Positions 1 to 64,000 of a DNA stretch of 64,000 nt are shown piece after piece. Under the pieces are notes generated by a model. The model saw only the letters and a program-made list of their open reading frames with translations, did no database searches and had not been told where the DNA came from. Every line of letters begins with the position of its first letter. The first letter of the stretch is position 1. Source of the DNA: Parapedobacter indicus (GTDB lineage Bacteria > Bacteroidota > Bacteroidia > Sphingobacteriales > Sphingobacteriaceae); NCBI RefSeq assembly GCF_900113765.1, contig NZ_FOQO01000008.1, positions 248,001 to 312,000 of the forward strand, read 5' to 3'. A program made the position numbers and the translations under genes.

Positions 1-1646
1 TATACGTTGGTAGCCAGGTAGTCCGTCGTCCTTCTGAATTCTTGAAGGTCGTTGGTATTCGTACCGGTATAGCCAATTACGCCTTCATATCGGCTGTAAG
101 GCACCTGTACCCGGTTTTGTTGCGACCCGATATCCATGCTTTGAAAGGTAAAGTCGCCACGAAGGGTTAGGCTTTTGTCAAAAAACTCCGCCTTCGCAGC
201 AGTCCGGTTTTTGAGGAAACGTCGTCCTTCATCTGTGCCATTTCTACCGATATAATAGTCGCCAACGGTGTAAGCTGCAGGAAAAGATAGGGTACCATCG
301 GGGTTGAGCAACGGCGCCAAGGGGTGTCCTTCATCCGCCATATTGCGCCAGATACCGCTTCCTTCCCCCACGTTCAACGGTTGGTGGTATTCCATGCGCG
401 AATACTCCGTATTGTTTTCCAACTGCAACCACGGCGTTAATTGAATAGTTCCCTTTGCACGCAGGTTATACATACTGTAGGTATCCGTATTGTAGCGGAA
501 AAGCCCATCTTGCCCGTTATAGCGACCGCTTACGTAGAATGCGGCCTTATCGTTCCCACCGGAAAGGGCTAGGTTATGGTCCTGGGCGAAGAATCGTTCT
601 TTATACAACTCGTGATACCAGTCCGTGCTGTAATAATACTGATATTCACCCGTGGACGGATTCACTTCAACCCGTGGTAATGAAGGGTCTTCCCACCGCC
701 GTTTTATTTCAGCCAGGTAGGCGGGCGAAAAGGGCAGCGTCTTGTTGACAGCTGTCGGTGTATTGCCATTGTCGTTCCATCGCGACCAGGCATCACTGAA
801 CCCCTGTGCCCACGGGTAAGAATCTGTGATGTTATCCGGGACAGTTGTCGGCGATTTGGATGACAAGTTGGTGGAATACGTAATCGATGTTTTCCCCGCA
901 GCCGCAGATTTTGTGGTAATCAGGACAACGCCGAATGCCGCACGCGCACCATAAATAGAAGCCGATGAAGCATCTTTCAGTATGGAGATACTCTCAATAT
1001 CATTGGGGTTCAGCATCCTTGGATCGCCTTCCACACCATCGATCAGAATCAATGCGCTGCCTCCCTGGCCAATGGATGTCGTTCCCCGTACGTTAAAGGC
1101 GGGCGATTGGGTCGGCTTTCCATCGTACATTTTGATATTCAAATTGGGTACTGCACCCACCAGCCCTTGGGAAATATTGGGAATAGGCCGGTTCTCGAAC
1201 ACTTCTGAGGTCACCTGATCCACGGCGCCGGTGAGGTTAACCTTCCGTTGCGTTCCATAACCCACAACCACGACTTCACTCAACGCGCCGGCTTCTTCGG
1301 TCAACACAAAATTAACGTCCACGCTTGCACCCTCGCGAACGGCTACGGTTTGTTGCTGCGTGCCGTATGAGATGTAAGAAACCTCAACGATGTGCTCGCC
1401 CGGCGTCACCGTAAGGGAAAATCGGCCTTCGTCATCCGTGGCCACGCTTCGTTGCTCGCCCGCGATACGCACGCTCGCTCCCGAAAGCGGTGCTCCCTGC
1501 ACATCCGTCACGCGGCCCACAATACGGCCCGTTTGTTGAAGGGTATTAGAAGTGGCTAACGCATGCAGCCAAGCCCCATTTACAAAGATGATAAGATAAA
1601 GTAAAGCTATTCTTACATACCATTTACCTACTAATAAACGATTCAT
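1..1646 (-). CDS. SusC/RagA-type TonB-dependent outer-membrane receptor, C-terminus beyond left edge
   Basis: This outer-membrane importer takes up oligomeric nutrients together with a SusD lipoprotein, powered by TonB. The frame starts at 1646 (MNRLLVGKWY...) and stays open to base 1, giving about 548 residues. A hydrophobic signal segment comes first, then a carboxypeptidase-regulatory-like domain (GRVTDVQGAPLSGASVRI), the SusC box EVVVVGYGTQRK, and the plug domain with NVRGTTSIGQGG and the SusC-typical SILKDASSASIYGARA. The barrel region follows. The SusD partner would lie past the left edge. The start sits behind an unusually long leader of about 375 nt if the -7 box at 2029-2036 is used. 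The promoter and upstream palindrome match those of the susC at 5265-8366, so the two are probably co-regulated. The substrate cannot be read from the sequence. Confidence 0.95.
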   Translation of the reverse strand, partial: MNRLLVGKWYVRIALLYLIIFVNGAWLHALATSNTLQQTGRIVGRVTDVQGAPLSGASVRIAGEQRSVATDDEGRFSLTVTPGEHIVEVSYISYGTQQQTVAVREGASVDVNFVLTEEAGALSEVVVVGYGTQRKVNLTGAVDQVTSEVFENRPIPNISQGLVGAVPNLNIKMYDGKPTQSPAFNVRGTTSIGQGGSALILIDGVEGDPRMLNPNDIESISILKDASSASIYGARAAFGVVLITTKSAAAGKTSITYSTNLSSKSPTTVPDNITDSYPWAQGFSDAWSRWNDNGNTPTAVNKTLPFSPAYLAEIKRRWEDPSLPRVEVNPSTGEYQYYYSTDWYHELYKERFFAQDHNLALSGGNDKAAFYVSGRYNGQDGLFRYNTDTYSMYNLRAKGTIQLTPWLQLENNTEYSRMEYHQPLNVGEGSGIWRNMADEGHPLAPLLNPDGTLSFPAAYTVGDYYIGRNGTDEGRRFLKNRTAAKAEFFDKSLTLRGDFTFQSMDIGSQQNRVQVPYSRYEGVIGYTGTNTNDLQEFRRTTDYLATNV

Positions 1647-1707
1647 TGTACACTAATTTTTGCCTTCAAAAGAGTCAGATTCATTCTTTTCCTTATCTTT
1701 GAAGGCA

Positions 1708-1820
1708 TGGTGATACCTATTGTATTACTCATAGAGGGATTACAGCCTCAGATGTCCAGTCTATACTGCTTTCCCACACCCTGAACGGGTACGTCACTAT
1801 GCCGTACCTGTTCGCTTTTT
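1708..1820 (+). ncRNA. candidate antisense small RNA opposite the susC leader
   Basis: The sequence shows a perfect TAnnTTTG box on the plus strand (TATCTTTG, 1694-1701). About 80 nt further on is a hairpin with 11-bp arms (1783-1793 and 1803-1813, one G-T pair, 9-nt loop) followed by GCTTTTTATC, which has the layout of a rho-independent terminator. The predicted transcript of about 110 nt would be antisense to the susC leader. Antisense RNAs opposite susC leaders (DonS type) are known in Bacteroides; assigning this one to that group is inference. No good -33 TTG is seen at the right spacing. Confidence 0.4.
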
Positions 1821-2028
1821 ATCAAGAGATCACAATCTTTTGCCCTCCTCTTTACTAATGAACTTGAAACTTATTTGGCATATACCGTTATCTATCGCAA
1901 GAAATGATATAACCTAGATGCCTATACAATGATACCGCGTATACAAAAACTGGTGATTAAACCTGAGTTACGTTTGTTTTAACTGACTGAACCGGCCAAT
2001 ATCTTTTTATCATCTATAATTGTACTAA

Positions 2029-2060
2029 CAAAGCTAATTGGTTTGCCCCCAATAAATCAA
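2029..2060 (-). promoter_or_regulatory. promoter of the left-edge susC
   Basis: On the minus strand TAGCTTTG (2029-2036) is a perfect match to the Bacteroidota -7 consensus TAnnTTTG. TTGATTTATTG (2050-2060) supplies TTG at roughly -33. The same TTGATTTATTG segment recurs at 8517-8527 in front of the second susC. The predicted start of transcription is near 2022. Confidence 0.6.
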
Positions 2061-2081
2061 GCAATTGAGCAGTTATCTCAA

Positions 2082-2095
2082 CGCAAAGGTTTGCG
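2082..2095. promoter_or_regulatory. LacI-type operator palindrome CGCAAAGGTTTGCG (copy 1)
   Basis: Six-base arms CGCAAA/TTTGCG flank a central GG. The identical 14-mer occurs at 8549-8562. LacI-family operators typically resemble CGCAAACGTTTGCG, and two LacI-type genes lie at 8651-10722, so a LacI-type regulator is the likely ligand (inference). The centre is about 56 bp upstream of the -7 box. Confidence 0.65.
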
Positions 2096-2113
2096 CGATA
2101 ATTGCTAGCGGTG

Positions 2114-3661
2114 TTATTTTACTTCATCAGGAAAAAATACATCAAACATGCTATCAATCTGAAAGGTACGTACTCCCGCGTCCGAGAGATTCTTAATGGA
2201 TGTCGCGCCTTTACCCAACACATCGCCTTGCTGTGCCCATGCATTGACAGCACCTACTACCGCAATGCCGTGACGGTCGGCCCACCGGACATCGTCCGCA
2301 CTGATGTCGTTTGAAAACAAGTAATAATAAGATGCGTTAAAGTCACTCCGTTTCCGATTGGCTTCCAATTGCTGCCGTGTACAGCTCAGCGAAATCCTGC
2401 CACGATAGAAGTCGGTCGATTCATCGGTACCTATCATCATGGCATCGGCCAGCAAGTCATACGTAGCCAGCATTTGCAGGAGCCTGCCGTGCAAGACGGT
2501 GTCATTGCCCGGTATTTTGAGGTCTATCATTACACCTATACGCCCACTGGCTTTCGATAAAATTTCTTCTAAGCGGTGTACTCGATTATCTCGATCGCCC
2601 TTGAGTCTGCGCATAGCCGGCCATGTCATTTCGGTTACAGGGGTATCGACCCCGTAGTATCGGAGGAAATTGCGATCGTGGTGCACCACAAAGACGCTGT
2701 CCTTACTCATACGCACATCAATTTCTACCCGGCAGTATCCACGGAGGATGGCTTTTTCCAAAGCTTGTAAACTGTTTTCAGCTGTATTCTCGTCCACGAC
2801 GCCCCCACGGTGGGCAATAAGCCGGAAATCTCCAAAACGTCGATCCGCTTGTCCATGCGTTTGGCGTCTGCCGAAACCTGAAAAAAACTCGGTACAACGT
2901 TCGATCTGATCGGTATTGATAATATCAACTCCCATCGTATGCAGTGTATCCCAAGCGGTGGGTCCGTCGGGAGTACCCCAAAACCGGATTTTCTTACCCA
3001 ATACATGGGCTTTCTCGATGGCATCGGCCACCTGCTTCTTTTCTTTGCCGATCAAGGCCCCTTTTCCGTTCCAGCTTGCATAGCTGGAGAATGGTGCACT
3101 GATGAACGCCACCCGCTCCAATTGATGGGAGGTATACCCTGTGTTAAGCCGCCCATCAAACTGGATAAAACGGGGAAAATCATCAAACGATGTCGGAGGC
3201 GGCGTATCACCGGAAATAACGACCGTCACTGCATAGGGATTAACCGCCGCATCGAACACCTCTGGATGCTTGGCAATGAGGTCTACGATAGGACGCAGGG
3301 TGCTCGCTGCTGGCGTTTTCAAATCGATGAGCAGCACAAACCGGCTGTCCGAAGCTGTCCAGGCCCGTCCGCCATTGGAAGCAAACATAGCTACAATAGG
3401 CTTGATGTATAAGGATTCCAACGTACGGTGAGGTTGCAAATCCTCCAGATCATGCCCTACCAATAGGCGACCATCCTCCGTGGCAAACACATCTGCTTCA
3501 ATGGTATATGCCTGTTGTCCATAGGCTTGGTAAAACGGCATCCGTTGTTCGTAATCGTTGTGCGCGTGTATCAAGACACGTCCGTGTTGGGCAGCCAGAA
3601 GCAGTGGTGCGCAACAAGCGAACAGCAATCCAACGCATCCGAGAAAGCGCATGGTATTCAT
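2114..3661 (-). CDS. secreted two-domain glycerophosphodiester phosphodiesterase
   Basis: This is predicted to cleave glycerophosphodiesters to an alcohol and glycerol phosphate outside the cytoplasm. A signal peptide (residues about 1-24) precedes two related TIM-barrel halves. The N-terminal half (about 28-260) has the HAHNDYEQ motif (32-39), E55/D57 and GHD (69-71), as in the PI-PLC/AIM6-like branch of the GDPD superfamily. The C-terminal half (about 280-515) is a canonical GDPD with HRGG (284-287), the ENTAENS segment, E313/D315 and HHD (327-329). It is the last gene of susC-susD-GDPD, with 3 nt after the susD stop, so it is surely co-transcribed. At 515 residues it is about twice the length of a single GDPD. 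Whether both halves are active, and on which headgroup, is not shown. Confidence 0.85.
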   Translation of the reverse strand: MNTMRFLGCVGLLFACCAPLLLAAQHGRVLIHAHNDYEQRMPFYQAYGQQAYTIEADVFATEDGRLLVGHDLEDLQPHRTLESLYIKPIVAMFASNGGRAWTASDSRFVLLIDLKTPAASTLRPIVDLIAKHPEVFDAAVNPYAVTVVISGDTPPPTSFDDFPRFIQFDGRLNTGYTSHQLERVAFISAPFSSYASWNGKGALIGKEKKQVADAIEKAHVLGKKIRFWGTPDGPTAWDTLHTMGVDIINTDQIERCTEFFSGFGRRQTHGQADRRFGDFRLIAHRGGVVDENTAENSLQALEKAILRGYCRVEIDVRMSKDSVFVVHHDRNFLRYYGVDTPVTEMTWPAMRRLKGDRDNRVHRLEEILSKASGRIGVMIDLKIPGNDTVLHGRLLQMLATYDLLADAMMIGTDESTDFYRGRISLSCTRQQLEANRKRSDFNASYYYLFSNDISADDVRWADRHGIAVVGAVNAWAQQGDVLGKGATSIKNLSDAGVRTFQIDSMFDVFFPDEVK

Positions 3662-3664
3662 CGG

Positions 3665-5248
3665 TTAATAACCTTTATTTTGTTTCAGGTTTTCACTACT
3701 GGCAACTTCGCGCACCGGAATGGCAAATACATGGTGTACCGCGGGGTCGAACTGACGTGCAGGCCACACTTCTATTTCTTCCAAGGAGGAGATAGCTCCT
3801 CCTGCAAGATTTACCTTAAACCCGTGCAGTGGCTGTGCATACGTCGCCTGCGCATCACCCCAGCGAACCAGGTCAAGGTGACGCCACGTACCCCATTCAA
3901 AGGCAAACTCCACACGCCGTTCATTCTTCAGTTGTGCTTTTGTCGCTTGGCTATTGCGTTCCAATCCGGCCCGCTCCCGGACGTCATCCAGCAGCCCTTT
4001 CGCCACGGGATCTCCCTCGCCATTTTTCCAGATCAATGCTTCGGCCTTAATGAGCAGGATCTCTGCATACCGCATCAATGAGATGTTGAGGTCCGTGGTC
4101 ATGTTGTTCCCATCCGGATTCACGGTTTTGCCGATGGCGTCAGCATCCCGGAACGGTGCCAGGTACTTCCTTAAGGTCATTCCGGTCGGGCTCGAAGTGG
4201 AGGACGGGTTCACTTGCCAAATAATATCATTGCCAATGAATGAAACGTGATCGCCGGGTGCCACAATGGTAGCGGCCCGGCGTTCATCCCCTTCTTCAAA
4301 TGCGTTGTATAATTCCAGTGTTGGCTGAAAATATCCCCAGGTGTTGTAGTAGCCAAAACCAGCGTTTTGGAAGGAAATACCTGGCCATTTCGAACCATCG
4401 ATCTCATTGCTCGTTACGCTGAGTATATACTCAGGACTCCAGTTGTTTTCAATTTCAAACACATCGGCGTACTGGTCCAGCAGCCGGTGTTTCTGCGAAT
4501 TGATCACCTTGTCGGCATAGGCGATCGCAATATCGTAAAACGACGCATCGTACTGTGCTGCATATAGCGCTGCCCTTGCCGCGAAACCCCATGCCGCAGT
4601 TTTGTGAGTCAGTCCCCAGTCGCTTTTGGGAATATCCTCGAAAAAAGGCAGGTATCCGGACGCCTTTTCCAAATCGTCGATAATCATTCGGTAATTCTCG
4701 AGTACCGACGCCGGACGCGGCACATCGATTTCCTCCGTCGGCGTACTTTCTGTCACGATGGGAATTCCCCCATTGGGACCGTTGTCGCCGTACCAAGGGG
4801 CAAGCCAGAGGTAGGCAAACGCACGCCAGAAGTAGGCATTGCCCAATACGGTATTGCGTACTTCGTCGGAAATAGCAGTTGCCTTCGGAATATCTGCAAG
4901 TATCCGGTTAGCGTAATTGATGGTTTGGTACATCTGCGGCCAATTGTCACGCACATCCCGCGACGTCGATCCATTATCGATAAAGTTTTTGATGTTGGCC
5001 GCTTCTGCCTGCGTGCGGCCCGTCACCATATCATCGCTGGCATTCTCATACCAGAAAAACCCTCTACCCGTAGTTCCTTCTCTGTACTGCCATTCATATA
5101 AGGCATACACCGTTTGCATGGCCTGCTCATCGGACATACCACTTAAGTCTGAAGGTTGACCATACGGCTCGAATTCCAGAAATTTGTTACAAGACGTAAA
5201 CACAACCAGTGTGATCGTCGTTATCATTAAGATCTTCTTCATCTTCAA
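3665..5248 (-). CDS. SusD/RagB-family nutrient-binding outer-membrane lipoprotein
   Basis: This is the surface lipoprotein that caps the SusC barrel and captures the ligand. The 527-residue protein begins with a lipoprotein signal (MKMKKILMITTITLVVFTSC, lipobox FTSC). SusD features follow: TPR-like N-terminal helices (QTINYANRILADIP), NAYFWRAFAYLWLAPWYGD, TEEIDVPRPASVLENYRMI, and a C-terminal RHLDLVRWGD block with an EIEVWPARQFDP tail. It lies 16 nt downstream of its susC and 3 nt upstream of the phosphodiesterase gene. That suggests a ligand carrying a phosphodiester, but this is inference from context only. Confidence 0.95.
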   Translation of the reverse strand: MKMKKILMITTITLVVFTSCNKFLEFEPYGQPSDLSGMSDEQAMQTVYALYEWQYREGTTGRGFFWYENASDDMVTGRTQAEAANIKNFIDNGSTSRDVRDNWPQMYQTINYANRILADIPKATAISDEVRNTVLGNAYFWRAFAYLWLAPWYGDNGPNGGIPIVTESTPTEEIDVPRPASVLENYRMIIDDLEKASGYLPFFEDIPKSDWGLTHKTAAWGFAARAALYAAQYDASFYDIAIAYADKVINSQKHRLLDQYADVFEIENNWSPEYILSVTSNEIDGSKWPGISFQNAGFGYYNTWGYFQPTLELYNAFEEGDERRAATIVAPGDHVSFIGNDIIWQVNPSSTSSPTGMTLRKYLAPFRDADAIGKTVNPDGNNMTTDLNISLMRYAEILLIKAEALIWKNGEGDPVAKGLLDDVRERAGLERNSQATKAQLKNERRVEFAFEWGTWRHLDLVRWGDAQATYAQPLHGFKVNLAGGAISSLEEIEVWPARQFDPAVHHVFAIPVREVASSENLKQNKGY

Positions 5249-5264
5249 AACGGCTATTTGCTTC

Positions 5265-8200
5265 TTAAAACGAAACGTTAATTCCTAAACTGAACATCCG
5301 CGATACGGGAAACCGGCCGCCATCGATCCCTAAGTTGCCTACTTCGGGGTCAAACGCCGAATAATCGGTGATCGTCAACACGTTTTCGGCATTGGCGTAC
5401 ACCCGTATATCGGTCTTGCCCACTCCACCGATTCGGTCGACTACACTACGGGGTAACGCGTACGACAGGTTTACATTCTTCAACCGCAGGTAATCTGCTT
5501 TTTCTAAGAAATAGGAGGATACTTTTGAATAGTTGCCATTCGGATCATCGATGAAAGACAACCTCGGTACTCCGGAATTAGGATTGTATTCAAATGATTG
5601 CAGGATGTCTGTGGTCATATTCCAACCTTTCAATCCGGAGGAAGACATGGCCCGTACACCATTGAATACATTTACGCCGGAAACCCCCTGCCAAAATAGG
5701 CTCAGACCGAACCCTTTCCACGTGGCTCCCAGTGTAAACCCATACGAAAAATCAGGATAATCATAGGCGCCCATGTATTGCCGGTCGCCATCGTTGATGA
5801 TACCATCATTATTGAAATCCACGAAACGAATATCTCCCGGTTTCGCTGCGGGCTGGATTAACGATGTTTCGCCCGTTTCGGTATGGGTATGGGTGTAGTT
5901 GTTTATCTCTTCCTGGGTCTTGAAAATTCCATCGGCTTCGATCAGGTAATACGAGTACCAAGGCTGCCCCACGACCGATTGCAAGGGCTGCATCGAGTTT
6001 ACACCCTCCGAGTGCGGCACAATCGTTCGCTTGCCCAAATTAAGCACTTTATTCTTCACAGTTCCTAGATTTCCCCGGAAATCCAGCCCTAGATCACCGA
6101 ACTGCTGATTGTAGGCCAATGAAAATTCAAATCCCTTATTCTCAACCTGCCCGACATTGATTTCCGGAGGGGAGGCTACACCTGCTACGGATGGTACTGG
6201 CAACGGCTCGATCAGGTCGTTGGTCTTCTTATTGAAATAATCAGCGGTCAAATTGAGTTTATCATTGAAAAAACCAATATCGATCCCAAAATTCGCCTGT
6301 TCAGCGCGTTCCCATTTCAAGTCCGGATTCGGGATGGTATTTTGATAGAGGCCAAACACTCGTCTATCGGAGTTTTCTCCGAGGAACAAACCATAATCTC
6401 CTAGCCGATAAGGCGGTGCATAGATGAACCTACGGACCGATCGGACATTGCCCACTTGCCCCCAGCTAACACGGAGTTTAAGGAAACTCAATGCGTCGCT
6501 CTTTGGCATAAAGGGTTCAGAAGTGACCTTCCATGCCAAGGATGCTGCGGGGAATATATCGGAATTATCATCGGGGTTCAGCTTGGAAGAAGCGTCCCGC
6601 CTTACACTTCCGGTGATAAAATAACGATCGTCGTATGAATAGGAGAACCGGGCCAAATGCGAGATGATGGATTCCTCCCAGATAGATTCGCCCGGCCTGT
6701 CAGAACTCCAGTCAGATGCGTTTTCAAACACCACATAGTGCGGATATTCGAACTGGTAGCCGCGGGTGTATACATTGTGGCTCCGCCCCGTGGAATAATT
6801 CATCGTAAAGGCCGCTAAAGCAGACACATAATGCTTGCCATTAAACGTTTTCGAATACGAGAGAATGTTTTCCCAGTTCCAGTTCTTGTCCAACGACGAA
6901 CCGATGTTGTGGTAATTTTCGTCGATGGTCCTTCCCGGGGCGGTGAATCTTCCCGTGAAGGTTTCCCCACGGAAACTGGAAGTGTTGTATGAAAAATCCG
7001 ACTTAAATTCCAATCCATCTATGGGTTTTATGCGCAATGAGGATAGCGAAAACACCCGGTTAGTGGGATTGTGCTGCCGCGTGTTCAGCAATTGGGTAAC
7101 GGGGTTCAGCAGATCGGCTTCCACACTGAATCCTTCAGCCAGGGCCCACCGCGGAACCGTCCCGCTCGGAAGTCGGTTGCCCAAGTCATCGTATTCATAC
7201 ATTTCATTGAAGCGTGGATACGCCATGGCGCTGAATACCGCACCGGTATGGCCTGATCCGATTTCACTTTGCCCATTGCTGTATCCATAAAGTAAACTCT
7301 GATTCAAGCTTACCCATTTATTGATTTTGAAACCGAGGTTCAGCCGTGCCGTCAGGTTTTTATTCCATGTGTTTAACAACGTACCTTCTACGTCGTCATA
7401 AGCAAGTGATGCCAGGGCATTCAGCGATTCGGTTCCCCCACTGAGGGTCACGTCATAATGTTGCATGCGGCCCGACCGAAAAATCTCGTCGACCCAATCC
7501 GTACGGGTTACATTGCCATAGGAAAATTGCGCGGGGTCATAAACAGGCGGGAGGTTTCTTCCCGCTGCGGTCGATGCGTCTTTCCACAATCGGTTGAAAT
7601 CTTCTGCAGAAAGTACTTCCGGCGTCCGCCAAGCCTGCTGCACACCGTTCCACGCATTGACATCCACGCGCACTTCGCCTGCCCGAGCTTTCTTGGTAGT
7701 GATGACAATTACGCCTCCCGAACCGGCATAAGCACCGTATATGGCAGAAGAAGCCGCATCTTTCAGTACAGTGACCGATTCAATATCGGCCGGGTTGTAA
7801 GGTGCATTGGGTACCCCATCAACGACATACAGTACCCCATCGCCAGAGCGGTTACCGCGCCCACGTATGCTGATATCACCGGTAGCGCGTGGGTCGCCGC
7901 TTTGTTGTACGCGCACACCGGGCATCTCGCCTTGCAAAATGTTACCCAATGTGGCTGGACGCCCTTTGAACCGTTCGCCCACGTTGACGGACGACACCGC
8001 CACAGACAAGTCTTGTTTCCGGTTTACCGCGTATCCAATCGCCACGACTTCATCCAGCACGCTGGCTTCTCCCCCCAACTGCACGTCGACGGTCGCCCGT
8101 CCGGCCACATATTCTTCGATGGAGGGAAACCCTACATAAGAAAATATCAGTACGGCGTTTGCCGACACCTGGATGGTGTACGCACCCTGTTCGTCGGTCA

Positions 8201-8366
8201 TGGTCGACCTATTCGATTGCTTTTCAGTCACCGTGGCACCTGCCAACGGCTCGCCCGAGCTTTGGTCCGTAACCCTGCCCGTTACCGTACCTTGTGCATA
8301 TACGCTGCTGTACAGCGCAGCGAATATCAATAGCACCGATAGCTTTAAAAGATAAACTTTCCTCAT
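5265..8366 (-). CDS. SusC/RagA-type TonB-dependent outer-membrane receptor
   Basis: This is the outer-membrane import channel paired with the SusD at 3665-5248. The start at 8366 (MRKVYLLKLSVLLIFAALYS) gives a clean signal peptide ending VYAQ. An upstream in-frame start at 8420 would add 18 residues before the signal peptide and is less likely. The 1033-residue protein has a carboxypeptidase-like domain (GRVTDQSSGEPLAGATV), the SusC box DEVVAIGYAVNRKQ, a plug with SIRGRGNRSGDG and TVLKDAASSAIYGAYAGSGG, and a 22-strand-type barrel ending in SLGINVSF. The final Phe is typical of outer-membrane proteins. Transcription probably starts near 8490 under the palindrome at 8549-8562. The divergent neighbour is a LacI-type regulator. 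Confidence 0.95.
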   Translation of the reverse strand: MRKVYLLKLSVLLIFAALYSSVYAQGTVTGRVTDQSSGEPLAGATVTEKQSNRSTMTDEQGAYTIQVSANAVLIFSYVGFPSIEEYVAGRATVDVQLGGEASVLDEVVAIGYAVNRKQDLSVAVSSVNVGERFKGRPATLGNILQGEMPGVRVQQSGDPRATGDISIRGRGNRSGDGVLYVVDGVPNAPYNPADIESVTVLKDAASSAIYGAYAGSGGVIVITTKKARAGEVRVDVNAWNGVQQAWRTPEVLSAEDFNRLWKDASTAAGRNLPPVYDPAQFSYGNVTRTDWVDEIFRSGRMQHYDVTLSGGTESLNALASLAYDDVEGTLLNTWNKNLTARLNLGFKINKWVSLNQSLLYGYSNGQSEIGSGHTGAVFSAMAYPRFNEMYEYDDLGNRLPSGTVPRWALAEGFSVEADLLNPVTQLLNTRQHNPTNRVFSLSSLRIKPIDGLEFKSDFSYNTSSFRGETFTGRFTAPGRTIDENYHNIGSSLDKNWNWENILSYSKTFNGKHYVSALAAFTMNYSTGRSHNVYTRGYQFEYPHYVVFENASDWSSDRPGESIWEESIISHLARFSYSYDDRYFITGSVRRDASSKLNPDDNSDIFPAASLAWKVTSEPFMPKSDALSFLKLRVSWGQVGNVRSVRRFIYAPPYRLGDYGLFLGENSDRRVFGLYQNTIPNPDLKWERAEQANFGIDIGFFNDKLNLTADYFNKKTNDLIEPLPVPSVAGVASPPEINVGQVENKGFEFSLAYNQQFGDLGLDFRGNLGTVKNKVLNLGKRTIVPHSEGVNSMQPLQSVVGQPWYSYYLIEADGIFKTQEEINNYTHTHTETGETSLIQPAAKPGDIRFVDFNNDGIINDGDRQYMGAYDYPDFSYGFTLGATWKGFGLSLFWQGVSGVNVFNGVRAMSSSGLKGWNMTTDILQSFEYNPNSGVPRLSFIDDPNGNYSKVSSYFLEKADYLRLKNVNLSYALPRSVVDRIGGVGKTDIRVYANAENVLTITDYSAFDPEVGNLGIDGGRFPVSRMFSLGINVSF

Positions 8367-8496
8367 ATTAACGATTTTAATTAAGCGGACTACTTTCCGC
8401 GACAAGTATACATACGGCATTAAAACTTTGGATTAACTCCATGTTACGATTAGCCTACTACGAAATTGCTATTTCTTCAAACTTATAATTGTATAG

Positions 8497-8527
8497 CAAA
8501 CTAATCGCTTTTCATGCAATAAATCAA
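8497..8527 (-). promoter_or_regulatory. promoter of susC-susD-phosphodiesterase operon
   Basis: On the minus strand the -7 region reads TTAGTTTG (8497-8504), one mismatch from TAnnTTTG. TTGATTTATTG lies at 8517-8527. Arrangement and sequence match the promoter at 2029-2060, which supports both. Confidence 0.55.
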
Positions 8528-8548
8528 GGGGTTCCCTCGTGATACAAG

Positions 8549-8562
8549 CGCAAAGGTTTGCG
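8549..8562. promoter_or_regulatory. LacI-type operator palindrome CGCAAAGGTTTGCG (copy 2)
   Basis: This is the same 14-mer as at 2082-2095. It is centred 55 bp upstream of the susC -7 box and about 95 bp upstream of the divergent LacI-type gene start. One site could therefore serve both the susC operon and the regulator gene itself. Confidence 0.65.
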
Positions 8563-8650
8563 TAAAGGGATAACTTGCGTTTGGTTATCTGACGTATCTT
8601 AACGAACTTAGGGACATCGTAACGATACGACTACCAATTAATAACCCCAA

Positions 8651-9682
8651 ATGCAGAAAAACCGTCAGACGACTATCATTGACATCGCGAAACAACTGGG
8701 TGTATCCCCCTCTACGGTCTCCCGAGCACTTCACAACCATCCTTCAATCAGTGCGGAGACCAAAAAAAATGTATTGGCACTGGCCGAAAAGTACAGTTAT
8801 CAACCTAACTTGCTCGCATTAAGCTTACTTAATAAAAGAACCGGCATTATCGGCATAGTGGTGCCCGAGATTACCAGCTACTTCTTTGCTACGGTCATCA
8901 GCGGTGTACAGGATATGGTTTCTTCTGCAGGGTATAAGTTATTGATCTGCCAATCTAACGAGTCGTTTGAAGAGGAAAAAAAATTATTGCAGGATATGGC
9001 CCTGCTTCGTGTGGATGGGGTGCTGATTTCTCCGACTTTCCGCACAAAAACATTTGATCATTTTGATCGACTGAAAAGCGCTGGAATTCCGCTCGTCATC
9101 TTCGATCGTGATTGCCCGCATTATAAAGCCGATAAGGTACTGGTAGATAGTTATGACGGGGCCTATCAAGCCGTGGAATACCTCATTAAAACCGGCCGGC
9201 ATAATATTGCTCACATTGCAGGTCCCATTGCCTTCCCTACTTTTAAGCAACGCCTCGACGGCTACCTGAATGCGCATTACGACAACAACATACCGATCCG
9301 GTCCGAACTAATCGTTTATAGCGATGGCTTTTCTTCGGACTATGGCGTGGATGCTTTCGTACAACTTATCGCGCGCAACAAAAAACTGGATGCCCTTTTT
9401 GCGGTCAATGATGCCGTTGCCATCGGTGCCATGCGTGTCATCCGTGAAAACGGATACCGAATACCGGAAGATATTTCCGTAGTAGGTTTTGACGATGAAT
9501 CCTATGCACAATACTATTTTCCGCCGCTCTCTACCGTTTGGCAGCCCGTTTATGAGTTAGGAATGCTTTCTGCTAAAATCCTGCTGGATCATTTTGCCAG
9601 TAAGGAACTAGGGGAGCGCTTTCGTTATGAAATATTGAAGCCCGAATTGGTAATCCGCGAATCATCCATATCGCTGAGCTGA
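8651..9682 (+). CDS. LacI-family transcriptional regulator (first of pair)
   Basis: This is a sugar-responsive-type DNA-binding regulator of 343 residues, the usual LacI length. The N-terminal helix-turn-helix is IDIAKQLGVSPSTVSRALHN (about 10-29), followed by the hinge helix NLLALSLLNKRT and a periplasmic-binding-protein-like sensor domain (IGIVVPEITSYFFATVISGV through DISVVGFDDE). It is transcribed away from susC, and the palindrome at 8549-8562 lies between the two start codons. It is therefore the best candidate to bind that site and its twin at 2082-2095. Ligand unknown. Its stop codon is 2 nt from the stop of the convergent second LacI-type gene. Confidence 0.93.
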   Translation: MQKNRQTTIIDIAKQLGVSPSTVSRALHNHPSISAETKKNVLALAEKYSYQPNLLALSLLNKRTGIIGIVVPEITSYFFATVISGVQDMVSSAGYKLLICQSNESFEEEKKLLQDMALLRVDGVLISPTFRTKTFDHFDRLKSAGIPLVIFDRDCPHYKADKVLVDSYDGAYQAVEYLIKTGRHNIAHIAGPIAFPTFKQRLDGYLNAHYDNNIPIRSELIVYSDGFSSDYGVDAFVQLIARNKKLDALFAVNDAVAIGAMRVIRENGYRIPEDISVVGFDDESYAQYYFPPLSTVWQPVYELGMLSAKILLDHFASKELGERFRYEILKPELVIRESSISLS

Positions 9683-9684
9683 AG

Positions 9685-10722
9685 TCAGGTAGTCATCCGT
9701 CTGACCAAATCTACCGGACAAACCACGGGATCGCCAATTGAGACAGATGATCCGGATACGGGTTGCTGCAAGGCATCGATCAACGTTTCGGCTACTTTAT
9801 CGGCCATCTCATGCGGATATTGCTCAATGGATGTAATGGACGGTGTGATAATGGACGTTCTTGGATCGTTGGAGTAACCGATGATCCGCAGGTCTTCAGG
9901 AATCCGGATCGCACGCTCCCGCGCAAACTCCACAGCCGCAATTGCAGTGGTGTCGTTTGCAGCGAATAAGCCATCGGGCACATCGTGGCCATCAAACAAT
10001 TTGCGAAGACTATTCCATGCGTTTTCCATCGTCAATTCATGGTGATAAACCCATTCTTTACGTAGGGCGACATCCTGTTTGGCCAGCGCATCCATGAAAC
10101 CGCGGGTACGTTCATGATAAATGCTGCACGATAGGGGTCCACTTACGTAAGCAATTCGCTGGCAACCAGCACCAACCAAGTGATTGCCTGCCAGCAGCCC
10201 TCCGCGGTAATCATCGCCCTTTATGACATATGAAGGTGTCCCTTCAGCAGGCACACGGTCATAAAACACCAAGGGAATTCCCTGTTTCACGAATCCCTCG
10301 AAGTGCGAAATATCTTCCGTATAGAGGGTGAGCGACACAACGAGTGCATCGACACGTGCCGAATACAACGAATTGGCCAGTTCCTTTTCCAGTTTTACGG
10401 AATCATTGGATTGGCAGATCATCAGGTTATATCCTGCCGCCTGTAGCTGACGCTGCAATGAGGTAATAAAAAAAGCGTGGAAATACATCGATATCCGCGG
10501 AACAATCAATCCGATGGTATTCGAACGCCGGTTACGGAGTGAAGAAGCCATGCTGTTATGGCGATATCCCATTTCCTTGGCCATCTCCTTTACTCGCACG
10601 CGCGTAGCCTCGCTGATACGCAGATTATTATTGAGTGCCCGCGAAACGGTAGCTGGCGATATGCCCAATGCCCTGGCGATGTCTACGATGCTGTTTTCAG
10701 ACTTCGGTTTCCTTGGTGTCAT
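9685..10722 (-). CDS. LacI-family transcriptional regulator (second of pair)
   Basis: This is a 345-residue LacI-type regulator. The start at 10722 (MTPRKPKSENS) puts the helix-turn-helix VDIARALGISPATVSRALNN at about residues 13-32. The upstream in-frame start at 10779 would add a hydrophobic stretch that does not belong to the family. Hinge NSMASSLRNRRS and sensor domain (IGLIVPRISMYFHAFFITSL ... DLRIIGYSND) are intact. It is convergent with the regulator at 8651-9682 and has the same domain order, so a paralogous pair sensing related ligands is plausible. No copy of CGCAAAGGTTTGCG is seen at its own promoter, so its targets are unclear. Confidence 0.92.
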   Translation of the reverse strand: MTPRKPKSENSIVDIARALGISPATVSRALNNNLRISEATRVRVKEMAKEMGYRHNSMASSLRNRRSNTIGLIVPRISMYFHAFFITSLQRQLQAAGYNLMICQSNDSVKLEKELANSLYSARVDALVVSLTLYTEDISHFEGFVKQGIPLVFYDRVPAEGTPSYVIKGDDYRGGLLAGNHLVGAGCQRIAYVSGPLSCSIYHERTRGFMDALAKQDVALRKEWVYHHELTMENAWNSLRKLFDGHDVPDGLFAANDTTAIAAVEFARERAIRIPEDLRIIGYSNDPRTSIITPSITSIEQYPHEMADKVAETLIDALQQPVSGSSVSIGDPVVCPVDLVRRMTT

Positions 10723-10782
10723 GACGTAAAAGCCGTAAATCCAAAACAACGGTATTTTTACCAAAAATGCAAACGACACTCA

Positions 10783-11148
10783 TTAATACTGCCCTGTACT
10801 TAACAGTACCAACGTACAGGCTTCCACCACTTCAATACCTTGCTGTTCGGCCAAGGCTTTCAATTCGGGATTTTCGGTGCCCGGGTTAAAGATGATGCGC
10901 TGGGGTTTCGTTTGGCTAATATAATCATAGTATTGCGGCTGCCGCTGTGGACCAATATAAAGCGTGATGGTGTGGATGTCTGACAGTACGTCGGCAGCAC
11001 GCCGTATGGGTACCCCAGCTACTTCCCCATTTTTTATACCAATGTTTACAATTTCATGCCCTGCCGCCACCAAGCGATTCGCAGCCAAATAGGCATAACG
11101 TGCCGGATTATTCGTTGCGCCCAAAACGAGGGTTTTCTTTTGTTCCAT
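10783..11148 (-). CDS. CoA-binding domain protein (YccU-like, CoA_binding_2)
   Basis: This is a small 121-residue cytosolic Rossmann-fold protein. It has the nucleotide-binding start TLVLGATNNPARYAYLAANRL, the conserved IGIKNGEVAGVPIR region, and IIFNPGTENPELKALAEQQG followed by VVEACTLVLL. These match the stand-alone CoA_binding_2 family, whose members bind CoA or acyl-CoA but mostly lack an assigned reaction. The gene lies 60 nt downstream of the second LacI-type gene start on the same strand and looks like an independent housekeeping gene. Confidence 0.85.
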   Translation of the reverse strand: MEQKKTLVLGATNNPARYAYLAANRLVAAGHEIVNIGIKNGEVAGVPIRRAADVLSDIHTITLYIGPQRQPQYYDYISQTKPQRIIFNPGTENPELKALAEQQGIEVVEACTLVLLSTGQY

Positions 11149-11177
11149 GATTCACAAAGGTACGAAACATTGTGTAT

Positions 11178-12392
11178 TCAATTGGCCAAAAACTCCCCCT
11201 CGGTCGAATAAGCACCCTGGCGGATAACCGGCATACCCAGAATTTTATACAGTTCATCCAAATGGAGTAAGCTACCATTCGCAAGATTAGTCAATAACAC
11301 GATGGTAATGTCTTCTTTCAGGTCGCGGATATACAGATTACGGAAGCCATGCCACCAGCCGGTATGGTATACCACCTTATGGTCCCCCGGATCAAACGTG
11401 CGCCATCCATAGCCATAGTTAAACAGTTCCTTCTTTGGCGTGCTGTATCCAGCATAGGCAGAGTCGAGCGTTTCTGGTTTCAGTAGCCGCCCATCCCGCA
11501 GGGCACGATCAAACAAAAACAGGTCTTGCACCGTGCTATAGATCCCCTTATCGCCTACAGGACCATCCTGAAAATTCTGTACGACCGAACGTCGCCAAAC
11601 TTTGTCGTGTCCCACTACCACGCTCGACGGGATTTTCTCATAGACCGCTGTCGAATAAACCGCGGTGTTTTTCATACCCGCGGGAGAAAACACCTGGTCC
11701 TGCATATAAACCGCAAAATCCTGGCCGGTTACCTTTTCGATGATGGCAGCTAAGACCATGTAATTGGTATTGTTGTAAAAAAACCGTACATCCGGGTTGG
11801 CATATTTATCCGGCTTATGGGTGGCCAATAGATGCATTACCTCCCTATTGGACATGCCTTTCCGTTTATCCGGCCATATCTCTGTTTTATCCGTAAAATA
11901 CAGGTAGTTCATCAACCCCGATCGGTGAGTAAGCAACAACTTGATAGTTACACCGGGATAGGGGAAGTCCGGAAAGAACTCATCGACTGTCTGATCGAGT
12001 TTGATTTTGCCTTCCTCCCAGAGTTTAAGTATCCCGGTTGCCGTAAACGGTTTAGATACCGAAGCCAACTCAAACTGCGAAGTGATTTTCAGGCTATCCT
12101 TCATCAGGTAATTAGCCCATCCAAAGGTATTCTGATAAAGAATTTTACCCTTCTTCGCAATGAGTACATTCCCGTTAAAGCCCGATCGGCTATGCAACCG
12201 TTGCATAAATGCGTCCAGGCGCCGGTCAGCGTGGCCCGCATCATACACCAGCATTAAACTGTCCTTTTCGTGTTGTTTACGTTCAGCCTTGGCTTTTTTC
12301 TTTTCGGTGGACGTACACGACGCACCAATGAGCGCAGTGAGTAAGGTAATAAAGATAAGGTTTTTGAACAACGGCTTCCCAATAATCGTCAT
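11178..12392 (-). CDS. serine beta-lactamase-like (class C / PBP4*-type) lipoprotein
   Basis: This is a 404-residue envelope serine hydrolase. A lipoprotein signal ends at LIGASC (Cys26), and a charged linker follows (STEKKKAKAERKQ). The catalytic fold then carries the SxxK motif SVSK (Ser111, Lys114), a Tyr-Asn motif YNNTNY near residue 207, and HTGWWHG in place of the KTG triad. The family (Pfam Beta-lactamase, class C fold) includes esterases and D-amino-acid peptidases, so antibiotic resistance should not be assumed. It stands alone between the CoA-binding gene and miaE. Confidence 0.88.
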   Translation of the reverse strand: MTIIGKPLFKNLIFITLLTALIGASCTSTEKKKAKAERKQHEKDSLMLVYDAGHADRRLDAFMQRLHSRSGFNGNVLIAKKGKILYQNTFGWANYLMKDSLKITSQFELASVSKPFTATGILKLWEEGKIKLDQTVDEFFPDFPYPGVTIKLLLTHRSGLMNYLYFTDKTEIWPDKRKGMSNREVMHLLATHKPDKYANPDVRFFYNNTNYMVLAAIIEKVTGQDFAVYMQDQVFSPAGMKNTAVYSTAVYEKIPSSVVVGHDKVWRRSVVQNFQDGPVGDKGIYSTVQDLFLFDRALRDGRLLKPETLDSAYAGYSTPKKELFNYGYGWRTFDPGDHKVVYHTGWWHGFRNLYIRDLKEDITIVLLTNLANGSLLHLDELYKILGMPVIRQGAYSTEGEFLAN

Positions 12393-12485
12393 AGCGCGCT
12401 AAAGTATTGCAATTGACTTGCAACAGCAAACTTTTTGTTTAATTAACGGAAATTTCAACCTAAATATTACAGGTTACACCCGGGT

Positions 12486-13067
12486 TTATCCATGGATATG
12501 TTCGGTTGTGCCATACGACTTGATGAGGTTGCCTTCAAATTCCAACCATTCCTTCCAGCGCTTATCCACATCCATATCCGTCGTATATCGCTTGGCAAAA
12601 TTCAAAAATGTGGTGTAATGACTAGCTTCCGACACCATTAGATCGTAGTAAAATTTGGCCAGTTCCGGATCGTTGATGTTTTGCGACAGCACACGAAAAC
12701 GCTCGCAGCTGCGGGCCTCTATCATCGCAGCAAAAAGCAGCCGGTCTACAAAAGCCGTATTACGGCTTCCATCTTTTTTCATAAATTTCATCAGTTGATT
12801 TACGTAATCATCTTTACGTTCACGCCCCAATGTGTATCCACGCTGCTTAATGATGTCGATCACCAGTTGGAAATGCTGCATCTCTTCGATGGCGATTGCT
12901 GTCAATTCATGTACCAAGTCTTGATGTTCCGAGTTCTGGGTAATCAGCGAAATGGCATTGGTAGCTGCCTTTTGCTCACACCAGGCATGGTCTGTCAAGA
13001 TTTCTTCCAGGTTGGATTCGGCTATATTGGCCCAACGCGGATCGGTCAGCAATTTTAGTCCCAGCAT
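12486..13067 (-). CDS. miaE: tRNA-(ms2io6A)-hydroxylase MiaE
   Basis: This is a non-heme di-iron monooxygenase that hydroxylates the isopentenyl side chain of ms2i6A37 in tRNA. The 193-residue protein shows the ferritin-like four-helix pattern with Glu and ExxH ligands: NLEEILTDHAWCEQKAA, ELTAIAIEEMQHFQLV (EEMQH), AMIEARSCERF and VSEASHYTTF (EASH). Length and motifs fit the MiaE family. The gene is monocistronic. MiaB and MiaA are not in the window. Confidence 0.9.
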   Translation of the reverse strand: MLGLKLLTDPRWANIAESNLEEILTDHAWCEQKAATNAISLITQNSEHQDLVHELTAIAIEEMQHFQLVIDIIKQRGYTLGRERKDDYVNQLMKFMKKDGSRNTAFVDRLLFAAMIEARSCERFRVLSQNINDPELAKFYYDLMVSEASHYTTFLNFAKRYTTDMDVDKRWKEWLEFEGNLIKSYGTTEHIHG

Positions 13068-13103
13068 TCGTAATTGTTTTGGACAAACTTACCCATATTT
13101 TCC

Positions 13104-13135
13104 CAAAAAAGACAGCCACCGGATAAGTGGCTGCC
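13104..13135 (-). terminator. rho-independent terminator of the 13161-13748 gene
   Basis: On the minus strand GGCAGCCAC-TTATCC-GGTGGCTGTC is followed by TTTTTT. The hairpin lies at about 13111-13135 and the T-run at 13105-13110, 25 nt after the stop codon of the coiled-coil protein gene. Confidence 0.85.
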
Positions 13136-13160
13136 GAACTATATAGAGACTCCTTGGAGA

Positions 13161-13748
13161 TTATTTTGCCGCAATGGTTGTGCCTACATCAGAAAAACGG
13201 TTCACCCGTTCAATCGCCGCGGCAAAGCACCGCTCCGCTTCCTGTAAAAGCGGCGTCGTTTCTTCATTCACCAGTTTAGCGTATCTTTTTTTCGATTTTT
13301 CGAAACCCTTCTGCTCCCTTAAAAGTTCCCTTTTGAGCTGGGATTGCAAGCGGGTCAGCTGTTCCTTCTCATAAATGTCGCGCTGAGCGTGCTTTTTAGC
13401 ATAATTAGCTTCTATTTGCGCAATGACTTTCTTACTTTCTTCGACACGGACTCCTTTCTTGATGTCCTGCTGATAAACCCCCACGAAAAATACCCGGTCA
13501 CGCTCCAACTCCGCATGGTTACCGTGGCTCTCACGGATACGGGCTTCGGCCAGTCTATATTGTTCCCACAATACATCTACATTCCGCTGGTGAAATGCAA
13601 TTGCCTGCTTAAACGCTTCGGTACTTTTTTGGTCATTAGCCAATTCATGGCGGCCTCCTTTTTCAACATACGAAGCAGTATGTGTGGTGGCGGTACTGTT
13701 TCCTACTGCCGCTGTGCAGATCAGGACACTTAATACGAGTGATTTCAT
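13161..13748 (-). CDS. secreted charged coiled-coil protein of unknown function
   Basis: I do not recognise this 195-residue protein. The start at 13748 gives a normal signal peptide (MKSLVLSVLICTAAVGNSTA). A longer frame to 13874 would put 42 unlikely residues in front of it. After the signal the protein is very rich in Lys, Glu, Arg and Gln, with long helices likely to form coiled coils (for example EKEQLTRLQSQLKRELLREQ and KGFEKSKKRYAKLVNEE). It is predicted to be periplasmic. It has its own terminator, and AGACGAA heptamers upstream (13802-13915) suggest separate regulation. No catalytic motif is visible. Confidence 0.75.
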   Translation of the reverse strand: MKSLVLSVLICTAAVGNSTATTHTASYVEKGGRHELANDQKSTEAFKQAIAFHQRNVDVLWEQYRLAEARIRESHGNHAELERDRVFFVGVYQQDIKKGVRVEESKKVIAQIEANYAKKHAQRDIYEKEQLTRLQSQLKRELLREQKGFEKSKKRYAKLVNEETTPLLQEAERCFAAAIERVNRFSDVGTTIAAK

Positions 13749-13801
13749 AATAAATATGCTTTTGTTTTTTGTCTTTTTGTTTTTCTGACTTTCTGCTGAT
13801 A

Positions 13802-13915
13802 AGACGACAGGATTGGAAAAACGTTGCACGCTATCGGTGGGATAATAGACGAACCGCCCGTAGTAATCGACCAAAGAGAAGTCAATTAGACGAACGACGG
13901 TTTTGGGTAGACGAA
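13802..13915. repeat. cluster of AGACGAN heptamers upstream of the coiled-coil protein gene
   Basis: AGACGAC occurs at 13802 and AGACGAA at 13847, 13888 and 13909; the last three are preceded by T. They lie 54-167 nt upstream of the start codon at 13748. The last two are 21 bp apart, about two helical turns. The same core forms the phased array at 49791-49834. Confidence 0.45.
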
Positions 13916-13927
13916 TGTGTATTGGGC

Positions 13928-14191
13928 TTATCCCTTTTTCTTTTTCCGCTCGGCTTTGAGTGGATCAGGCAGGTAGCGCAAAACAAAAAACGAAGCAAGC
14001 GCCAACAAACAGGAGCCAACAAACGTAGTGATGGCAAAATACATATTGTCTTGCAGGGCATTATTCAAGGCGCCAAATAGGAACCAGATCTGTATGCTAA
14101 CAAACAAGACCAGCAATAAAATAATCCCCAACATCAGGGAATTTGTTTTATTGGGATGCGCTTCATTTTGCGAACTTCGGAAATCACTCAT
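13928..14191 (-). CDS. small two-helix membrane protein, last gene of redox operon
   Basis: This is an 87-residue protein with two predicted membrane helices (SLMLGIILLLVLFVSIQIWF and MYFAITTFVGSCLLALASFF) and a basic C-terminus ending KAERKKKKG. It is the sixth and last gene of the operon that begins at 19773, 10 nt after the Rieske gene. It probably is an accessory or anchor subunit of the membrane redox complex. It resembles small uncharacterised proteins in comparable Bacteroidota clusters (possibly DUF6755; from memory, not verified). Confidence 0.75.
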   Translation of the reverse strand: MSDFRSSQNEAHPNKTNSLMLGIILLLVLFVSIQIWFLFGALNNALQDNMYFAITTFVGSCLLALASFFVLRYLPDPLKAERKKKKG

Positions 14192-14201
14192 TTTTTATGT
14201 G

Positions 14202-14720
14202 CTATGCGTTTTTTTCTTTTACGTATACCTTTCCATCTTTAATCACTACCTGTAATTGCGGGAGTGGTCTTGGAGGCGGCCCTTGCAGCACCTCACCGGT
14301 GTCGGCACTGAAGAAGCCATGATGACAGGGGCATTCGATTTTCTTTAAATCTTCGCGATAGCGTACGGCACAGGTGAGGTGTGTACATTTTTGCTCAAAA
14401 GCACGCCATTCGCTTTCTTCAAGGTGAACCAATATATATGGGACCGTTTCAGCACCTTCGATTTTAAACTGGAACATCTGCCCCACAGCTACGTCTGTTT
14501 CCTGGCAAACGTAATGTTCGCCCTCCAGGGGTTTAGCCGGGAATAAGAGCGACCGAATGACAATAACCCCATTGGCCAATGCAAGTGTACCCGAAAATAA
14601 CGCCAAAAATTTAGCGAACTCACGGCGACTTACATGCGTTGCTTTCTTTTGCTGGATAGGAAAATCACTTTTCCAGTTCGGCATATCTTGTGGATCTGGC
14701 ACCGCCTTTTTCATTGCCAT
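14202..14720 (-). CDS. Rieske [2Fe-2S] protein with Tat-type signal anchor
   Basis: This electron carrier is tethered on the outer face of the inner membrane. The 172-residue protein has a twin-arginine motif SRREFAKFLA (31-40) running into a membrane segment (about 39-60), then a Rieske fold. The cluster ligands are CTH (C112, H114) and CPCH (C130, H133). C117 and C132 match the disulfide pair of bc1/b6f-type, high-potential Rieske proteins. It lies 11 nt after the ferredoxin-type gene. A bc-type Rieske protein inside a molybdoenzyme operon is unusual and suggests electron exchange with quinol or with the di-heme subunit (inference). Confidence 0.92.
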   Translation of the reverse strand: MAMKKAVPDPQDMPNWKSDFPIQQKKATHVSRREFAKFLALFSGTLALANGVIVIRSLLFPAKPLEGEHYVCQETDVAVGQMFQFKIEGAETVPYILVHLEESEWRAFEQKCTHLTCAVRYREDLKKIECPCHHGFFSADTGEVLQGPPPRPLPQLQVVIKDGKVYVKEKNA

Positions 14721-14731
14721 AACGCTGCTTT

Positions 14732-15301
14732 TCAGTCTACAATCAATTGTTTAGCACCTTTAGGCATCATCACGTACACCTTTGTCTTCACTTCTTGGTT
14801 GCCAAACTTAAAAGAATTAACCGGTGTACTGTTGGGTCGCATACGGGCAATTTCTTCATGCGTACCGTAATACAAAGCCTGACTGGGGCACACCGTAGCA
14901 CACATCGGTTTTTTACCGGCACTGGTTCGATCATAGCACATATTGCATTTCATCATCAGCTCCGCTTCTTCCATCTTCTTTGGCACACCAAAAGGACAAG
15001 CCAACACACAATTGGAGCACCCAATACAACGGGGCGTATTGGCCGAATGAACTACGCCGAAGTCATCCTGATGGATGGCATCGGCCGGACAGACATTCGC
15101 GCAAGCGGGATTTTCACAATGCATGCATACCTGCACCGTAGTTTGCACGCTCACCGCCCTGTCTACATAGTTGACGTGGATCATGCTTTCCTGGCCGTTT
15201 GTTTCGCATTCGGCACACGCCATCTCGCAGGCATGACAACCGATACAACGTTGCATATCTACAAAGAAGGCCATATCCATGTTATAATTCGTTTCTGGCA
15301 T
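14732..15301 (-). CDS. ferredoxin-type subunit with four [4Fe-4S] clusters
   Basis: This is a 189-residue electron-transfer subunit of the NrfC/DmsB/HybA type. Sixteen cysteines form four cluster motifs: C19/C22/C25/C29, C59/C62/C67/C71, C92/C95/C98/C102 and C119/C122/C134/C138. No signal peptide is seen, so it should sit in the cytoplasm with the molybdoprotein encoded just upstream (38 nt gap). It would relay electrons between the catalytic subunit and the membrane subunits. Confidence 0.93.
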
Positions 15302-15339
15302 AATGGGTCTTTTTATGTTTGTTGTTCTTTACATTTAGT

Positions 15340-17559
15340 TTATAGATCACTTTGGTAAGCGGTTTCCGTAAGGGCCGCTGAAGCTACCTCACCGGTAGGA
15401 ATCAACTGGCAGGCACAAACTTTAAATTCCGGAATCTTCGAAATGGGATCCAGGTTTCCAATCGTCAGTTGATTTGCTGCGTGCTTCCCTCCCCAATGGT
15501 AGGGGATAAAAACAGTGTCTTCGCGGATGGTTTCCACCACCTGCGCTGGAAACTCGGCTTCCCCCCTACGCGTTTTTACCCGCACCAGATCGCGTGTTTT
15601 GATACCGTAACGGGATGCCAGTTTGGGATGTATTTCCAAGAGTGGTTCGGGATACTGATCTACCAACTTGCCAATCCGCCGGGTAGAGGTACCGCTCAAG
15701 TATTGCGAAACCACCCTACCTGTTGTCAAAACTACCGGAAAATCTTCGTCTGTTACTTCTGTCGGAGGTTTAAAACGTACCGGATTAAAATGTGCTTTTC
15801 CATCGGGTGTACTAAATTTCCGATCTTCCCAGAGCCGGGGTGTACCGGGGTGCTCCAGTGATGGGCAGGGCCAGAAAATACCCATCTGGCTTTCAACCTT
15901 TTCATAGGTAATGCCAAAGTAATCGGCCGTACCCCCTTTTGATGCCAGCCGAAGTTCGTTAAAAATCGCCTCGCTTGATGCAAAACTGAACTTATCGGCT
16001 TCACCCAGTCGTGCTGCCAACTCCATAATGATATCGCCATCCCTTCGGGCATTTCCGGGTGGTGTAACGGCTGCATTGATTTTTACGACACGCCCTTCTG
16101 CTGTGGTAACGGTACCCTCTTCTTCCTCATGTAAGGAACCGGCCATAACGATATCTGCGTAACGCGCCGTTTCACTCAAAAAGCTGTCGATACACACGTA
16201 AAACTCCAGTTTTTCAAATGCCTCGCGCACATATCCATTATTAGGTAAAGACACCAATGGATTGAAACAAATGGAAATAAGCCCTTTGATTTCACCGCGA
16301 TGGATGGCATCTATTTGTTCATATGCCGTTAAGCCTTTCCCGGGCATTTCGCTTTCATTTATCCGCCATACATCAGCGATGTATTGCCGATGAGCTGGAT
16401 TCGTGATATCTCTGTTGCCCGGCAGTTGGTCACACTTATGCCCGTGTTCTCTTCCTCCCTGTCCGTTTCCCTGCCCGGTTATGGTTCCGTAACCGCAGTA
16501 AGGTTTGCCAATACGGCCGGTTGCCAATACCAGATTAATACAGCTCAGTACATTATCTACCCCTTTCGAATGATGCTCGATTCCCCTTGCATGAAGCAAG
16601 AAACTGGTCTTGGCCTTTCCCCACAAACTCGCGGCTTCCCATATCTTTTCCTTGGCAACGCCCGTATGTACTTCCGCCCAATCCAGGTCGTAATCTTTTA
16701 CGGCCTCTATCGTTTCCTGAAATCCGACGGTGTGATCGGCAATAAATTCGTGGTCCAACCAATCGTTATCTACCAGTATTTTGAGCATCGCACCGAACAG
16801 CGCCGAATCACCCCCGGGTTTCACATCCAGATGCAGATCGGCGGTACGAGCCAGTGGAATAACACGTGGATCTACAACAATCAGTTTAGCACCCTGATCG
16901 CGGGCTCGCCATATGTAATGTGTCAGCGTGGGGAACGTTTCGCTGATATTAGCTCCGGCAACAATGATCACTTCCGCATGCGCCAGATCTGCCCAGCTGT
17001 TTGAACTCCGGTCTAGACCAAAAGCCTTCTTATTACCCGCGCCGGCGCTCACCATACACAGTCGGCCATTGTAGTCTAAATTTGCGGTTTTTAAAGCTAC
17101 ACGTGCAAATTTACCCATCATGTAGCTTTTTTCGTTGGTGAGCGATACCCCACTCAGCATAGCGAATGCATCCTTCCCGTAGGTTTGCTGAATACGCCTG
17201 ATCTCGCTGACTGTTTTTCCCATCGCCTGCTCCCAGGAGATGTGTTCAAACCCCTCTCCCTCTACACGTTGTATCGGAGCCATGAGCCGATCTGGATGAT
17301 TGTTTTGCAGATACCGCTCTACTCCTTTTGGACAAAGTCGGCCTTCGTTATATGGAAAATCCATCCAAGGTTCGAAACCAACTACCTTGTTTTCTTTTAC
17401 CTTTAACTGAATACCACATTGCATGCCGCAATAGCAACAATGCGTTTTAACCAATTCATCAGGCTCATGTGCCCCATAAAAGCCTGATTGCGGGGGATAC
17501 GCTTTATGTGGACCGAATGCTGCAATAAGCCGATCAACCGATGTAGGAAGTTTTGCCAT
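15340..17559 (-). CDS. molybdopterin oxidoreductase, cytoplasmic nitrate-reductase-like catalytic subunit
   Basis: This is a 739-residue Mo-bisPGD enzyme. An N-terminal [4Fe-4S] site (C41, C44, C48, C76) is followed by the molybdopterin domains. The likely Mo ligand is C168 in [10 protein letters not shown], which matches the RLCMSSA signature of Nas/Nap nitrate reductases. [14 protein letters not shown] resembles the GGREVGGLANQLPG block of assimilatory nitrate reductases. The C-terminal dinucleotide-binding domain contains [17 protein letters not shown]. There is no Tat signal, so the enzyme is cytoplasmic. The closest functional guess is nitrate reduction, but no nitrite reductase or nitrate transporter of the usual kinds is nearby. 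Another oxyanion remains possible. Confidence 0.9.
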
Positions 17560-17571
17560 ACAATGATATGC

Positions 17572-18627
17572 TTAACCAAAGAATTTACCAGACTCCTTGC
17601 GCACCCGAAAATGGGCAGCGGCCAACGCCGATCGTTTTCCTTCTGGACTTAAATCGAGATGACTGGAACCATCTGGCTTATCAAAATCAAAGCCCAATTC
17701 TTTGGTTACTTGTTTTAAATCGTTAATATGTGTCTGCGATGCAAATGCTTTCTTCGTATGTGGACAAATAGCCATTCCTCTCCGGGCACCTTCTACTTTA
17801 TAGAGGTTCGCTCCGAGTTGCGCAAACCGCTGGTAAATGTGAAAAAACTTACCAAAAGGTAGCCATAACAAAAAGAGAATGACGGTAATGGCATGGGTAA
17901 CCGCCATAAATTGATATGTTTTACCTTCCAGAAAGGTATAGTCATACGAGATACCCACCCCGGTAACGGATATGGCGATCAGTAAGACCAGCGGCAGGAG
18001 ATCATCTTCAAAGGTCTGGGTTGCGATGAGGCCGCCATTGGTAAACCGGCGATTCATCATGATAACGGCACCGACCGTTACCAATATGGAACACCATACC
18101 AAGCAATGAAAAATAATAAACGCCAATGGGGAACCCAGCCGAAAAGTTCCCGCTTGAAAACCAAACAACATCGCATGATAGGTTTGATCATCGCCCGGAC
18201 GGAGTTCGAAATTAATCCAACCAAAAGTAAGTGGTATGGTAACCGCAAAAGCCAAGAGGCAGCCCGTTGCTAATAAAAAGTGGCCAAACCACCTGCGCCG
18301 ACTCCGGAAGGCAATAAAGCGCTGAAATAAAATATTGCGAAAAAATAATTTGATAGAATGCCAAAGATAGGGAAAGAAATGCCTGCTAAAAAGAAAACGC
18401 ATGCTGCGTTGCCAATAAAGCCGGGTAGGCGGCCGCTGAATCCATACTGAATAACGATAGCTTGTACCGAATACCGCAAAGACAGTCCCCGTTAAATAGG
18501 CAATTAATGCAGGATCGAAATTTTGGAGCTTACGCGATCCTAACCAGACTAAAACCACAACCAACACCGTCAGGGTGAACGCTTTGAGGAACGCACGGCG
18601 ATTTAAGGTTTGAAAAAGCCTATACAT
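17572..18627 (-). CDS. NarI-like di-heme b membrane subunit with twin-arginine-like N-terminus
   Basis: This is a 351-residue membrane protein with about seven helices. The NarI-like part carries four histidines placed to ligate two b hemes: H116 (RWFGHFLLATG), H174 (FIIFHCLVW), H245 (MAVTHAITV) and H263 (GKFFHIYQRF). It should exchange electrons with the quinone pool. Two extra N-terminal helices begin with NRRAFLKAF (9-17), a close match to a Tat motif. A soluble C-terminal tail of about 75 residues contains ICPHTKKAFAS. The gene ends 12 nt before the molybdoprotein start. Length and tail differ from respiratory NarI (about 225 residues). Confidence 0.85.
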   Translation of the reverse strand: MYRLFQTLNRRAFLKAFTLTVLVVVLVWLGSRKLQNFDPALIAYLTGTVFAVFGTSYRYSVWIQRPPTRLYWQRSMRFLFSRHFFPYLWHSIKLFFRNILFQRFIAFRSRRRWFGHFLLATGCLLAFAVTIPLTFGWINFELRPGDDQTYHAMLFGFQAGTFRLGSPLAFIIFHCLVWCSILVTVGAVIMMNRRFTNGGLIATQTFEDDLLPLVLLIAISVTGVGISYDYTFLEGKTYQFMAVTHAITVILFLLWLPFGKFFHIYQRFAQLGANLYKVEGARRGMAICPHTKKAFASQTHINDLKQVTKELGFDFDKPDGSSHLDLSPEGKRSALAAAHFRVRKESGKFFG

Positions 18628-18693
18628 ATTTATTGGTTATATTGTTTTAAAAAGAACAACAATAAGATGACAAAAAAAGTCTTTCATTGTTTG

Positions 18694-19773
18694 TTAATCA
18701 TTCACAGCTATCCGGTTTTTCTTACGAAAAAGTGAAAACAAGTAACGAAGGAACCCCACTACGAGAGCCACCCATGCAAATAATGCTACGTAAATAAATA
18801 TTTTTGGAATGAACCGTATAAAGGTAATATTCAACGCTTCACATAAACGGAATGTACAAACGGTATACATACCCAGCGGAAAAACCATGGCCCAATAGCT
18901 CGGATCATACCCTCTTGCTGTAGTGGGCACGGGTACTTTTTTTATTACATGCCGCCAAAATCCCAATAAGATTAACAAGGGAATCCACCATGTTCCTGCT
19001 GCCCAGTAAAATAATGTAAAACCGTTGAGAAAGGGTAACAATTGATCAATAAAGGGATACGCTTTCGCATGCAAAATAAGCATAGAGCCCGCCAGTGTAG
19101 AGATGGCTGTAGCGCCCATATTAATCCAATAGGGAGCTCCAAACTCATCGGCATTCAATGTGAAGAACGATATGCGATAGATGATGAGCGACATGAAATA
19201 AAGGTAGAAGAGACAGCCTAACAGGAAAAAGCATAAGGCTACAAACAAGATAAACGAAGCACGGTCTCCCAGTTGATGAGCAATAAAGGAAATGAGTACG
19301 GACAGCGCTTGTATCGCGACAATAAAGACCAACCAGGTTCCGTTAATACCCTCTTTCAAAGGCAATTTATCTTCTTTTACTGTAATATTAAAAAAGAAAC
19401 CGTAACCGATTAGCAACCATGCCAATAAAGCAATGATCAACAAGATTTTAGCAAGTGTAAAAGCCTGATAGAGCACAATCAGTTGATTGCCGAAAATACA
19501 GAGTGCAGCAATGATGGTAAAAAAGCCGGGGCCCCGTTGGTAGCTCGTAAAATCATTCCACATTTCGGCGCGATAACGTATTAACCGATAGCTGAATAAA
19601 AAAGTTAACACCACAAAGAAGCAGCTATTCAGGTAAAAAAGCACATGGGCTACTGCGATAAGTCCGTCCAAAAAAGCGGCTATTGATAAAATACCCGTGG
19701 CCATTACCATGGCAAAGTACCCAGGTAATAAGTTTTGGATTTTCTGTTGAACAAGGCTGTTCATAAGTACCAA
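18694..19773 (-). CDS. TDT/SLAC1-TehA-family anion channel
   Basis: This is a 359-residue integral membrane protein with ten predicted helices in the tellurite-resistance/dicarboxylate transporter (TDT) pattern. It starts NLLPGYFAMVMATGILSIAA, the family signature around the first helix, and also has WAMVFPLGMYTVCTFRL near the end. Family members conduct anions such as nitrate, chloride, sulfite or malate. As the first gene of the redox operon, 66 nt ahead of the di-heme gene, it most likely moves the substrate or product anion of the molybdoenzyme (inference). The promoter must lie in the 148 nt before it, shared with the divergent lipoprotein gene. Confidence 0.85.
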   Translation of the reverse strand: MVLMNSLVQQKIQNLLPGYFAMVMATGILSIAAFLDGLIAVAHVLFYLNSCFFVVLTFLFSYRLIRYRAEMWNDFTSYQRGPGFFTIIAALCIFGNQLIVLYQAFTLAKILLIIALLAWLLIGYGFFFNITVKEDKLPLKEGINGTWLVFIVAIQALSVLISFIAHQLGDRASFILFVALCFFLLGCLFYLYFMSLIIYRISFFTLNADEFGAPYWINMGATAISTLAGSMLILHAKAYPFIDQLLPFLNGFTLFYWAAGTWWIPLLILLGFWRHVIKKVPVPTTARGYDPSYWAMVFPLGMYTVCTFRLCEALNITFIRFIPKIFIYVALFAWVALVVGFLRYLFSLFRKKNRIAVND

Positions 19774-19921
19774 TTTAAACGGGCTTAAATGGATTTTCTT
19801 TAAAGATATGCTTTTCTATTTATAGTACTTCCTCTTAAGCGCATTTTTTTAGTTTTAACTTAGATCCGATGTTGTTTCTTTTTTTTATATTCGTCGTTCC
19901 CTATCACCAATTTGGGGCACA

Positions 19922-20335
19922 ATGAGGAGATTAAGGTTTCTAATAGGCATTTGTATGGTACTGGTTGCCGCCGTGGCTTGTGAGAAACAGTCGATGATGG
20001 GAAGTCCGGAGGCAGAAAGCCTGTTGTTGGATCGGCTGCATGATGAAATCGATTCGCTCGCATCTGCCTATCCCTGCCATGATGCCGCCGAATGGCGTTT
20101 TACCGCTGTCGGTGAAAAGCCTTGCGGAGGTCCGGCGAGCTACGTTGCCTATTATGCGAAGATGGATACGGCAAATTTCCTCAATAAAGTGGAAATCTAT
20201 ACGGAACGGCAGCGCGCCTATAATATAAAATGGAACGTGGTGTCAGATTGTCTTTTTTTGACTCCCCCAAGTCATATTGTTTGTGAAGACGGCAAGGCGA
20301 AATTGGTTCGGGACTTGGAAACGGCCCCTGAATAA
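19922..20335 (+). CDS. small lipoprotein of unknown function
   Basis: I do not recognise this 137-residue protein. A lipoprotein signal (MRRLRFLIGICMVLVAAVAC, lipobox AVAC) is followed by a soluble domain. Cys52 (SAYPCHD) and Cys66 (KPCGGP) could pair, as could the later SDCLF and IVCED cysteines. The family resembles other small Bacteroidota lipoproteins with conserved YPCHDAAEW and PCGGP motifs, but I can give no function. It is divergent from the redox operon and convergent with recG, with 8 nt between the stops. Confidence 0.75.
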   Translation: MRRLRFLIGICMVLVAAVACEKQSMMGSPEAESLLLDRLHDEIDSLASAYPCHDAAEWRFTAVGEKPCGGPASYVAYYAKMDTANFLNKVEIYTERQRAYNIKWNVVSDCLFLTPPSHIVCEDGKAKLVRDLETAPE

Positions 20336-20343
20336 TGCAGCCA

Positions 20344-22449
20344 TCAAGATATTTTGTCCCAACCAATACCGGGTTCTTTGCGGGCGAGGTATTCGCGTAA
20401 CCGTGTATTTCGGGGGTTGTCCAGTTTTGGATCCTCCTTAAAAATCTGGATAACCCGGTTGCGTACTTCGGTTAGCAAGGCTTGGTCAGTGGTAAGATCC
20501 GCCAATTTGAGATTAAGTGCGCCGCTTTGTTGTGTCCCGGCCAAATCGCCCGGACCCCGCAATTGCAGATCCACTTCGGCAATTTCGAATCCATCGTTGG
20601 TGCGGACCATCGTTTCAAGCCGCAATTTACTTTCTTTGCTAAGTTTACTTCCCGACATCAAAATACAATAGGACTGTTCGGCTCCACGGCCTACACGTCC
20701 GCGTAACTGATGCAACTGGGATAATCCAAAGCGCTCTGCATTCTCAATGACCATCACCGATGCATTCGGCACATCCACCCCTACTTCTATAACGGTTGTT
20801 GCCACCATGATTTGTGTCTCCCCCTTTACAAAACGTTGCATTTCAAATTCCTTATCTTTCACCGGCATTTTCCCATGTACAATACTGGCATGAAAACGTG
20901 GCAACGGGAATTCTTTTCGCAACGTTTCCAAACCTGCTTCTAAATATAGCAAGTCTATCTTTTCACTTTCCTTGATAAGCGGATATACGATATATACCTG
21001 CCTGCCCTTGGCAATCTCTTCCTTCATAAAGCCAAACATACGCAGGCGGCTGCTTTCATAGAGATGCAAGGTCTTGATGGGCTTTCGGCCGGCGGGCAGC
21101 TCGTCTATGACCGAGATATCGAGATCTCCATACAGTGTCATGGCCAGCGTACGGGGTATGGGCGTGGCGGTCATTACCAGCATGTGCGGAGGGATCTGAT
21201 TCTTGCGCCACAGCTTGGCACGTTGTTCTACGCCGAAGCGATGCTGCTCGTCGATGACTACAAAACCCAGATTTTTGAAACGTACCGCATCTTCAATCAA
21301 CGCATGTGTTCCTACGAGAATGTCAAGTGTCCCTTCTTCCAATTGTCCATGTATGATCCGTCGGTCTTTTTTAGGAGTAGAACCCGTGAGCAGTTGTACC
21401 GATGCGAGCCCATTGCCCAGCAGCTTTTTTATACTGTGGTAATGCTGCTGGGCCAATATCTCGGTCGGTGCCATCAGGCAAGCCTGAAAGCCATTATCGA
21501 CCGCCAGCAGCATGCTCATCAACGCAACAACAGTCTTTCCACTCCCTACATCACCCTGCACAAGGCGATTGAGTTGTGCACCCGATGCGGTATCTTTTCG
21601 TATCTCCTTGATGACACGTTTCTGCGCGTGGGTCAACGAAAAAGGCAGGTGATCATTGTAAAACGTCTTAAACCTGTCGCCCACCACTTCAAATCGATGT
21701 CCCCTGAACCGTTCCGTATTCAGCAGTTTGTTTTTCAACAACTTCAATTGGATAAAAAACAGTTCGTCAAATTTCAGTCGGCGGGTGGCTTGCCCGAGTT
21801 CCTGCTGATTGCGTGGAAAATGGATAGCGACTACGGCTTGGGGTAGTGGCATCAACCCATGTGCTTCAATCACATATTCCGGTAGCTCTTCCACCAATTG
21901 AGCGGCCAGGGTTTCCAGCAGCGCTACCTGCAACCGTTGAATGCCCCGGCTATCCAACGCAAATTTCTTAAGCTTTTCGGTAGCGCTATAAACCGGTTGC
22001 AGATGCATATTGCCCACTTCTTTCGCTCCACGCTGATACACTTCCATCTCGGGATGTGTCATCGAAAGCTCCTGATTAAAAACATTGGGTTTGCCATAAA
22101 TAACATATGCAGTACCCACTTGCAAGGATTTCCGCAGCCAGCCGATGCTTTGGAACCACACCAGCTCCATCGCTCCTGTGTCGTCCTTGAAAAGTCCCAC
22201 CAAGCGCCTGCTTCTCCGCTCCCCCCGCTCTTCCAAATGTACCAACCGTCCGATGACCTGTGCCGCCGGCATATCAGGATGTAGTTGCCGTATTTTGTGA
22301 AATTGTGTCCGGTCGATGTAACGGAAGGGGTAGTGTTTCAATAAATCGTTAAAGGTGTGGACGCCCAGCTCACTCTTAAGTACTTCGGCGCGGGCAGGTC
22401 CCACACCTTTCAGGTACTCAATAGGGGTTATGATGCTGTGTTGTGCCAC
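20344..22449 (-). CDS. recG: ATP-dependent DNA helicase RecG
   Basis: This branch-migration helicase remodels stalled replication forks and Holliday junctions. At 701 residues it has the normal RecG length. An N-terminal wedge/OB domain (YLKGVGPARAEVLKSELGV near residue 13) is followed by the helicase core: Walker A GDVGSGKTVVAL, Walker B VIDEQHRFG (DEQH), motif III TATPIPRT, and the RecG-specific ERFGLSQLHQLRGRVGRG. It is followed by ridA upstream on the same strand (33 nt gap). Confidence 0.97.
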   Translation of the reverse strand: MAQHSIITPIEYLKGVGPARAEVLKSELGVHTFNDLLKHYPFRYIDRTQFHKIRQLHPDMPAAQVIGRLVHLEERGERRSRRLVGLFKDDTGAMELVWFQSIGWLRKSLQVGTAYVIYGKPNVFNQELSMTHPEMEVYQRGAKEVGNMHLQPVYSATEKLKKFALDSRGIQRLQVALLETLAAQLVEELPEYVIEAHGLMPLPQAVVAIHFPRNQQELGQATRRLKFDELFFIQLKLLKNKLLNTERFRGHRFEVVGDRFKTFYNDHLPFSLTHAQKRVIKEIRKDTASGAQLNRLVQGDVGSGKTVVALMSMLLAVDNGFQACLMAPTEILAQQHYHSIKKLLGNGLASVQLLTGSTPKKDRRIIHGQLEEGTLDILVGTHALIEDAVRFKNLGFVVIDEQHRFGVEQRAKLWRKNQIPPHMLVMTATPIPRTLAMTLYGDLDISVIDELPAGRKPIKTLHLYESSRLRMFGFMKEEIAKGRQVYIVYPLIKESEKIDLLYLEAGLETLRKEFPLPRFHASIVHGKMPVKDKEFEMQRFVKGETQIMVATTVIEVGVDVPNASVMVIENAERFGLSQLHQLRGRVGRGAEQSYCILMSGSKLSKESKLRLETMVRTNDGFEIAEVDLQLRGPGDLAGTQQSGALNLKLADLTTDQALLTEVRNRVIQIFKEDPKLDNPRNTRLREYLARKEPGIGWDKIS

Positions 22450-22482
22450 AACGGGAGCTGATGTTCACCGGTCTGCGTGTAT

Positions 22483-22872
22483 TTACGCCTTCCAAGCGAT
22501 TACGGAAATTTCAACATTGACATTTTTGGGCAGCCCTGCTACCGCTACCGTTTCCCGAGCAGGGGCCAGCTCGGTGAAGTACTCACCGTACACCGCATTG
22601 ACAGCACCAAAGTCATTCATATCACGCAGGAAGATCGTGGCTTTCACAACATCGGCAAAGGAATACTCCGCGGCTGCCAATATAGCTCCCAGGTTGTTGA
22701 GCACCTGACGGGCTTCTTCCCCCACTGTTCCCTGAACCAATGCCCCACTTTCAGGCGACAGGGCAATCTGTCCGGATATATACAGCGTATTCCCGGCTTT
22801 AACGGCTTGATTGTAGGGACCAATGGGTGCCGGTGCGCTCTTTGTGTTGATGATTTCCTTCTTTGTAGACAT
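22483..22872 (-). CDS. ridA: RidA family 2-iminobutanoate/2-iminopropanoate deaminase
   Basis: This enzyme hydrolyses reactive enamine/imine intermediates released by PLP enzymes. The start at 22872 (MSTKKEIINTKSAPAP) gives 129 residues, the family length. An extra seven-residue start at 22893 is unlikely. Conserved motifs are PIGPYNQAV, LYISGQIAL, the NNLGAIL helix and the active-site Arg in ELAPARETVAV. It lies directly upstream of recG on the same strand. Confidence 0.94.
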   Translation of the reverse strand: MSTKKEIINTKSAPAPIGPYNQAVKAGNTLYISGQIALSPESGALVQGTVGEEARQVLNNLGAILAAAEYSFADVVKATIFLRDMNDFGAVNAVYGEYFTELAPARETVAVAGLPKNVNVEISVIAWKA

Positions 22873-22903
22873 GATCGTATATAAATGAATCAACTAAACT
22901 TAT

Positions 22904-23038
22904 TTAAAAAAAACGTTCGACAATTTTATACAGAATCGCCAAGAGAAAGATAATAATTGCCGTTGCATTAATGATATGCATCACGCGGAGGTTAAAGTTA
23001 TCGGGCCTGTTTGGATCTTTTTTCCTAAAAAAGTACAT
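22904..23038 (-). CDS. 44-residue single-helix membrane protein (DUF6728-like)
   Basis: The short frame reads MYFFRKKDPNRPDNFNLRVM followed by a membrane helix (about 22-38) and ends IVERFF. The basic amphipathic N-terminus and single helix resemble a small uncharacterised Bacteroidota family (DUF6728, from memory). It lies between ridA (31 nt) and the terminator of the cupin-domain gene, in the same direction as both. Function unknown. Confidence 0.65.
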   Translation of the reverse strand: MYFFRKKDPNRPDNFNLRVMHIINATAIIIFLLAILYKIVERFF

Positions 23039-23052
23039 GATGGTACGAAATT

Positions 23053-23090
23053 AAAAAAAAGCCGCCCCGAAAACAACAATTCGGAGCGGC
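23053..23090 (-). terminator. rho-independent terminator after the cupin-domain gene
   Basis: On the minus strand GCCGCTCCGAA-(loop)-TTCGGGGCGGC is followed by eight T residues (hairpin 23061-23090, T-run 23053-23060). It lies 24 nt after the stop codon at 23115. Confidence 0.9.
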
Positions 23091-23114
23091 ACTGTGTTTT
23101 CCTGACCAAAAAGA

Positions 23115-23981
23115 TTATTTCACCCGTTTCAAGGCTCTCTCCGCACGTTTATTGGCGGCACTTATTTTGTAATTGAACCAACGGTCTTTAAAAATTTTCC
23201 GCATGGTATTGTCAAAATTACGGGTAATGACCAAGTTTCTGAACCCCCGCCACTTGTCATAAACTTTTGACGGCAAAGCTCGTACACTGATTGAATAGCC
23301 TTCGGTCACGTACTGGATATAGTGCCACCACCCGGATGGCATAAATAGGGTTTCTCCGGGATGTATTTCTGCTTCATACCCATTCAGGTATTTCAGCGCG
23401 GGGAATTTCCCATAATCGGGGTTTTTGATATTGGCAATGCTATGGAAATTATACGGCAATTTGTACATTAAATCGGATTGCTCCAGTGGAAAAAGCCATA
23501 TTTTCTTAATTCCCTTGTACTGCGTGATAAACACGTGCGACATATCAATATCAAAATGATTACGCGTGCTGGACCCTTCCCCGCCAAAAAAGAGATAAGG
23601 TAACCATTGCAGCACTTTTCCGCCGGTCACATCGTTATAAATCAGATCATGGTTCAGTTCCGGCTTTAGTTTCATCAGGTTAAACAGGAAAATACGCAGA
23701 TCAGTAGGCCCGCGTTCAATCAAGTCTAAATACTCACTGAATTTCATTTTGGCAACAGGGGCGCTTGCCGCTCGATCATTCGACGCATCTTCCCGCCCAT
23801 GTAGTGAAATCACTGCATCTCCGGCTATTTCCTTGAAATAGTCATAGCTCCATTTTTGCCAAGCAGGACTATCCTTGCTTACGAAATCGTCCATAATCAC
23901 GGGGACTCCCTTATTCAGGTAGTCTTTAATGAAGTCAGCCGAGCTTATCCCGGAAATTTTTTCTACTTTTTTGAGTTGCAC
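23115..23981 (-). CDS. cupin_8/JmjC-like 2-oxoglutarate-iron-type oxygenase
   Basis: This 288-residue protein has the JmjC/cupin_8 fold of asparaginyl or lysyl hydroxylases. The iron-ligand triad is readable as HFD (NHFDIDMSHVF near residues 138-148) plus a distal His in SGWWHYIQYV. ETLFMPSGWWH is a typical signature. The N-terminus (DFIKDYLNKGVPVIMDDFV) matches the family opening. Targets of bacterial members are mostly unknown. The gene is monocistronic with its own terminator and follows the gldN end by about 175 nt. Confidence 0.88.
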   Translation of the reverse strand: MQLKKVEKISGISSADFIKDYLNKGVPVIMDDFVSKDSPAWQKWSYDYFKEIAGDAVISLHGREDASNDRAASAPVAKMKFSEYLDLIERGPTDLRIFLFNLMKLKPELNHDLIYNDVTGGKVLQWLPYLFFGGEGSSTRNHFDIDMSHVFITQYKGIKKIWLFPLEQSDLMYKLPYNFHSIANIKNPDYGKFPALKYLNGYEAEIHPGETLFMPSGWWHYIQYVTEGYSISVRALPSKVYDKWRGFRNLVITRNFDNTMRKIFKDRWFNYKISAANKRAERALKRVK

Positions 23982-24156
23982 GACTTAATATCCGTTTAAA
24001 AAACTAATTGTTAAAGCATCCTGCAAACTTAGGAAAACTTCATATGTCCCAATACGCTGTCCCCCAATTTTACATTTGCATTATAAAAGGAACCTAACTA
24101 TTTACGTGCCAAAAAATAAAAAATTTTGTTAAGTGATGAAAATCATTTTTCGGTGC

Positions 24157-25122
24157 TTAATAAGACCACAAGTCTTGCTCAAAATCTACCAAGCTTTTCT
24201 TAATGCGTGCTGCCTCATTAAGCCGCTCCACACCGTTGTCGATATAATCCCTTATCCTTACGTCTTCCGGATTGGATTGCTTTACAATATAGCTCGCGAA
24301 CAGGCGCTTGATAAACACATCGTCATAACTTAGCCCGGTCGCATCGTTATGCCTTGAGGTCACCTCTTTGTTCACGAAAATATGCCTAGCTTCGGGGAAG
24401 TAAATCCAAAAGGCCGGATAGGCATCTGCCGATATCGAACCGGCATCTGCACCGGTATCCAGGCCCGGAATGTCAGTAAGAGCTTCGTCACTCCCTAAAT
24501 CGCCGGCCACGGCCGTCCCGCCAGTGATCTCATCTACCTTTGGGGTCACCAAGGGTGCAATACCGATGATACGTGGTTCGAACACCGACCGTTGTTTATC
24601 GAATATCCAGTCTTCCTTGATCCGGAAGCGCACGACATCGTCGGGATTAAACGCAGCAGCTTCAAAATGAGATGCAATCACATTGCCATCTTCATCGTAC
24701 TCTTCAACGAGCGTGCTATCCGCACCAAACCGACCGAGTACCTGATCCGGTGCCAAACGGGTCTTAAAGCTATCACCCGTGGGATCGTCTTCGGTAGGGG
24801 TAGGATCGTACGCTGTGAGCTCACCTGCCAGCACGGCATCCATAATGACATCGATTAGCCGTGATTTGGGAGAGGCATACAACGTATTCATTTTCTCACG
24901 GATGTCAAACTCGCGCCAGATGCGTTTTACGTACGCCACATCGGTAGGACGTATAACAGAATAGGGTACCACTTCGCGATCCAATATGTCTGATTTGACA
25001 TAGTAGCCATCTACCGGGGGCTCTTCAGCCGCGATCGGTGTAGTACTGTTTGAAAGGTTGCCTTGCTGCGCATATGCGGTAAGTCCAACGAATACAAAAA
25101 CGGAAAAAACAAGTACCTTCAT
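24157..25122 (-). CDS. gldN: gliding motility/type IX secretion protein GldN
   Basis: GldN (PorN) forms the periplasmic ring associated with GldK in the type IX secretion system. The start at 25122 is set by a strong AAGGAGGT Shine-Dalgarno 5 nt upstream, rare in this phylum. It yields a signal peptide (MKVLVFSVFVFVGLTAYAQQ) and 321 residues. In-frame starts further upstream overlap gldM. Conserved features include DREVVPYSVIRPTDVAYVKR, a long IREKMNTLYASPKSRLIDVI stretch, and the C-terminal DDVFIKRLFASYIVKQSNPE. It is the last gene of gldKLMN, 22 nt after the gldM stop. Confidence 0.95.
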   Translation of the reverse strand: MKVLVFSVFVFVGLTAYAQQGNLSNSTTPIAAEEPPVDGYYVKSDILDREVVPYSVIRPTDVAYVKRIWREFDIREKMNTLYASPKSRLIDVIMDAVLAGELTAYDPTPTEDDPTGDSFKTRLAPDQVLGRFGADSTLVEEYDEDGNVIASHFEAAAFNPDDVVRFRIKEDWIFDKQRSVFEPRIIGIAPLVTPKVDEITGGTAVAGDLGSDEALTDIPGLDTGADAGSISADAYPAFWIYFPEARHIFVNKEVTSRHNDATGLSYDDVFIKRLFASYIVKQSNPEDVRIRDYIDNGVERLNEAARIKKSLVDFEQDLWSY

Positions 25123-25144
25123 TGTGACCTCCTTCATCGAAAAA

Positions 25145-26665
25145 TTAATTAACCCTAAACGAAATCGGATCCAGCTCCTGCTGCACACCGTCTGGGCCCA
25201 CTGCGATAATATTGTAGAAAAACACAAAAGATCCCGGAGAAACCGAACCCAATGCGTTCTGCATTGGCCCTGAAAACGCTCCATTGGTTCCCTGATAAGG
25301 TCCCATTGGATCTACCCTTGGTTTCTGTATCAACATCGAAAAACGGGAAATGTTGAATTTTGCATCAAATTCAAAGTCTTCTAGCGCCGCGAAAATCCGA
25401 TTTTGTCCCTTGATTTGCGCCGCAGCGACCGTTCCGCCCGATTTTCCCGCAACACGTGCCTGCGGTGTCGGAATCCGTTTCACACGAAAGTTAGTAGCTC
25501 CAAGCGACTGTGTTTGTTCACCAATTCGCGCCGAAACGCGGATGCTGGCTGTACCGGGTTGCGTAACCCGGGCTACATACTTCCCACCTGAACCAGAAAC
25601 AGAAACCCCTTCACCGCTCACTGCCAGGCTCTCTTTTGGAATACCCGGGGCCGACACCGATATGGGATTATCTACGCCAATATACAGTACATTCATGGCG
25701 TCTGGCGAAACCACAGCCGAGGGCCGTGCCACTTGGTAAGATTGTGGCTCGGTTACATACTCTTTGACCGTTCCATCCGTTTGTTTCACACGGATGGTGC
25801 CTGTCCAATTAAAAACGCCTTCACTGCCGGTATTCACTGAATAAGTGGCTTGTCCATCCGCTACAGGTAAGGCATTGCCCCCTACCGAAATTTCGGGATT
25901 TGACTTGGAATCATAGGCTGTCAAAAAAACCTTGGCTGTATAAGGCTGCCCTTGTATGATATACGAAGAAGGAGCTACCGCTACCGCCGCAAACCGATCG
26001 AGGTTCACCACAGCCATGTCCATTTCGCCGAAAATATGTTTTACTACCGCCGATTCTGCATTCTTTACATCCGCTTTTATTTTTTCCAGTGACGTAATTG
26101 CAGCCGTCAGTGGGATCCCGTCCCCGAAATTGGCCTCTTCCCAACTTTTTTTGATGCCCGCACGGGGCGGGGGGTCCTGTGCTTCAAGTGCAAAACCAAC
26201 CTCGTTGTCGGATATAGCGACTAATTTCTCGCGGGTTTCATTAATGAGCTGACGTAATCGTTCGGCACGCTTTTCCCGTACCATCAGCCGGAAACTGATG
26301 TCAGTACTGCTTCTATTCCTTAGATCTCCCGTCGATTCGTTTTCTCCGCCGCCTGCATCCGTCAGCAGGGCTTGTAATGAATCTACATGCGCCGCAAGGT
26401 CATGTGCCAAGCGACTCGCCTCTTCCGCTCTCGCCAATATGGGTTTTGCCCGGTCGGGCTCGTCCTTGAGTTTAGTTTCCCGAAACGCGCTAAACATATT
26501 GTCTATGCTCGTTTGGGTATTCTGTGTTGAAGTATTTAAGCTAGTTGCTAAATTCTTGAAGGCATCAAGTACCGAATCACTGACATTGAGTGCTACCAAT
26601 CCCAGCAACACTAAATACAGGATTCCGATCATTTTCTGCCTGGGTGTCTCTTTTCCGCCTGCCAT
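25145..26665 (-). CDS. gldM: type IX secretion motor protein GldM
   Basis: GldM forms the periplasm-spanning shaft of the type IX secretion/gliding motor with GldL. The 506-residue protein starts MAGGKETPRQKMIGILYLVL. One membrane helix (about 12-31) precedes a helical region (about 35-220) and beta-sandwich domains, including IIQGQPYTAKVFLTAYDSKS and a proline-rich Ig-like segment. The C-terminal domain (QARVAGKSGGTVAAAQIKGQ) is typical of the family. It lies between gldL (54 nt) and gldN (22 nt). Confidence 0.96.
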   Translation of the reverse strand: MAGGKETPRQKMIGILYLVLLGLVALNVSDSVLDAFKNLATSLNTSTQNTQTSIDNMFSAFRETKLKDEPDRAKPILARAEEASRLAHDLAAHVDSLQALLTDAGGGENESTGDLRNRSSTDISFRLMVREKRAERLRQLINETREKLVAISDNEVGFALEAQDPPPRAGIKKSWEEANFGDGIPLTAAITSLEKIKADVKNAESAVVKHIFGEMDMAVVNLDRFAAVAVAPSSYIIQGQPYTAKVFLTAYDSKSNPEISVGGNALPVADGQATYSVNTGSEGVFNWTGTIRVKQTDGTVKEYVTEPQSYQVARPSAVVSPDAMNVLYIGVDNPISVSAPGIPKESLAVSGEGVSVSGSGGKYVARVTQPGTASIRVSARIGEQTQSLGATNFRVKRIPTPQARVAGKSGGTVAAAQIKGQNRIFAALEDFEFDAKFNISRFSMLIQKPRVDPMGPYQGTNGAFSGPMQNALGSVSPGSFVFFYNIIAVGPDGVQQELDPISFRVN

Positions 26666-26719
26666 TGTGACAAATTACGTTAGGTTAATTACTTAATTAA
26701 TCTTGCTAATTTGCATACG

Positions 26720-27517
26720 TCATACGCGGGGTTGATTCATCGCAGCCAACATATTCCCATAAATGGCATTGAGCGAAGCCAGGTTTCTGTTAAGATGGCC
26801 CACCTGTTCCTTAAACTGTTTGGTTTCGGTTGTCGACTCGTTAAGTTCTTTCAATACCTGCTCAATATTACTGTAGTGCTGGGTGATGGTTTGCAGTTTC
26901 GTGCTGGATTCTTTCAATTCCAGTTCGTAAACCGCATTGAGCTGTTGGAGGTTATTCGCCAGCTTATCGACTTCTTGTTTATAGGTCTTTGCCCCCGTGC
27001 TGCTGTTCCCTATCTCGGCGAGATCAGTCGAGGCTTTTTCAAATGCAACATTCAATTTGTCAAACTGTCCGGTTGCCGATTTAATCTTTTCGGTGAACTG
27101 ACCCGTAGCCAATGAAGCATCGGACACATTGGATATCGCCGAAACCTTATCACTGAATGTCCGCAAACCTTCCCCAAGGGTTCCAATCAAATCTGGGCTG
27201 ATGCGGGCATCTTGCAACATCTTATCGAGCGCAGCGGTCGAGCCCACATTGACCGCTCCCTGGGTAGATGCTTTGGGCAAATCTCCTTTGAAGTCTTCAG
27301 CCAATTCAGGATATACCCGTGTCCAATCCGGCTCCCTACTCTCTGCTTGAAAACCGAGGATAAAGAACAAGAGGGCCTCCACGCTGAGCCCTACGGCGAT
27401 CATCCATTCTCCACCCTGAAAATGCAGGATTTTGAACATCAAGCCAACAATTACAACCGAGGCTCCCCAAGAGATGAGCGTATTGATTCCAAATTTAAAT
27501 TTGCGTTTTTCTGCCAT
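26720..27517 (-). CDS. gldL: type IX secretion motor protein GldL
   Basis: GldL is the inner-membrane stator-like partner of GldM. The 265-residue protein has two N-terminal membrane helices (about 11-32 and 38-56) bearing charged residues K29, E37 and E47. These are likely counterparts of the residues implicated in proton-motive-force coupling (positional inference). A long cytoplasmic helical/coiled-coil tail follows (for example KEQVDKLANNLQQLNAVYEL). It lies 43 nt after gldK and 54 nt before gldM. Confidence 0.95.
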   Translation of the reverse strand: MAEKRKFKFGINTLISWGASVVIVGLMFKILHFQGGEWMIAVGLSVEALLFFILGFQAESREPDWTRVYPELAEDFKGDLPKASTQGAVNVGSTAALDKMLQDARISPDLIGTLGEGLRTFSDKVSAISNVSDASLATGQFTEKIKSATGQFDKLNVAFEKASTDLAEIGNSSTGAKTYKQEVDKLANNLQQLNAVYELELKESSTKLQTITQHYSNIEQVLKELNESTTETKQFKEQVGHLNRNLASLNAIYGNMLAAMNQPRV

Positions 27518-27560
27518 GATAGAATAGTCATTAATGTTTAAGTGTTGATTATAAAAATAA

Positions 27561-28868
27561 TTAGTCGTTCATTGGATCTACCCCTGGATAAGCGGATACA
27601 CTTCGGAAACCGAGGTAAGACTTGGCTGTGTCCTGATATTCGTAAGCACGAGCGGAATTTTGTAAAAAATATCCGATGTCTTTCCACGATCCTCCTCGTA
27701 TCACTTTACGTTGCAGGGATTGTGGGTCTCCTGGTTTGGTATCGTATCGATAGGTAGGATTCATGTCGTGCACAAAAGAGGAGGCGGATTCATTAAAAGT
27801 CGAGGAGGTCCATTCCGCCACATTGCCCGCCATATTATACAGCCCAAAATCATTGGGAAAATACGAATATACGGGCGCCGTATACCCTGCCCCGTCATCG
27901 ATATAGTTTCCTCTTCCCGGTTTGAAGTTGGCCATCAAACAGCCCTTCGCATTACGTGCAGAAGGACCGCCCCAAGGATACTGCATACCTACCCGACCTC
28001 CACGGGCCGCATATTCCCATTCCGCTTCGGACGGAAGCATGTATGGCTGCCTAATTTCCCGGCTTCCCGATTTCCGGCTGCGTTGGTGATTCTCAAAAAG
28101 TCGGGTACGCCACGTATTGAATGCCTGTGCCTGCCGCCAGGTAACCCCCACTACGGGATATTCATCGAATGAAGGATGCGAAAAATATCCCTCAACCATG
28201 GGTTCATTTTGCGCGTAGCTGAAATCATTGAGCCAAACCGTCGTATCGGGATAGACCAAAATTGTATCCCGTCTGATAAAATCAGACCGTGTCTTCGTCG
28301 GATCGCTTTTTGCTGCCGTTGCTGCACGGAGGTCATACCATTCGTAATGGTAGCGCAACAAGCGGACATCCAGTTCGTCTTTACCAAAAATACGGTCTTC
28401 TCCCTGATAAAACATCTGGCGCGTGCGCTCCCTCACCTCCTGATCCCGCGAACTCCACAACGATCGTTTCCCTCCGCTTACCTTGGACCAGTCGATATAC
28501 CGCTCGTTTGAACCCTCAATTTCCAAAAAATAGCTTTCATCCTGTAGGTAATTGTAAACTAATATCGAGTCGCGAACCCAGTTAACAAACTGCCGGTACT
28601 CGCTATTGGATATCTCGGTTTCATCCATATAAAAAGATGAAATCGTTACCTGACGGTTTTGGGCAACCTGCGCAAATGTGATATCTTGATCAGACTGTCC
28701 CATGATGAAGGTACCCCCTGGAATCAATACCATCCCATGGGGAACACGGTTCGTTTTGAGACGTTCGCGTTTCACACCAATCAACTCTCCACCTCCGGAT
28801 CTGCTGCAGCTTCCTGCTAACACAGCCAATATAACAATGTATAGTGTAGGTAAATATTTTCTATTCAT
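27561..28868 (-). CDS. gldK: type IX secretion/gliding lipoprotein GldK
   Basis: GldK (PorK) is the outer-membrane-associated lipoprotein ring of the type IX secretion system. The 435-residue protein has a lipoprotein signal (lipobox AGSC) and a formylglycine-generating-enzyme-like (FGE-sulfatase) domain. Signatures are GMVLIPGGTFIMGQSDQD, AEWEYAARGGRVG, YNMAGNVAEWTSSTF and VIRGGSWKDIGY. In GldK this domain is structural. It is the first gene of gldKLMN; the promoter should lie in the 269 nt upstream. Confidence 0.95.
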   Translation of the reverse strand: MNRKYLPTLYIVILAVLAGSCSRSGGGELIGVKRERLKTNRVPHGMVLIPGGTFIMGQSDQDITFAQVAQNRQVTISSFYMDETEISNSEYRQFVNWVRDSILVYNYLQDESYFLEIEGSNERYIDWSKVSGGKRSLWSSRDQEVRERTRQMFYQGEDRIFGKDELDVRLLRYHYEWYDLRAATAAKSDPTKTRSDFIRRDTILVYPDTTVWLNDFSYAQNEPMVEGYFSHPSFDEYPVVGVTWRQAQAFNTWRTRLFENHQRSRKSGSREIRQPYMLPSEAEWEYAARGGRVGMQYPWGGPSARNAKGCLMANFKPGRGNYIDDGAGYTAPVYSYFPNDFGLYNMAGNVAEWTSSTFNESASSFVHDMNPTYRYDTKPGDPQSLQRKVIRGGSWKDIGYFLQNSARAYEYQDTAKSYLGFRSVSAYPGVDPMND

Positions 28869-29137
28869 TTAGACATACATATGGACAAGGAACATGCTAT
28901 ACCGTCAACAGCCATAAAACGCGTGATTAACAACCCGTTACAAAAGCAAAATTCAGACCAAAAACGCATATACAGCTCTCGCCTTCGTCAAGTTTTACAA
29001 AGCCAACCTTTTCCCACGTATTCAAAATCGTGTTTCTCAAGTAGGTACATCCTTTCTATCCCATCTGGAATAGCGGCGATAAATTTATTAAAAGAAATGG
29101 TATTTCTTTAGTAAAAAGGAAAGATATTTAAAATTAG
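28869..29137. other. intergenic region upstream of gldK
   Basis: This 269-nt stretch separates hemD from gldK and must hold the gldKLMN promoter. I found no convincing TAnnTTTG box on the minus strand, no hairpin with a T-run and no credible short gene. Confidence 0.4.
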
Positions 29138-29911
29138 CTATTTGTTAACTGTTTTTATGTATTGCTCAACAGCCATGGTCATACTGGGCGCTTCCGGGGT
29201 AGGGGCCGCAATATCCAAAATCAGGCCACGGTCCAAAATCGCTTGGTGGGTGCTCGATCCAAATGCCGCCAATCTTGTGTTATTTTGCTTGAAATCTGAA
29301 AAATTTTCAAATAGAGATTGAACGCTGGATGGACTAAAGAAGACAATGACGTCATAAAAAACGTCTTTTAAGTCGGAAAGATCACTCACTACCGTGCGAA
29401 AAAGTACCGCGGGAGTCACATTGTAACCATTCTCCTGAAGCCAATTATAGGTTTCTTCGTTGGCGACATCCGAGCAGGGATACAAAAATCGCTCTTTTGC
29501 ATGTTTTTTTAATACATCCGCCAAATCTTTAGCCGTTTGTTTGCCAAAGAATATCTTACGTTTACGATATTGGATGTACTTTTGCAGGTAAAGCGCAATC
29601 GTTTCTGAAAGACAGAAATACTTCATATCCGCAGGCACTTCATACCGCATCTCTTCGCAAATCCGGAAGAAATGGTCGGCCGCATTCCGGCTCGTGAAGA
29701 TTACCGCTGTAAAATCGGCAAGGTTAATGCGCTGCTCTTTGCGTACTTCGCGCGCGGGCACTCCCTCTACGTGGATGAAAGCCCTGAAATCAAGCTTCAA
29801 ATTGTACTTTTGTGCCAAAGCGAAGTAGGGGGATTTCTCGTTTTCTGGCTTAGGCAACGTTACCAAAATGCTTTTTACTTTCTTTGCTCTATCTGCTTCT
29901 GACACTTGCAT
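29138..29911 (-). CDS. hemD: uroporphyrinogen-III synthase HemD
   Basis: HemD cyclises hydroxymethylbilane to uroporphyrinogen III in heme biosynthesis. The 257-residue protein has the two-domain HemD pattern. Key segments are TAVIFTSRNAADHFFRICEE, ERFLYPCSDVANEETYNWL, the DVIVFFSPSSVQSLFENF stretch and AAFGSSTHQAILDRGL. A Bacteroidota-typical N-terminus (VKSILVTLPKPENEKSPYF) opens the protein. It is 10 nt downstream of the DUF4271 gene, a pairing common in this phylum. Confidence 0.9.
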   Translation of the reverse strand: MQVSEADRAKKVKSILVTLPKPENEKSPYFALAQKYNLKLDFRAFIHVEGVPAREVRKEQRINLADFTAVIFTSRNAADHFFRICEEMRYEVPADMKYFCLSETIALYLQKYIQYRKRKIFFGKQTAKDLADVLKKHAKERFLYPCSDVANEETYNWLQENGYNVTPAVLFRTVVSDLSDLKDVFYDVIVFFSPSSVQSLFENFSDFKQNNTRLAAFGSSTHQAILDRGLILDIAAPTPEAPSMTMAVEQYIKTVNK

Positions 29912-29921
29912 GTTCTTTACG

Positions 29922-30899
29922 TTAATTACCCAATACTTTTACCAAAATTAGTACTGGAGCGATTTCGAGGCAGCAAAGATACATAAATAAATAAAATTTT
30001 GAAAACTGATGGTTCGTGAGCACGTTGGTCGCCGTCTTTACAAAACGGAAAACGAACAATCCCAACACCAGTGTTAACGCAGCCGGAATAATCCAAACCA
30101 TCTGGGTTTCGGGAACTAAACTTAAGATCAGCACAACGGGCAAGAAGACCAAAGCCGCATTAAAATAACTTAAATATAATATGGATACGTACTCACGTAC
30201 GATTCGCCGGACATCAAAAACAACACCCAAAAACCGCGTGACAATAATTTTAAGAACAAATAGCAGCATGACGAAAATCGATATGCCCAAAAAAGTGTCT
30301 ACGCCGCTTTGATAACTTCCTTTTCCGTAATAAAGGTTGCAAACATAAATGAACAACCCCATCGCAAAACCGAATAAAACATATAGAAAAATAAACGGCC
30401 AAGAGCTATACAGTGTATCTTCTTTATTGATTTGCAACAACATCCGATCATTATAAAAAGCTTGGATAATAGAAAGCACTTCATTTGGAAAAGAAACCCG
30501 CACGAGACCTAGCAATAGCAGCAACAGTCCGATGGCAGCCATCACCCACTGCTCACGACCACCTTTTTCGTCGTCCATTGGCTGCTCCAACGATTGCGCA
30601 AAATGCAGCCACCTGAGGAAATCCCCCTTCTGTACAACCACCAATTTGCGTAAGCTGTCGGCCAATTGGTTGGGGCGTTCCGGATCCGGCAGGCCAATAA
30701 ACTGCATGGTCAGGGAGTCTTGTACACGCCTTATTGAATCTGCCAAACGCTTTTTCTGGGCCAGCTGTGCCTGCCTTATTGAATCTTGTACAGACCAATA
30801 TCCGGGTTGTTGCAACTGCGTAATATCAGCAAGCGCAACACTCGACGGAACAAGCCAACACAACGTAGCGAGCGCCACTATAAAACACCTCATTGCCAC
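29922..30899 (-). CDS. DUF4271 integral membrane protein
   Basis: This is a 325-residue membrane protein of the DUF4271 family. A signal-like N-terminus (MAMRCFIVALATLCWLVPSS) and a soluble segment rich in DSIRR-type repeats (about 38-110) precede about seven membrane helices. Conserved segments include FYNDRMLLQINKEDTLYSSW and VFRFVKTATNV. Function is unknown. It is consistently found beside hemD in Bacteroidota, suggesting a role in the envelope or heme context (inference). Confidence 0.85.
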   Translation of the reverse strand: MAMRCFIVALATLCWLVPSSVALADITQLQQPGYWSVQDSIRQAQLAQKKRLADSIRRVQDSLTMQFIGLPDPERPNQLADSLRKLVVVQKGDFLRWLHFAQSLEQPMDDEKGGREQWVMAAIGLLLLLLGLVRVSFPNEVLSIIQAFYNDRMLLQINKEDTLYSSWPFIFLYVLFGFAMGLFIYVCNLYYGKGSYQSGVDTFLGISIFVMLLFVLKIIVTRFLGVVFDVRRIVREYVSILYLSYFNAALVFLPVVLILSLVPETQMVWIIPAALTLVLGLFVFRFVKTATNVLTNHQFSKFYLFMYLCCLEIAPVLILVKVLGN

Positions 30900-30944
30900 A
30901 TGGAATTACAATATGGCAGCAAAGTTAGACAAAAATCGAAGTTC

Positions 30945-32339
30945 CTACAGCCGTTTAATCTTTATATTTCTGAAACTAACCCTGTCGCCGTGGTCCTGTA
31001 AGAGGATATGCCCAGTTTCGGCCTGACCGAAATTGTCCCACTTTTGGTATTTGCTTTCACTCACAAGCTTTTTGTACGCCTCTGAACCACGTTTATACTC
31101 CAGCATCTTTTCTCCGTTCAGATAGTGAATTACAGTATTATCCGGCTGCACCACTACGCGCCCCTTATTCCATTCGCCGATTTTACGAAGCGCGCGAGGC
31201 GTCTTTTTTGCCGTAATCAAATCGTAAAGCGACGCCAACGTACGGTTGCCATCCCTGCCCATCTTTGCGTCGGGATGCCGTTCGTCATCCAGCACTTGAT
31301 ATTCAAGCCCAATGGCCGATCCCGTATTGTTCTCGCTCAAGGTGACAAAGTACTTTACACCACTATTTCCTCTTTCGGTCAGTTTAAATTCAAACGAAAG
31401 ATCGAACGCTCCATACTCATCAACCGTTACAATATCTCCTCCATTCGTAGACTCACTTCCGTCTGAGGGAAGTACCGTAATCGTCCCGTCTTTTATTTCC
31501 CAACCTTTCTCCGGAAACGAATCGTTGTAAGCTCCTACCCATCCGGCAGGACTCTTACCATCAAACAACAGCTCGTAGCCGTTCTGCTTTTCATATGCCG
31601 AAAGATCATTAGGGGTTAGGTTCACTGCATATATACCTGATGGGAAATCCTGTGGCTTCAGGTTTTCCGTCTGAATCCGAATATTTTTGAAATACACTTT
31701 TTTGCCTGCCAGCGTTTCGTCTTTGATACCGTGCACCTGCAATCCGATAAAGCCGGTTGCATCTATTGTATCAATTACATAGGCCACGGGGACATTGTTC
31801 ACCCACGTTTTCATTTCATTGCCGATGGCCTCGATGCGAATGTGATTGAATGTGTCTTTTTTATAAGCACTTTTTGCTCCTTCATTTAAATCAAGCGGAT
31901 ATAACCATCCCCGGCGCGCCTCGTCATAAATACCTCCCGTCCACGCCCTCGGTGCCGGATCTATTTCTACCTGCCGACCGTACACCCGGCCTCTGCCATT
32001 GTTTGCTTCTTTATCTAAGTGGCTGCGCGTTTGGATGCCTGAATTGGTTGTTTCGCCCTCCAACTTCACATCTAATTCCAAAATAAAATCACCATACTCC
32101 TTTTCCGTAATCAGGAAAGAGTTAGGTGTTTCTGCCGTCATTGTTCCCACAATCGCTCCGTCTTCTATAGCATACGGCGCTTCGCCTCCGACAGATTGCC
32201 ATCCAGTAAGGGTTTCACCGTCAAACAGCGGTTCCCATCCGTCGTTAGCCGCCGGAGTACATGATGTAAGCACAATAGCCGTCATCAAATATGCCAACGG
32301 GGTATTATGATTCGGTCTTTTACTTTTTACTAGTTTCAT
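30945..32339 (-). CDS. lipoprotein with two tandem DUF1080 (3-keto-disaccharide hydrolase-type) domains
   Basis: This is a 464-residue surface or periplasmic lipoprotein (lipobox LTSC after MKLVKSKRPNHNTPLAYLM). Two concanavalin-like DUF1080 domains follow. The first (about 34-230) has WEPLFDGETLTGWQSVGGEA and SGIQTRSH. The second (about 255-464) has YELLFDGKSPAGWVGAY, NSGVKYFV and HLNGEKM-type YLNGEKMLEYKRG, ending FRNIKIKRL. The family acts on 3-keto-glycosides or other saccharides. No oxidoreductase or isomerase partner is adjacent, so the substrate is open. It is divergent from the alkyltransferase-like gene. Confidence 0.88.
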   Translation of the reverse strand: MKLVKSKRPNHNTPLAYLMTAIVLTSCTPAANDGWEPLFDGETLTGWQSVGGEAPYAIEDGAIVGTMTAETPNSFLITEKEYGDFILELDVKLEGETTNSGIQTRSHLDKEANNGRGRVYGRQVEIDPAPRAWTGGIYDEARRGWLYPLDLNEGAKSAYKKDTFNHIRIEAIGNEMKTWVNNVPVAYVIDTIDATGFIGLQVHGIKDETLAGKKVYFKNIRIQTENLKPQDFPSGIYAVNLTPNDLSAYEKQNGYELLFDGKSPAGWVGAYNDSFPEKGWEIKDGTITVLPSDGSESTNGGDIVTVDEYGAFDLSFEFKLTERGNSGVKYFVTLSENNTGSAIGLEYQVLDDERHPDAKMGRDGNRTLASLYDLITAKKTPRALRKIGEWNKGRVVVQPDNTVIHYLNGEKMLEYKRGSEAYKKLVSESKYQKWDNFGQAETGHILLQDHGDRVSFRNIKIKRL

Positions 32340-32539
32340 TATAGGATAATTATTGATTTATTGTTTGCTTTCGATGGTTAGGAGCATCAACGAATGCCAC
32401 TTCTAAGCCGAATTAGAATAAAATAGTTAGCTTTGCTGTTATTGCCGATAATTGATTTTGCATCCAATAATAGCCATTTTTGAATGTAACCTCATAATTT
32501 TGAGTTGATTTTTTACGAAAACGATATCGTAACAGCTGG

Positions 32540-32875
32540 ATGGAAGCACCTAATTTCTTTGAACAAGTATACCAAATCGTAAGACAAATTCCCGAGGGGC
32601 GGGTCACATCCTACGGGGCAATTGCCCGTGCACTCGGAGCGGGGGGATCTTCGCGTATGGTGGGATGGGCCATGCGAGCCGCTCATACAGCCTATCCACC
32701 CATCCCTGCCCACCGTGTAGTCAATCGCATCGGGGTATTGAGCGGCAAAATGGCTTTTGGCAGTCCCACGTTAATGCAACAACTGCTCGAAAATGAAGGA
32801 TTGACCATTGTTGATGATCGGATCGTAGATTTTGCCGATGTTTTTTGGGAGCCTGCAACGGACATTATCCTTTAG
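32540..32875 (+). CDS. alkyltransferase-like protein (ATL), MGMT family without acceptor cysteine
   Basis: This is a 111-residue DNA-lesion recognition protein of the MGMT fold. FFEQVYQIVRQIPEGRVTSYGAIARALG and the arginine-finger region SSRMVGWAM are intact, but the active-site PCHR is PAHR (A57), so alkyl transfer is not possible. Proteins of this kind bind O6-alkylguanine and hand it to nucleotide excision repair (known for E. coli and S. pombe ATLs, which have Trp here). A true Ogt is encoded at 49976-50461. The 3' end overlaps convergent hpt by 11 nt. Confidence 0.9.
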   Translation: MEAPNFFEQVYQIVRQIPEGRVTSYGAIARALGAGGSSRMVGWAMRAAHTAYPPIPAHRVVNRIGVLSGKMAFGSPTLMQQLLENEGLTIVDDRIVDFADVFWEPATDIIL

Positions 32876-33416
32876 CCCCCGTGGCAACTTCTTTATAAAT
32901 ATCTGGGAGTGTCCGTCCCAACCCTTGATAATCTAACCCGTACCCCACAACAAAGTCATTGGGAATTTCGAATCCTACATAAGCAATATTATCAAAAGGA
33001 TATAACATGGCAGCGGGTTTGAGCAGCAACGTACAAACCGCCACCGATGCAGGCTTTTGCGCGTTAACCAAATCCAGCGTGTGCTTCAACGAATTGCCGG
33101 TATCCACAATGTCTTCCACGATGATGACTTCACGGTCTTTTAAATTAACGTCAAGGCCGATCAGTTCGTCTACTTCTTCGCGTCTATCAATCCCATCGTA
33201 GGAGGCTAGCTTTACGAACGATATCTCGTTGGCAATATGGATTTGTTTCATCAAATCGGCCATAAACATAAAACAACCGTTCAGCACTCCGAGGAAAACC
33301 GGATGCTGGTTTTCATAGGTTACATTAAGTTGGATACCAATAAGCCTAATTCGCTTCTTGATCTGGTTGTAGTCAATTGCACGTTCAAAAGACCGTTGAT
33401 TGATCGTTATTTTCAT
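32865..33416 (-). CDS. hpt: hypoxanthine phosphoribosyltransferase
   Basis: This purine-salvage enzyme converts hypoxanthine or guanine with PRPP to IMP or GMP. The start at 33416 (MKITINQRSFERAIDYNQI) gives 183 residues, the family length. An upstream start at 33500 would translate a repeated element and is unlikely. The PRPP-binding loop is REVIIVEDIVDTGNSLKHTL, with the acidic pair in VEDIVDTG. PFDNIAYVGFEIPNDFVVGY and GLDYQGLGRTLPDIY are typical of Hpt. The start codon is the last codon of the structured element at 33414-33500, which must lie in its mRNA leader. Confidence 0.95.
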   Translation of the reverse strand: MKITINQRSFERAIDYNQIKKRIRLIGIQLNVTYENQHPVFLGVLNGCFMFMADLMKQIHIANEISFVKLASYDGIDRREEVDELIGLDVNLKDREVIIVEDIVDTGNSLKHTLDLVNAQKPASVAVCTLLLKPAAMLYPFDNIAYVGFEIPNDFVVGYGLDYQGLGRTLPDIYKEVATGAKG

Positions 33417-33500
33417 TAGAAAATAATTTGCTTTTAATGGTCTAATGGAACCTGCATTTTCATCGCCTTTTTCGTCAGGCGCTGACATGGCAGGTTTCAT
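33414..33500 (-). promoter_or_regulatory. duplicated structured leader element, copy A (before hpt)
   Basis: Copy A reads on the minus strand from 33500 to the hpt ATG and is about 88% identical to the element at 56336-56423. Features are as follows. AACCTGC (33497-33491) pairs with GCAGGTT (33454-33448). Inside, GTCA (33486-33483) pairs with TGAC (33477-33474). CGCC in that loop can pair with the downstream GGCG, forming an H-type pseudoknot. A conserved CCATTAGAC and a TATTTTCTAATG tail follow. In copy B the inner helix changes G-C to G-U. I do not recognise the family. Confidence 0.65.
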
Positions 33501-33535
33501 CTAATTATTTTTCCTTTATCGGCCGATGAGAGCTC

Positions 33536-33578
33536 GATGCAAATAACGATTGCCCTGTGTGTCAACATTATTTGCATC
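33536..33578. repeat. 11-bp perfect inverted repeat after the transglycosylase gene
   Basis: GATGCAAATAA (33536-33546) and TTATTTGCATC (33568-33578) form an exact hairpin with a 21-nt loop, starting 7 nt after the stop codon at 33585. No T-run follows on either strand, so it is not a classical terminator. It may stabilise mRNA ends or be a transcription-factor site. Confidence 0.6.
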
Positions 33579-33584
33579 TCGGTT

Positions 33585-35663
33585 TCATGGTGCTTCCTCC
33601 TCTTCCGGATCGTTTCGAAATATACGGTCTAACAAGCCTCTGACCTCCTCCAGTTCTGCGTCAAAATCTGTTGGAGGTACTTCCAATTGGAGGGTGTCTA
33701 CAACAGCCGGTTTATCCGGCCGCAAGGCCTCCCTAAGGCTTACCGCATAAAAACCATAGCTGCCAGTAGAATCAGCTGGTGCCAGACCCCGTCTTGCCAT
33801 GATATTTCCGATATAACTGAAATAACGTCCGATGTAGGGCTTGAGTCGGCCTTCGTAATTAAAAGCGTATAAACCCGTCTTCGGCCGAGGTACAATACTC
33901 GCCAGGTAAATGCTTTCTCCCAGCGTCAGTTGTGAAGGATGTTTACCGAAATAATAGCGCGCTGCTTCTGTGACGCCATAAACATTGCGTCCCCACTCAA
34001 TGACATTCAGGTATACTTCGTACATCCGTTCTTTACTAACGGTCCGCGTGCTCTCCATCAGCCACACAATCAATATTTCTTCCAGTTTCCGGACGAGCGT
34101 TTTATTTCGACTGAGAAATACATTCTTCACCAGTTGCATGGAAATTGTGCTTCCGCCTCGCTTAAATGCTTTTTCCTTGTAATTGGTAGCAATGGATGTT
34201 CGTATCGCTTCTTCCACGAATCCATTGTGGCTGAAAAACGAAGGATCTTCCGTGGTGAGGATCGCATTCCGCAGGTAAGGCGATATCTGGTTGAGGGAAA
34301 TAAAATTAGGATTTTCAGGCCCCACGATAATGTCGCGCACCGGCTTTTCGTTTTCATACGGGGTATATACAAAGGTGCCGTTGAGTTTCGGTATGTTTGC
34401 ATGCCCCCAGGAATTGACGTTAAAGCCTTTCTGCTGCATGTCGGAGCTAAACTGCACGCTATCCGGATGAGTTGTATCGAGAAATGCTGCTAATTTATAC
34501 TGGATATCGCCGGATACGCGTATTCCTTCCAACGACTCGAACAGCCCTTTGGGAAATGCGTCAAATAAATCCTGCGCTTTCATCTCGGGGGTTTCCAGCG
34601 CAAATGCATAGGTTTTCTCAGGTGCTGTGGTATAACGGATATAGGGATGTACTTCCAGCTTTTTCACCGTGATGGTTGATTCCTTTGAAAGCTCCACATG
34701 GTTGCTGCCTACGATCACCTCGGCATCGATATGTGCATCGGGCACCGTTACATCTTTCTGAGCAATGCGCCAGTGATTGATGTTGAGATTTTTAATTGCC
34801 CACTCTCCCTTGATGTGCAAGAATTCGTTATTTGTCCAATAGACTTCACGGAGCCGGGTTTCGACCGTATCGAAGCTAAGATTTAATCCGAATTTCTGCT
34901 CAAGCAATGGCAACGCTATTTTTTGCCCATTTGCGTGTACTTTTATATATAACTGACGCTCGCTCGGGTTTAATCGACCGGACACCTGCCAAACCGCTTT
35001 ATTATCATTCAGGTACACCGCCGAAGTGAGCTTACCGTTATCGATATCTGCCTTGGGCACGCTGATGCGCTGCCGGAGACTGTCGTCGCGATAGGTTAGT
35101 AAAAAATCGCGCAGCTCCATATTCTTTGGAATCTTATAGAGTATGCTGTTGAGCATGCGGTTTGCCGCTTGGGCCATGTTGAGGGTCGTTGTTTCCACTT
35201 GCTCCTTAGGTTGGTCTCGCTGCAGGGTATCGGGCTCTCTGAACAAGAAATCATAGTTACTGATGCTGTCTTTCTTGATGAGTTGGATACGAGCCTTCTG
35301 CACACGCAGCCGCCCGAATTTTACATCTCCGGTAATGAGCGGGAAGAGTCTCACACTCACCGAAGCTTCGGCTACCCCCGCCAACTGCTTCCGATCGTGC
35401 GGCGTAATGGATACTTGTTCGAACGTCACCGTGGTCAATCCGGAAAAATAGGCTTTCCCAATGGCGAGATCGATTTGGTAATCATCGGCAAGTTGGGTTC
35501 GCATTTTGGCAAGCGTGGTCGCTAGAAGCGCTTCCCGCTTATGGTAGGCGATTGTGAAAGCAACGATTCCGCCCAATACCAATATACCCAACACAATCCC
35601 ACCGATGATGAGCTGCCTTTTTGTAATCCTATCTAAAAATTGCCTAACGATGCGGTATGCCAT
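33585..35663 (-). CDS. GT51 peptidoglycan transglycosylase with large N-terminal domain, no transpeptidase
   Basis: This is a 692-residue inner-membrane protein. An N-terminal membrane helix (about 19-40) leads into a periplasmic region of roughly 380 residues with AsmA-like beta pattern (FGRLRVQKARIQLIKKDS, DIDNGKLTSAVYLNDN). The GT51 domain (about 425-620) polymerises lipid II. It has the catalytic TTEDPSFFSHNGF (Glu in ED), RGGSTISMQLVKNVFLSR and EEILIVWLMESTRTVSKERM. No penicillin-binding domain follows, so it is glycosyltransferase-only but more than twice the size of MtgA. It is divergent from mrp. Confidence 0.87.
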   Translation of the reverse strand: MAYRIVRQFLDRITKRQLIIGGIVLGILVLGGIVAFTIAYHKREALLATTLAKMRTQLADDYQIDLAIGKAYFSGLTTVTFEQVSITPHDRKQLAGVAEASVSVRLFPLITGDVKFGRLRVQKARIQLIKKDSISNYDFLFREPDTLQRDQPKEQVETTTLNMAQAANRMLNSILYKIPKNMELRDFLLTYRDDSLRQRISVPKADIDNGKLTSAVYLNDNKAVWQVSGRLNPSERQLYIKVHANGQKIALPLLEQKFGLNLSFDTVETRLREVYWTNNEFLHIKGEWAIKNLNINHWRIAQKDVTVPDAHIDAEVIVGSNHVELSKESTITVKKLEVHPYIRYTTAPEKTYAFALETPEMKAQDLFDAFPKGLFESLEGIRVSGDIQYKLAAFLDTTHPDSVQFSSDMQQKGFNVNSWGHANIPKLNGTFVYTPYENEKPVRDIIVGPENPNFISLNQISPYLRNAILTTEDPSFFSHNGFVEEAIRTSIATNYKEKAFKRGGSTISMQLVKNVFLSRNKTLVRKLEEILIVWLMESTRTVSKERMYEVYLNVIEWGRNVYGVTEAARYYFGKHPSQLTLGESIYLASIVPRPKTGLYAFNYEGRLKPYIGRYFSYIGNIMARRGLAPADSTGSYGFYAVSLREALRPDKPAVVDTLQLEVPPTDFDAELEEVRGLLDRIFRNDPEEEEAP

Positions 35664-35777
35664 AAACCCGGTCTATTCGGTGCCTAAATAACGGGATAAT
35701 TCTCATTAAAAACAAAGATATGACAAGTTTGTGTTCGCGTTTCCGTAGGTTTGTATTCCGCAAATGAGAGGAACGCG

Positions 35778-36839
35778 ATGATTACGAAAGAACAAGTATT
35801 ACATGCACTGAGCCATGTGGATGATCCCGATCTTAAAAAAGACCTGGTTACGCTGAACATGATTAAGAATGTGGAAATTACGCCGTCGAAAATAAGTTTT
35901 GACGTGGAACTTACCACACCAGCTTGCCCGTTGAAAGGTCCCATCGAACATGCCTGCCGCAATGCTATTGCCTTATTTGTAGATAAAAATATTACCGTCG
36001 ACATCAACATGACCTCCCGCGTTATAGGGACGAGAAGCAGCCAATTAGCCCAAATAAAAAATATTATCCTTGTTGCCTCCGGCAAAGGAGGCGTGGGCAA
36101 GTCTACCGTAGCGGCCAATCTAGCGTTGGCTTTGCTCGCCAAAGGTGCAAAAACCGGCTTGCTTGACGCGGATATCTATGGTCCCTCGCTGCCTATTATG
36201 TTCGGATTGGAGGGCGCCCGTCCAAAAGCTTCCAAGACTGCGGAAGGCAAGACAAAAATCGAGCCGATCGAAAAATACGGCCTGAAACTGCTCTCCATCG
36301 GTTTCTTCACCGACCCCAACCAGCCCGTTCCATGGCGAGGCCCCATGGTAAGCACGGCTGTCAAACAACTGTTTAACGATGCAGACTGGGGCGAATTAGA
36401 CTATTTGGTGGTAGACCTGCCACCCGGTACCGGCGATGTGCACATCACCGTGGCCCAGGGATTTCCCATCTCGGGAGCAGTCGTAGTAACTACTCCCCAA
36501 AATGTAGCGTTGGCTGATGCTGTACGGGGAATCGGCATGTTTTTGATGGATTCCATCAATATTCCGCTGCTGGGCGTCGTGGAAAACATGGCTTACTTCA
36601 CACCTGCCGAGCTGCCGGATCATCAATACTATATTTTCGGCAAAGACGGTGGCAAGCGCCTGGCCGAACAGTTCAACGCCCCCTTCCTCGGTGAAATCCC
36701 GCTGGTTAAAAGCATCAGCGATTCCGGTGATAATGGACTGCCGGTAATGATCGATGAAGATAGCCCTGCACATGCAGCGTTTTTGGAAATCGCCGGCAAG
36801 GTCGCCCAGCAATTGGCGATTGTTCAGGCTGCGGTTTGA
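35778..36839 (+). CDS. mrp: Mrp/NBP35-family Fe-S cluster carrier ATPase (ApbC-like)
   Basis: This P-loop ATPase carries [4Fe-4S] clusters to target proteins. The start at 35778 (MITKEQVLHALSHV), behind GAGGAACGCG, gives 353 residues. A MIP18/DUF59 domain covers about 1-80. The deviant Walker A VASGKGGVGKSTVAANLAL, ADIYGPSLPIMFG, DYLVVDLPPGTGDVHIT and GVVENMAYFTPAEL follow. The CxxC after ENMAYF that many homologues use for the cluster is absent (TPAELPDHQYYIFG). It lies just upstream of the thiamine operon; a role in supplying clusters to ThiC and ThiH is possible, but this is inference. Confidence 0.93.
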   Translation: MITKEQVLHALSHVDDPDLKKDLVTLNMIKNVEITPSKISFDVELTTPACPLKGPIEHACRNAIALFVDKNITVDINMTSRVIGTRSSQLAQIKNIILVASGKGGVGKSTVAANLALALLAKGAKTGLLDADIYGPSLPIMFGLEGARPKASKTAEGKTKIEPIEKYGLKLLSIGFFTDPNQPVPWRGPMVSTAVKQLFNDADWGELDYLVVDLPPGTGDVHITVAQGFPISGAVVVTTPQNVALADAVRGIGMFLMDSINIPLLGVVENMAYFTPAELPDHQYYIFGKDGGKRLAEQFNAPFLGEIPLVKSISDSGDNGLPVMIDEDSPAHAAFLEIAGKVAQQLAIVQAAV

Positions 36840-36876
36840 CCGTATCACAAAAAATCCTATCTTTGACACCAATGCT

Positions 36877-36961
36877 TTAGGGGTGCTTTCCCGTTGACGT
36901 AAGAACGGGAGGCTGAGAATAACCCTCATAACCTGCTCAGGATAATGCCTGCGAAGGGAAA
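36877..36961 (+). promoter_or_regulatory. TPP riboswitch (THI element)
   Basis: Conserved TPP aptamer blocks are present in order: GGGGTGC, an optional P3 extension (CCCGTT-GACGTAAG-AACGGG), GGCTGAGA, ACCCTCATAACCTG, GGATAATGCC, TGCGAAGGGAA. A small hairpin CACC-TTTT-GGTG (36978-36989) follows, but there is no T-run before the thiS ATG at 37023. Translational control is therefore more likely than termination. Confidence 0.96.
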
Positions 36962-37022
36962 AGTAACGGAACCCTCACACCTTTTGGTGGCTTCCTAAGG
37001 CATAAGTTAACTAGGTGCCCAT

Positions 37023-39120
<2,098 letters not shown>

Positions 39121-39128
39121 GACGTGGT

Positions 39129-39728
39129 ATGCAACTGCTGGTGATCACACGGGAAGATTTTTTCAGCGGCGAGGCAGCCGTGCTCAATGATCTGTTTGCC
39201 GCGGGCTTAACCGGGCTCCATCTCCGCAAACCCCATGCAACCGGCCATGAGGTACGGGAACTGCTACGTACGATCCGTACGGATTTTCATCCACGCATCA
39301 TTATACATAACCACCTGGCATTATCCGGCGAATTTGACGTATTGGGCGTACATCTGCCACTGGAAGTATTGCTTCAAACAGATAAAATACAGGATAAAGG
39401 ACAGATTTCCTGTTCGACGCATACCCACGCCGAAATCCGGGCCGCGGCCACTGTAGCCGACCGTGCATTCATCAGCCCGTTATTCAATAGCGTATCCAAA
39501 AAAGATTACCGGGGCAATGCCTTGCTGCGTATGGTTCCGAAGCCGACAGGAAATACGCTATGGGTGGCGCTGGGTGGGATTACGCCCAACCGGCTTGCTG
39601 CCGTGCACCGACATGGCTTCGAAGCTGCCGCCGTTATGGGGTACATCTGGCAGGGGGGGCAGCCGCAACAACAGTTTGCCAACTGCCAGGCAGCGGCGGC
39701 TGGTTTAACGAAAGGAGACAAACCATGA
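39129..39728 (+). CDS. TenI/ThiE-like thiamine phosphate synthase family protein
   Basis: This is a 199-residue TIM-barrel protein of the ThiE/TenI family. It has MQLLVITREDFFSGEAAVLN, the GLHLRKPHATGHE segment, GVHLPLE, SCSTHTHAEIRAA and ALGGITPNRLAAV. Compared with the next gene, the GVHxGxxD phosphate-binding block of true ThiE is altered to GVHLPLEV. It may be the TenI-type thiazole tautomerase rather than a synthase. It lies 8 nt after thiC and overlaps the thiE start by 4 nt (ATGA-type coupling). Confidence 0.85.
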   Translation: MQLLVITREDFFSGEAAVLNDLFAAGLTGLHLRKPHATGHEVRELLRTIRTDFHPRIIIHNHLALSGEFDVLGVHLPLEVLLQTDKIQDKGQISCSTHTHAEIRAAATVADRAFISPLFNSVSKKDYRGNALLRMVPKPTGNTLWVALGGITPNRLAAVHRHGFEAAAVMGYIWQGGQPQQQFANCQAAAAGLTKGDKP

Positions 39729-40444
39729 AACACATTGATACCTTGCACTACATTACACATCTACTAACCGATTACCCGATCGCCCAACAGGTGGAAGACG
39801 TTTGCTGTGGCGGCTGTAGGTGGATACAATTGCGCATGAAGCATGCCGATACGGAAGAACGGCTGGCGACGGCACAGGCAATCTATCCGCTGGTGGATCG
39901 CTACCGCGCCAAGTTGATCATCAACGACGACGCCTACGTGGCCAAGGCCGTGAACGCACATGGGGTACATATCGGTGCCGAAGATATGCACCCTTCGGAT
40001 GCGCGGCATCTCCTCGGTCCCGACAAAATCATCGGATGCACCGCCAACACCCTGGACGATGTGCTCCGGCTGAGCCAATATGACATTGACTATATCGGCT
40101 TGGGACCTTTCCGCTTCACACCGACCAAAGAAAAGCTAAGTCCCGTATTGGGCCATGAAGGCATTCACCGGATCATTGCTGCCGCACGGACCCACGGTAT
40201 CCGTATCCCCATCATTGCCATCGGCGGAATTGCCATCGGCGACATCGACAGGTTAATGGGTACCGGAATTTACGGGGTAGCCGTTTCCAAAGCCATACAT
40301 GGAACGATGGATAAGGTGGCGGCATGCCGGGCCATTACGGCTCAGCTGACCGCCCACAACCCATTTCCAACCATAAATTACGAATCATCGATCACGAATC
40401 ACCGATCAACAAAAGATGAAAGACACCTTAAAAATAGCCGATAA
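39725..40444 (+). CDS. thiE: thiamine phosphate synthase ThiE
   Basis: ThiE couples HMP-PP with thiazole phosphate to thiamine phosphate. The start at 39725 has a good AAAGGAGA ribosome site 7 nt upstream. A longer open frame to 39560 lies inside the previous gene. The motifs [55 protein letters not shown] and [14 protein letters not shown] are canonical. The protein is 239 residues. The last 25 or so, after TAQLTAHN, are encoded by a 14-bp tandem repeat and extend 29 nt into thiG. They look like a tail added by read-through of former spacer. Confidence 0.93.
40380..40407 (+). repeat. two tandem 14-bp units in the thiE 3' end
   Basis: ACGAATCATCGATC (40380-40393) is followed directly by ACGAATCACCGATC (40394-40407), with one mismatch. 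Short ATTACGAATTACGAA-like tandem repeats are common in intergenic DNA of Bacteroidota. Here the repeat is translated as the odd ThiE tail. Confidence 0.6.
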
Positions 40445-41192
40445 GATCTTTTCATCCCGCCTGTTTGCAGGTACGGGAAAATTCGGCGATCACCAAATGA
40501 TGGAAAAAGCCCTGCTGGCTTCGGAAACGGAGTTGGTAACGGTCGCACTGAAACGCGTGGAACATAGCCAGCCGGCAGAGGACGCGCTATTGGCGCATCT
40601 TGCACCCGGCCGCATTCACCTGTTGCCCAACACATCGGGAGTCCGCAATGCCCGAGAAGCGGTCTTTGCTGCACAGCTGGCCCGGGAAGCGCTGCAGACC
40701 AACTGGCTGAAACTGGAAATCCATCCCGATCCGAAATACCTCATGCCCGACCCCATCGAGACACTGGCCGCTGCGGAACAGCTGGTCAAACTGGGTTTTG
40801 TTGTGCTGCCGTATTGCCATGCCGATCCGGTGCTTTGTAAGCGGTTGGAGGAGGCTGGCGTAGCGGCTGTGATGCCCCTGGGTGCCCCCATCGGCAGTAA
40901 CAAAGGATTGGTCATGGAGGAAATGTTGCGGATTATCATCGATCAATCCGCCATTCCGGTCGTGATCGATGCGGGCATCGGTGCTCCCAGCCACGCCGCA
41001 CGGGCGATGGAACTGGGTGCAGATGCGGTGCTGGTCAATACGGCAATGGCCACAGCAGGCGATCCGGTAGCGATTGCCGAGGCCTTCAACTGGGCGGTGA
41101 AAGCCGGGCGGCAGGCGTTCGTAGCCGGCCTTCCCGGTCAGCAGGTCACAGCGGCAGCAACAAGTCCATTGACGGCATTTTTAGATTTATAA
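40416..41192 (+). CDS. thiG: thiazole synthase ThiG
   Basis: ThiG assembles the thiazole phosphate from deoxyxylulose phosphate, dehydroglycine and ThiS thiocarboxylate. The 258-residue TIM barrel contains [40 protein letters not shown] and the substrate Lys in [14 protein letters not shown]. It also has [34 protein letters not shown] and [10 protein letters not shown]. The start overlaps the thiE end by 29 nt, and the stop is 1 nt before thiH. Confidence 0.97.
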
Positions 41193-41193
41193 A

Positions 41194-42303
41194 ATGTTTA
41201 TACCGCTATTTAACCAATACGACTGGATTAAGGAGCTGGAGTCCATCTACCGTACGACGGCGGAGGATGTACGCCGTGCGTTGGCACGCAGGCAACGGAC
41301 CCTGGCTGATTTCAAGGCGCTGATTGCCCCGGCAGCGGCACCCTTCTTGGAGCAAATGGCCTGGTTAAGCCAGCAGGCTACACAAAAACGCTTTGGGAAG
41401 ACGATCCAATTGTTTGCGCCGCTGTACCTTTCGAACGAATGCCAGAACATCTGCACCTATTGCGGGTTCAGTCTGGATAACCAAATCCCACGCAAGACCT
41501 TAACTGCCACGGAATTGATCCAGGAATTGTTTGCCGTGAAAGCAATGGGTTACCAACATGTGCTGCTGGTGACCGGTGAAGCGCAGCAATGGGTCGGAAT
41601 GCCTTATTTCCGTCAAATGCTGCCCCTGGTCAGGCAACATTTTCAGCACATCGCCTTAGAAGTGCAGCCACTTGACGAAACGGATTATGCCGAACTTCGT
41701 TCGTTGGGCGTAAATACGGTCTTGGTCTACCAAGAAACCTACCATCGGGGAGACTACCGAAAACACCATCCCAAAGGTAAAAAGGCCAACTTCGACTACC
41801 GCTTGGCGTGTCCCGACCGTATCGGCAGGGCTGGGATGCACAAGATCGGTGTCGGTGCGCTACTGGGATTGGATGACTGGCGGGCGGACAGTTTTTTTAC
41901 GGCTATGCACCTGCAATACCTTGAAAAAACGTATTGGCAAAGTAAGTTTTCCGTATCCTTCCCCCGCCTGCGTCCCCACGCCGGTGGCCTGCAGCCCAAG
42001 TCGGTGATGACGGACCGGGAATTGGTGCAGCTTATCTGCGCGTGGCGGCTCTTCAACAACGAGGTAGAGCTGTCCATATCCACCCGCGAAAGTCCACGCT
42101 TCCGCGACAACATCATCAAGCTGGGCATCACGTCCATCAGTGCGGGCTCGAAGACCAACCCCGGTGGTTATGCGGTTGCGCCCCAGAGTCTCGAACAGTT
42201 CGAGATCGATGATACACGTGATCCGGCAGTCATCGCACAGGTTATCAGGGACGCCGGGTATGAACCCGTTTGGAAAGACTGGGACCATGCCCTTCAGCTA
42301 TAG
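41194..42303 (+). CDS. thiH: 2-iminoacetate synthase ThiH
   Basis: This radical SAM enzyme splits tyrosine to dehydroglycine for thiazole synthesis, the anaerobic-type alternative to glycine oxidase ThiO. The 369-residue protein has the cluster motif CQNICTYCGF (CxxxCxxC). Family blocks include VLLVTGEAQQWVG, LEVQPLDETDYAELRSLGV, VYQETYHRGDYRKHHPKGKK and SFPRLRPHAGG. The start is 1 nt after the thiG stop. Confidence 0.96.
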   Translation: MFIPLFNQYDWIKELESIYRTTAEDVRRALARRQRTLADFKALIAPAAAPFLEQMAWLSQQATQKRFGKTIQLFAPLYLSNECQNICTYCGFSLDNQIPRKTLTATELIQELFAVKAMGYQHVLLVTGEAQQWVGMPYFRQMLPLVRQHFQHIALEVQPLDETDYAELRSLGVNTVLVYQETYHRGDYRKHHPKGKKANFDYRLACPDRIGRAGMHKIGVGALLGLDDWRADSFFTAMHLQYLEKTYWQSKFSVSFPRLRPHAGGLQPKSVMTDRELVQLICAWRLFNNEVELSISTRESPRFRDNIIKLGITSISAGSKTNPGGYAVAPQSLEQFEIDDTRDPAVIAQVIRDAGYEPVWKDWDHALQL

Positions 42304-42327
42304 CTCATTCTCATATCATACAAACTG

Positions 42328-43368
42328 ATGGAACAACAACTCACCCAAGCGGAAACTCATTATTTTGACCGCCACCTGAAATTAGCCGGCTTCGGGCAGG
42401 AGGCCCAGCAGCGACTCAAAAACGCCCGTGTATTGGTGGTAGGTGCCGGGGGCTTGGGTTGCCCGGTGCTCCAGTACCTGGCAACAGCCGGTGTGGGGCA
42501 TATTGCTATAATCGATTTCGACACCATAAATTTCCACAACTTGCACCGGCAGGTATTGTTTTCGCCCGATGACGTCGGAAAAAACAAGGCAGAAACGGCC
42601 GTGCGGAAGTTATCCACCCAACAGCCTTTCTCGCAGCTCACCGCTTATCCCGAAGCGCTGTCGACCGCCAATGCGCTGACGCTCATCGGTGCGCACGACC
42701 TCGTGATCGATGGCACGGACAATTTCGCAACCCGATACCTCGTCAACGATGCCTGCGTCATTGCGGATGTACCGTTCGTATCCGGTGCAATAGACGGGTA
42801 CACAGGCCAGGTATCGGTATTTAATTACCAGGGAGGCCCCACCTACCGTTGCCTGTACCCCGAGCCTCCTGAAGCGTGCGGCTCCTGCGCCATCGACGGA
42901 GTGCTGAATGTCCTGCCCGGCATTGTCGGCACGCTCATGGCCAATGAAGCACTCAAGGTGCTCGGCGGTTATGGTGAGATCCTGACAGGCAAACTGCTTC
43001 TGATCGATATCGGTGAGAATGGTTACCAATTGGTCAGCTTTTCCGATATTGAAGAAAATAAGCAGGTTCAAGCCTTACAGCCTCACTACGTATATGTGCC
43101 TGCGGAGAGCGGCAAGGTACCCCTTGAGCCGGTTGTCCAGCCTACGGATGCATTATTGGTGGATGTGCGTGAGCCGTGGGAGTATGAAGAAGGCCATGAA
43201 GACACCCATGTCAACATCCCGCTATACGAGTTGCCAGACCGCGTTGACGAGTGGGTTGTCCCCGGGCGACCCGTGGTATTTTTCTGCCCCTCCGGTAAGC
43301 GTAGCCAGATAGCCGTTGAGCTGGCCAAGCAACAGGGTGTGACGGCTTACGCCGAGCAGTTGCCGTAG
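42328..43368 (+). CDS. thiF: ThiF/MoeB-family adenylyltransferase with C-terminal rhodanese domain
   Basis: ThiF activates ThiS by adenylation, and the fused rhodanese probably supplies the sulfur. The 346-residue protein has the nucleotide-binding GAGGLGCPVLQYLATAGVG, the DFDTINFHNLHRQ block, DGTDNFATRYLVNDAC and YRCLYPEPPEACGSCA. The rhodanese part (about 265-346) has VDVREPWEYEEGH and an active-site loop with Cys in FFCPSGKRS. Only the first zinc-type cysteine pair is seen. The second CxxC usual near residue 240 in MoeB/ThiF is missing. It ends the operon, 5 nt from the convergent addB-like stop. Confidence 0.93.
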   Translation: MEQQLTQAETHYFDRHLKLAGFGQEAQQRLKNARVLVVGAGGLGCPVLQYLATAGVGHIAIIDFDTINFHNLHRQVLFSPDDVGKNKAETAVRKLSTQQPFSQLTAYPEALSTANALTLIGAHDLVIDGTDNFATRYLVNDACVIADVPFVSGAIDGYTGQVSVFNYQGGPTYRCLYPEPPEACGSCAIDGVLNVLPGIVGTLMANEALKVLGGYGEILTGKLLLIDIGENGYQLVSFSDIEENKQVQALQPHYVYVPAESGKVPLEPVVQPTDALLVDVREPWEYEEGHEDTHVNIPLYELPDRVDEWVVPGRPVVFFCPSGKRSQIAVELAKQQGVTAYAEQLP

Positions 43369-43373
43369 TTTCA

Positions 43374-46277
43374 TCAGGGTTCCTCTTCCGATGCCTGCGG
43401 CTGTCCGATAAACTCCCGGTAGGGATCGTTGGGATACAATATCGCATCCGGATTGTGCTGGAAGGGTATATCCGGGTTAAACAGTTCTTCAAGCGTATGC
43501 CTTAAGAACTCCACAAACTGCGTTTTGATGCGTTCGAGTTCCTCGCCTTCCGCCACATATTTGCCGCGCCCACTCATGTAAAATAACGGTCCCTCGTTAC
43601 GGAGACGGCGGGCAATATAGAGGTTGGGTTCTACGTCCCGCTTGCCCGTTACCTGCTCGTACACATGCGTATAAAATAAGGTCTGGATCATGGCTTTGTT
43701 GCTCTTAGCCGACGCAGGAGCAAACAGGGTGTCCAGCCCGTTGTATTTCACCTCATCACGTCCGGTCTTATAGTCGACGATACGTGTCTTGCCGTTTACC
43801 TCATCCACCCGGTCGATGATGCCGTAAAGTTTAACCGTTCGAACTTCTCCCTGTACGGTGATCGGGAACTCGATGGAATAATCCCGTTCGTTTTCCAGCT
43901 CTACGATACGCAGCGGGGCCACGTGTGTAGCATCATACTGCAAGAACACCCTTGCATACTCCTCAGCCACTTTAAGCAGAATACGCTGCATGCTGTTGGG
44001 CGTCTGGATTCTCCCGGTCTCGCGGTAGAGCTCTTTCGACAGTGCCTGCAAGCAGATCTGCGGAAGCATTTTTATCTTCGCTTGAATGCGATGGGCTGTA
44101 ATGGCATCGTTTTCTGCTTTTAATTGTTCATAAGTATCCTGCATCGCCTGATGTACAACCCGCCCCAACCGATTCATTTCAAACTCTTCCGTGATCTTGG
44201 GCGGCTCCTTGATGCCGGCAACGTATTTGAGGAAAAATAGAAGCGGCGATTGCAGGTACGTTGTTAGCGCTGAGGCCGACAATTTCGGACGATCGGGATC
44301 GGCATCGTCCAAATAGCGGCTCAGTTTGTGCCATGCCGCTCCGGTTTTAGGCAGGCTGAGTGAAGGCGGTGCAGAAATGGTTTTGACGGGTTGCTGCTGG
44401 ATGCGGCGTTGGAACCTGAACTGGCTCTCAAATGCCAATTGGCGGACAAAGCGGCTTACCTCCCCGCTGTTTCGGTCGTCAACCACTGCATTATACACCA
44501 CGGTAATACGCTTTGGATGGTGCAGCAGTCGGTAAAACAGATAGGCCGACAAGGCATCCTGGTTCTCCAAAACGGGTAGGCCATGGGCGCGCCGGATGGA
44601 ATCGGGGATGAAGGTCGGAGCCACGGTGATGTTGGGCAGTTTGCCCTCATTGGCGCCTAGGATGTAAACCTCGTCAAAGTCGAGGCAGCGGCTTTCCAGC
44701 AGCCCCATAATCTGCACACCTTTCAGCGGCTCCCCCTCGATGGGCGCCGATATACTTTGGAGTGCCTTACGGATCAGCGCACACAGGAAAGACATCGACA
44801 GTTCGGGGTAATGGGCCAGCCCTTCCTGCAACAGGTTAAGGGCTTTCTTGACGGCCAGGATAAGTACCGCCTCGATATGCCGAAGGCTATGGGCATTCTT
44901 GCGGTATGTAAGCACCCCTTCGAGCAGGGCATGCAATGCATCCAGTACAGCCTTATTGCCACTTCGGGGCATAAAAAACGCCGGATAGCTGCCTGACTTC
45001 AGCGATAATTCAGCAACAGGTACCTCCAGCCATTCGTTGGCAGTAATGTTGCCTTGCAGCGCATCCCGTTCTTCCGCCGATAGGCCACTGAGCGGGTGAG
45101 TGAGGATCGTTTCAACGTCGAGGTGATGGACGAATTGGCCACGGTTTGTGGCCAATTGCTGCTGAATACCCAGCCAGCCATCCAGGTATCCGAAGAGCGT
45201 AGATTGTGACAATGGATAACCCATTGTTACATTAAAATCAATGCCATCGGGTAAGCTTTGCAATACCGGCACCAGTAGGCTTTCGTCAGCCAGGATAATA
45301 GCGGTACGGGTTGGCGTGTCCCGGTCGGCAGGTCGATCGACTAGCAAGTTCGACAACCATTTAGCCTGGGCTATGCTGCCAGAAGCGGCAATCAGTTCGA
45401 TGTCATCGGCTTTTGAACGCAACGTTGCCGGAAATTCGCCTAACGCATTGTGCAGCCCGTACTGCCGCACATTTTTCCGGAGAAAAAGTCCCGCTTCCTG
45501 TAGGTTGTCATCCAGGTAATAACTGTCCGCGTCGAAGTAAAAGAGCGCCTTCCTTGATTCCTGCCATTGCGTGAACAGGTTGATTTCGCATCGGTTAAGT
45601 GCATTGAATCCCACGAACGCAACTTGCTTATATATCGAAATAAAGTTAGGATTGTCTGCATGATTCTCTGCAAGCGCACGGTAGATACCCGCCGTGGTGG
45701 TCAATTTCTGTTGGACCAGCTCCTCTTTGAACCGTTGGTAAAGCTTGGGTAAGCGCCCCCATAGCTGTAAAAACTTCTGTTGGATAGCGGTCTGCTTGCC
45801 TACCGAAAAAGACTCCCAGAACTGCCGCATAAATCGCTGCTGATCGGCAGAAAGGTGGGGAAAACGCTGTTGGAGCAGGGCAATGTCGCGCAGCTCGGCA
45901 TAGACCGCCTCTGGTTCTACCAAGTCGTAATCCAGTTGTGCAAAATCGCTCAGTATGGTTTCGGCCAATGGATAAAACTCATCGGGTGTTTCCTCAGGCC
46001 GTCCCTCCTCACGCAGCAGCGCATTGTGCAGCCGATGGAGGACAAAAAACTGTGTAAGCGAACTTGCCTCCGGTAACGTAGCCGATTGGCGGATAAATTC
46101 CTGTATCGTGAAAAACGAGGGGCTCCACATCGGTTTGCCCGCTAAGTCGGCCAGGTGTTTCCGCAAAAAGACAATGGGTCGCTTGTTGGTGAGCACCACG
46201 GCTACGTCTTTCAGATCGCCACCAAAACGGGCTAATAGATCTGCTGCAACTTGTCGGAGGAATGGATCAGGTTTCAT
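43374..46277 (-). CDS. AddB-like PD-(D/E)XK nuclease subunit of recombination complex
   Basis: This is the 967-residue partner of the helicase-nuclease encoded just upstream. The N-terminal part is a helicase-like fold without a Walker A motif (VVLTNKRPIVFLRKHLADLA), as is usual for the inactive half of AddB proteins. The C-terminal RecB-family nuclease (about 680-960) shows LSASALTTYLQSPLLFFLKY, the Glu/His-helix MNRLGRVVHQAM, and the catalytic GIIDRVDEVNGKTRIVDYKT (D...VDYK). The four cluster cysteines of Firmicute AddB are absent. Its start overlaps the helicase stop by 4 nt. Confidence 0.88.
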   Translation of the reverse strand: MKPDPFLRQVAADLLARFGGDLKDVAVVLTNKRPIVFLRKHLADLAGKPMWSPSFFTIQEFIRQSATLPEASSLTQFFVLHRLHNALLREEGRPEETPDEFYPLAETILSDFAQLDYDLVEPEAVYAELRDIALLQQRFPHLSADQQRFMRQFWESFSVGKQTAIQQKFLQLWGRLPKLYQRFKEELVQQKLTTTAGIYRALAENHADNPNFISIYKQVAFVGFNALNRCEINLFTQWQESRKALFYFDADSYYLDDNLQEAGLFLRKNVRQYGLHNALGEFPATLRSKADDIELIAASGSIAQAKWLSNLLVDRPADRDTPTRTAIILADESLLVPVLQSLPDGIDFNVTMGYPLSQSTLFGYLDGWLGIQQQLATNRGQFVHHLDVETILTHPLSGLSAEERDALQGNITANEWLEVPVAELSLKSGSYPAFFMPRSGNKAVLDALHALLEGVLTYRKNAHSLRHIEAVLILAVKKALNLLQEGLAHYPELSMSFLCALIRKALQSISAPIEGEPLKGVQIMGLLESRCLDFDEVYILGANEGKLPNITVAPTFIPDSIRRAHGLPVLENQDALSAYLFYRLLHHPKRITVVYNAVVDDRNSGEVSRFVRQLAFESQFRFQRRIQQQPVKTISAPPSLSLPKTGAAWHKLSRYLDDADPDRPKLSASALTTYLQSPLLFFLKYVAGIKEPPKITEEFEMNRLGRVVHQAMQDTYEQLKAENDAITAHRIQAKIKMLPQICLQALSKELYRETGRIQTPNSMQRILLKVAEEYARVFLQYDATHVAPLRIVELENERDYSIEFPITVQGEVRTVKLYGIIDRVDEVNGKTRIVDYKTGRDEVKYNGLDTLFAPASAKSNKAMIQTLFYTHVYEQVTGKRDVEPNLYIARRLRNEGPLFYMSGRGKYVAEGEELERIKTQFVEFLRHTLEELFNPDIPFQHNPDAILYPNDPYREFIGQPQASEEEP

Positions 46278-49200
46278 ACGGCAACCAGTTTCTTTAATTC
46301 TCCATAATAGACGTATCCGCTTACGTTCGGCATGCCCATTTCACGAAGGAGCAGCTGATAGTCGACCACCTGTTTGAGGTGCGCTTCCTCCTCGTGTTGC
46401 GTGAATTTAAAGTCCAATACAATGGTTTCACCCGGGCGCACCAATACCTTATCCGGACGGAGTGTCCGTCCGTTGGGTAAGATGATACTCCGTTCATTCC
46501 AATGCACATAGTCGCCACTAAACCACTGAGTCAATTGCGGATGATTCCATGTATTCAGGGCGAGTGCCAATACATCTGCGCGTTCTTCCTCGCGTAGGAG
46601 TCCCTGCGCTTGCAAGGCATCCAAGCGAGCGTCCAGATCGCTCCTCGAAGCTGTCTCAGCCATCAGCTCATGCAGCAATTGCCCACGCCGCTTTGCAGCG
46701 TCCAGCCGCACAATGTCCAGTTCGGCCGCTATTTCCGGGCGGGCCAGCTCCTCTTTCATCCGGAGGGAAGCGGGATAATAGCTAAACGACCAGCTGGCTG
46801 AGGCCGGTTTATTCTCCCACATAACATCGTCGTTCTGGATTTCACCTAACTGCATCCCACCATGAAAGGCTACATCCAACTCGTCAGCAATCGCCGGCAA
46901 CGTCTCCAAGAGCAAGTCGCCGGCAAGCAAGGAACTGATTTCGCCGTCGCCCTTTTTGCCCGGTGCGGTGATGTATAAATGTCTACGGGTTCGGGTAGTT
47001 GCCACATAAAGCGTGTTGAGGGCATCCATATAGTTAAAGAGCATCTCTTCGAAATACGCTTGGTAAAGGCGAGACTTACCGAGGTCGCTTTTATATTTCA
47101 CCGGTGTTTTACGCAAAAGGGCATAAGGGGTGTCTTCGGTGCTCACCCAAAAATTGCCGTTGGTACGCCCATCAATGGGCCAGCTGCAAAACGGGATCAT
47201 TACTACATCAAATGCCAGTCCCTTGGACTTATGGATGGTCAACACCTCTATCGCTTCAGCGTCACCCGCAGCAGGCAACGCTCGGTCGATCCCTTCTTCC
47301 TCCCAATACGTCAGGAATGCGGGTATTCCACGTTCCCCATTGGCAGTGAAAGCAGCAACAAGGTCACGGAAAGCAAGCAGATACGGAAGACTTTCTTCAT
47401 TCGGCTGGAGCCCATAAGCGACAATAAGTGATTCGATCAGCTCTGCCAAGGGCAGTTGGGACCATGTTTCCCAATTGCTGCAAAGCGGTTCCGGCAACAA
47501 CCCGGTCAGCCTGGCCGGTTTGCATGTACTGATCCGTACCCAATCATCGGGTAAGACGCTTTCCTCTCTGCCCAGCAATTGGCTATACAGGTGGATGCAG
47601 TTGGCCACATACAATGCCGTATCAGGAAACTTGCCCATCAGGGCGCGCAGCGTATCCACCAACAGCCGGACCGCCGGATGGCTGGCTAATGCCAGCGCAT
47701 CGCCTGATATGACGTCAAATGCAACACCGGATTCCCGCTGTTTATCGAGTAGGTACTGGATGACTTCACGGGCTTCATTGTTGGTGCGGACAAGGATACC
47801 GATCTGGCCAGGACGGTAGGTGTCTGAAGACAACCATCCGATGAGCGTATCTGCCAAACGGCCGAGTGCTTCTTCCTTCACGGCACTGGCGCGGTGATTG
47901 TTGCTGCCCACGTCGATGAAATCCACCTGTACCTTACCGCCTTTTTTTTGCATAGAAGAAGGCAATTGTTGTCGGCTGTCGCTGTATGCCCGGATGATGG
48001 TATCGTGGTTGCCGGTGGATTTCCACCAGCGTTCATATTCTTCATCACCCAGCTCGGTCTGAATACGCTCGTTCAGGCGGTGCTGCAACCATTGCGCGGC
48101 ATGCTCAAAAACCAGGTTATTGAACGCCACAATGTTTTCGTAGCTACGGTAGTTGGTTTCCAGTGTTTCGTTCTGGATGAGCGACGAGGTGTCGATCGTA
48201 TTAAACGCCGTACCGATCTGCTGCGCTGCCTGGTCCAGCAGGATACGCCAATCGCCGTTCCGCCAACGATAGATGCTTTGTTTGACGTCGCCAACGATGA
48301 GGTGCTCACTCCGTTTACCGGCAGCGTTTCCCATCGCATTGATGAGCAAGGGGCGCAGGTTACTCCATTGTTTCCGCGAAGTATCCTGAAACTCGTCAAA
48401 GAGGAAATGCCGGAAGCGATTACCCGTTTTCTCCCAAATGAACGTTGGGTCGCCCGATTCGTTGGTGCCGATGTTGTTGAGCAAGATCTGGGCATCACTG
48501 ATAAGCTGTGCCCCATTGTCCCTACGCCATTCGGCCAGCAGTGCGCTCATTTCTTTGAGCAGCCGCAGGTAGTAAAGGTTTTCGTCGATGGATTTAGCCA
48601 GGTAATAATCCGGACTTTGTGCGGTATACAGTTCATACAGTCGTTCCAAAAAGGGGTTCAAATCACGATATAGCACGGCCATCTGGCCCACCAGCCCCCC
48701 TTTTTGCCATTCATCTGGCGCATGGATGTATTTTTCCAGCTTTTTGACAACATCGTACGGATTCTGGGCAGACAGGCTACCCAATTTGCCCAACTGGTTA
48801 CGCGACTTCCCCACCAAATCCATCACGTCTACTCCGGAAGCGACAAACCGCTCCGCTGCCGTTTTAAGTAACTGCTCAAAAGCATCTTCAAACTGTTTGA
48901 TGGTTTCCTTACAGTAGCTGTCAAGGCTGGCGAACAGTTCCTGTTCGGGAATATCGGACACGGCCTTATCGAAATCCTGGAAATCTTCCTTGAAAATTTC
49001 CGAGGCGAGGTCGCTCAGTGCCCACCGATAATTCCAGTTTTCATCCCGGTCGATGCGCGTTTGGGCATAGTCCATGATCCATTGCAGTAGGTCGGGCCGC
49101 TCGTCAAGCAGGCGATTGAGGCGAAGCACAAGATCCGCTTTTACCTTACGGATGTTCATCTCCAGTTTATATCCTGCTTCGATGCCCAGCTCGAATGTGA

Positions 49201-49582
49201 AGCCCCGTATTACTTTCTGCGTATAGCCATCAATGGTGCTGACCGCAAAGCGGCTGTAATCATGAAGGATTTTGCGGTACACCTCGGCTGAACGTTGCCG
49301 CAACGTAACGGCATCCCAGTGCGAATAGCTTTCCAGGAGGATTTCGCGATAACCTGCAGCATCGTCTTTCTCGGAACCGTCGCCTGTAGCCAGGGCTTCC
49401 AACACCTTCAGGATACGGCTTTTCATCTCTGCTGTCGCCTTGTTGGTAAAGGTAATGGCAAGAATCTCGCGGTACTTTGTTTCACCCGAGAACAGGAGAG
49501 TGAGGTAATGCGCGGTAAGGCTGAAGGTCTTGCCAGATCCTGCCGATGCCTTGAGTATCTTCAATGGTGGTATGATGGGCAT
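46274..49582 (-). CDS. AddA-like UvrD/RecB-family helicase-nuclease
   Basis: This processes double-strand breaks for homologous recombination together with the AddB-like protein. The start at 49582 (MPIIPPLKILKASAGSGKTF) places the Walker A at once; a start at 49612 would add ten residues. The 1102-residue protein has ASAGSGKTFSL, FDEFQDTSRKQW, GDVKQSIYRWRNGD, ETNYRSYENIVAFNN, VLTIHKSKGLAFDVV and a C-terminal nuclease with LDFKFTQHEEEAHL. A phased AGACGA array lies 209-252 nt upstream. RecBCD homologues are not seen elsewhere in the window. Confidence 0.93.
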   Translation of the reverse strand: MPIIPPLKILKASAGSGKTFSLTAHYLTLLFSGETKYREILAITFTNKATAEMKSRILKVLEALATGDGSEKDDAAGYREILLESYSHWDAVTLRQRSAEVYRKILHDYSRFAVSTIDGYTQKVIRGFTFELGIEAGYKLEMNIRKVKADLVLRLNRLLDERPDLLQWIMDYAQTRIDRDENWNYRWALSDLASEIFKEDFQDFDKAVSDIPEQELFASLDSYCKETIKQFEDAFEQLLKTAAERFVASGVDVMDLVGKSRNQLGKLGSLSAQNPYDVVKKLEKYIHAPDEWQKGGLVGQMAVLYRDLNPFLERLYELYTAQSPDYYLAKSIDENLYYLRLLKEMSALLAEWRRDNGAQLISDAQILLNNIGTNESGDPTFIWEKTGNRFRHFLFDEFQDTSRKQWSNLRPLLINAMGNAAGKRSEHLIVGDVKQSIYRWRNGDWRILLDQAAQQIGTAFNTIDTSSLIQNETLETNYRSYENIVAFNNLVFEHAAQWLQHRLNERIQTELGDEEYERWWKSTGNHDTIIRAYSDSRQQLPSSMQKKGGKVQVDFIDVGSNNHRASAVKEEALGRLADTLIGWLSSDTYRPGQIGILVRTNNEAREVIQYLLDKQRESGVAFDVISGDALALASHPAVRLLVDTLRALMGKFPDTALYVANCIHLYSQLLGREESVLPDDWVRISTCKPARLTGLLPEPLCSNWETWSQLPLAELIESLIVAYGLQPNEESLPYLLAFRDLVAAFTANGERGIPAFLTYWEEEGIDRALPAAGDAEAIEVLTIHKSKGLAFDVVMIPFCSWPIDGRTNGNFWVSTEDTPYALLRKTPVKYKSDLGKSRLYQAYFEEMLFNYMDALNTLYVATTRTRRHLYITAPGKKGDGEISSLLAGDLLLETLPAIADELDVAFHGGMQLGEIQNDDVMWENKPASASWSFSYYPASLRMKEELARPEIAAELDIVRLDAAKRRGQLLHELMAETASRSDLDARLDALQAQGLLREEERADVLALALNTWNHPQLTQWFSGDYVHWNERSIILPNGRTLRPDKVLVRPGETIVLDFKFTQHEEEAHLKQVVDYQLLLREMGMPNVSGYVYYGELKKLVAV

Positions 49583-49975
49583 TATCGCGTGTTTCGAGGG
49601 TGAAGATAACAAATCCTAACGGAATAGTAGATGCAAATCCATCCATGCCATGCCATGCGTTGAGAATCGACCCGCTAAATTTCATGGCCTTTTTCTGAAA
49701 AGGAAGCATAAGATAACGGAAGAACGAGTGAGCTACGACTCATATTTGATATCTTATGTTACTATATTGGTTATCTATTTGTCGTTTATAAGACGATCAA
49801 CAGACGATTAATAGACGACCAAAAGACGATAAAATAGCGTAGTATATCCGTTTTAATTCCCTATTCTTTCAGTTTCTTTTCATAAAAAGGTAGGAATACC
49901 TTGGGGACAAGAACCTCTAACATGGGTACACGTTAGCGCAAAGGGATCGAATAAAAAGAGAAAATAGGGGCTAAA
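49583..49975. other. 393-nt intergenic region with phased repeat array
   Basis: No credible gene is present. It holds the 11-bp phased AGACGA array at 49791-49834, the adjacent GTCGTTTATAAGACGA imperfect inverted repeat, and otherwise AT-rich DNA. The promoter of the addA-addB pair must be here. Confidence 0.6.
49791..49834. repeat. four AGACGA units at exact 11-bp spacing
   Basis: AGACGATCAAC, AGACGATTAAT, AGACGACCAAA and AGACGATAAAA start at 49791, 49802, 49813 and 49824. The exact one-turn spacing puts all four cores on one face of the helix, as expected for cooperative binding of a regulator. The array lies 209-252 nt upstream of the addA-like start. Confidence 0.6.
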
Positions 49976-50461
49976 TCAAGCGAACATCGACTGTTGCTTA
50001 TAAGGACTTTCGTGTTCCAGCAACCACTTCTTGCGCCATAATCCACCCGCATAACCAGTGAGGGATCCGTCGCGACCAATGACACGATGACAAGGCACCA
50101 CAATCCAAAAGGGGTTTTGTCCGTTTGCTGCTGCCACAGCTCGGATGGCTTTCACATCGCCGAGCCTGCGGGAAAGCTCCAGGTAAGAAATGGTTTTCCC
50201 ATAGGGTATGTTAACCAACTCCCGCCAAACACTTTTCTGGAAGTCCGTGCCCTGCGGATTCAGCTTCAGTTGAAATGTAGTGCGGGTGCCCGCAAAGTAT
50301 TCCTGTAATTGGTCTACGGCAGGCTTCAGACTGTTCGGAACATGCGATGACGGTGCCGTGGCATCACCATTTAGCACCAAAATAGCTGTTACCCCTCCTT
50401 CATTGCCTTTAATGACCGTGATGCCGAGTGGCGTCTGGATAAATGCTTCTTGTATTTCCAT
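49976..50461 (-). CDS. ogt: methylated-DNA-protein-cysteine methyltransferase (Ogt)
   Basis: This suicide enzyme removes O6-methyl groups from guanine. The 161-residue protein has the acceptor site IVVPCHRVIGRDGSLTGYAG with Cys in PCHR, plus FQKSVWRELVNIPYGKTISY and LGDVKAIRAVAAANGQNPFW (Arg finger). The N-terminal domain is of the short Ogt type. It complements the cysteine-less alkyltransferase-like protein at 32540-32875. It lies 57 nt after lipA on the same strand. Confidence 0.95.
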   Translation of the reverse strand: MEIQEAFIQTPLGITVIKGNEGGVTAILVLNGDATAPSSHVPNSLKPAVDQLQEYFAGTRTTFQLKLNPQGTDFQKSVWRELVNIPYGKTISYLELSRRLGDVKAIRAVAAANGQNPFWIVVPCHRVIGRDGSLTGYAGGLWRKKWLLEHESPYKQQSMFA

Positions 50462-50518
50462 AGTTAAAACGCAGCATTCGACATGCGACGGGCGGTCTAT
50501 TGGTAGATCAGCAAAAGG

Positions 50519-51418
50519 CTATTGCATATCGAACAAGTGCTTTTCGGCATGATATGACGATCGAACCAACGGACCGCTTTCTACATATTTGAATCCCATC
50601 CGCAGCCCGATCTCTTGGTAGTAGTTAAACTGATCCGGCGTAATCCATTCAACAACGGGATGGTGTGCCTTTGTAGGTTGAAGGTATTGCCCCAATGTTA
50701 GGATATGCACCCCTGCTTCATAGAGGTCCGTCATCGCCTCAACGACGTCGGCTTCCGTTTCGCCGAAGCCCAACATGATACCCGATTTGGTACGCAGCCC
50801 TGCGGCTGAGATCCGGCGCAGGCATTCAAGGCTGCGGTCGTATTTTGCCTGTATGCGCACTTCGCGGGTAAGACGGCGTACAGTTTCAAGATTATGTGAT
50901 ACTACTTCGGGGCGCACGGCAAGGATGCGCTCCAGATTTTCCCATTGGCCTTTAAAGTCAGGAATCAAGGTTTCCAACGTCGTACCAGGACTTTCACGAC
51001 GGATCGCATTTACCGTCTCCGCCCAGATGATGGATCCTCCGTCTTTTAGGTCATCTCGGTCGACCGAGGTAATCACACAGTGTTTTACTTCCATGAGCTT
51101 GACCGATTGCGCCACCCGGTTAGGTTCATCCAAATCGACCGCCAGCGGCCGTCCGGTAGCCACCGCACAGAACGAACACGAGCGTGTACAGATATTGCCC
51201 AATATCATGAACGTAGCTGTACCAGCACCCCAACACTCTCCCATATTCGGGCAGTTACCGCTCTCGCAGATGGTATGCAACTTATGCTCGTCCACCAACC
51301 CACGGACGTGCCGGTATTCTTTTCCCACGGGAAGCTTCACACGCAGCCAATCGGGCTTGCGCTGTAGCTGGTGGGCGGGAATGACAGGAAGTTCGATCAT
51401 AGCCACAAAGTTAGGCAT
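50519..51418 (-). CDS. lipA: lipoyl synthase LipA
   Basis: This radical SAM enzyme inserts two sulfurs into octanoyl groups of lipoate-dependent enzymes. The 299-residue protein has the auxiliary cluster motif [12 protein letters not shown], the radical SAM motif [36 protein letters not shown] and the C-terminal [15 protein letters not shown]. Starts at 51418 (MPNFVAM) and 51400 (MIELPV) are both possible. Confidence 0.97.
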
Positions 51419-51527
51419 TAATATTTAGATTCCAGGCACCCCTAGCTAGGAGCACCGGATAATCTGACACTATGCAAACAGGCAGCAAGTCGTTTCACTT
51501 TTTCCGCGGCGACAGTAACTGCCTCAC

Positions 51528-54500
51528 TTATACTTGGAGCTCCTGTGCCAATAAGCCTTTCTGTGTTGTTGCATCCAATGCTGCATACTCACTGGGTGAC
51601 TTGCCGAAATGATTTTTGAATGACTTGCCGAAATATTTCGGATCGTTGAATCCTACGTGATAAGCCACCTGGCTGATGGGCATGTCGCCTTGTGCCAACA
51701 ACTGGGCAGCTTTGCGGAGTCGCATGACATTAATCAGTTCAATGACGCTCAAGTCCGTAAGCTGCTTAAGTTTGCGGTATAAAACTGGACGGCTCATGCC
51801 TAACTCGCTGGACAACATACTGACATTGAATTGGGTTTCTCCGAGATTGTCTTCGATCATTCGGATTACTTTATGAAGAAATTGCTGATCGGCTGATGGG
51901 CCTTCAACCGCCTGTTGCGGAGCAAGCACGTAATCCCGTATAAATTTTTTGCGGAAGCGCTCACGAGCAGCTAGGATATTGCGGATTTTGAGTGTGAGCA
52001 CATCCGGATGGAAGGGTTTAGTGAGGTAGTCATCGCTGCCGGACTGGAGCCCCGTGATGACATTTTCCATGGAAGAACGCGCCGTAAGCAGTAGTACCGG
52101 TATATGGTCAGTAGCCATGTTCTGCTTAATATTTTTCAGCAGCGTAATGCCGTCTGCCTCTGGCATCATAATATCGGTAATAACAAGATCGGGCAACCGA
52201 GAGGTGACCAGTTGCCAACCTTCCAAGCCATCAGCAGCTTCCAGTACCGAATAGTCGTCATTGAGGGTTTGGGCTATAATTTGTCGGATGTCGGCATTGT
52301 CTTCTACGATAAGGACAACGGAGCGGTCCGTATTGCGGGGCTCCGCAGTAATGATGTTGGAAGCACGTAACGAGTCCGAATCCGGTTCAGGGGGTCGCAG
52401 AATCCGCGCACTATCGGCAGCTTCCGATGGACACGCGAGGTCCTTAGCGTCAACATGCAGGTTACCCAACGGCAACGTAACTGTAAAACAAGTGTAGGTC
52501 GGCTTATCGGTGCCATGATAACTCTCAACGGTGATTTCACCACCATGCATCTCCGTCAGGTTTTTAGCCAATGCCAACCCGATTCCAGAACCCAGTTGCC
52601 CCCGATTTTTCTCGTTGACCGTGTGAAGCTGGTAATAAAATTCGAAAATGGATTCCAGCTTGTCGCCGGGAATTCCGTTCCCATTATCCCATACACGAAT
52701 GATAGCAGATCCGAGAGGATATACCGGTGACGGCTTAACTTTTTCAACCATGAGTTGCACATTGCCCCCGACGGGTGCAAACTTGAAGGCGTTGGAGAGC
52801 AGGTTGTAAACTACTTTCTCCAGTTGATCAGCGTCAAACCATGCCTCTACAGGTGCTACCGGCTTACTGTATTCAAACCGGATTTGTTGTTCTTCGGCAT
52901 AATGCCTGAATTCAAGGGCGATCCGATCGATGAACGCCACTAAATTGTGAGAAGCTATGGCGAGCTGAAAATTTCCGCTTTCCTGTTTCCGGAAATCAAG
53001 TAATTGGTTCACCAGGTTGAGTAATCGCAAGGAGTTGTTTTTTACAGTCGTCATCATTGTCCGTGCGTTTTCTTCCAGCTTAGCATGTGCGAGCAGATGC
53101 TGCACCGGAGCAAGGATTAAGGTAAGCGGCGTGCGGAATTCATGGGAGATACTGGTGAAAAAGTTCAGCTTGATTTCATTGATTTCACGTTGTCGCTCGT
53201 TTTCCAGGTGCTCCAACTGCAACTCGTGTTCCAAACGGCTCCGGATTTTGGTAAATCGGATGATCATGTAAATGCCGACCACAATCAAGGCAGTGTAACT
53301 CAGGTAGGCCCACCATGTTTTCCAAGGTGGCGGCAGTATCCGGATGGTCAACGCGGCCGGGGTTTCATTCCAGATGCCATCATTGCTGGCCCCTTTAGCC
53401 AAGAGTGTATAGGTCCCTGCATGCAGGTTGGTATAGGTGGCTGACGGATTGGCCACATAATTCCATTGGTTTTCCAGTCCGTCTAACCGGTATGCATACC
53501 GGTTTTTTTCAGGCAATACATAATTGATGGCTGAGAACTCCACGGTAAAGATATTTTGAGCATAGCTCAATACGAGGGTATCGGTCATGGAGATCGGCTT
53601 TTTCAATACTCCGTCATCGCTGGGAACCACCGGTTCGTTGAATAGTCGGAAATCGGTGAATACTACTGGAGGTATATAGGAGCTTGAGCTGAAATCTTTT
53701 GGATCAAAGCACGTAAGGCCATGCGTGCCCCCAAAGATCAATTGCCCATCGTCAGTTTTGCAGTAAGCGCCGATGGAAAATTCATTGCCGCCAATGCCAT
53801 CTTTCGTATTATAGGACTTAATAACACCCGTTTCGGGGTCGACCGAACAAATGCCATTATTTGTGCTCAGCCACAATTTCCCGGCATCTTCCAATATGCC
53901 AAAGATGTTGTTGCCGGGTAATCCATCCTGCTCAGTAATCTGGCTGAATGAATCGGTCTCGTAATGGTATTGGTTCAGTCCGTTTTTGTAGGTACCAAAC
54001 CATATCCGTTGCTGGCTGTCTTCAAAGATACTAATGATGATGTTGCCGCCGATACTTTGGGGATCATTCAGCGAAAACCGGAATACCTCGAACCGGTCGG
54101 ACCCAGCACGTTTCAGGTTGAGTCCGTCTTCTGTACCCACCCAAAGGTTGTTGCGGCTATCGATAAAAACAATACGCACCAAATCGGAACTAAGGTGATA
54201 GCGGCCCGTTTTGCCCGCCCGGTAGCTTTCGAATTGCATGTCGGGCCCGGGGAGTTTGAGGTTGAGCCCACCTCCATACGTACCAAACCACATGTTTCCC
54301 CCTGCATCTTCCCGGATTGCGTATACATTGTTGTTTGACAGCGAATGGGAAATCGAGGGGTCGTGTTTAATATGCTGAAAGGTGTTTGAGCCTTTTTTCA
54401 ATACATTCAATCCACCGGAATACGTTCCCACCCACAAGGTTCCGTGATGATCAAGGTGGAGTGACTTGACATGATTGTGGCTCAATGAGCCTGGATTTTT

Positions 54501-55757
54501 TGGGTCGTGCTTAAAGTGTCGGAATACCTGGCCTGTACGATCCATGTAATTTAAGCCGCCGCCTTCCGTACCAATCCACAGCTGTTGGTCGGCATCCTCA
54601 AGAATACCACTTACCACATTGTAACTCAAACTGGAAGTGTATGGACTATGCGCATAATTCTGAAAAACGGGAATGTGCCTATCATATACACATACGCCGC
54701 CATAATAGGTGCCTACCCATAACGATCCGCGTGTATCCTGAAAAAGCGGCCTGATTGAATTATTACTGAGCGAAAACGGATCGTAATCGTTGTTGGAGTA
54801 AGTTAAAAAGCCCGTATCCTCGGCATAATAATTAAGCCCATTGATGGTTCCTATCCAATACCCCCCGAAGCGGTCTTTGAGGATCGATCGCACGTCGTTG
54901 CTTGCCAACGAATAGTCCGGTGCCTGGGGTTGGTGCATAAGATAGTGAAAGACTCCTGTCCGCGAATTGTATACATTGATTCCTCCGTTCTTTGTGCCAA
55001 ACCAAAATATACCGCTATCTAAACCTTGGACCACCCGCACGTCTTCGCTATTGAGCTCGCCGGGCCGTTTACGAAAATGCTTGATCAACTGTAGTGAACG
55101 ACCAGCCTGATATGGCTCGAAAACCAATACTCCGTTTACCGTGCTCAACCAGATATTTCCGCGCTCATCGTCATACAGTGACTGTACATTGTTGCATCCC
55201 AAGGGCACTCCCTGCGCACTATACATTGCCGCATCGAATACCAGGATAAGTTGCATGGAATTTTTCCCTTCTTCAAGGCAATACAACCCTTGCGATGTTG
55301 CAAACCAAACCCGGCCGCTTCGATCTTCTACGATGGCCGACACAATCGGTTCGGAAAACGTGTTACCTGACTGATTATTAACCAACGGGAACCGCTTGAA
55401 ACTATCGGAATACCGATCGTATAAACAGATGCCTGAGCTGGTACCCACCCACAGCCTGTTTTTACGATCTTCCAACAAGGACATGATGTAGTTGTCGGCA
55501 AGCGATGTGGTGTCCGATGGGGTATTCCGATAGGTAACAAATTTGCGTGCATCGTACCGATTCAATCCGTCACGCGTACCGACCCACATGAAACCGAGGT
55601 AGTCTTGGCAAAGCGAAAAAATACTGCTCTGAGACAGACCTTCACGCAAACCGATGCGTGTAAATCTAACCGATTTGTCACTGACCTGGCTTATCGCCGC
55701 ATCACCAAGCGACAAAAGTATTACGGAAATAAAAATTCGTGCAATGCAGCACATCAT
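51528..55757 (-). CDS. hybrid two-component system sensor/regulator (HTCS)
   Basis: This one-protein regulator senses glycan fragments in the periplasm and activates the PUL. The 1409-residue protein has a signal peptide, then two beta-propellers of Reg_prop repeats (for example GFMWVGTRDGLNRYD, RLWVGTSSGICLYD) to about residue 740. A Y_Y_Y domain (AYRLDGLENQWNYV) and one membrane helix (about 815-838) follow. The histidine kinase has ISHEFRTPLTLIL (His about 872). The receiver has LIVEDNADIRQ and phospho-acceptor Asp in LVITDIMMPEADG (about 1190). The AraC-type domain (about 1292-1395) contains SQVAYHVGFNDPKYFGKSFK. It lies 65 nt after the lipoprotein gene, so it is probably part of the same transcript. 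Confidence 0.96.
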   Translation of the reverse strand: MMCCIARIFISVILLSLGDAAISQVSDKSVRFTRIGLREGLSQSSIFSLCQDYLGFMWVGTRDGLNRYDARKFVTYRNTPSDTTSLADNYIMSLLEDRKNRLWVGTSSGICLYDRYSDSFKRFPLVNNQSGNTFSEPIVSAIVEDRSGRVWFATSQGLYCLEEGKNSMQLILVFDAAMYSAQGVPLGCNNVQSLYDDERGNIWLSTVNGVLVFEPYQAGRSLQLIKHFRKRPGELNSEDVRVVQGLDSGIFWFGTKNGGINVYNSRTGVFHYLMHQPQAPDYSLASNDVRSILKDRFGGYWIGTINGLNYYAEDTGFLTYSNNDYDPFSLSNNSIRPLFQDTRGSLWVGTYYGGVCVYDRHIPVFQNYAHSPYTSSLSYNVVSGILEDADQQLWIGTEGGGLNYMDRTGQVFRHFKHDPKNPGSLSHNHVKSLHLDHHGTLWVGTYSGGLNVLKKGSNTFQHIKHDPSISHSLSNNNVYAIREDAGGNMWFGTYGGGLNLKLPGPDMQFESYRAGKTGRYHLSSDLVRIVFIDSRNNLWVGTEDGLNLKRAGSDRFEVFRFSLNDPQSIGGNIIISIFEDSQQRIWFGTYKNGLNQYHYETDSFSQITEQDGLPGNNIFGILEDAGKLWLSTNNGICSVDPETGVIKSYNTKDGIGGNEFSIGAYCKTDDGQLIFGGTHGLTCFDPKDFSSSSYIPPVVFTDFRLFNEPVVPSDDGVLKKPISMTDTLVLSYAQNIFTVEFSAINYVLPEKNRYAYRLDGLENQWNYVANPSATYTNLHAGTYTLLAKGASNDGIWNETPAALTIRILPPPWKTWWAYLSYTALIVVGIYMIIRFTKIRSRLEHELQLEHLENERQREINEIKLNFFTSISHEFRTPLTLILAPVQHLLAHAKLEENARTMMTTVKNNSLRLLNLVNQLLDFRKQESGNFQLAIASHNLVAFIDRIALEFRHYAEEQQIRFEYSKPVAPVEAWFDADQLEKVVYNLLSNAFKFAPVGGNVQLMVEKVKPSPVYPLGSAIIRVWDNGNGIPGDKLESIFEFYYQLHTVNEKNRGQLGSGIGLALAKNLTEMHGGEITVESYHGTDKPTYTCFTVTLPLGNLHVDAKDLACPSEAADSARILRPPEPDSDSLRASNIITAEPRNTDRSVVLIVEDNADIRQIIAQTLNDDYSVLEAADGLEGWQLVTSRLPDLVITDIMMPEADGITLLKNIKQNMATDHIPVLLLTARSSMENVITGLQSGSDDYLTKPFHPDVLTLKIRNILAARERFRKKFIRDYVLAPQQAVEGPSADQQFLHKVIRMIEDNLGETQFNVSMLSSELGMSRPVLYRKLKQLTDLSVIELINVMRLRKAAQLLAQGDMPISQVAYHVGFNDPKYFGKSFKNHFGKSPSEYAALDATTQKGLLAQELQV

Positions 55758-55822
55758 AATCGTCCAAAGGCATTAACTTCAGTGCAATATCGAAAATTAA
55801 TGGGTTATTCCCAACTGGGATA

Positions 55823-56338
55823 CTACTCAATGGTTAATGTGCGCCGAAAGGCCGTAGAAAAGATATCGACGCGATAGTCGGGTGTAATGTTGTCCTCGAA
55901 ATTGATCTCTACCACCCGGGTGCCGGGCGCCGGATTGTTGAGCAGTTTGACATACACCGTATCTTTGGCTTTTATTGCCTGCGGAAATACGATGGAATAT
56001 TTACCGTTTCCATCCGGCTGAATGGCGTTTCCATCACGATCTACAATCTGGAAATCTTCGTCAATGACGGCGGCGTCAACGCCATCGGGTGTAACGACTG
56101 AATAGTGGGCAACTGCATCGTAATTCCTAGTAAATTCGGAATAAAACTGCACCGGGAATTTGAGCAACTCACTTTGGCTTCTGTTTACAGTAACGCCGCT
56201 GTTGTTGTTGGGTACATATACGATGTAATAGTGATGTTCGTATTCCGATAGCCCTGCGGGATAGTCTTTGTCTTCGCAGGCAGTAAACAATACGCCGGAT
56301 AACAGGAGCGCCGCAATTAATACATTTTGTGTTTTCAT
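55823..56338 (-). CDS. PUL surface lipoprotein of DUF4843/SusE-like type
   Basis: This is a 171-residue lipoprotein (signal MKTQNVLIAALLLSGVLFTA, Cys in FTACEDKD). The remainder is predicted all-beta, with IVYVPNNNSGVTVNRSQSEL, LKFPVQFYSEFTRNYD, EDFQIVDRDGNAI and the KDTVYVKLLNNPAPG segment typical of DUF1735/DUF4843 glycan-binding lipoproteins. It probably sits on the cell surface as a glycan-binding accessory to the SusCD pair. It is fourth in the locus, and its start codon ends the structured element at 56336-56423, which fills most of the gap after susD. Confidence 0.8.
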   Translation of the reverse strand: MKTQNVLIAALLLSGVLFTACEDKDYPAGLSEYEHHYYIVYVPNNNSGVTVNRSQSELLKFPVQFYSEFTRNYDAVAHYSVVTPDGVDAAVIDEDFQIVDRDGNAIQPDGNGKYSIVFPQAIKAKDTVYVKLLNNPAPGTRVVEINFEDNITPDYRVDIFSTAFRRTLTIE

Positions 56339-56423
56339 TAGAAAATAGTTTGTTCTTAATAGTCTAATGGAACCTGCATGTTCATCGCCTTGTTGTATCA
56401 GGCGTTGACAGGGCAGGTTTCAT
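56336..56423 (-). promoter_or_regulatory. duplicated structured leader element, copy B (before PUL lipoprotein gene)
   Basis: Copy B reads on the minus strand from 56423 to the ATG of the lipoprotein gene. It differs from copy A (33414-33500) at about 10 positions plus one single-base indel in the loop. The outer helix AACCTGC/GCAGGTT is identical. The inner helix is GTCA/TGAT, where A has GTCA/TGAC, so pairing is kept by G-U. The CGCC/GGCG pseudoknot potential, CCATTAGAC and the TATTTTCTAATG tail are also kept. It sits inside an operon, 17 nt after the susD stop. Confidence 0.65.
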
Positions 56424-56440
56424 TGTTCAATGGTTTATAC

Positions 56441-58108
56441 TTATTGCCAATTGGGATTTTGGACCACGCTGCCACCACTTAGGGTGACCTCATTGAATGG
56501 AACCGGATACAGGTAATCGCGGTCAGAATCAAACGACCGTACGTTAGTATCTTCCACGACCAATACCCCTTCACTGTTGATATTCAAGGTAGAGGGATCT
56601 GCGCCCACCCAGTCCTCTGCATCAAATTTAGCTCCGAGCAGCTGCTCTGGAAGCAGGGTCTCTGCAGTTTTCCAGCGGATCAGGTCGTCGTAGCGAAATC
56701 CTTCCAGGGCCAGTTCAACCGTCCGTTCCCTTCGTATTTCTTCGCGCATATCAAGGTTATTGACCTGAGCGAACGCATTGGAAAGGCGTGCAGAAAAGCC
56801 TGCCCGTTGTCGCAACGCATTGATGGTGAGATCCAGATCCGCATCGCTGAGGGAGCCATTCAATTCATAGGTTGCTTCGGCATACGTGAGCAGCACTTCC
56901 CCATAGCGGATGAGAATTTTATCTACAGTTCCGGCACCGTTCGTCTGCCAGTCTTCAATGTTGAACCCTTTTTTTGCAGCAAAAGCCGAACGTGATCCCA
57001 AGGTAGTCGTCGGAATCCAGGGGCCTTTATAGGCCTGTTCTCCGGCTTGGAAGAGCGTCATTGCCAACCGCGGATCACGATTTTGAAAGATCGCGTTGTA
57101 ACCATCCTCTTCGTTTTCCTCAATAAAATGTATGGAACGGGTTGAAGAAGGCTTGTTTAGTTCATTGAAAGCGGGCAGCCCATCCGAATAAAGATATTGC
57201 CGCACCAGGTTCCGTGTGGGTGCGTTGCGTCCGTTTTCCATGTCGCGGGAGTAGTTGTGTCCCACAATCAAGTTGGAAGGGCTTACTCCATAGATCTTTA
57301 CGAAGATGTTTTCGGTATTGTCCGGCCCTTCGGCCTCATGCTGAAACAGTCCATCATAGGTAGGGTACAATTGGTGTCCCTGATCCATCACTGCCTGGGC
57401 CGCCTGCACCGCCAAGGTGAGATGCGACTGCCAGTCGCCGTCATTGTGGAATTTAGCATAGGTACCTACGTAAAGGGCTATCCGGGCTTTTAGTGCGAGC
57501 GCGCTACTTTTCGTTACCCGGCCATATTGTGCGGTTGGCAGCTGCTGATGGGTGGGCAACCACGCCGCCGCAAAATCCAGGTCGTCATAAATCGCCTGGA
57601 TGACCTCTGCTTTCGGTGTGCGGGGCATGGTAAGCTCAGGGGCATCGGTATCGAGGGTTTTCAGGATCAGCGGGACATCGCCGTATTTCTGTATCAAGCT
57701 GAAATACGCATACGCCCGGAAGAAACGTGCCTCGCCGAAATATCGGTTCTTGATTTCGTCAGAAACCTGGGCCTTCCCCCCTTTTTCCAAAATATTATTT
57801 GCTGTGAAGATATCCCGATACGGGTTATTCCAGTCGCCGCTGGTATTGGGAATGGTTCGGGTACCATTACTTACGGAATTGGCGGTTTGGTTAACGTTGT
57901 CGTCACCACGGGAGTCTAATTGGAAGCCCGCCAGCAGTTGGTAGTGTCTATTGGTCGCATTCATCAGATCGGTCTCTGTATTCCAGAAATCCACATCGCT
58001 GAATTCACTTTCCGGAAAACGGTCCAGGCTGCAACTGCTGGCAATTCCTGCCAAGCAGATAATGGCTATCCGGATAAAGCTCTTGGTTTTATTGGGTTGT
58101 CTCATCAT
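56441..58108 (-). CDS. SusD/RagB-family nutrient-binding outer-membrane lipoprotein
   Basis: This is the surface glycan-binding partner of the SusC encoded directly upstream. The start at 58108 (MMRQPNKTKSFIRIAIICLA) leaves 7 nt after the susC stop. An upstream start at 58129 would overlap susC. The lipobox is ASSC. SusD features are FRAYAYFSLIQKYGDVPLIL, MPRTPKAEVIQAIYDDLDFA, the SALALKARIALYVGTYAKF helix pair and ELALEGFRYDDLIRWKTAE near the C-terminus. About 555 residues. Confidence 0.95.
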   Translation of the reverse strand: MMRQPNKTKSFIRIAIICLAGIASSCSLDRFPESEFSDVDFWNTETDLMNATNRHYQLLAGFQLDSRGDDNVNQTANSVSNGTRTIPNTSGDWNNPYRDIFTANNILEKGGKAQVSDEIKNRYFGEARFFRAYAYFSLIQKYGDVPLILKTLDTDAPELTMPRTPKAEVIQAIYDDLDFAAAWLPTHQQLPTAQYGRVTKSSALALKARIALYVGTYAKFHNDGDWQSHLTLAVQAAQAVMDQGHQLYPTYDGLFQHEAEGPDNTENIFVKIYGVSPSNLIVGHNYSRDMENGRNAPTRNLVRQYLYSDGLPAFNELNKPSSTRSIHFIEENEEDGYNAIFQNRDPRLAMTLFQAGEQAYKGPWIPTTTLGSRSAFAAKKGFNIEDWQTNGAGTVDKILIRYGEVLLTYAEATYELNGSLSDADLDLTINALRQRAGFSARLSNAFAQVNNLDMREEIRRERTVELALEGFRYDDLIRWKTAETLLPEQLLGAKFDAEDWVGADPSTLNINSEGVLVVEDTNVRSFDSDRDYLYPVPFNEVTLSGGSVVQNPNWQ

Positions 58109-58115
58109 TGTTCGA

Positions 58116-61100
58116 TTAAAAGGTAACATTCAGTCCAAAGGAATAAGAACGGAAAAACGGATAGGTGGTTGCACCAACATTGTTGCCCACTTCCGGATCA
58201 AATACGCTCATCACGTCGGTCGATTCCCACAGGTCCTGACCCGAAAAATATACGCGCAAGCGTTGGATTTTATCCGTCCGGATAGGGACGGTATAGCCGA
58301 GCTGCAGGTTTTTCAACCGGACATAACTACCGTTCTGTGCCCATCGGTCGGAGGACCTATAATTGTGTGCACTGGTCTGATACATACGTGGGAAGTATGC
58401 GTCCGGATTTTCCGGTGTCCATCGGTCCATATGAATTGTCCAAGGCATATCAGCGGTACCCAGCATGGGAGAGAGCGTTCCTTCGTTGATGAGGAACTTC
58501 CGCTTGGCCGCCCCTTGAAAAAAGATGGAGAAGTCAACGTTCTTCCAATCGAAACCCAAATCCAATCCATACGTATACCGGGCGTTGGTGGTGCCCAAAT
58601 AGACTAAGTCTCCCGAATTTTCGGGCGTTCCCTCACCCGCATTGATACTGCCATTCCCATCCAGATCTAGGTATTTAACATCGCCTGCTCCGGCATTGCC
58701 CGGAAAAAACGGTGTGACCACTTGTTCCTTATAGGCATTGTATTCTTCCTGTGATTGAAAGAATCCATCTGTGCGGTATCCCCAAACACTGTTGAGTGGA
58801 TAACCTTCGAGCAGCTCCACCACACCACCATTGCCGATCGAATTGCGTCCATCGTACCGTACGAGCTCATTTTGATTGTCGGAAATATTGAACCCTACCC
58901 GGTAATTGAATGCGTTAATCCGATCACGCCACCGGATATCAAATTCCCAACCCCAGCTTTTCAGTTCACCGATATTCATGGAGGGGACATTGATCCCTAT
59001 GATGTTGGGTAGGTTCAGCTGTGCGAGCATATCTTTATTACGTTTCACGTAGTAATCGGCCGTAAGGGATAGCCGGTCATGGAGGAACCCGGCATCGATA
59101 CCGATGTTCGACTGCTGTACCGTTTCCCACGTTTTCTGTGGGGAGGCCAGTTGGTTTTGGTAAAAATACTGCGTTCTAATATCGTTAAAGACAAGGTTGT
59201 TGGTCTGGGTAAGTCCGCTGGTTAAGAGTGCGATGTAATCATACAATCCAAGTACGGCACCGTTCCCTAATTGCCCCCAAGACCCTCTTAGCTTAAGTGC
59301 TGAGAGGATCGACTGATCCTGCATAAAGTTTTCCTGGTCAATACGCCATGCCGCAGAAAAGGAGGGAAACAACTGCCACCGATTTTCCGGCGCAAGCCGC
59401 GAGCTACCGTCGTAGCGGAAAGACGCCTCAAAGAGGTATTTTTCGCGAAAGTTATAATTCAGCCGACCGAAGAAAGACCCCATCGCCCAACTTTCAATCT
59501 TGTCGCCGTTAGTTTTGGTCAATGGGTCGGCAAAATTGAAGCTGAAGAAATCGTTGGTGATCATGCTTTGGGCACCCGCCGAAAACTCATCTTTCCGATA
59601 TTCTTCGAACGACGCGCCACCGAGCAGCGTAAAATTATGCGCATCGGCCAGGGATAGGTTATAGGTAAACACGCCTTGCAGGTTGTTATGATAACCCCGA
59701 TTCTTGGCCATGCTTTTGGTATTGGGGTCGTTTATGCGAAATCGGACCGTGTTGGTGGTCCGTCCGTACCACAGCAGCGTACGACTGTCATTTTCCATGG
59801 AATAATAGTCTTGGTTGCGCCATCCCGACAAATCAAAAGTCAACCCCTTGACCAAGTTTTGCACCTTGAGGTTGAGCCTTCCGGTAAACGATTCATACAT
59901 ACGTTGCTCCAAGCCTCCATTCTTTTCAATATCCACGGCATTGATTTGCAAGTCGCCGTTATAAGGTTGACCCGTGATATCTTCGGCGGGCACATATAAA
60001 CTTTGGCGGGCACGGCTACGGTAGAGGCGGTTGATGATTTGCTCTGTCCCATAAGCGTTTTCGTTCACGATGGAACCGATGTATCCTGCCACCACTTCCA
60101 CACTGAGGTACTTGTTGAGCTCCGCATTGATATTGGCCCGCAGGTTATACCTCGAATTATCATCCGGCCCATAGCGCAGCACGCCATCTCTTTTATAGTA
60201 ACCGCCCGAAACCAGGTAATTCATCTGGCTGGATCCACCATTTATCGAAAGCGTATGATTCTGCATACCATTGTATTTGTCCATCCCCTCTTTGAGCCAA
60301 TTGTTGTTGCCGAAGTACTCCCAACGATCCTGCGTAGGGTTAGGACGTACGGAGAAGTTGGGGTTGCTTACCCACTCCATTTGCTCTTCGCTGAATTCCG
60401 GATTTCCCGTCGCATTGCGGCGCGATTCGTCTATCAATATCTGTTCTTCCCACGAATTTAACCGTTGAGGCTGGCGGGCCGTGGCATTGATGCCATAATA
60501 GCTATTGAAGTTGATGCGGGTTTTTCCTGCGGTACCTTTCTTGGTAGTCACCAAGACTACCCCGCCTGCTGCACGAGCTCCATAAATGGCCGACGCGGAG
60601 GCGTCTTTTAATACCGAGATAGATTCGATGTCATCGGGGTTCAGCAGGTTCATATCCATTTGGATGCCATCTACGAGCACCAACGCACTGGTGGTGTTGG
60701 ATGAAGAGAATCCCCGTATACGTATACCGTATCCTTCTGCTCCAGGTTTTCCGCTGCCGCGGAAGACTGTCACCCCCGGCAAAACGCCCTGCAGGGCACC
60801 GGTTACATTGGCCACGGGCCGATTCACCAATGCATCTCCGCTCACCTGTGCAACGGCCCCGCTTAGGTTTACTTTTTTCTGGGTGCCGAATCCGACCACA
60901 ACCACCTCATCCAGGGCTGACACGTCGCTTTCGAGTGTTACATTGACGATGGTGCGGCCGTCGACAGCGATTTCCTGTGGTACAGCACCCAATTGCGTAA
61001 ACACCAACGTACCGGTACTTGGTGTCGAAATCCGGTAGTTTCCATCGTCATCCGATGCCGTAGCGATAGTGGTTCCCTTCACCGCTACACTGACCCCAAT

Positions 61101-61235
61101 GGCGGGCGCACCGTCCTGGAAAACGATTTTTCCGGTCACTGTAAGTTGAGACTGGGAATAGGCCATTTCCATCCAACATATTAACAGTGCAATCACGAAA
61201 CCGTAGTTTCGCTTTTTTGTAAAACGTTTGCTCAT
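58116..61235 (-). CDS. SusC/RagA-type TonB-dependent outer-membrane receptor of the PUL
   Basis: This is the import channel for glycan fragments. The 1039-residue protein starts MSKRFTKKRNYGFVIALLIC. It has a signal peptide ending near MAYSQ, a carboxypeptidase-like domain (GKIVFQDGAPAIGVSVAVKG) and the SusC box DEVVVVGFGTQKKVNL. The plug has IRIRGFSSSNTTSAL and SVLKDASASAIYGARAAGG. The barrel ends in SFGLNVTF. It has its own promoter (61277-61284). It is followed by susD at 7 nt, and the GH2-lyase gene ends 106 nt upstream. Confidence 0.96.
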   Translation of the reverse strand: MSKRFTKKRNYGFVIALLICWMEMAYSQSQLTVTGKIVFQDGAPAIGVSVAVKGTTIATASDDDGNYRISTPSTGTLVFTQLGAVPQEIAVDGRTIVNVTLESDVSALDEVVVVGFGTQKKVNLSGAVAQVSGDALVNRPVANVTGALQGVLPGVTVFRGSGKPGAEGYGIRIRGFSSSNTTSALVLVDGIQMDMNLLNPDDIESISVLKDASASAIYGARAAGGVVLVTTKKGTAGKTRINFNSYYGINATARQPQRLNSWEEQILIDESRRNATGNPEFSEEQMEWVSNPNFSVRPNPTQDRWEYFGNNNWLKEGMDKYNGMQNHTLSINGGSSQMNYLVSGGYYKRDGVLRYGPDDNSRYNLRANINAELNKYLSVEVVAGYIGSIVNENAYGTEQIINRLYRSRARQSLYVPAEDITGQPYNGDLQINAVDIEKNGGLEQRMYESFTGRLNLKVQNLVKGLTFDLSGWRNQDYYSMENDSRTLLWYGRTTNTVRFRINDPNTKSMAKNRGYHNNLQGVFTYNLSLADAHNFTLLGGASFEEYRKDEFSAGAQSMITNDFFSFNFADPLTKTNGDKIESWAMGSFFGRLNYNFREKYLFEASFRYDGSSRLAPENRWQLFPSFSAAWRIDQENFMQDQSILSALKLRGSWGQLGNGAVLGLYDYIALLTSGLTQTNNLVFNDIRTQYFYQNQLASPQKTWETVQQSNIGIDAGFLHDRLSLTADYYVKRNKDMLAQLNLPNIIGINVPSMNIGELKSWGWEFDIRWRDRINAFNYRVGFNISDNQNELVRYDGRNSIGNGGVVELLEGYPLNSVWGYRTDGFFQSQEEYNAYKEQVVTPFFPGNAGAGDVKYLDLDGNGSINAGEGTPENSGDLVYLGTTNARYTYGLDLGFDWKNVDFSIFFQGAAKRKFLINEGTLSPMLGTADMPWTIHMDRWTPENPDAYFPRMYQTSAHNYRSSDRWAQNGSYVRLKNLQLGYTVPIRTDKIQRLRVYFSGQDLWESTDVMSVFDPEVGNNVGATTYPFFRSYSFGLNVTF

Positions 61236-61276
61236 CTGTATAGGTTTATATACGTTTATAAAATAGTTACAGCGAG

Positions 61277-61284
61277 CAAAAGTA
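61277..61284 (-). promoter_or_regulatory. -7 box of the PUL susC promoter
   Basis: On the minus strand TACTTTTG matches TAnnTTTG exactly, about 42 nt before the susC start. The near-palindrome GGGATATTCCC (61288-61298) lies immediately upstream of it, where an activator could sit. No TTG is seen at -33, as expected if the HTCS is needed for activation (inference). Confidence 0.5.
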
Positions 61285-61341
61285 TTCGGGAATATCCCTT
61301 TGTACGGGGTAATTATTGTTTGAAAGAGGGGTAAAAAATGT

Positions 61342-64000
61342 TCACAGCCATAATAGTGGGTATCGGATAGGCAGATTTCGGATTACTTCTTCTTCGGTAG
61401 GCTGATGTTCAAGGGATATCCACGTGCGCAAAAGCTCCTGATCGCCATACGCGAGCGCGCCCATGAAAAGAAACGGTTGGGCTACGGGCCAGTTATCCCA
61501 ATACATCACGTCTTCAGCATAGGGCCACTTGCTTTTATCCTGCACGAAAGGCAGCATATACTGTAGACCTTTACCGACTGAGCGACCATTGGCCATTGCA
61601 TCATACCAAAGATCCGCTCCCGGCTTCGAAAGCAGGGAACAAATCGTAGCCATGGCATCGAGATTGAAAAGTGAATATCCATAAGGCTTCGTCCGTTCGA
61701 TTTCCAACGGAAAGCTTCCATCTCCGGCCATCTGCTGGGGAAGCAAAACCGTTTTATACCGATCTGCACACTGACGCATCAGATTGGTATTTCCGGTATA
61801 ACCAGCGAAGGCTGCCACCTGCATAACCCAGCATGTTCCGTGGTTATTTTTTGCGTTCATTTCCTCAATGCCATAGGGGTGTGTCGTTAACCACGTCAGG
61901 TAATCAGCAAACCATTTTTTAGTCCCTTGACTCATCGCCTCGTCGAGTAACCCCGCCTCATCCAAAAGACCCAATGCCTTGGCTACCTCGATCAGGTGAA
62001 TGGTATCAATGATCCCAATACCTCGCCCTGTAACGCGGCCTTTGATAGCCTGCGCATATAGGAGTGAAGGGTTCATGCGGGTATCGGGATCGATGAACCA
62101 AGCAGACACATGCCGGAGCGCGTGTCGTACGTATTTTTCATCGCCGGTAAGCTTCCATGCAGACACCAATGCCCCGACAACGCGGCTGAAACGGATCATC
62201 GCCAAGCGATGATCTACAAAATTATCCGGATTGGAAAGCCCATCCCTCCGGATGTAAGGGCCATCGGGATGCTCCGGATCGGGCCACCAATAGTCGCCCT
62301 CTGAATAAAAATCGTGTTTGCTTCCGGCACTTCGGGCGGCAATGCTTGCCGTAACGGTAACCGGTTGTTGGGTAAGTGCCCAAGCTGCTGCTTCCATTGT
62401 CTGGTCGTGCAGTGTAGCCGTGATCATCTCCGCTGCACGCTGTTTTGCATCGGTTAAGTCCAATGGCAGAATTGCTGTTTCCAAGCTATCTGCTGCAGCT
62501 ACGGCAACCATCCGATCGCCGGTACGTTTTATGCGGATAACCGCGCGGCCGTTGTATGCCTGCACTTTACGTGAGCCGTCTGATGTGCCAAGATCGGCCA
62601 GTAACCTGCCGTCGCCTGCCACTGAAAAATAGATGTAATTTGCGGCATCAAGGCATAACACCCCTTGTTTATCACGCAGTGTTGCCTGAACGGTAACCGT
62701 ATCGACCTTTGCTTCGAGCATCTCAAGCCGTATGGATGCAGGAGCCGACCACTTGGCGGTCTGATAAACCTGCGTGATGTGATCTCTTACGGTAACACTG
62801 TCTTTGTGTGCGATTACTTCCAGCTTGTTTTCTCCTTCACGTAACAGGACCATCCAACGAAGACCCGCAGCGGGAAAATCCTGGCTGTCACGTTTACGAA
62901 TACCCTGACTTACTCCATTGACAAAGAGTTCGGCTTTGTCGCAATTGGAATAAACTTTTACCATCTTTTCCTCACCTTCATCGCCCCATCTGACCGGCCA
63001 GCTGTGTCCATAAATATGGGCCATGGGTTTTTCCGACCAATAGGACTGGAAGATATAATACGATTCCTTTTTGTTGAAATTGCGCTCCACTACTCCTTTT
63101 TGATTAACATAGGGTACCGGGTTTTCCGGACGGATGGGGGTGGAAAAATCCTTGAACGGCCAGTAGGCGGTACCCGTGAGCCAGGGCATCGTTTCCTGTT
63201 CCTTGAGGTGCCAGTCGATGAGGTTGCAGATGTAACTCTCGCTCCAATCGCCATCCTTGGATACACGCGCAGGGCCACCGAACAGCGATGCATCGCCTGC
63301 ACGCTCGTCAGCCGTGGTGCTATGCATCACTTCCGACAATCCCCTGTCGGGACTTTCCGAATGCCGCCGGGCATGGCTATCGCCCCCCCATTCCACGTGG
63401 AGGAAGTGATCGACCTTATTGAATTCAGCCTCCGTGGCCGTTTTATAATCTGTATAGATTCCCCGGTACCAACCTGCCCAGATGGAGGGCGAATAGACGT
63501 CGACAATATCCTTACAAAAGTCACATCGCCGGATGGCAGTTTTGCGGAGCGGATCCAACCAATGTGCCAAGTCGTTCAACTCTTTCATGAAGGTTCGGAT
63601 TTGCTGCTGATCGAACACTTCAAAGTCTCCTGGCCAATCGTTTTCATTGCCCAATCCCCATATAATCACCGCGGGATGATTATAATGTTGCTCAATCATA
63701 TTGGTAAGCATCCGGCGGGCCTGTTGTTTATACCGATCACCGCCGAGCCCGCCGCGGCACCAGGGGATCTCCTCCCAAACAAGAATGCCCAGGCTGTCGC
63801 AAGCTTCCAATACGATACGAGATTGCTGGTAGTGGCCTAAACGAATAAAATTGACCCCCATTTCCTTCATCATGCGCATTTCCTGCCAAATCATGTCTTC
63901 GGTCATGGCTGCCGCCACTCCGGCATGATCCTCATGACGATGGGTGCCTCGGAGCAATAACCGCTGGCCGTTGAGATAAAATGGACCTTTCCGCGCAAAC
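61342..64000 (-). CDS. GH2 glycosidase fused to an alginate-lyase-fold (PL5/PL38-like) domain, N-terminus beyond right edge
   Basis: This is a continuous frame of 886 codons that enters from the right edge. The first part is the GH2 TIM barrel, with RHEDHAGVAAAMTEDMI, acid/base Glu in WGLGNEND (near 63640) and nucleophile Glu in HVEWGGDSH (near 63385). GH2 C-terminal beta domains (RDKQGVLCLDAANYIYFSVA) follow. The last roughly 385 residues are an alginate-lyase (PF05426-like) toroid: YSEGDYWWPDPEHPDGPYIR, NNHGTCW (Asn-His pair, near 61840) and ERTKPYGYS (Arg, Tyr; near 61685). All the PL5-type catalytic residues appear to be present. Beta-uronide polymers are the likely substrates (inference). 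It is probably secreted; its signal is outside the window. Confidence 0.88.
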   Translation of the reverse strand, partial: FARKGPFYLNGQRLLLRGTHRHEDHAGVAAAMTEDMIWQEMRMMKEMGVNFIRLGHYQQSRIVLEACDSLGILVWEEIPWCRGGLGGDRYKQQARRMLTNMIEQHYNHPAVIIWGLGNENDWPGDFEVFDQQQIRTFMKELNDLAHWLDPLRKTAIRRCDFCKDIVDVYSPSIWAGWYRGIYTDYKTATEAEFNKVDHFLHVEWGGDSHARRHSESPDRGLSEVMHSTTADERAGDASLFGGPARVSKDGDWSESYICNLIDWHLKEQETMPWLTGTAYWPFKDFSTPIRPENPVPYVNQKGVVERNFNKKESYYIFQSYWSEKPMAHIYGHSWPVRWGDEGEEKMVKVYSNCDKAELFVNGVSQGIRKRDSQDFPAAGLRWMVLLREGENKLEVIAHKDSVTVRDHITQVYQTAKWSAPASIRLEMLEAKVDTVTVQATLRDKQGVLCLDAANYIYFSVAGDGRLLADLGTSDGSRKVQAYNGRAVIRIKRTGDRMVAVAAADSLETAILPLDLTDAKQRAAEMITATLHDQTMEAAAWALTQQPVTVTASIAARSAGSKHDFYSEGDYWWPDPEHPDGPYIRRDGLSNPDNFVDHRLAMIRFSRVVGALVSAWKLTGDEKYVRHALRHVSAWFIDPDTRMNPSLLYAQAIKGRVTGRGIGIIDTIHLIEVAKALGLLDEAGLLDEAMSQGTKKWFADYLTWLTTHPYGIEEMNAKNNHGTCWVMQVAAFAGYTGNTNLMRQCADRYKTVLLPQQMAGDGSFPLEIERTKPYGYSLFNLDAMATICSLLSKPGADLWYDAMANGRSVGKGLQYMLPFVQDKSKWPYAEDVMYWDNWPVAQPFLFMGALAYGDQELLRTWISLEHQPTEEEVIRNLPIRYPLLWL

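What the first reader, a model, noticed from the sequence alone, without database searches (positions are those of the whole stretch)
61342..64000. Glycoside hydrolase family 2 fused to an alginate-lyase-fold domain
Seen: one open frame with intact GH2 acid/base and nucleophile motifs and, about 385 residues from the end, an intact NNH...R...Y lyase site. Known: PL5 and PL38 lyases of this fold cut mannuronan or glucuronan, and GH2 includes beta-glucuronidases and beta-galactosidases. A single polypeptide that cuts a uronic-acid backbone and removes beta-linked sugars would suit an undescribed mixed polysaccharide.
Basis: partly seen in the sequence, partly recalled or inferred. Interest (0 to 1): 0.6.

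Follow-up and report, generated by a model that had tools for sequence, protein, structure and literature searches.

The report
Fused beta-glucuronidase and uronate lyase
A soil bacterium makes one exported protein that joins two sugar-cutting enzymes, one that snips chains of glucuronic acid by elimination and one that trims glucuronic acid from chain ends; the join is real, shared by a handful of relatives, and the same two enzymes sit side by side in many other bacteria, which points to one glucuronic-acid-rich food polymer.

Summary
The window shows the last 885 residues of an intact 1191-residue secreted protein in a Parapedobacter genome: a GH2 beta-glucuronidase (residues 23-821, near-twin of Parabacteroides merdae GUS, Z 49.7) run without linker into a PL38-type (alpha/alpha) lyase (826-1191, Z 34.7 to BoPL38). 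Both active sites are complete (GH2 E425/E509 and the uronate-reading N605xK607; PL38 Y876, D892, Q956, N1025, H1026, R1075, Y1081). It is no assembly error: the same one-frame fusion occurs in four Parapedobacter genomes and seven genomes of a second genus, with both halves under strong purifying selection. Elsewhere the halves are separate, often adjacent genes; the fusion deleted the stop codon and the lyase's signal peptide, probably once, with a later loss of the lyase in P. soli. New here: the two enzymes and a GH88 unsaturated-glucuronyl hydrolase form a conserved trio, found fused in all three pairwise ways (GH2-PL38, GH88-GH2, GH88-PL38) in different Bacteroidota. The trio would suffice to strip a (1,4)-linked glucuronic-acid polymer to monomers, so I favour glucuronan-like polyuronides over an 'undescribed mixed polysaccharide'. 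The substrate is inferred, not shown. New variant of known kinds; moderately interesting.

The parts
61342..64000 (-). Part inside the window of the GH2-PL38 fusion gene (residues 306-1191 of 1191; the gene start lies 917 bases beyond the window's right edge, near G000:C15:312917)
   Evidence: open frame; Pfam
62455..64000 (-). GH2 beta-glucuronidase half (residues 23-821; window holds from residue 306): TIM barrel, DUF4982, GH2 C-terminal domain 5
   Evidence: Pfam; 6d7j/6d1p 1203/1063 bits; VIA-align Z 49.7 to 6dxu, rmsd 2.0, 753 aligned
61342..62442 (-). PL38-type lyase half, (alpha/alpha) toroid (residues 826-1191)
   Evidence: PF05426 E 3.8e-89; 3nfv 37% and BoPL38 28% identity; Z 34.7 to 8bdq/9fi3/3nnb
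63643..63645 (-). GH2 acid/base E425 (GLGNEND)
   Evidence: E in 52 of 52 GH2 rows
63391..63393 (-). GH2 nucleophile E509 (HVEWGG)
   Evidence: E in 52 of 52 GH2 rows
63097..63105 (-). N605-Q606-K607, the NxK carboxylate-reading motif of GH2 beta-hexuronidases
   Evidence: meaning of the motif: PMC12243196
61840..61848 (-). PL38 N1024-N1025-H1026 (= BoPL38 N241, N242, H243)
   Evidence: role of H243: PMC13169297
61675..61695 (-). PL38 R1075 and Y1081 (= BoPL38 R292, Y298); BoPL38 H297 is G1080 here
58116..61235 (-). SusC-like TonB-dependent importer, next gene in the same direction
   Evidence: Pfam Plug and CarbopepD_reg_2; conserved next to the fusion in all fusion loci
56441..58129 (-). SusD-like glycan-binding lipoprotein
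   Evidence: Pfam SusD_RagB, SusD-like_3; conserved
55823..56338 (-). 171-aa probable surface lipoprotein, no Pfam family, follows the SusD in fusion loci
51528..55757 (-). Hybrid two-component sensor-regulator, end of the polysaccharide utilization locus
   Evidence: Pfam Reg_prop, Y_Y_Y, HisKA, HATPase_c, Response_reg, HTH_18

Best explanation
It is the only enzyme of a small SusC/SusD polysaccharide utilization locus: an exported two-headed enzyme whose C-terminal PL38-type head cuts (1,4)-linked glucuronic-acid chains by beta-elimination (H1026/Y1081 as base and acid, N1025/R1075/Q956 holding the substrate), and whose N-terminal GH2 head removes saturated glucuronic acid from non-reducing ends (E425/E509, N605xK607). 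Each lyase cut leaves a new 4,5-unsaturated end that the GH2 should not be able to take; a GH88 unsaturated glucuronyl hydrolase (beside the fusion in relatives, elsewhere in this genome) removes it and re-exposes ends for the GH2. The natural food is most likely glucuronan or a glucuronan-rich polyuronide (bacterial glucuronan, or the mucoric-acid-type polymers of Mucorales walls). Shown: the fusion, its spread, both folds and complete active sites, selection on both halves, the conserved trio and its three pairwise fusions. Favoured but not proven: a single origin. Inferred: both activities, the order of action, the substrate.
For: Fusion real and shared. Folds: model pLDDT 88.3, pTM 0.77, Z 49.7 to P. 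merdae GUS and 34.7 to BoPL38. Active sites. GUS type by NxK motif (rule). Purifying selection, dN/dS 0.052 (GH2) and 0.070 (PL) between two Parapedobacter. Partner genes: a full-length GH2 orthologue within 8 kb and on the same strand in 26 of 79 loci chosen only by the lyase, within 300 bp in 8; in a phylum sample 13 of 13 genomes with both have them within about 10 kb (coordinates; chance about 0.005 per genome, though the genomes are not independent). GH88 in 47 of 79 lyase loci and beside the fusion in P. koreensis and others. All three pairwise fusions of the trio: GH2-PL38; GH88-GH2 in at least 10 genomes; GH88-PL38 in 2. Known PL38 activities include glucuronan lyase (PMC13027841).
Against: No activity was measured. 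PL38 is multispecific (alginate, glucuronan, hyaluronan/chondroitin). BoPL38 H297 is glycine here and the lyase half is only 28-37% identical to solved PL38-type structures, so specificity cannot be read off. P. merdae GUS is very slow on pNP-glucuronide (kcat 0.088 per s, PMC6351562). This genome's locus has no GH88 of its own; GH88s of the right type lie elsewhere. Some related loci carry sulfatases, GH18 or a PL8-PL38 fusion, which would suit glycosaminoglycan-like polymers.
Confidence: 0.5

Rival explanations
1. The trio serves glycosaminoglycan-like polymers (hyaluronan, chondroitin, heparosan): PL38 cuts next to GlcA, GH88 removes the unsaturated uronate, GH2 removes terminal GlcA.
For: RiPL38 degrades hyaluronan and chondroitin sulfate (PMC13027841) and Amuc_0771 PL38 acts on GAGs (PMC11790493); sulfatases next to some fusion loci; a Parapedobacter relative fuses a PL8 to a PL38-like domain beside a GH88.
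Against: No hexosaminidase recognised in the fusion loci; sulfatases occur in a minority of them and not in the window's locus.
Confidence: 0.2
2. One reading: a mixed, undescribed polysaccharide with a uronic-acid backbone and other beta-linked sugars.
For: Some lyase loci add GH29, GH95, GH31 and PL6-like genes, so a fucosylated uronate polymer such as the fucose- and GlcA-rich glycuronan of Mucorales (PMC6433966) is a possible target there.
Against: Those genes are absent from the fusion loci; the GH2 reads a uronate, not a neutral sugar.
Confidence: 0.2
3. Terminal uronates of branched plant gums or arabinogalactan: the lyase strips a 4-O cap from GlcA and the GH2 takes uncapped GlcA, both acting on side chains.
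For: Chemically parallel to the PL42 Rha-GlcA lyases.
Against: PL38 members studied are polyuronate or GAG lyases; no galactanase-type genes recognised in the loci scanned.
Confidence: 0.08
4. Frameshift, assembly join or chance fusion of no consequence.
For: Most homologues are two genes.
Against: Same frame in 11 genomes of two genera, one GH2 clade, both halves under purifying selection.
Confidence: 0.01

Closest known systems
Parabacteroides merdae beta-glucuronidase (PDB 6dxu/6d7j) and Bacteroides uniformis GUS-3 (6d1p)
   Same: Same fold over the whole GH2 half (Z 49.7 and 40.9; 58-63% identity), same catalytic Glu pair and NxK motif
   Different: Those are GH2 only (814-830 aa); no lyase domain
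PL38 lyases BoPL38 (8bdq, 9fh/9fi series) and BACOVA_01668 (3nfv/3nnb)
   Same: Same fold (Z about 34.7), all probed active-site residues except H297 conserved
   Different: Those are free-standing; here 28-37% identical and fused behind a glucuronidase; H297 is Gly
PL5 alginate lyase A1-III (1hv6/1qaz)
   Same: Same superfamily, weak profile match over about 150 residues
   Different: Far more distant than PL38
GH88-GH2 and GH88-PL38 fusions found here in other Bacteroidota
   Same: Same three enzymes joined pairwise, third partner as neighbour gene
   Different: A different pair is fused; separate families of the phylum

Membership tests
GH2 beta-glucuronidase (GUS) | GH2 domain order (sugar-binding, Ig-like, TIM barrel) and fold | tested here: met
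   Pfam; Z 49.7 to 6dxu
GH2 beta-glucuronidase (GUS) | Catalytic Glu acid/base and Glu nucleophile | tested here: met
   E425 and E509, invariant in 52 rows
GH2 beta-glucuronidase (GUS) | NxK motif and upstream Arg that read the C6 carboxylate | tested here: met
   N605, K607 and R596 invariant; rule from PMC12243196, (that R596 is the equivalent Arg is inferred from its position)
GH2 beta-glucuronidase (GUS) | Hydrolysis of beta-D-glucuronides | not testable with these tools
   needs enzyme assay
PL38 | Sequence and fold closest to characterised PL38 enzymes | tested here: met
   3nfv and BoPL38 far ahead of any other family
PL38 | Active-site residues of BoPL38 (Y91, D108, Q173, N242, H243, R292, Y298) | tested here: met
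   all conserved; H297 is replaced by G1080
PL38 | Formal CAZy family assignment | not tested
   CAZy models are not among the libraries
PL38 | Beta-elimination activity on a uronate polymer | not testable with these tools
   needs A235 assay
PL5 | Closest and full-length similarity to A1-III-type lyases | tested here: not met
   only a 147-residue weak profile match, E 2.5e-8, against 7.7e-101 for 3nfv
Polysaccharide utilization locus | Adjacent SusC/SusD pair with a sensor-regulator | tested here: met
   window 51528-61235

The most novel reading that the evidence does not exclude
PL38-type lyase, GH88 and GUS-type GH2 form an unrecognised, widely conserved glucuronan-degrading module of Bacteroidota, whose three members have been joined in every pairwise combination; the lyase belongs to a PL38 subgroup (H297 to Gly, conserved EEVIRNLP C-terminus) of one common, still untested specificity.
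Probability: 0.45. Interest if true: 0.6.

Novelty: new variant of a known kind. Interest (0 to 1): 0.45.

Why it matters
Both enzyme families are known, but I found no report of them in one chain in the open library searched. The fusion, read together with the trio and its other pairwise fusions, is strong comparative evidence that these enzymes work on one substrate. It also supplies a ready-made single-chain enzyme for glucuronan processing.

Tried and rejected
Assembly or frameshift artefact: rejected. PL5 assignment: rejected in favour of PL38. Apparent ~400-aa extensions of GH2 orthologues in G227, G284, G290 and others: these are neighbouring genes in the same frame, not extra domains. 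Independent fusions in the two genera: not needed; the GH2 halves form one clade (support 97) and the loci share the SusC/SusD/lipoprotein/regulator order, though the lyase tree has three gut Bacteroidales sequences in the same group, so one origin is favoured, not proven. First structure model with 31 sequences had a poor TIM barrel (pLDDT 72.5); replaced by a 97-sequence model. Promoter and terminator scan: at chance level. Literature searches for a GH2-PL38 fusion found none (open-access papers only).

Full report
Observation. It ends at window 61342 and runs off the window's right edge. The window is G000:C15:248001-312000; in the genome the gene is complete at C15:309345-312917, 1191 residues, with a GTG start and a signal peptide. 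It is the only PF05426 protein found in the 6.16-Mb genome. The host is a Parapedobacter: two genomes of its genus have contigs of exactly the lengths of P. koreensis NZ_FNZR01000009.1 (270,595) and P. soli NZ_JAMXAY010000021.1 (78,804).

Anatomy. Pfam sees GH2_N, GH2, GH2_C, DUF4982 and GH2_C5 over residues 69-813 and Alginate_lyase over 857-1131. By sequence the first half is nearest P. merdae GUS 6d7j (1203 bits) and B. uniformis GUS-3 6d1p (1063 bits); the second is nearest 3nfv (230 bits, 37% identity) and BoPL38 (148 bits, 28%). PL5 enzymes appear only weakly with a profile. An AlphaFold2 model from 97 homologous sequences has mean pLDDT 88.3 and pTM 0.77, with the junction itself at pLDDT 87-96: the last GH2 strand (815-820) runs straight into the first lyase helix (822-848). 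Residues 23-821 match 6dxu at Z 49.7 (rmsd 2.0 over 753), residues 826-1191 match PL38 structures at Z 34.7 (rmsd 2.9 over 344-346).

Active sites. GH2: N424-E425, E509, R596 and N605-x-K607 are invariant in 52 GH2 sequences; NxK marks the hexuronidases of GH2 (PMC12243196). Lyase: the residues probed by mutants in the BoPL38 structures (Y91, D108, Q173, N242, Y298; titles) and H243 and R292 are kept (Y876, D892, Q956, N1025, Y1081, H1026, R1075), while H297 is glycine 1080. H243 and Y298 are the bases of BoPL38 (PMC13169297).

Not an artefact. Four Parapedobacter genomes (the three others 78-88% identical to this one) and seven genomes of a second genus of the family (61-64%) carry the same single frame with no stop. 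dN/dS between two Parapedobacter is 0.052 for the GH2 half and 0.070 for the lyase half.

Origin. In most other Bacteroidota the halves are two genes. Among 79 loci fetched by the lyase alone, 26 have a full-length GH2 orthologue within 8 kb, always on the same strand, 8 within 300 bp. Several family members have the two genes in the same frame, three bases apart. The separate lyases carry their own signal peptide; in the fusions the stop codon and that signal peptide are missing and nothing of note was added. The GH2 halves of all fusions form one clade (SH-aLRT 97), inside which lies a P. soli GH2 that has lost the lyase; the lyase halves group with three sequences from gut Bacteroidales or MAGs (support 95). 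All fusion loci share the order fusion, SusC, SusD, small lipoprotein, (GH88 in some), with the sensor-regulator after them where the fetched stretch reaches. One fusion event with a later loss is the simplest reading.

The trio. A GH88 unsaturated-glucuronyl hydrolase is in 47 of the 79 lyase loci and flanks the fusion in P. koreensis. In a phylum-wide sample, all 13 genomes with both the GH2 and the lyase (E 1e-125 or better) have them within about 10 kb (coordinates; chance about 0.005 per genome; genomes are related, so this is a guide only). In other families the trio is joined differently: GH88-GH2 in one chain with the lyase as next gene (L166, L167, L168, L172, L173 and further genomes), GH88-PL38 in one chain with the GH2 as next gene (L165, and a second genome of that genus, cut by a contig end). 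That every pair has been joined somewhere argues that the three act on one substrate.

Mechanism (inferred). The lyase cuts between (1,4)-linked glucuronates and leaves an unsaturated end; GH88 removes that residue; GH2 removes the saturated residues behind it. For a linear glucuronan these three suffice. Alternatives are weighed in the rivals: PL38 members also act on alginate (BoPL38, Aly38A), glucuronan (CUL-I, TpPL38A) and hyaluronan/chondroitin (RiPL38) (PMC13027841; PMC11790493), and some related loci carry sulfatases, fucosidases (GH29, GH95), GH31, PL6- or PL8-type genes. Natural glucuronate polymers include bacterial glucuronan (PMC10180729) and the mucoric acid and fucose-rich glycuronan of Mucorales (PMC6433966); the fucosidase-bearing loci would suit the latter, which is speculation. 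In this genome the GH88s of the right type are at other loci (C22, C15, C21). The close P. merdae GUS is about 400-fold slower in kcat on pNP-glucuronide than the B. uniformis GUS in the same table (PMC6351562), in line with a dedicated oligosaccharide substrate.

Verdict. It is a new combination of known enzymes, not a new kind of system; what raises its interest is the conserved, repeatedly fused trio and the testable glucuronan hypothesis.

Noticed in passing
L166 6123-9671 +, L167 4377-7907 -, L168 6120-9674 +, L172 4906-8451 -, L173 5604-8713 +: GH88-GH2 fusion proteins of about 1180 aa next to a free PL38-type lyase; at least 10 genomes in two other families of the phylum.
   Followed up: partly
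L165 7869-10145 -: GH88-PL38 fusion protein of 758 aa next to a GH2 glucuronidase and sulfatases; a second, contig-edge copy in G700.
   Followed up: partly
L175 5665-8919 +: In another Parapedobacter genome (G005) a PL8 lyase is fused to a PL38-like domain (1084 aa) beside a GH88.
   Followed up: no
L176 5466-8753 -: GH2 glucuronidase with a C-terminal DUF4861 domain, next to two PL38-like genes and a GH88; DUF4861 may be another uronate-related domain.
   Followed up: no
L132 9547-12006 -: Parapedobacter soli GH2 nested inside the fusion clade but without the lyase domain, in a locus with different SusC/SusD, sulfatases and a GH101-like gene: probable loss of the lyase half and change of use.
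   Followed up: partly
L022, L050, L070, L090 and similar: Larger loci joining the lyase and GH88 (often the GH2 too) with GH29, GH95, GH31 and PL6-like genes, suggesting a fucosylated glucuronate polymer.
   Followed up: partly
window 55823-56338: Small probable lipoprotein without any Pfam family that follows SusD in the fusion loci.
   Followed up: no
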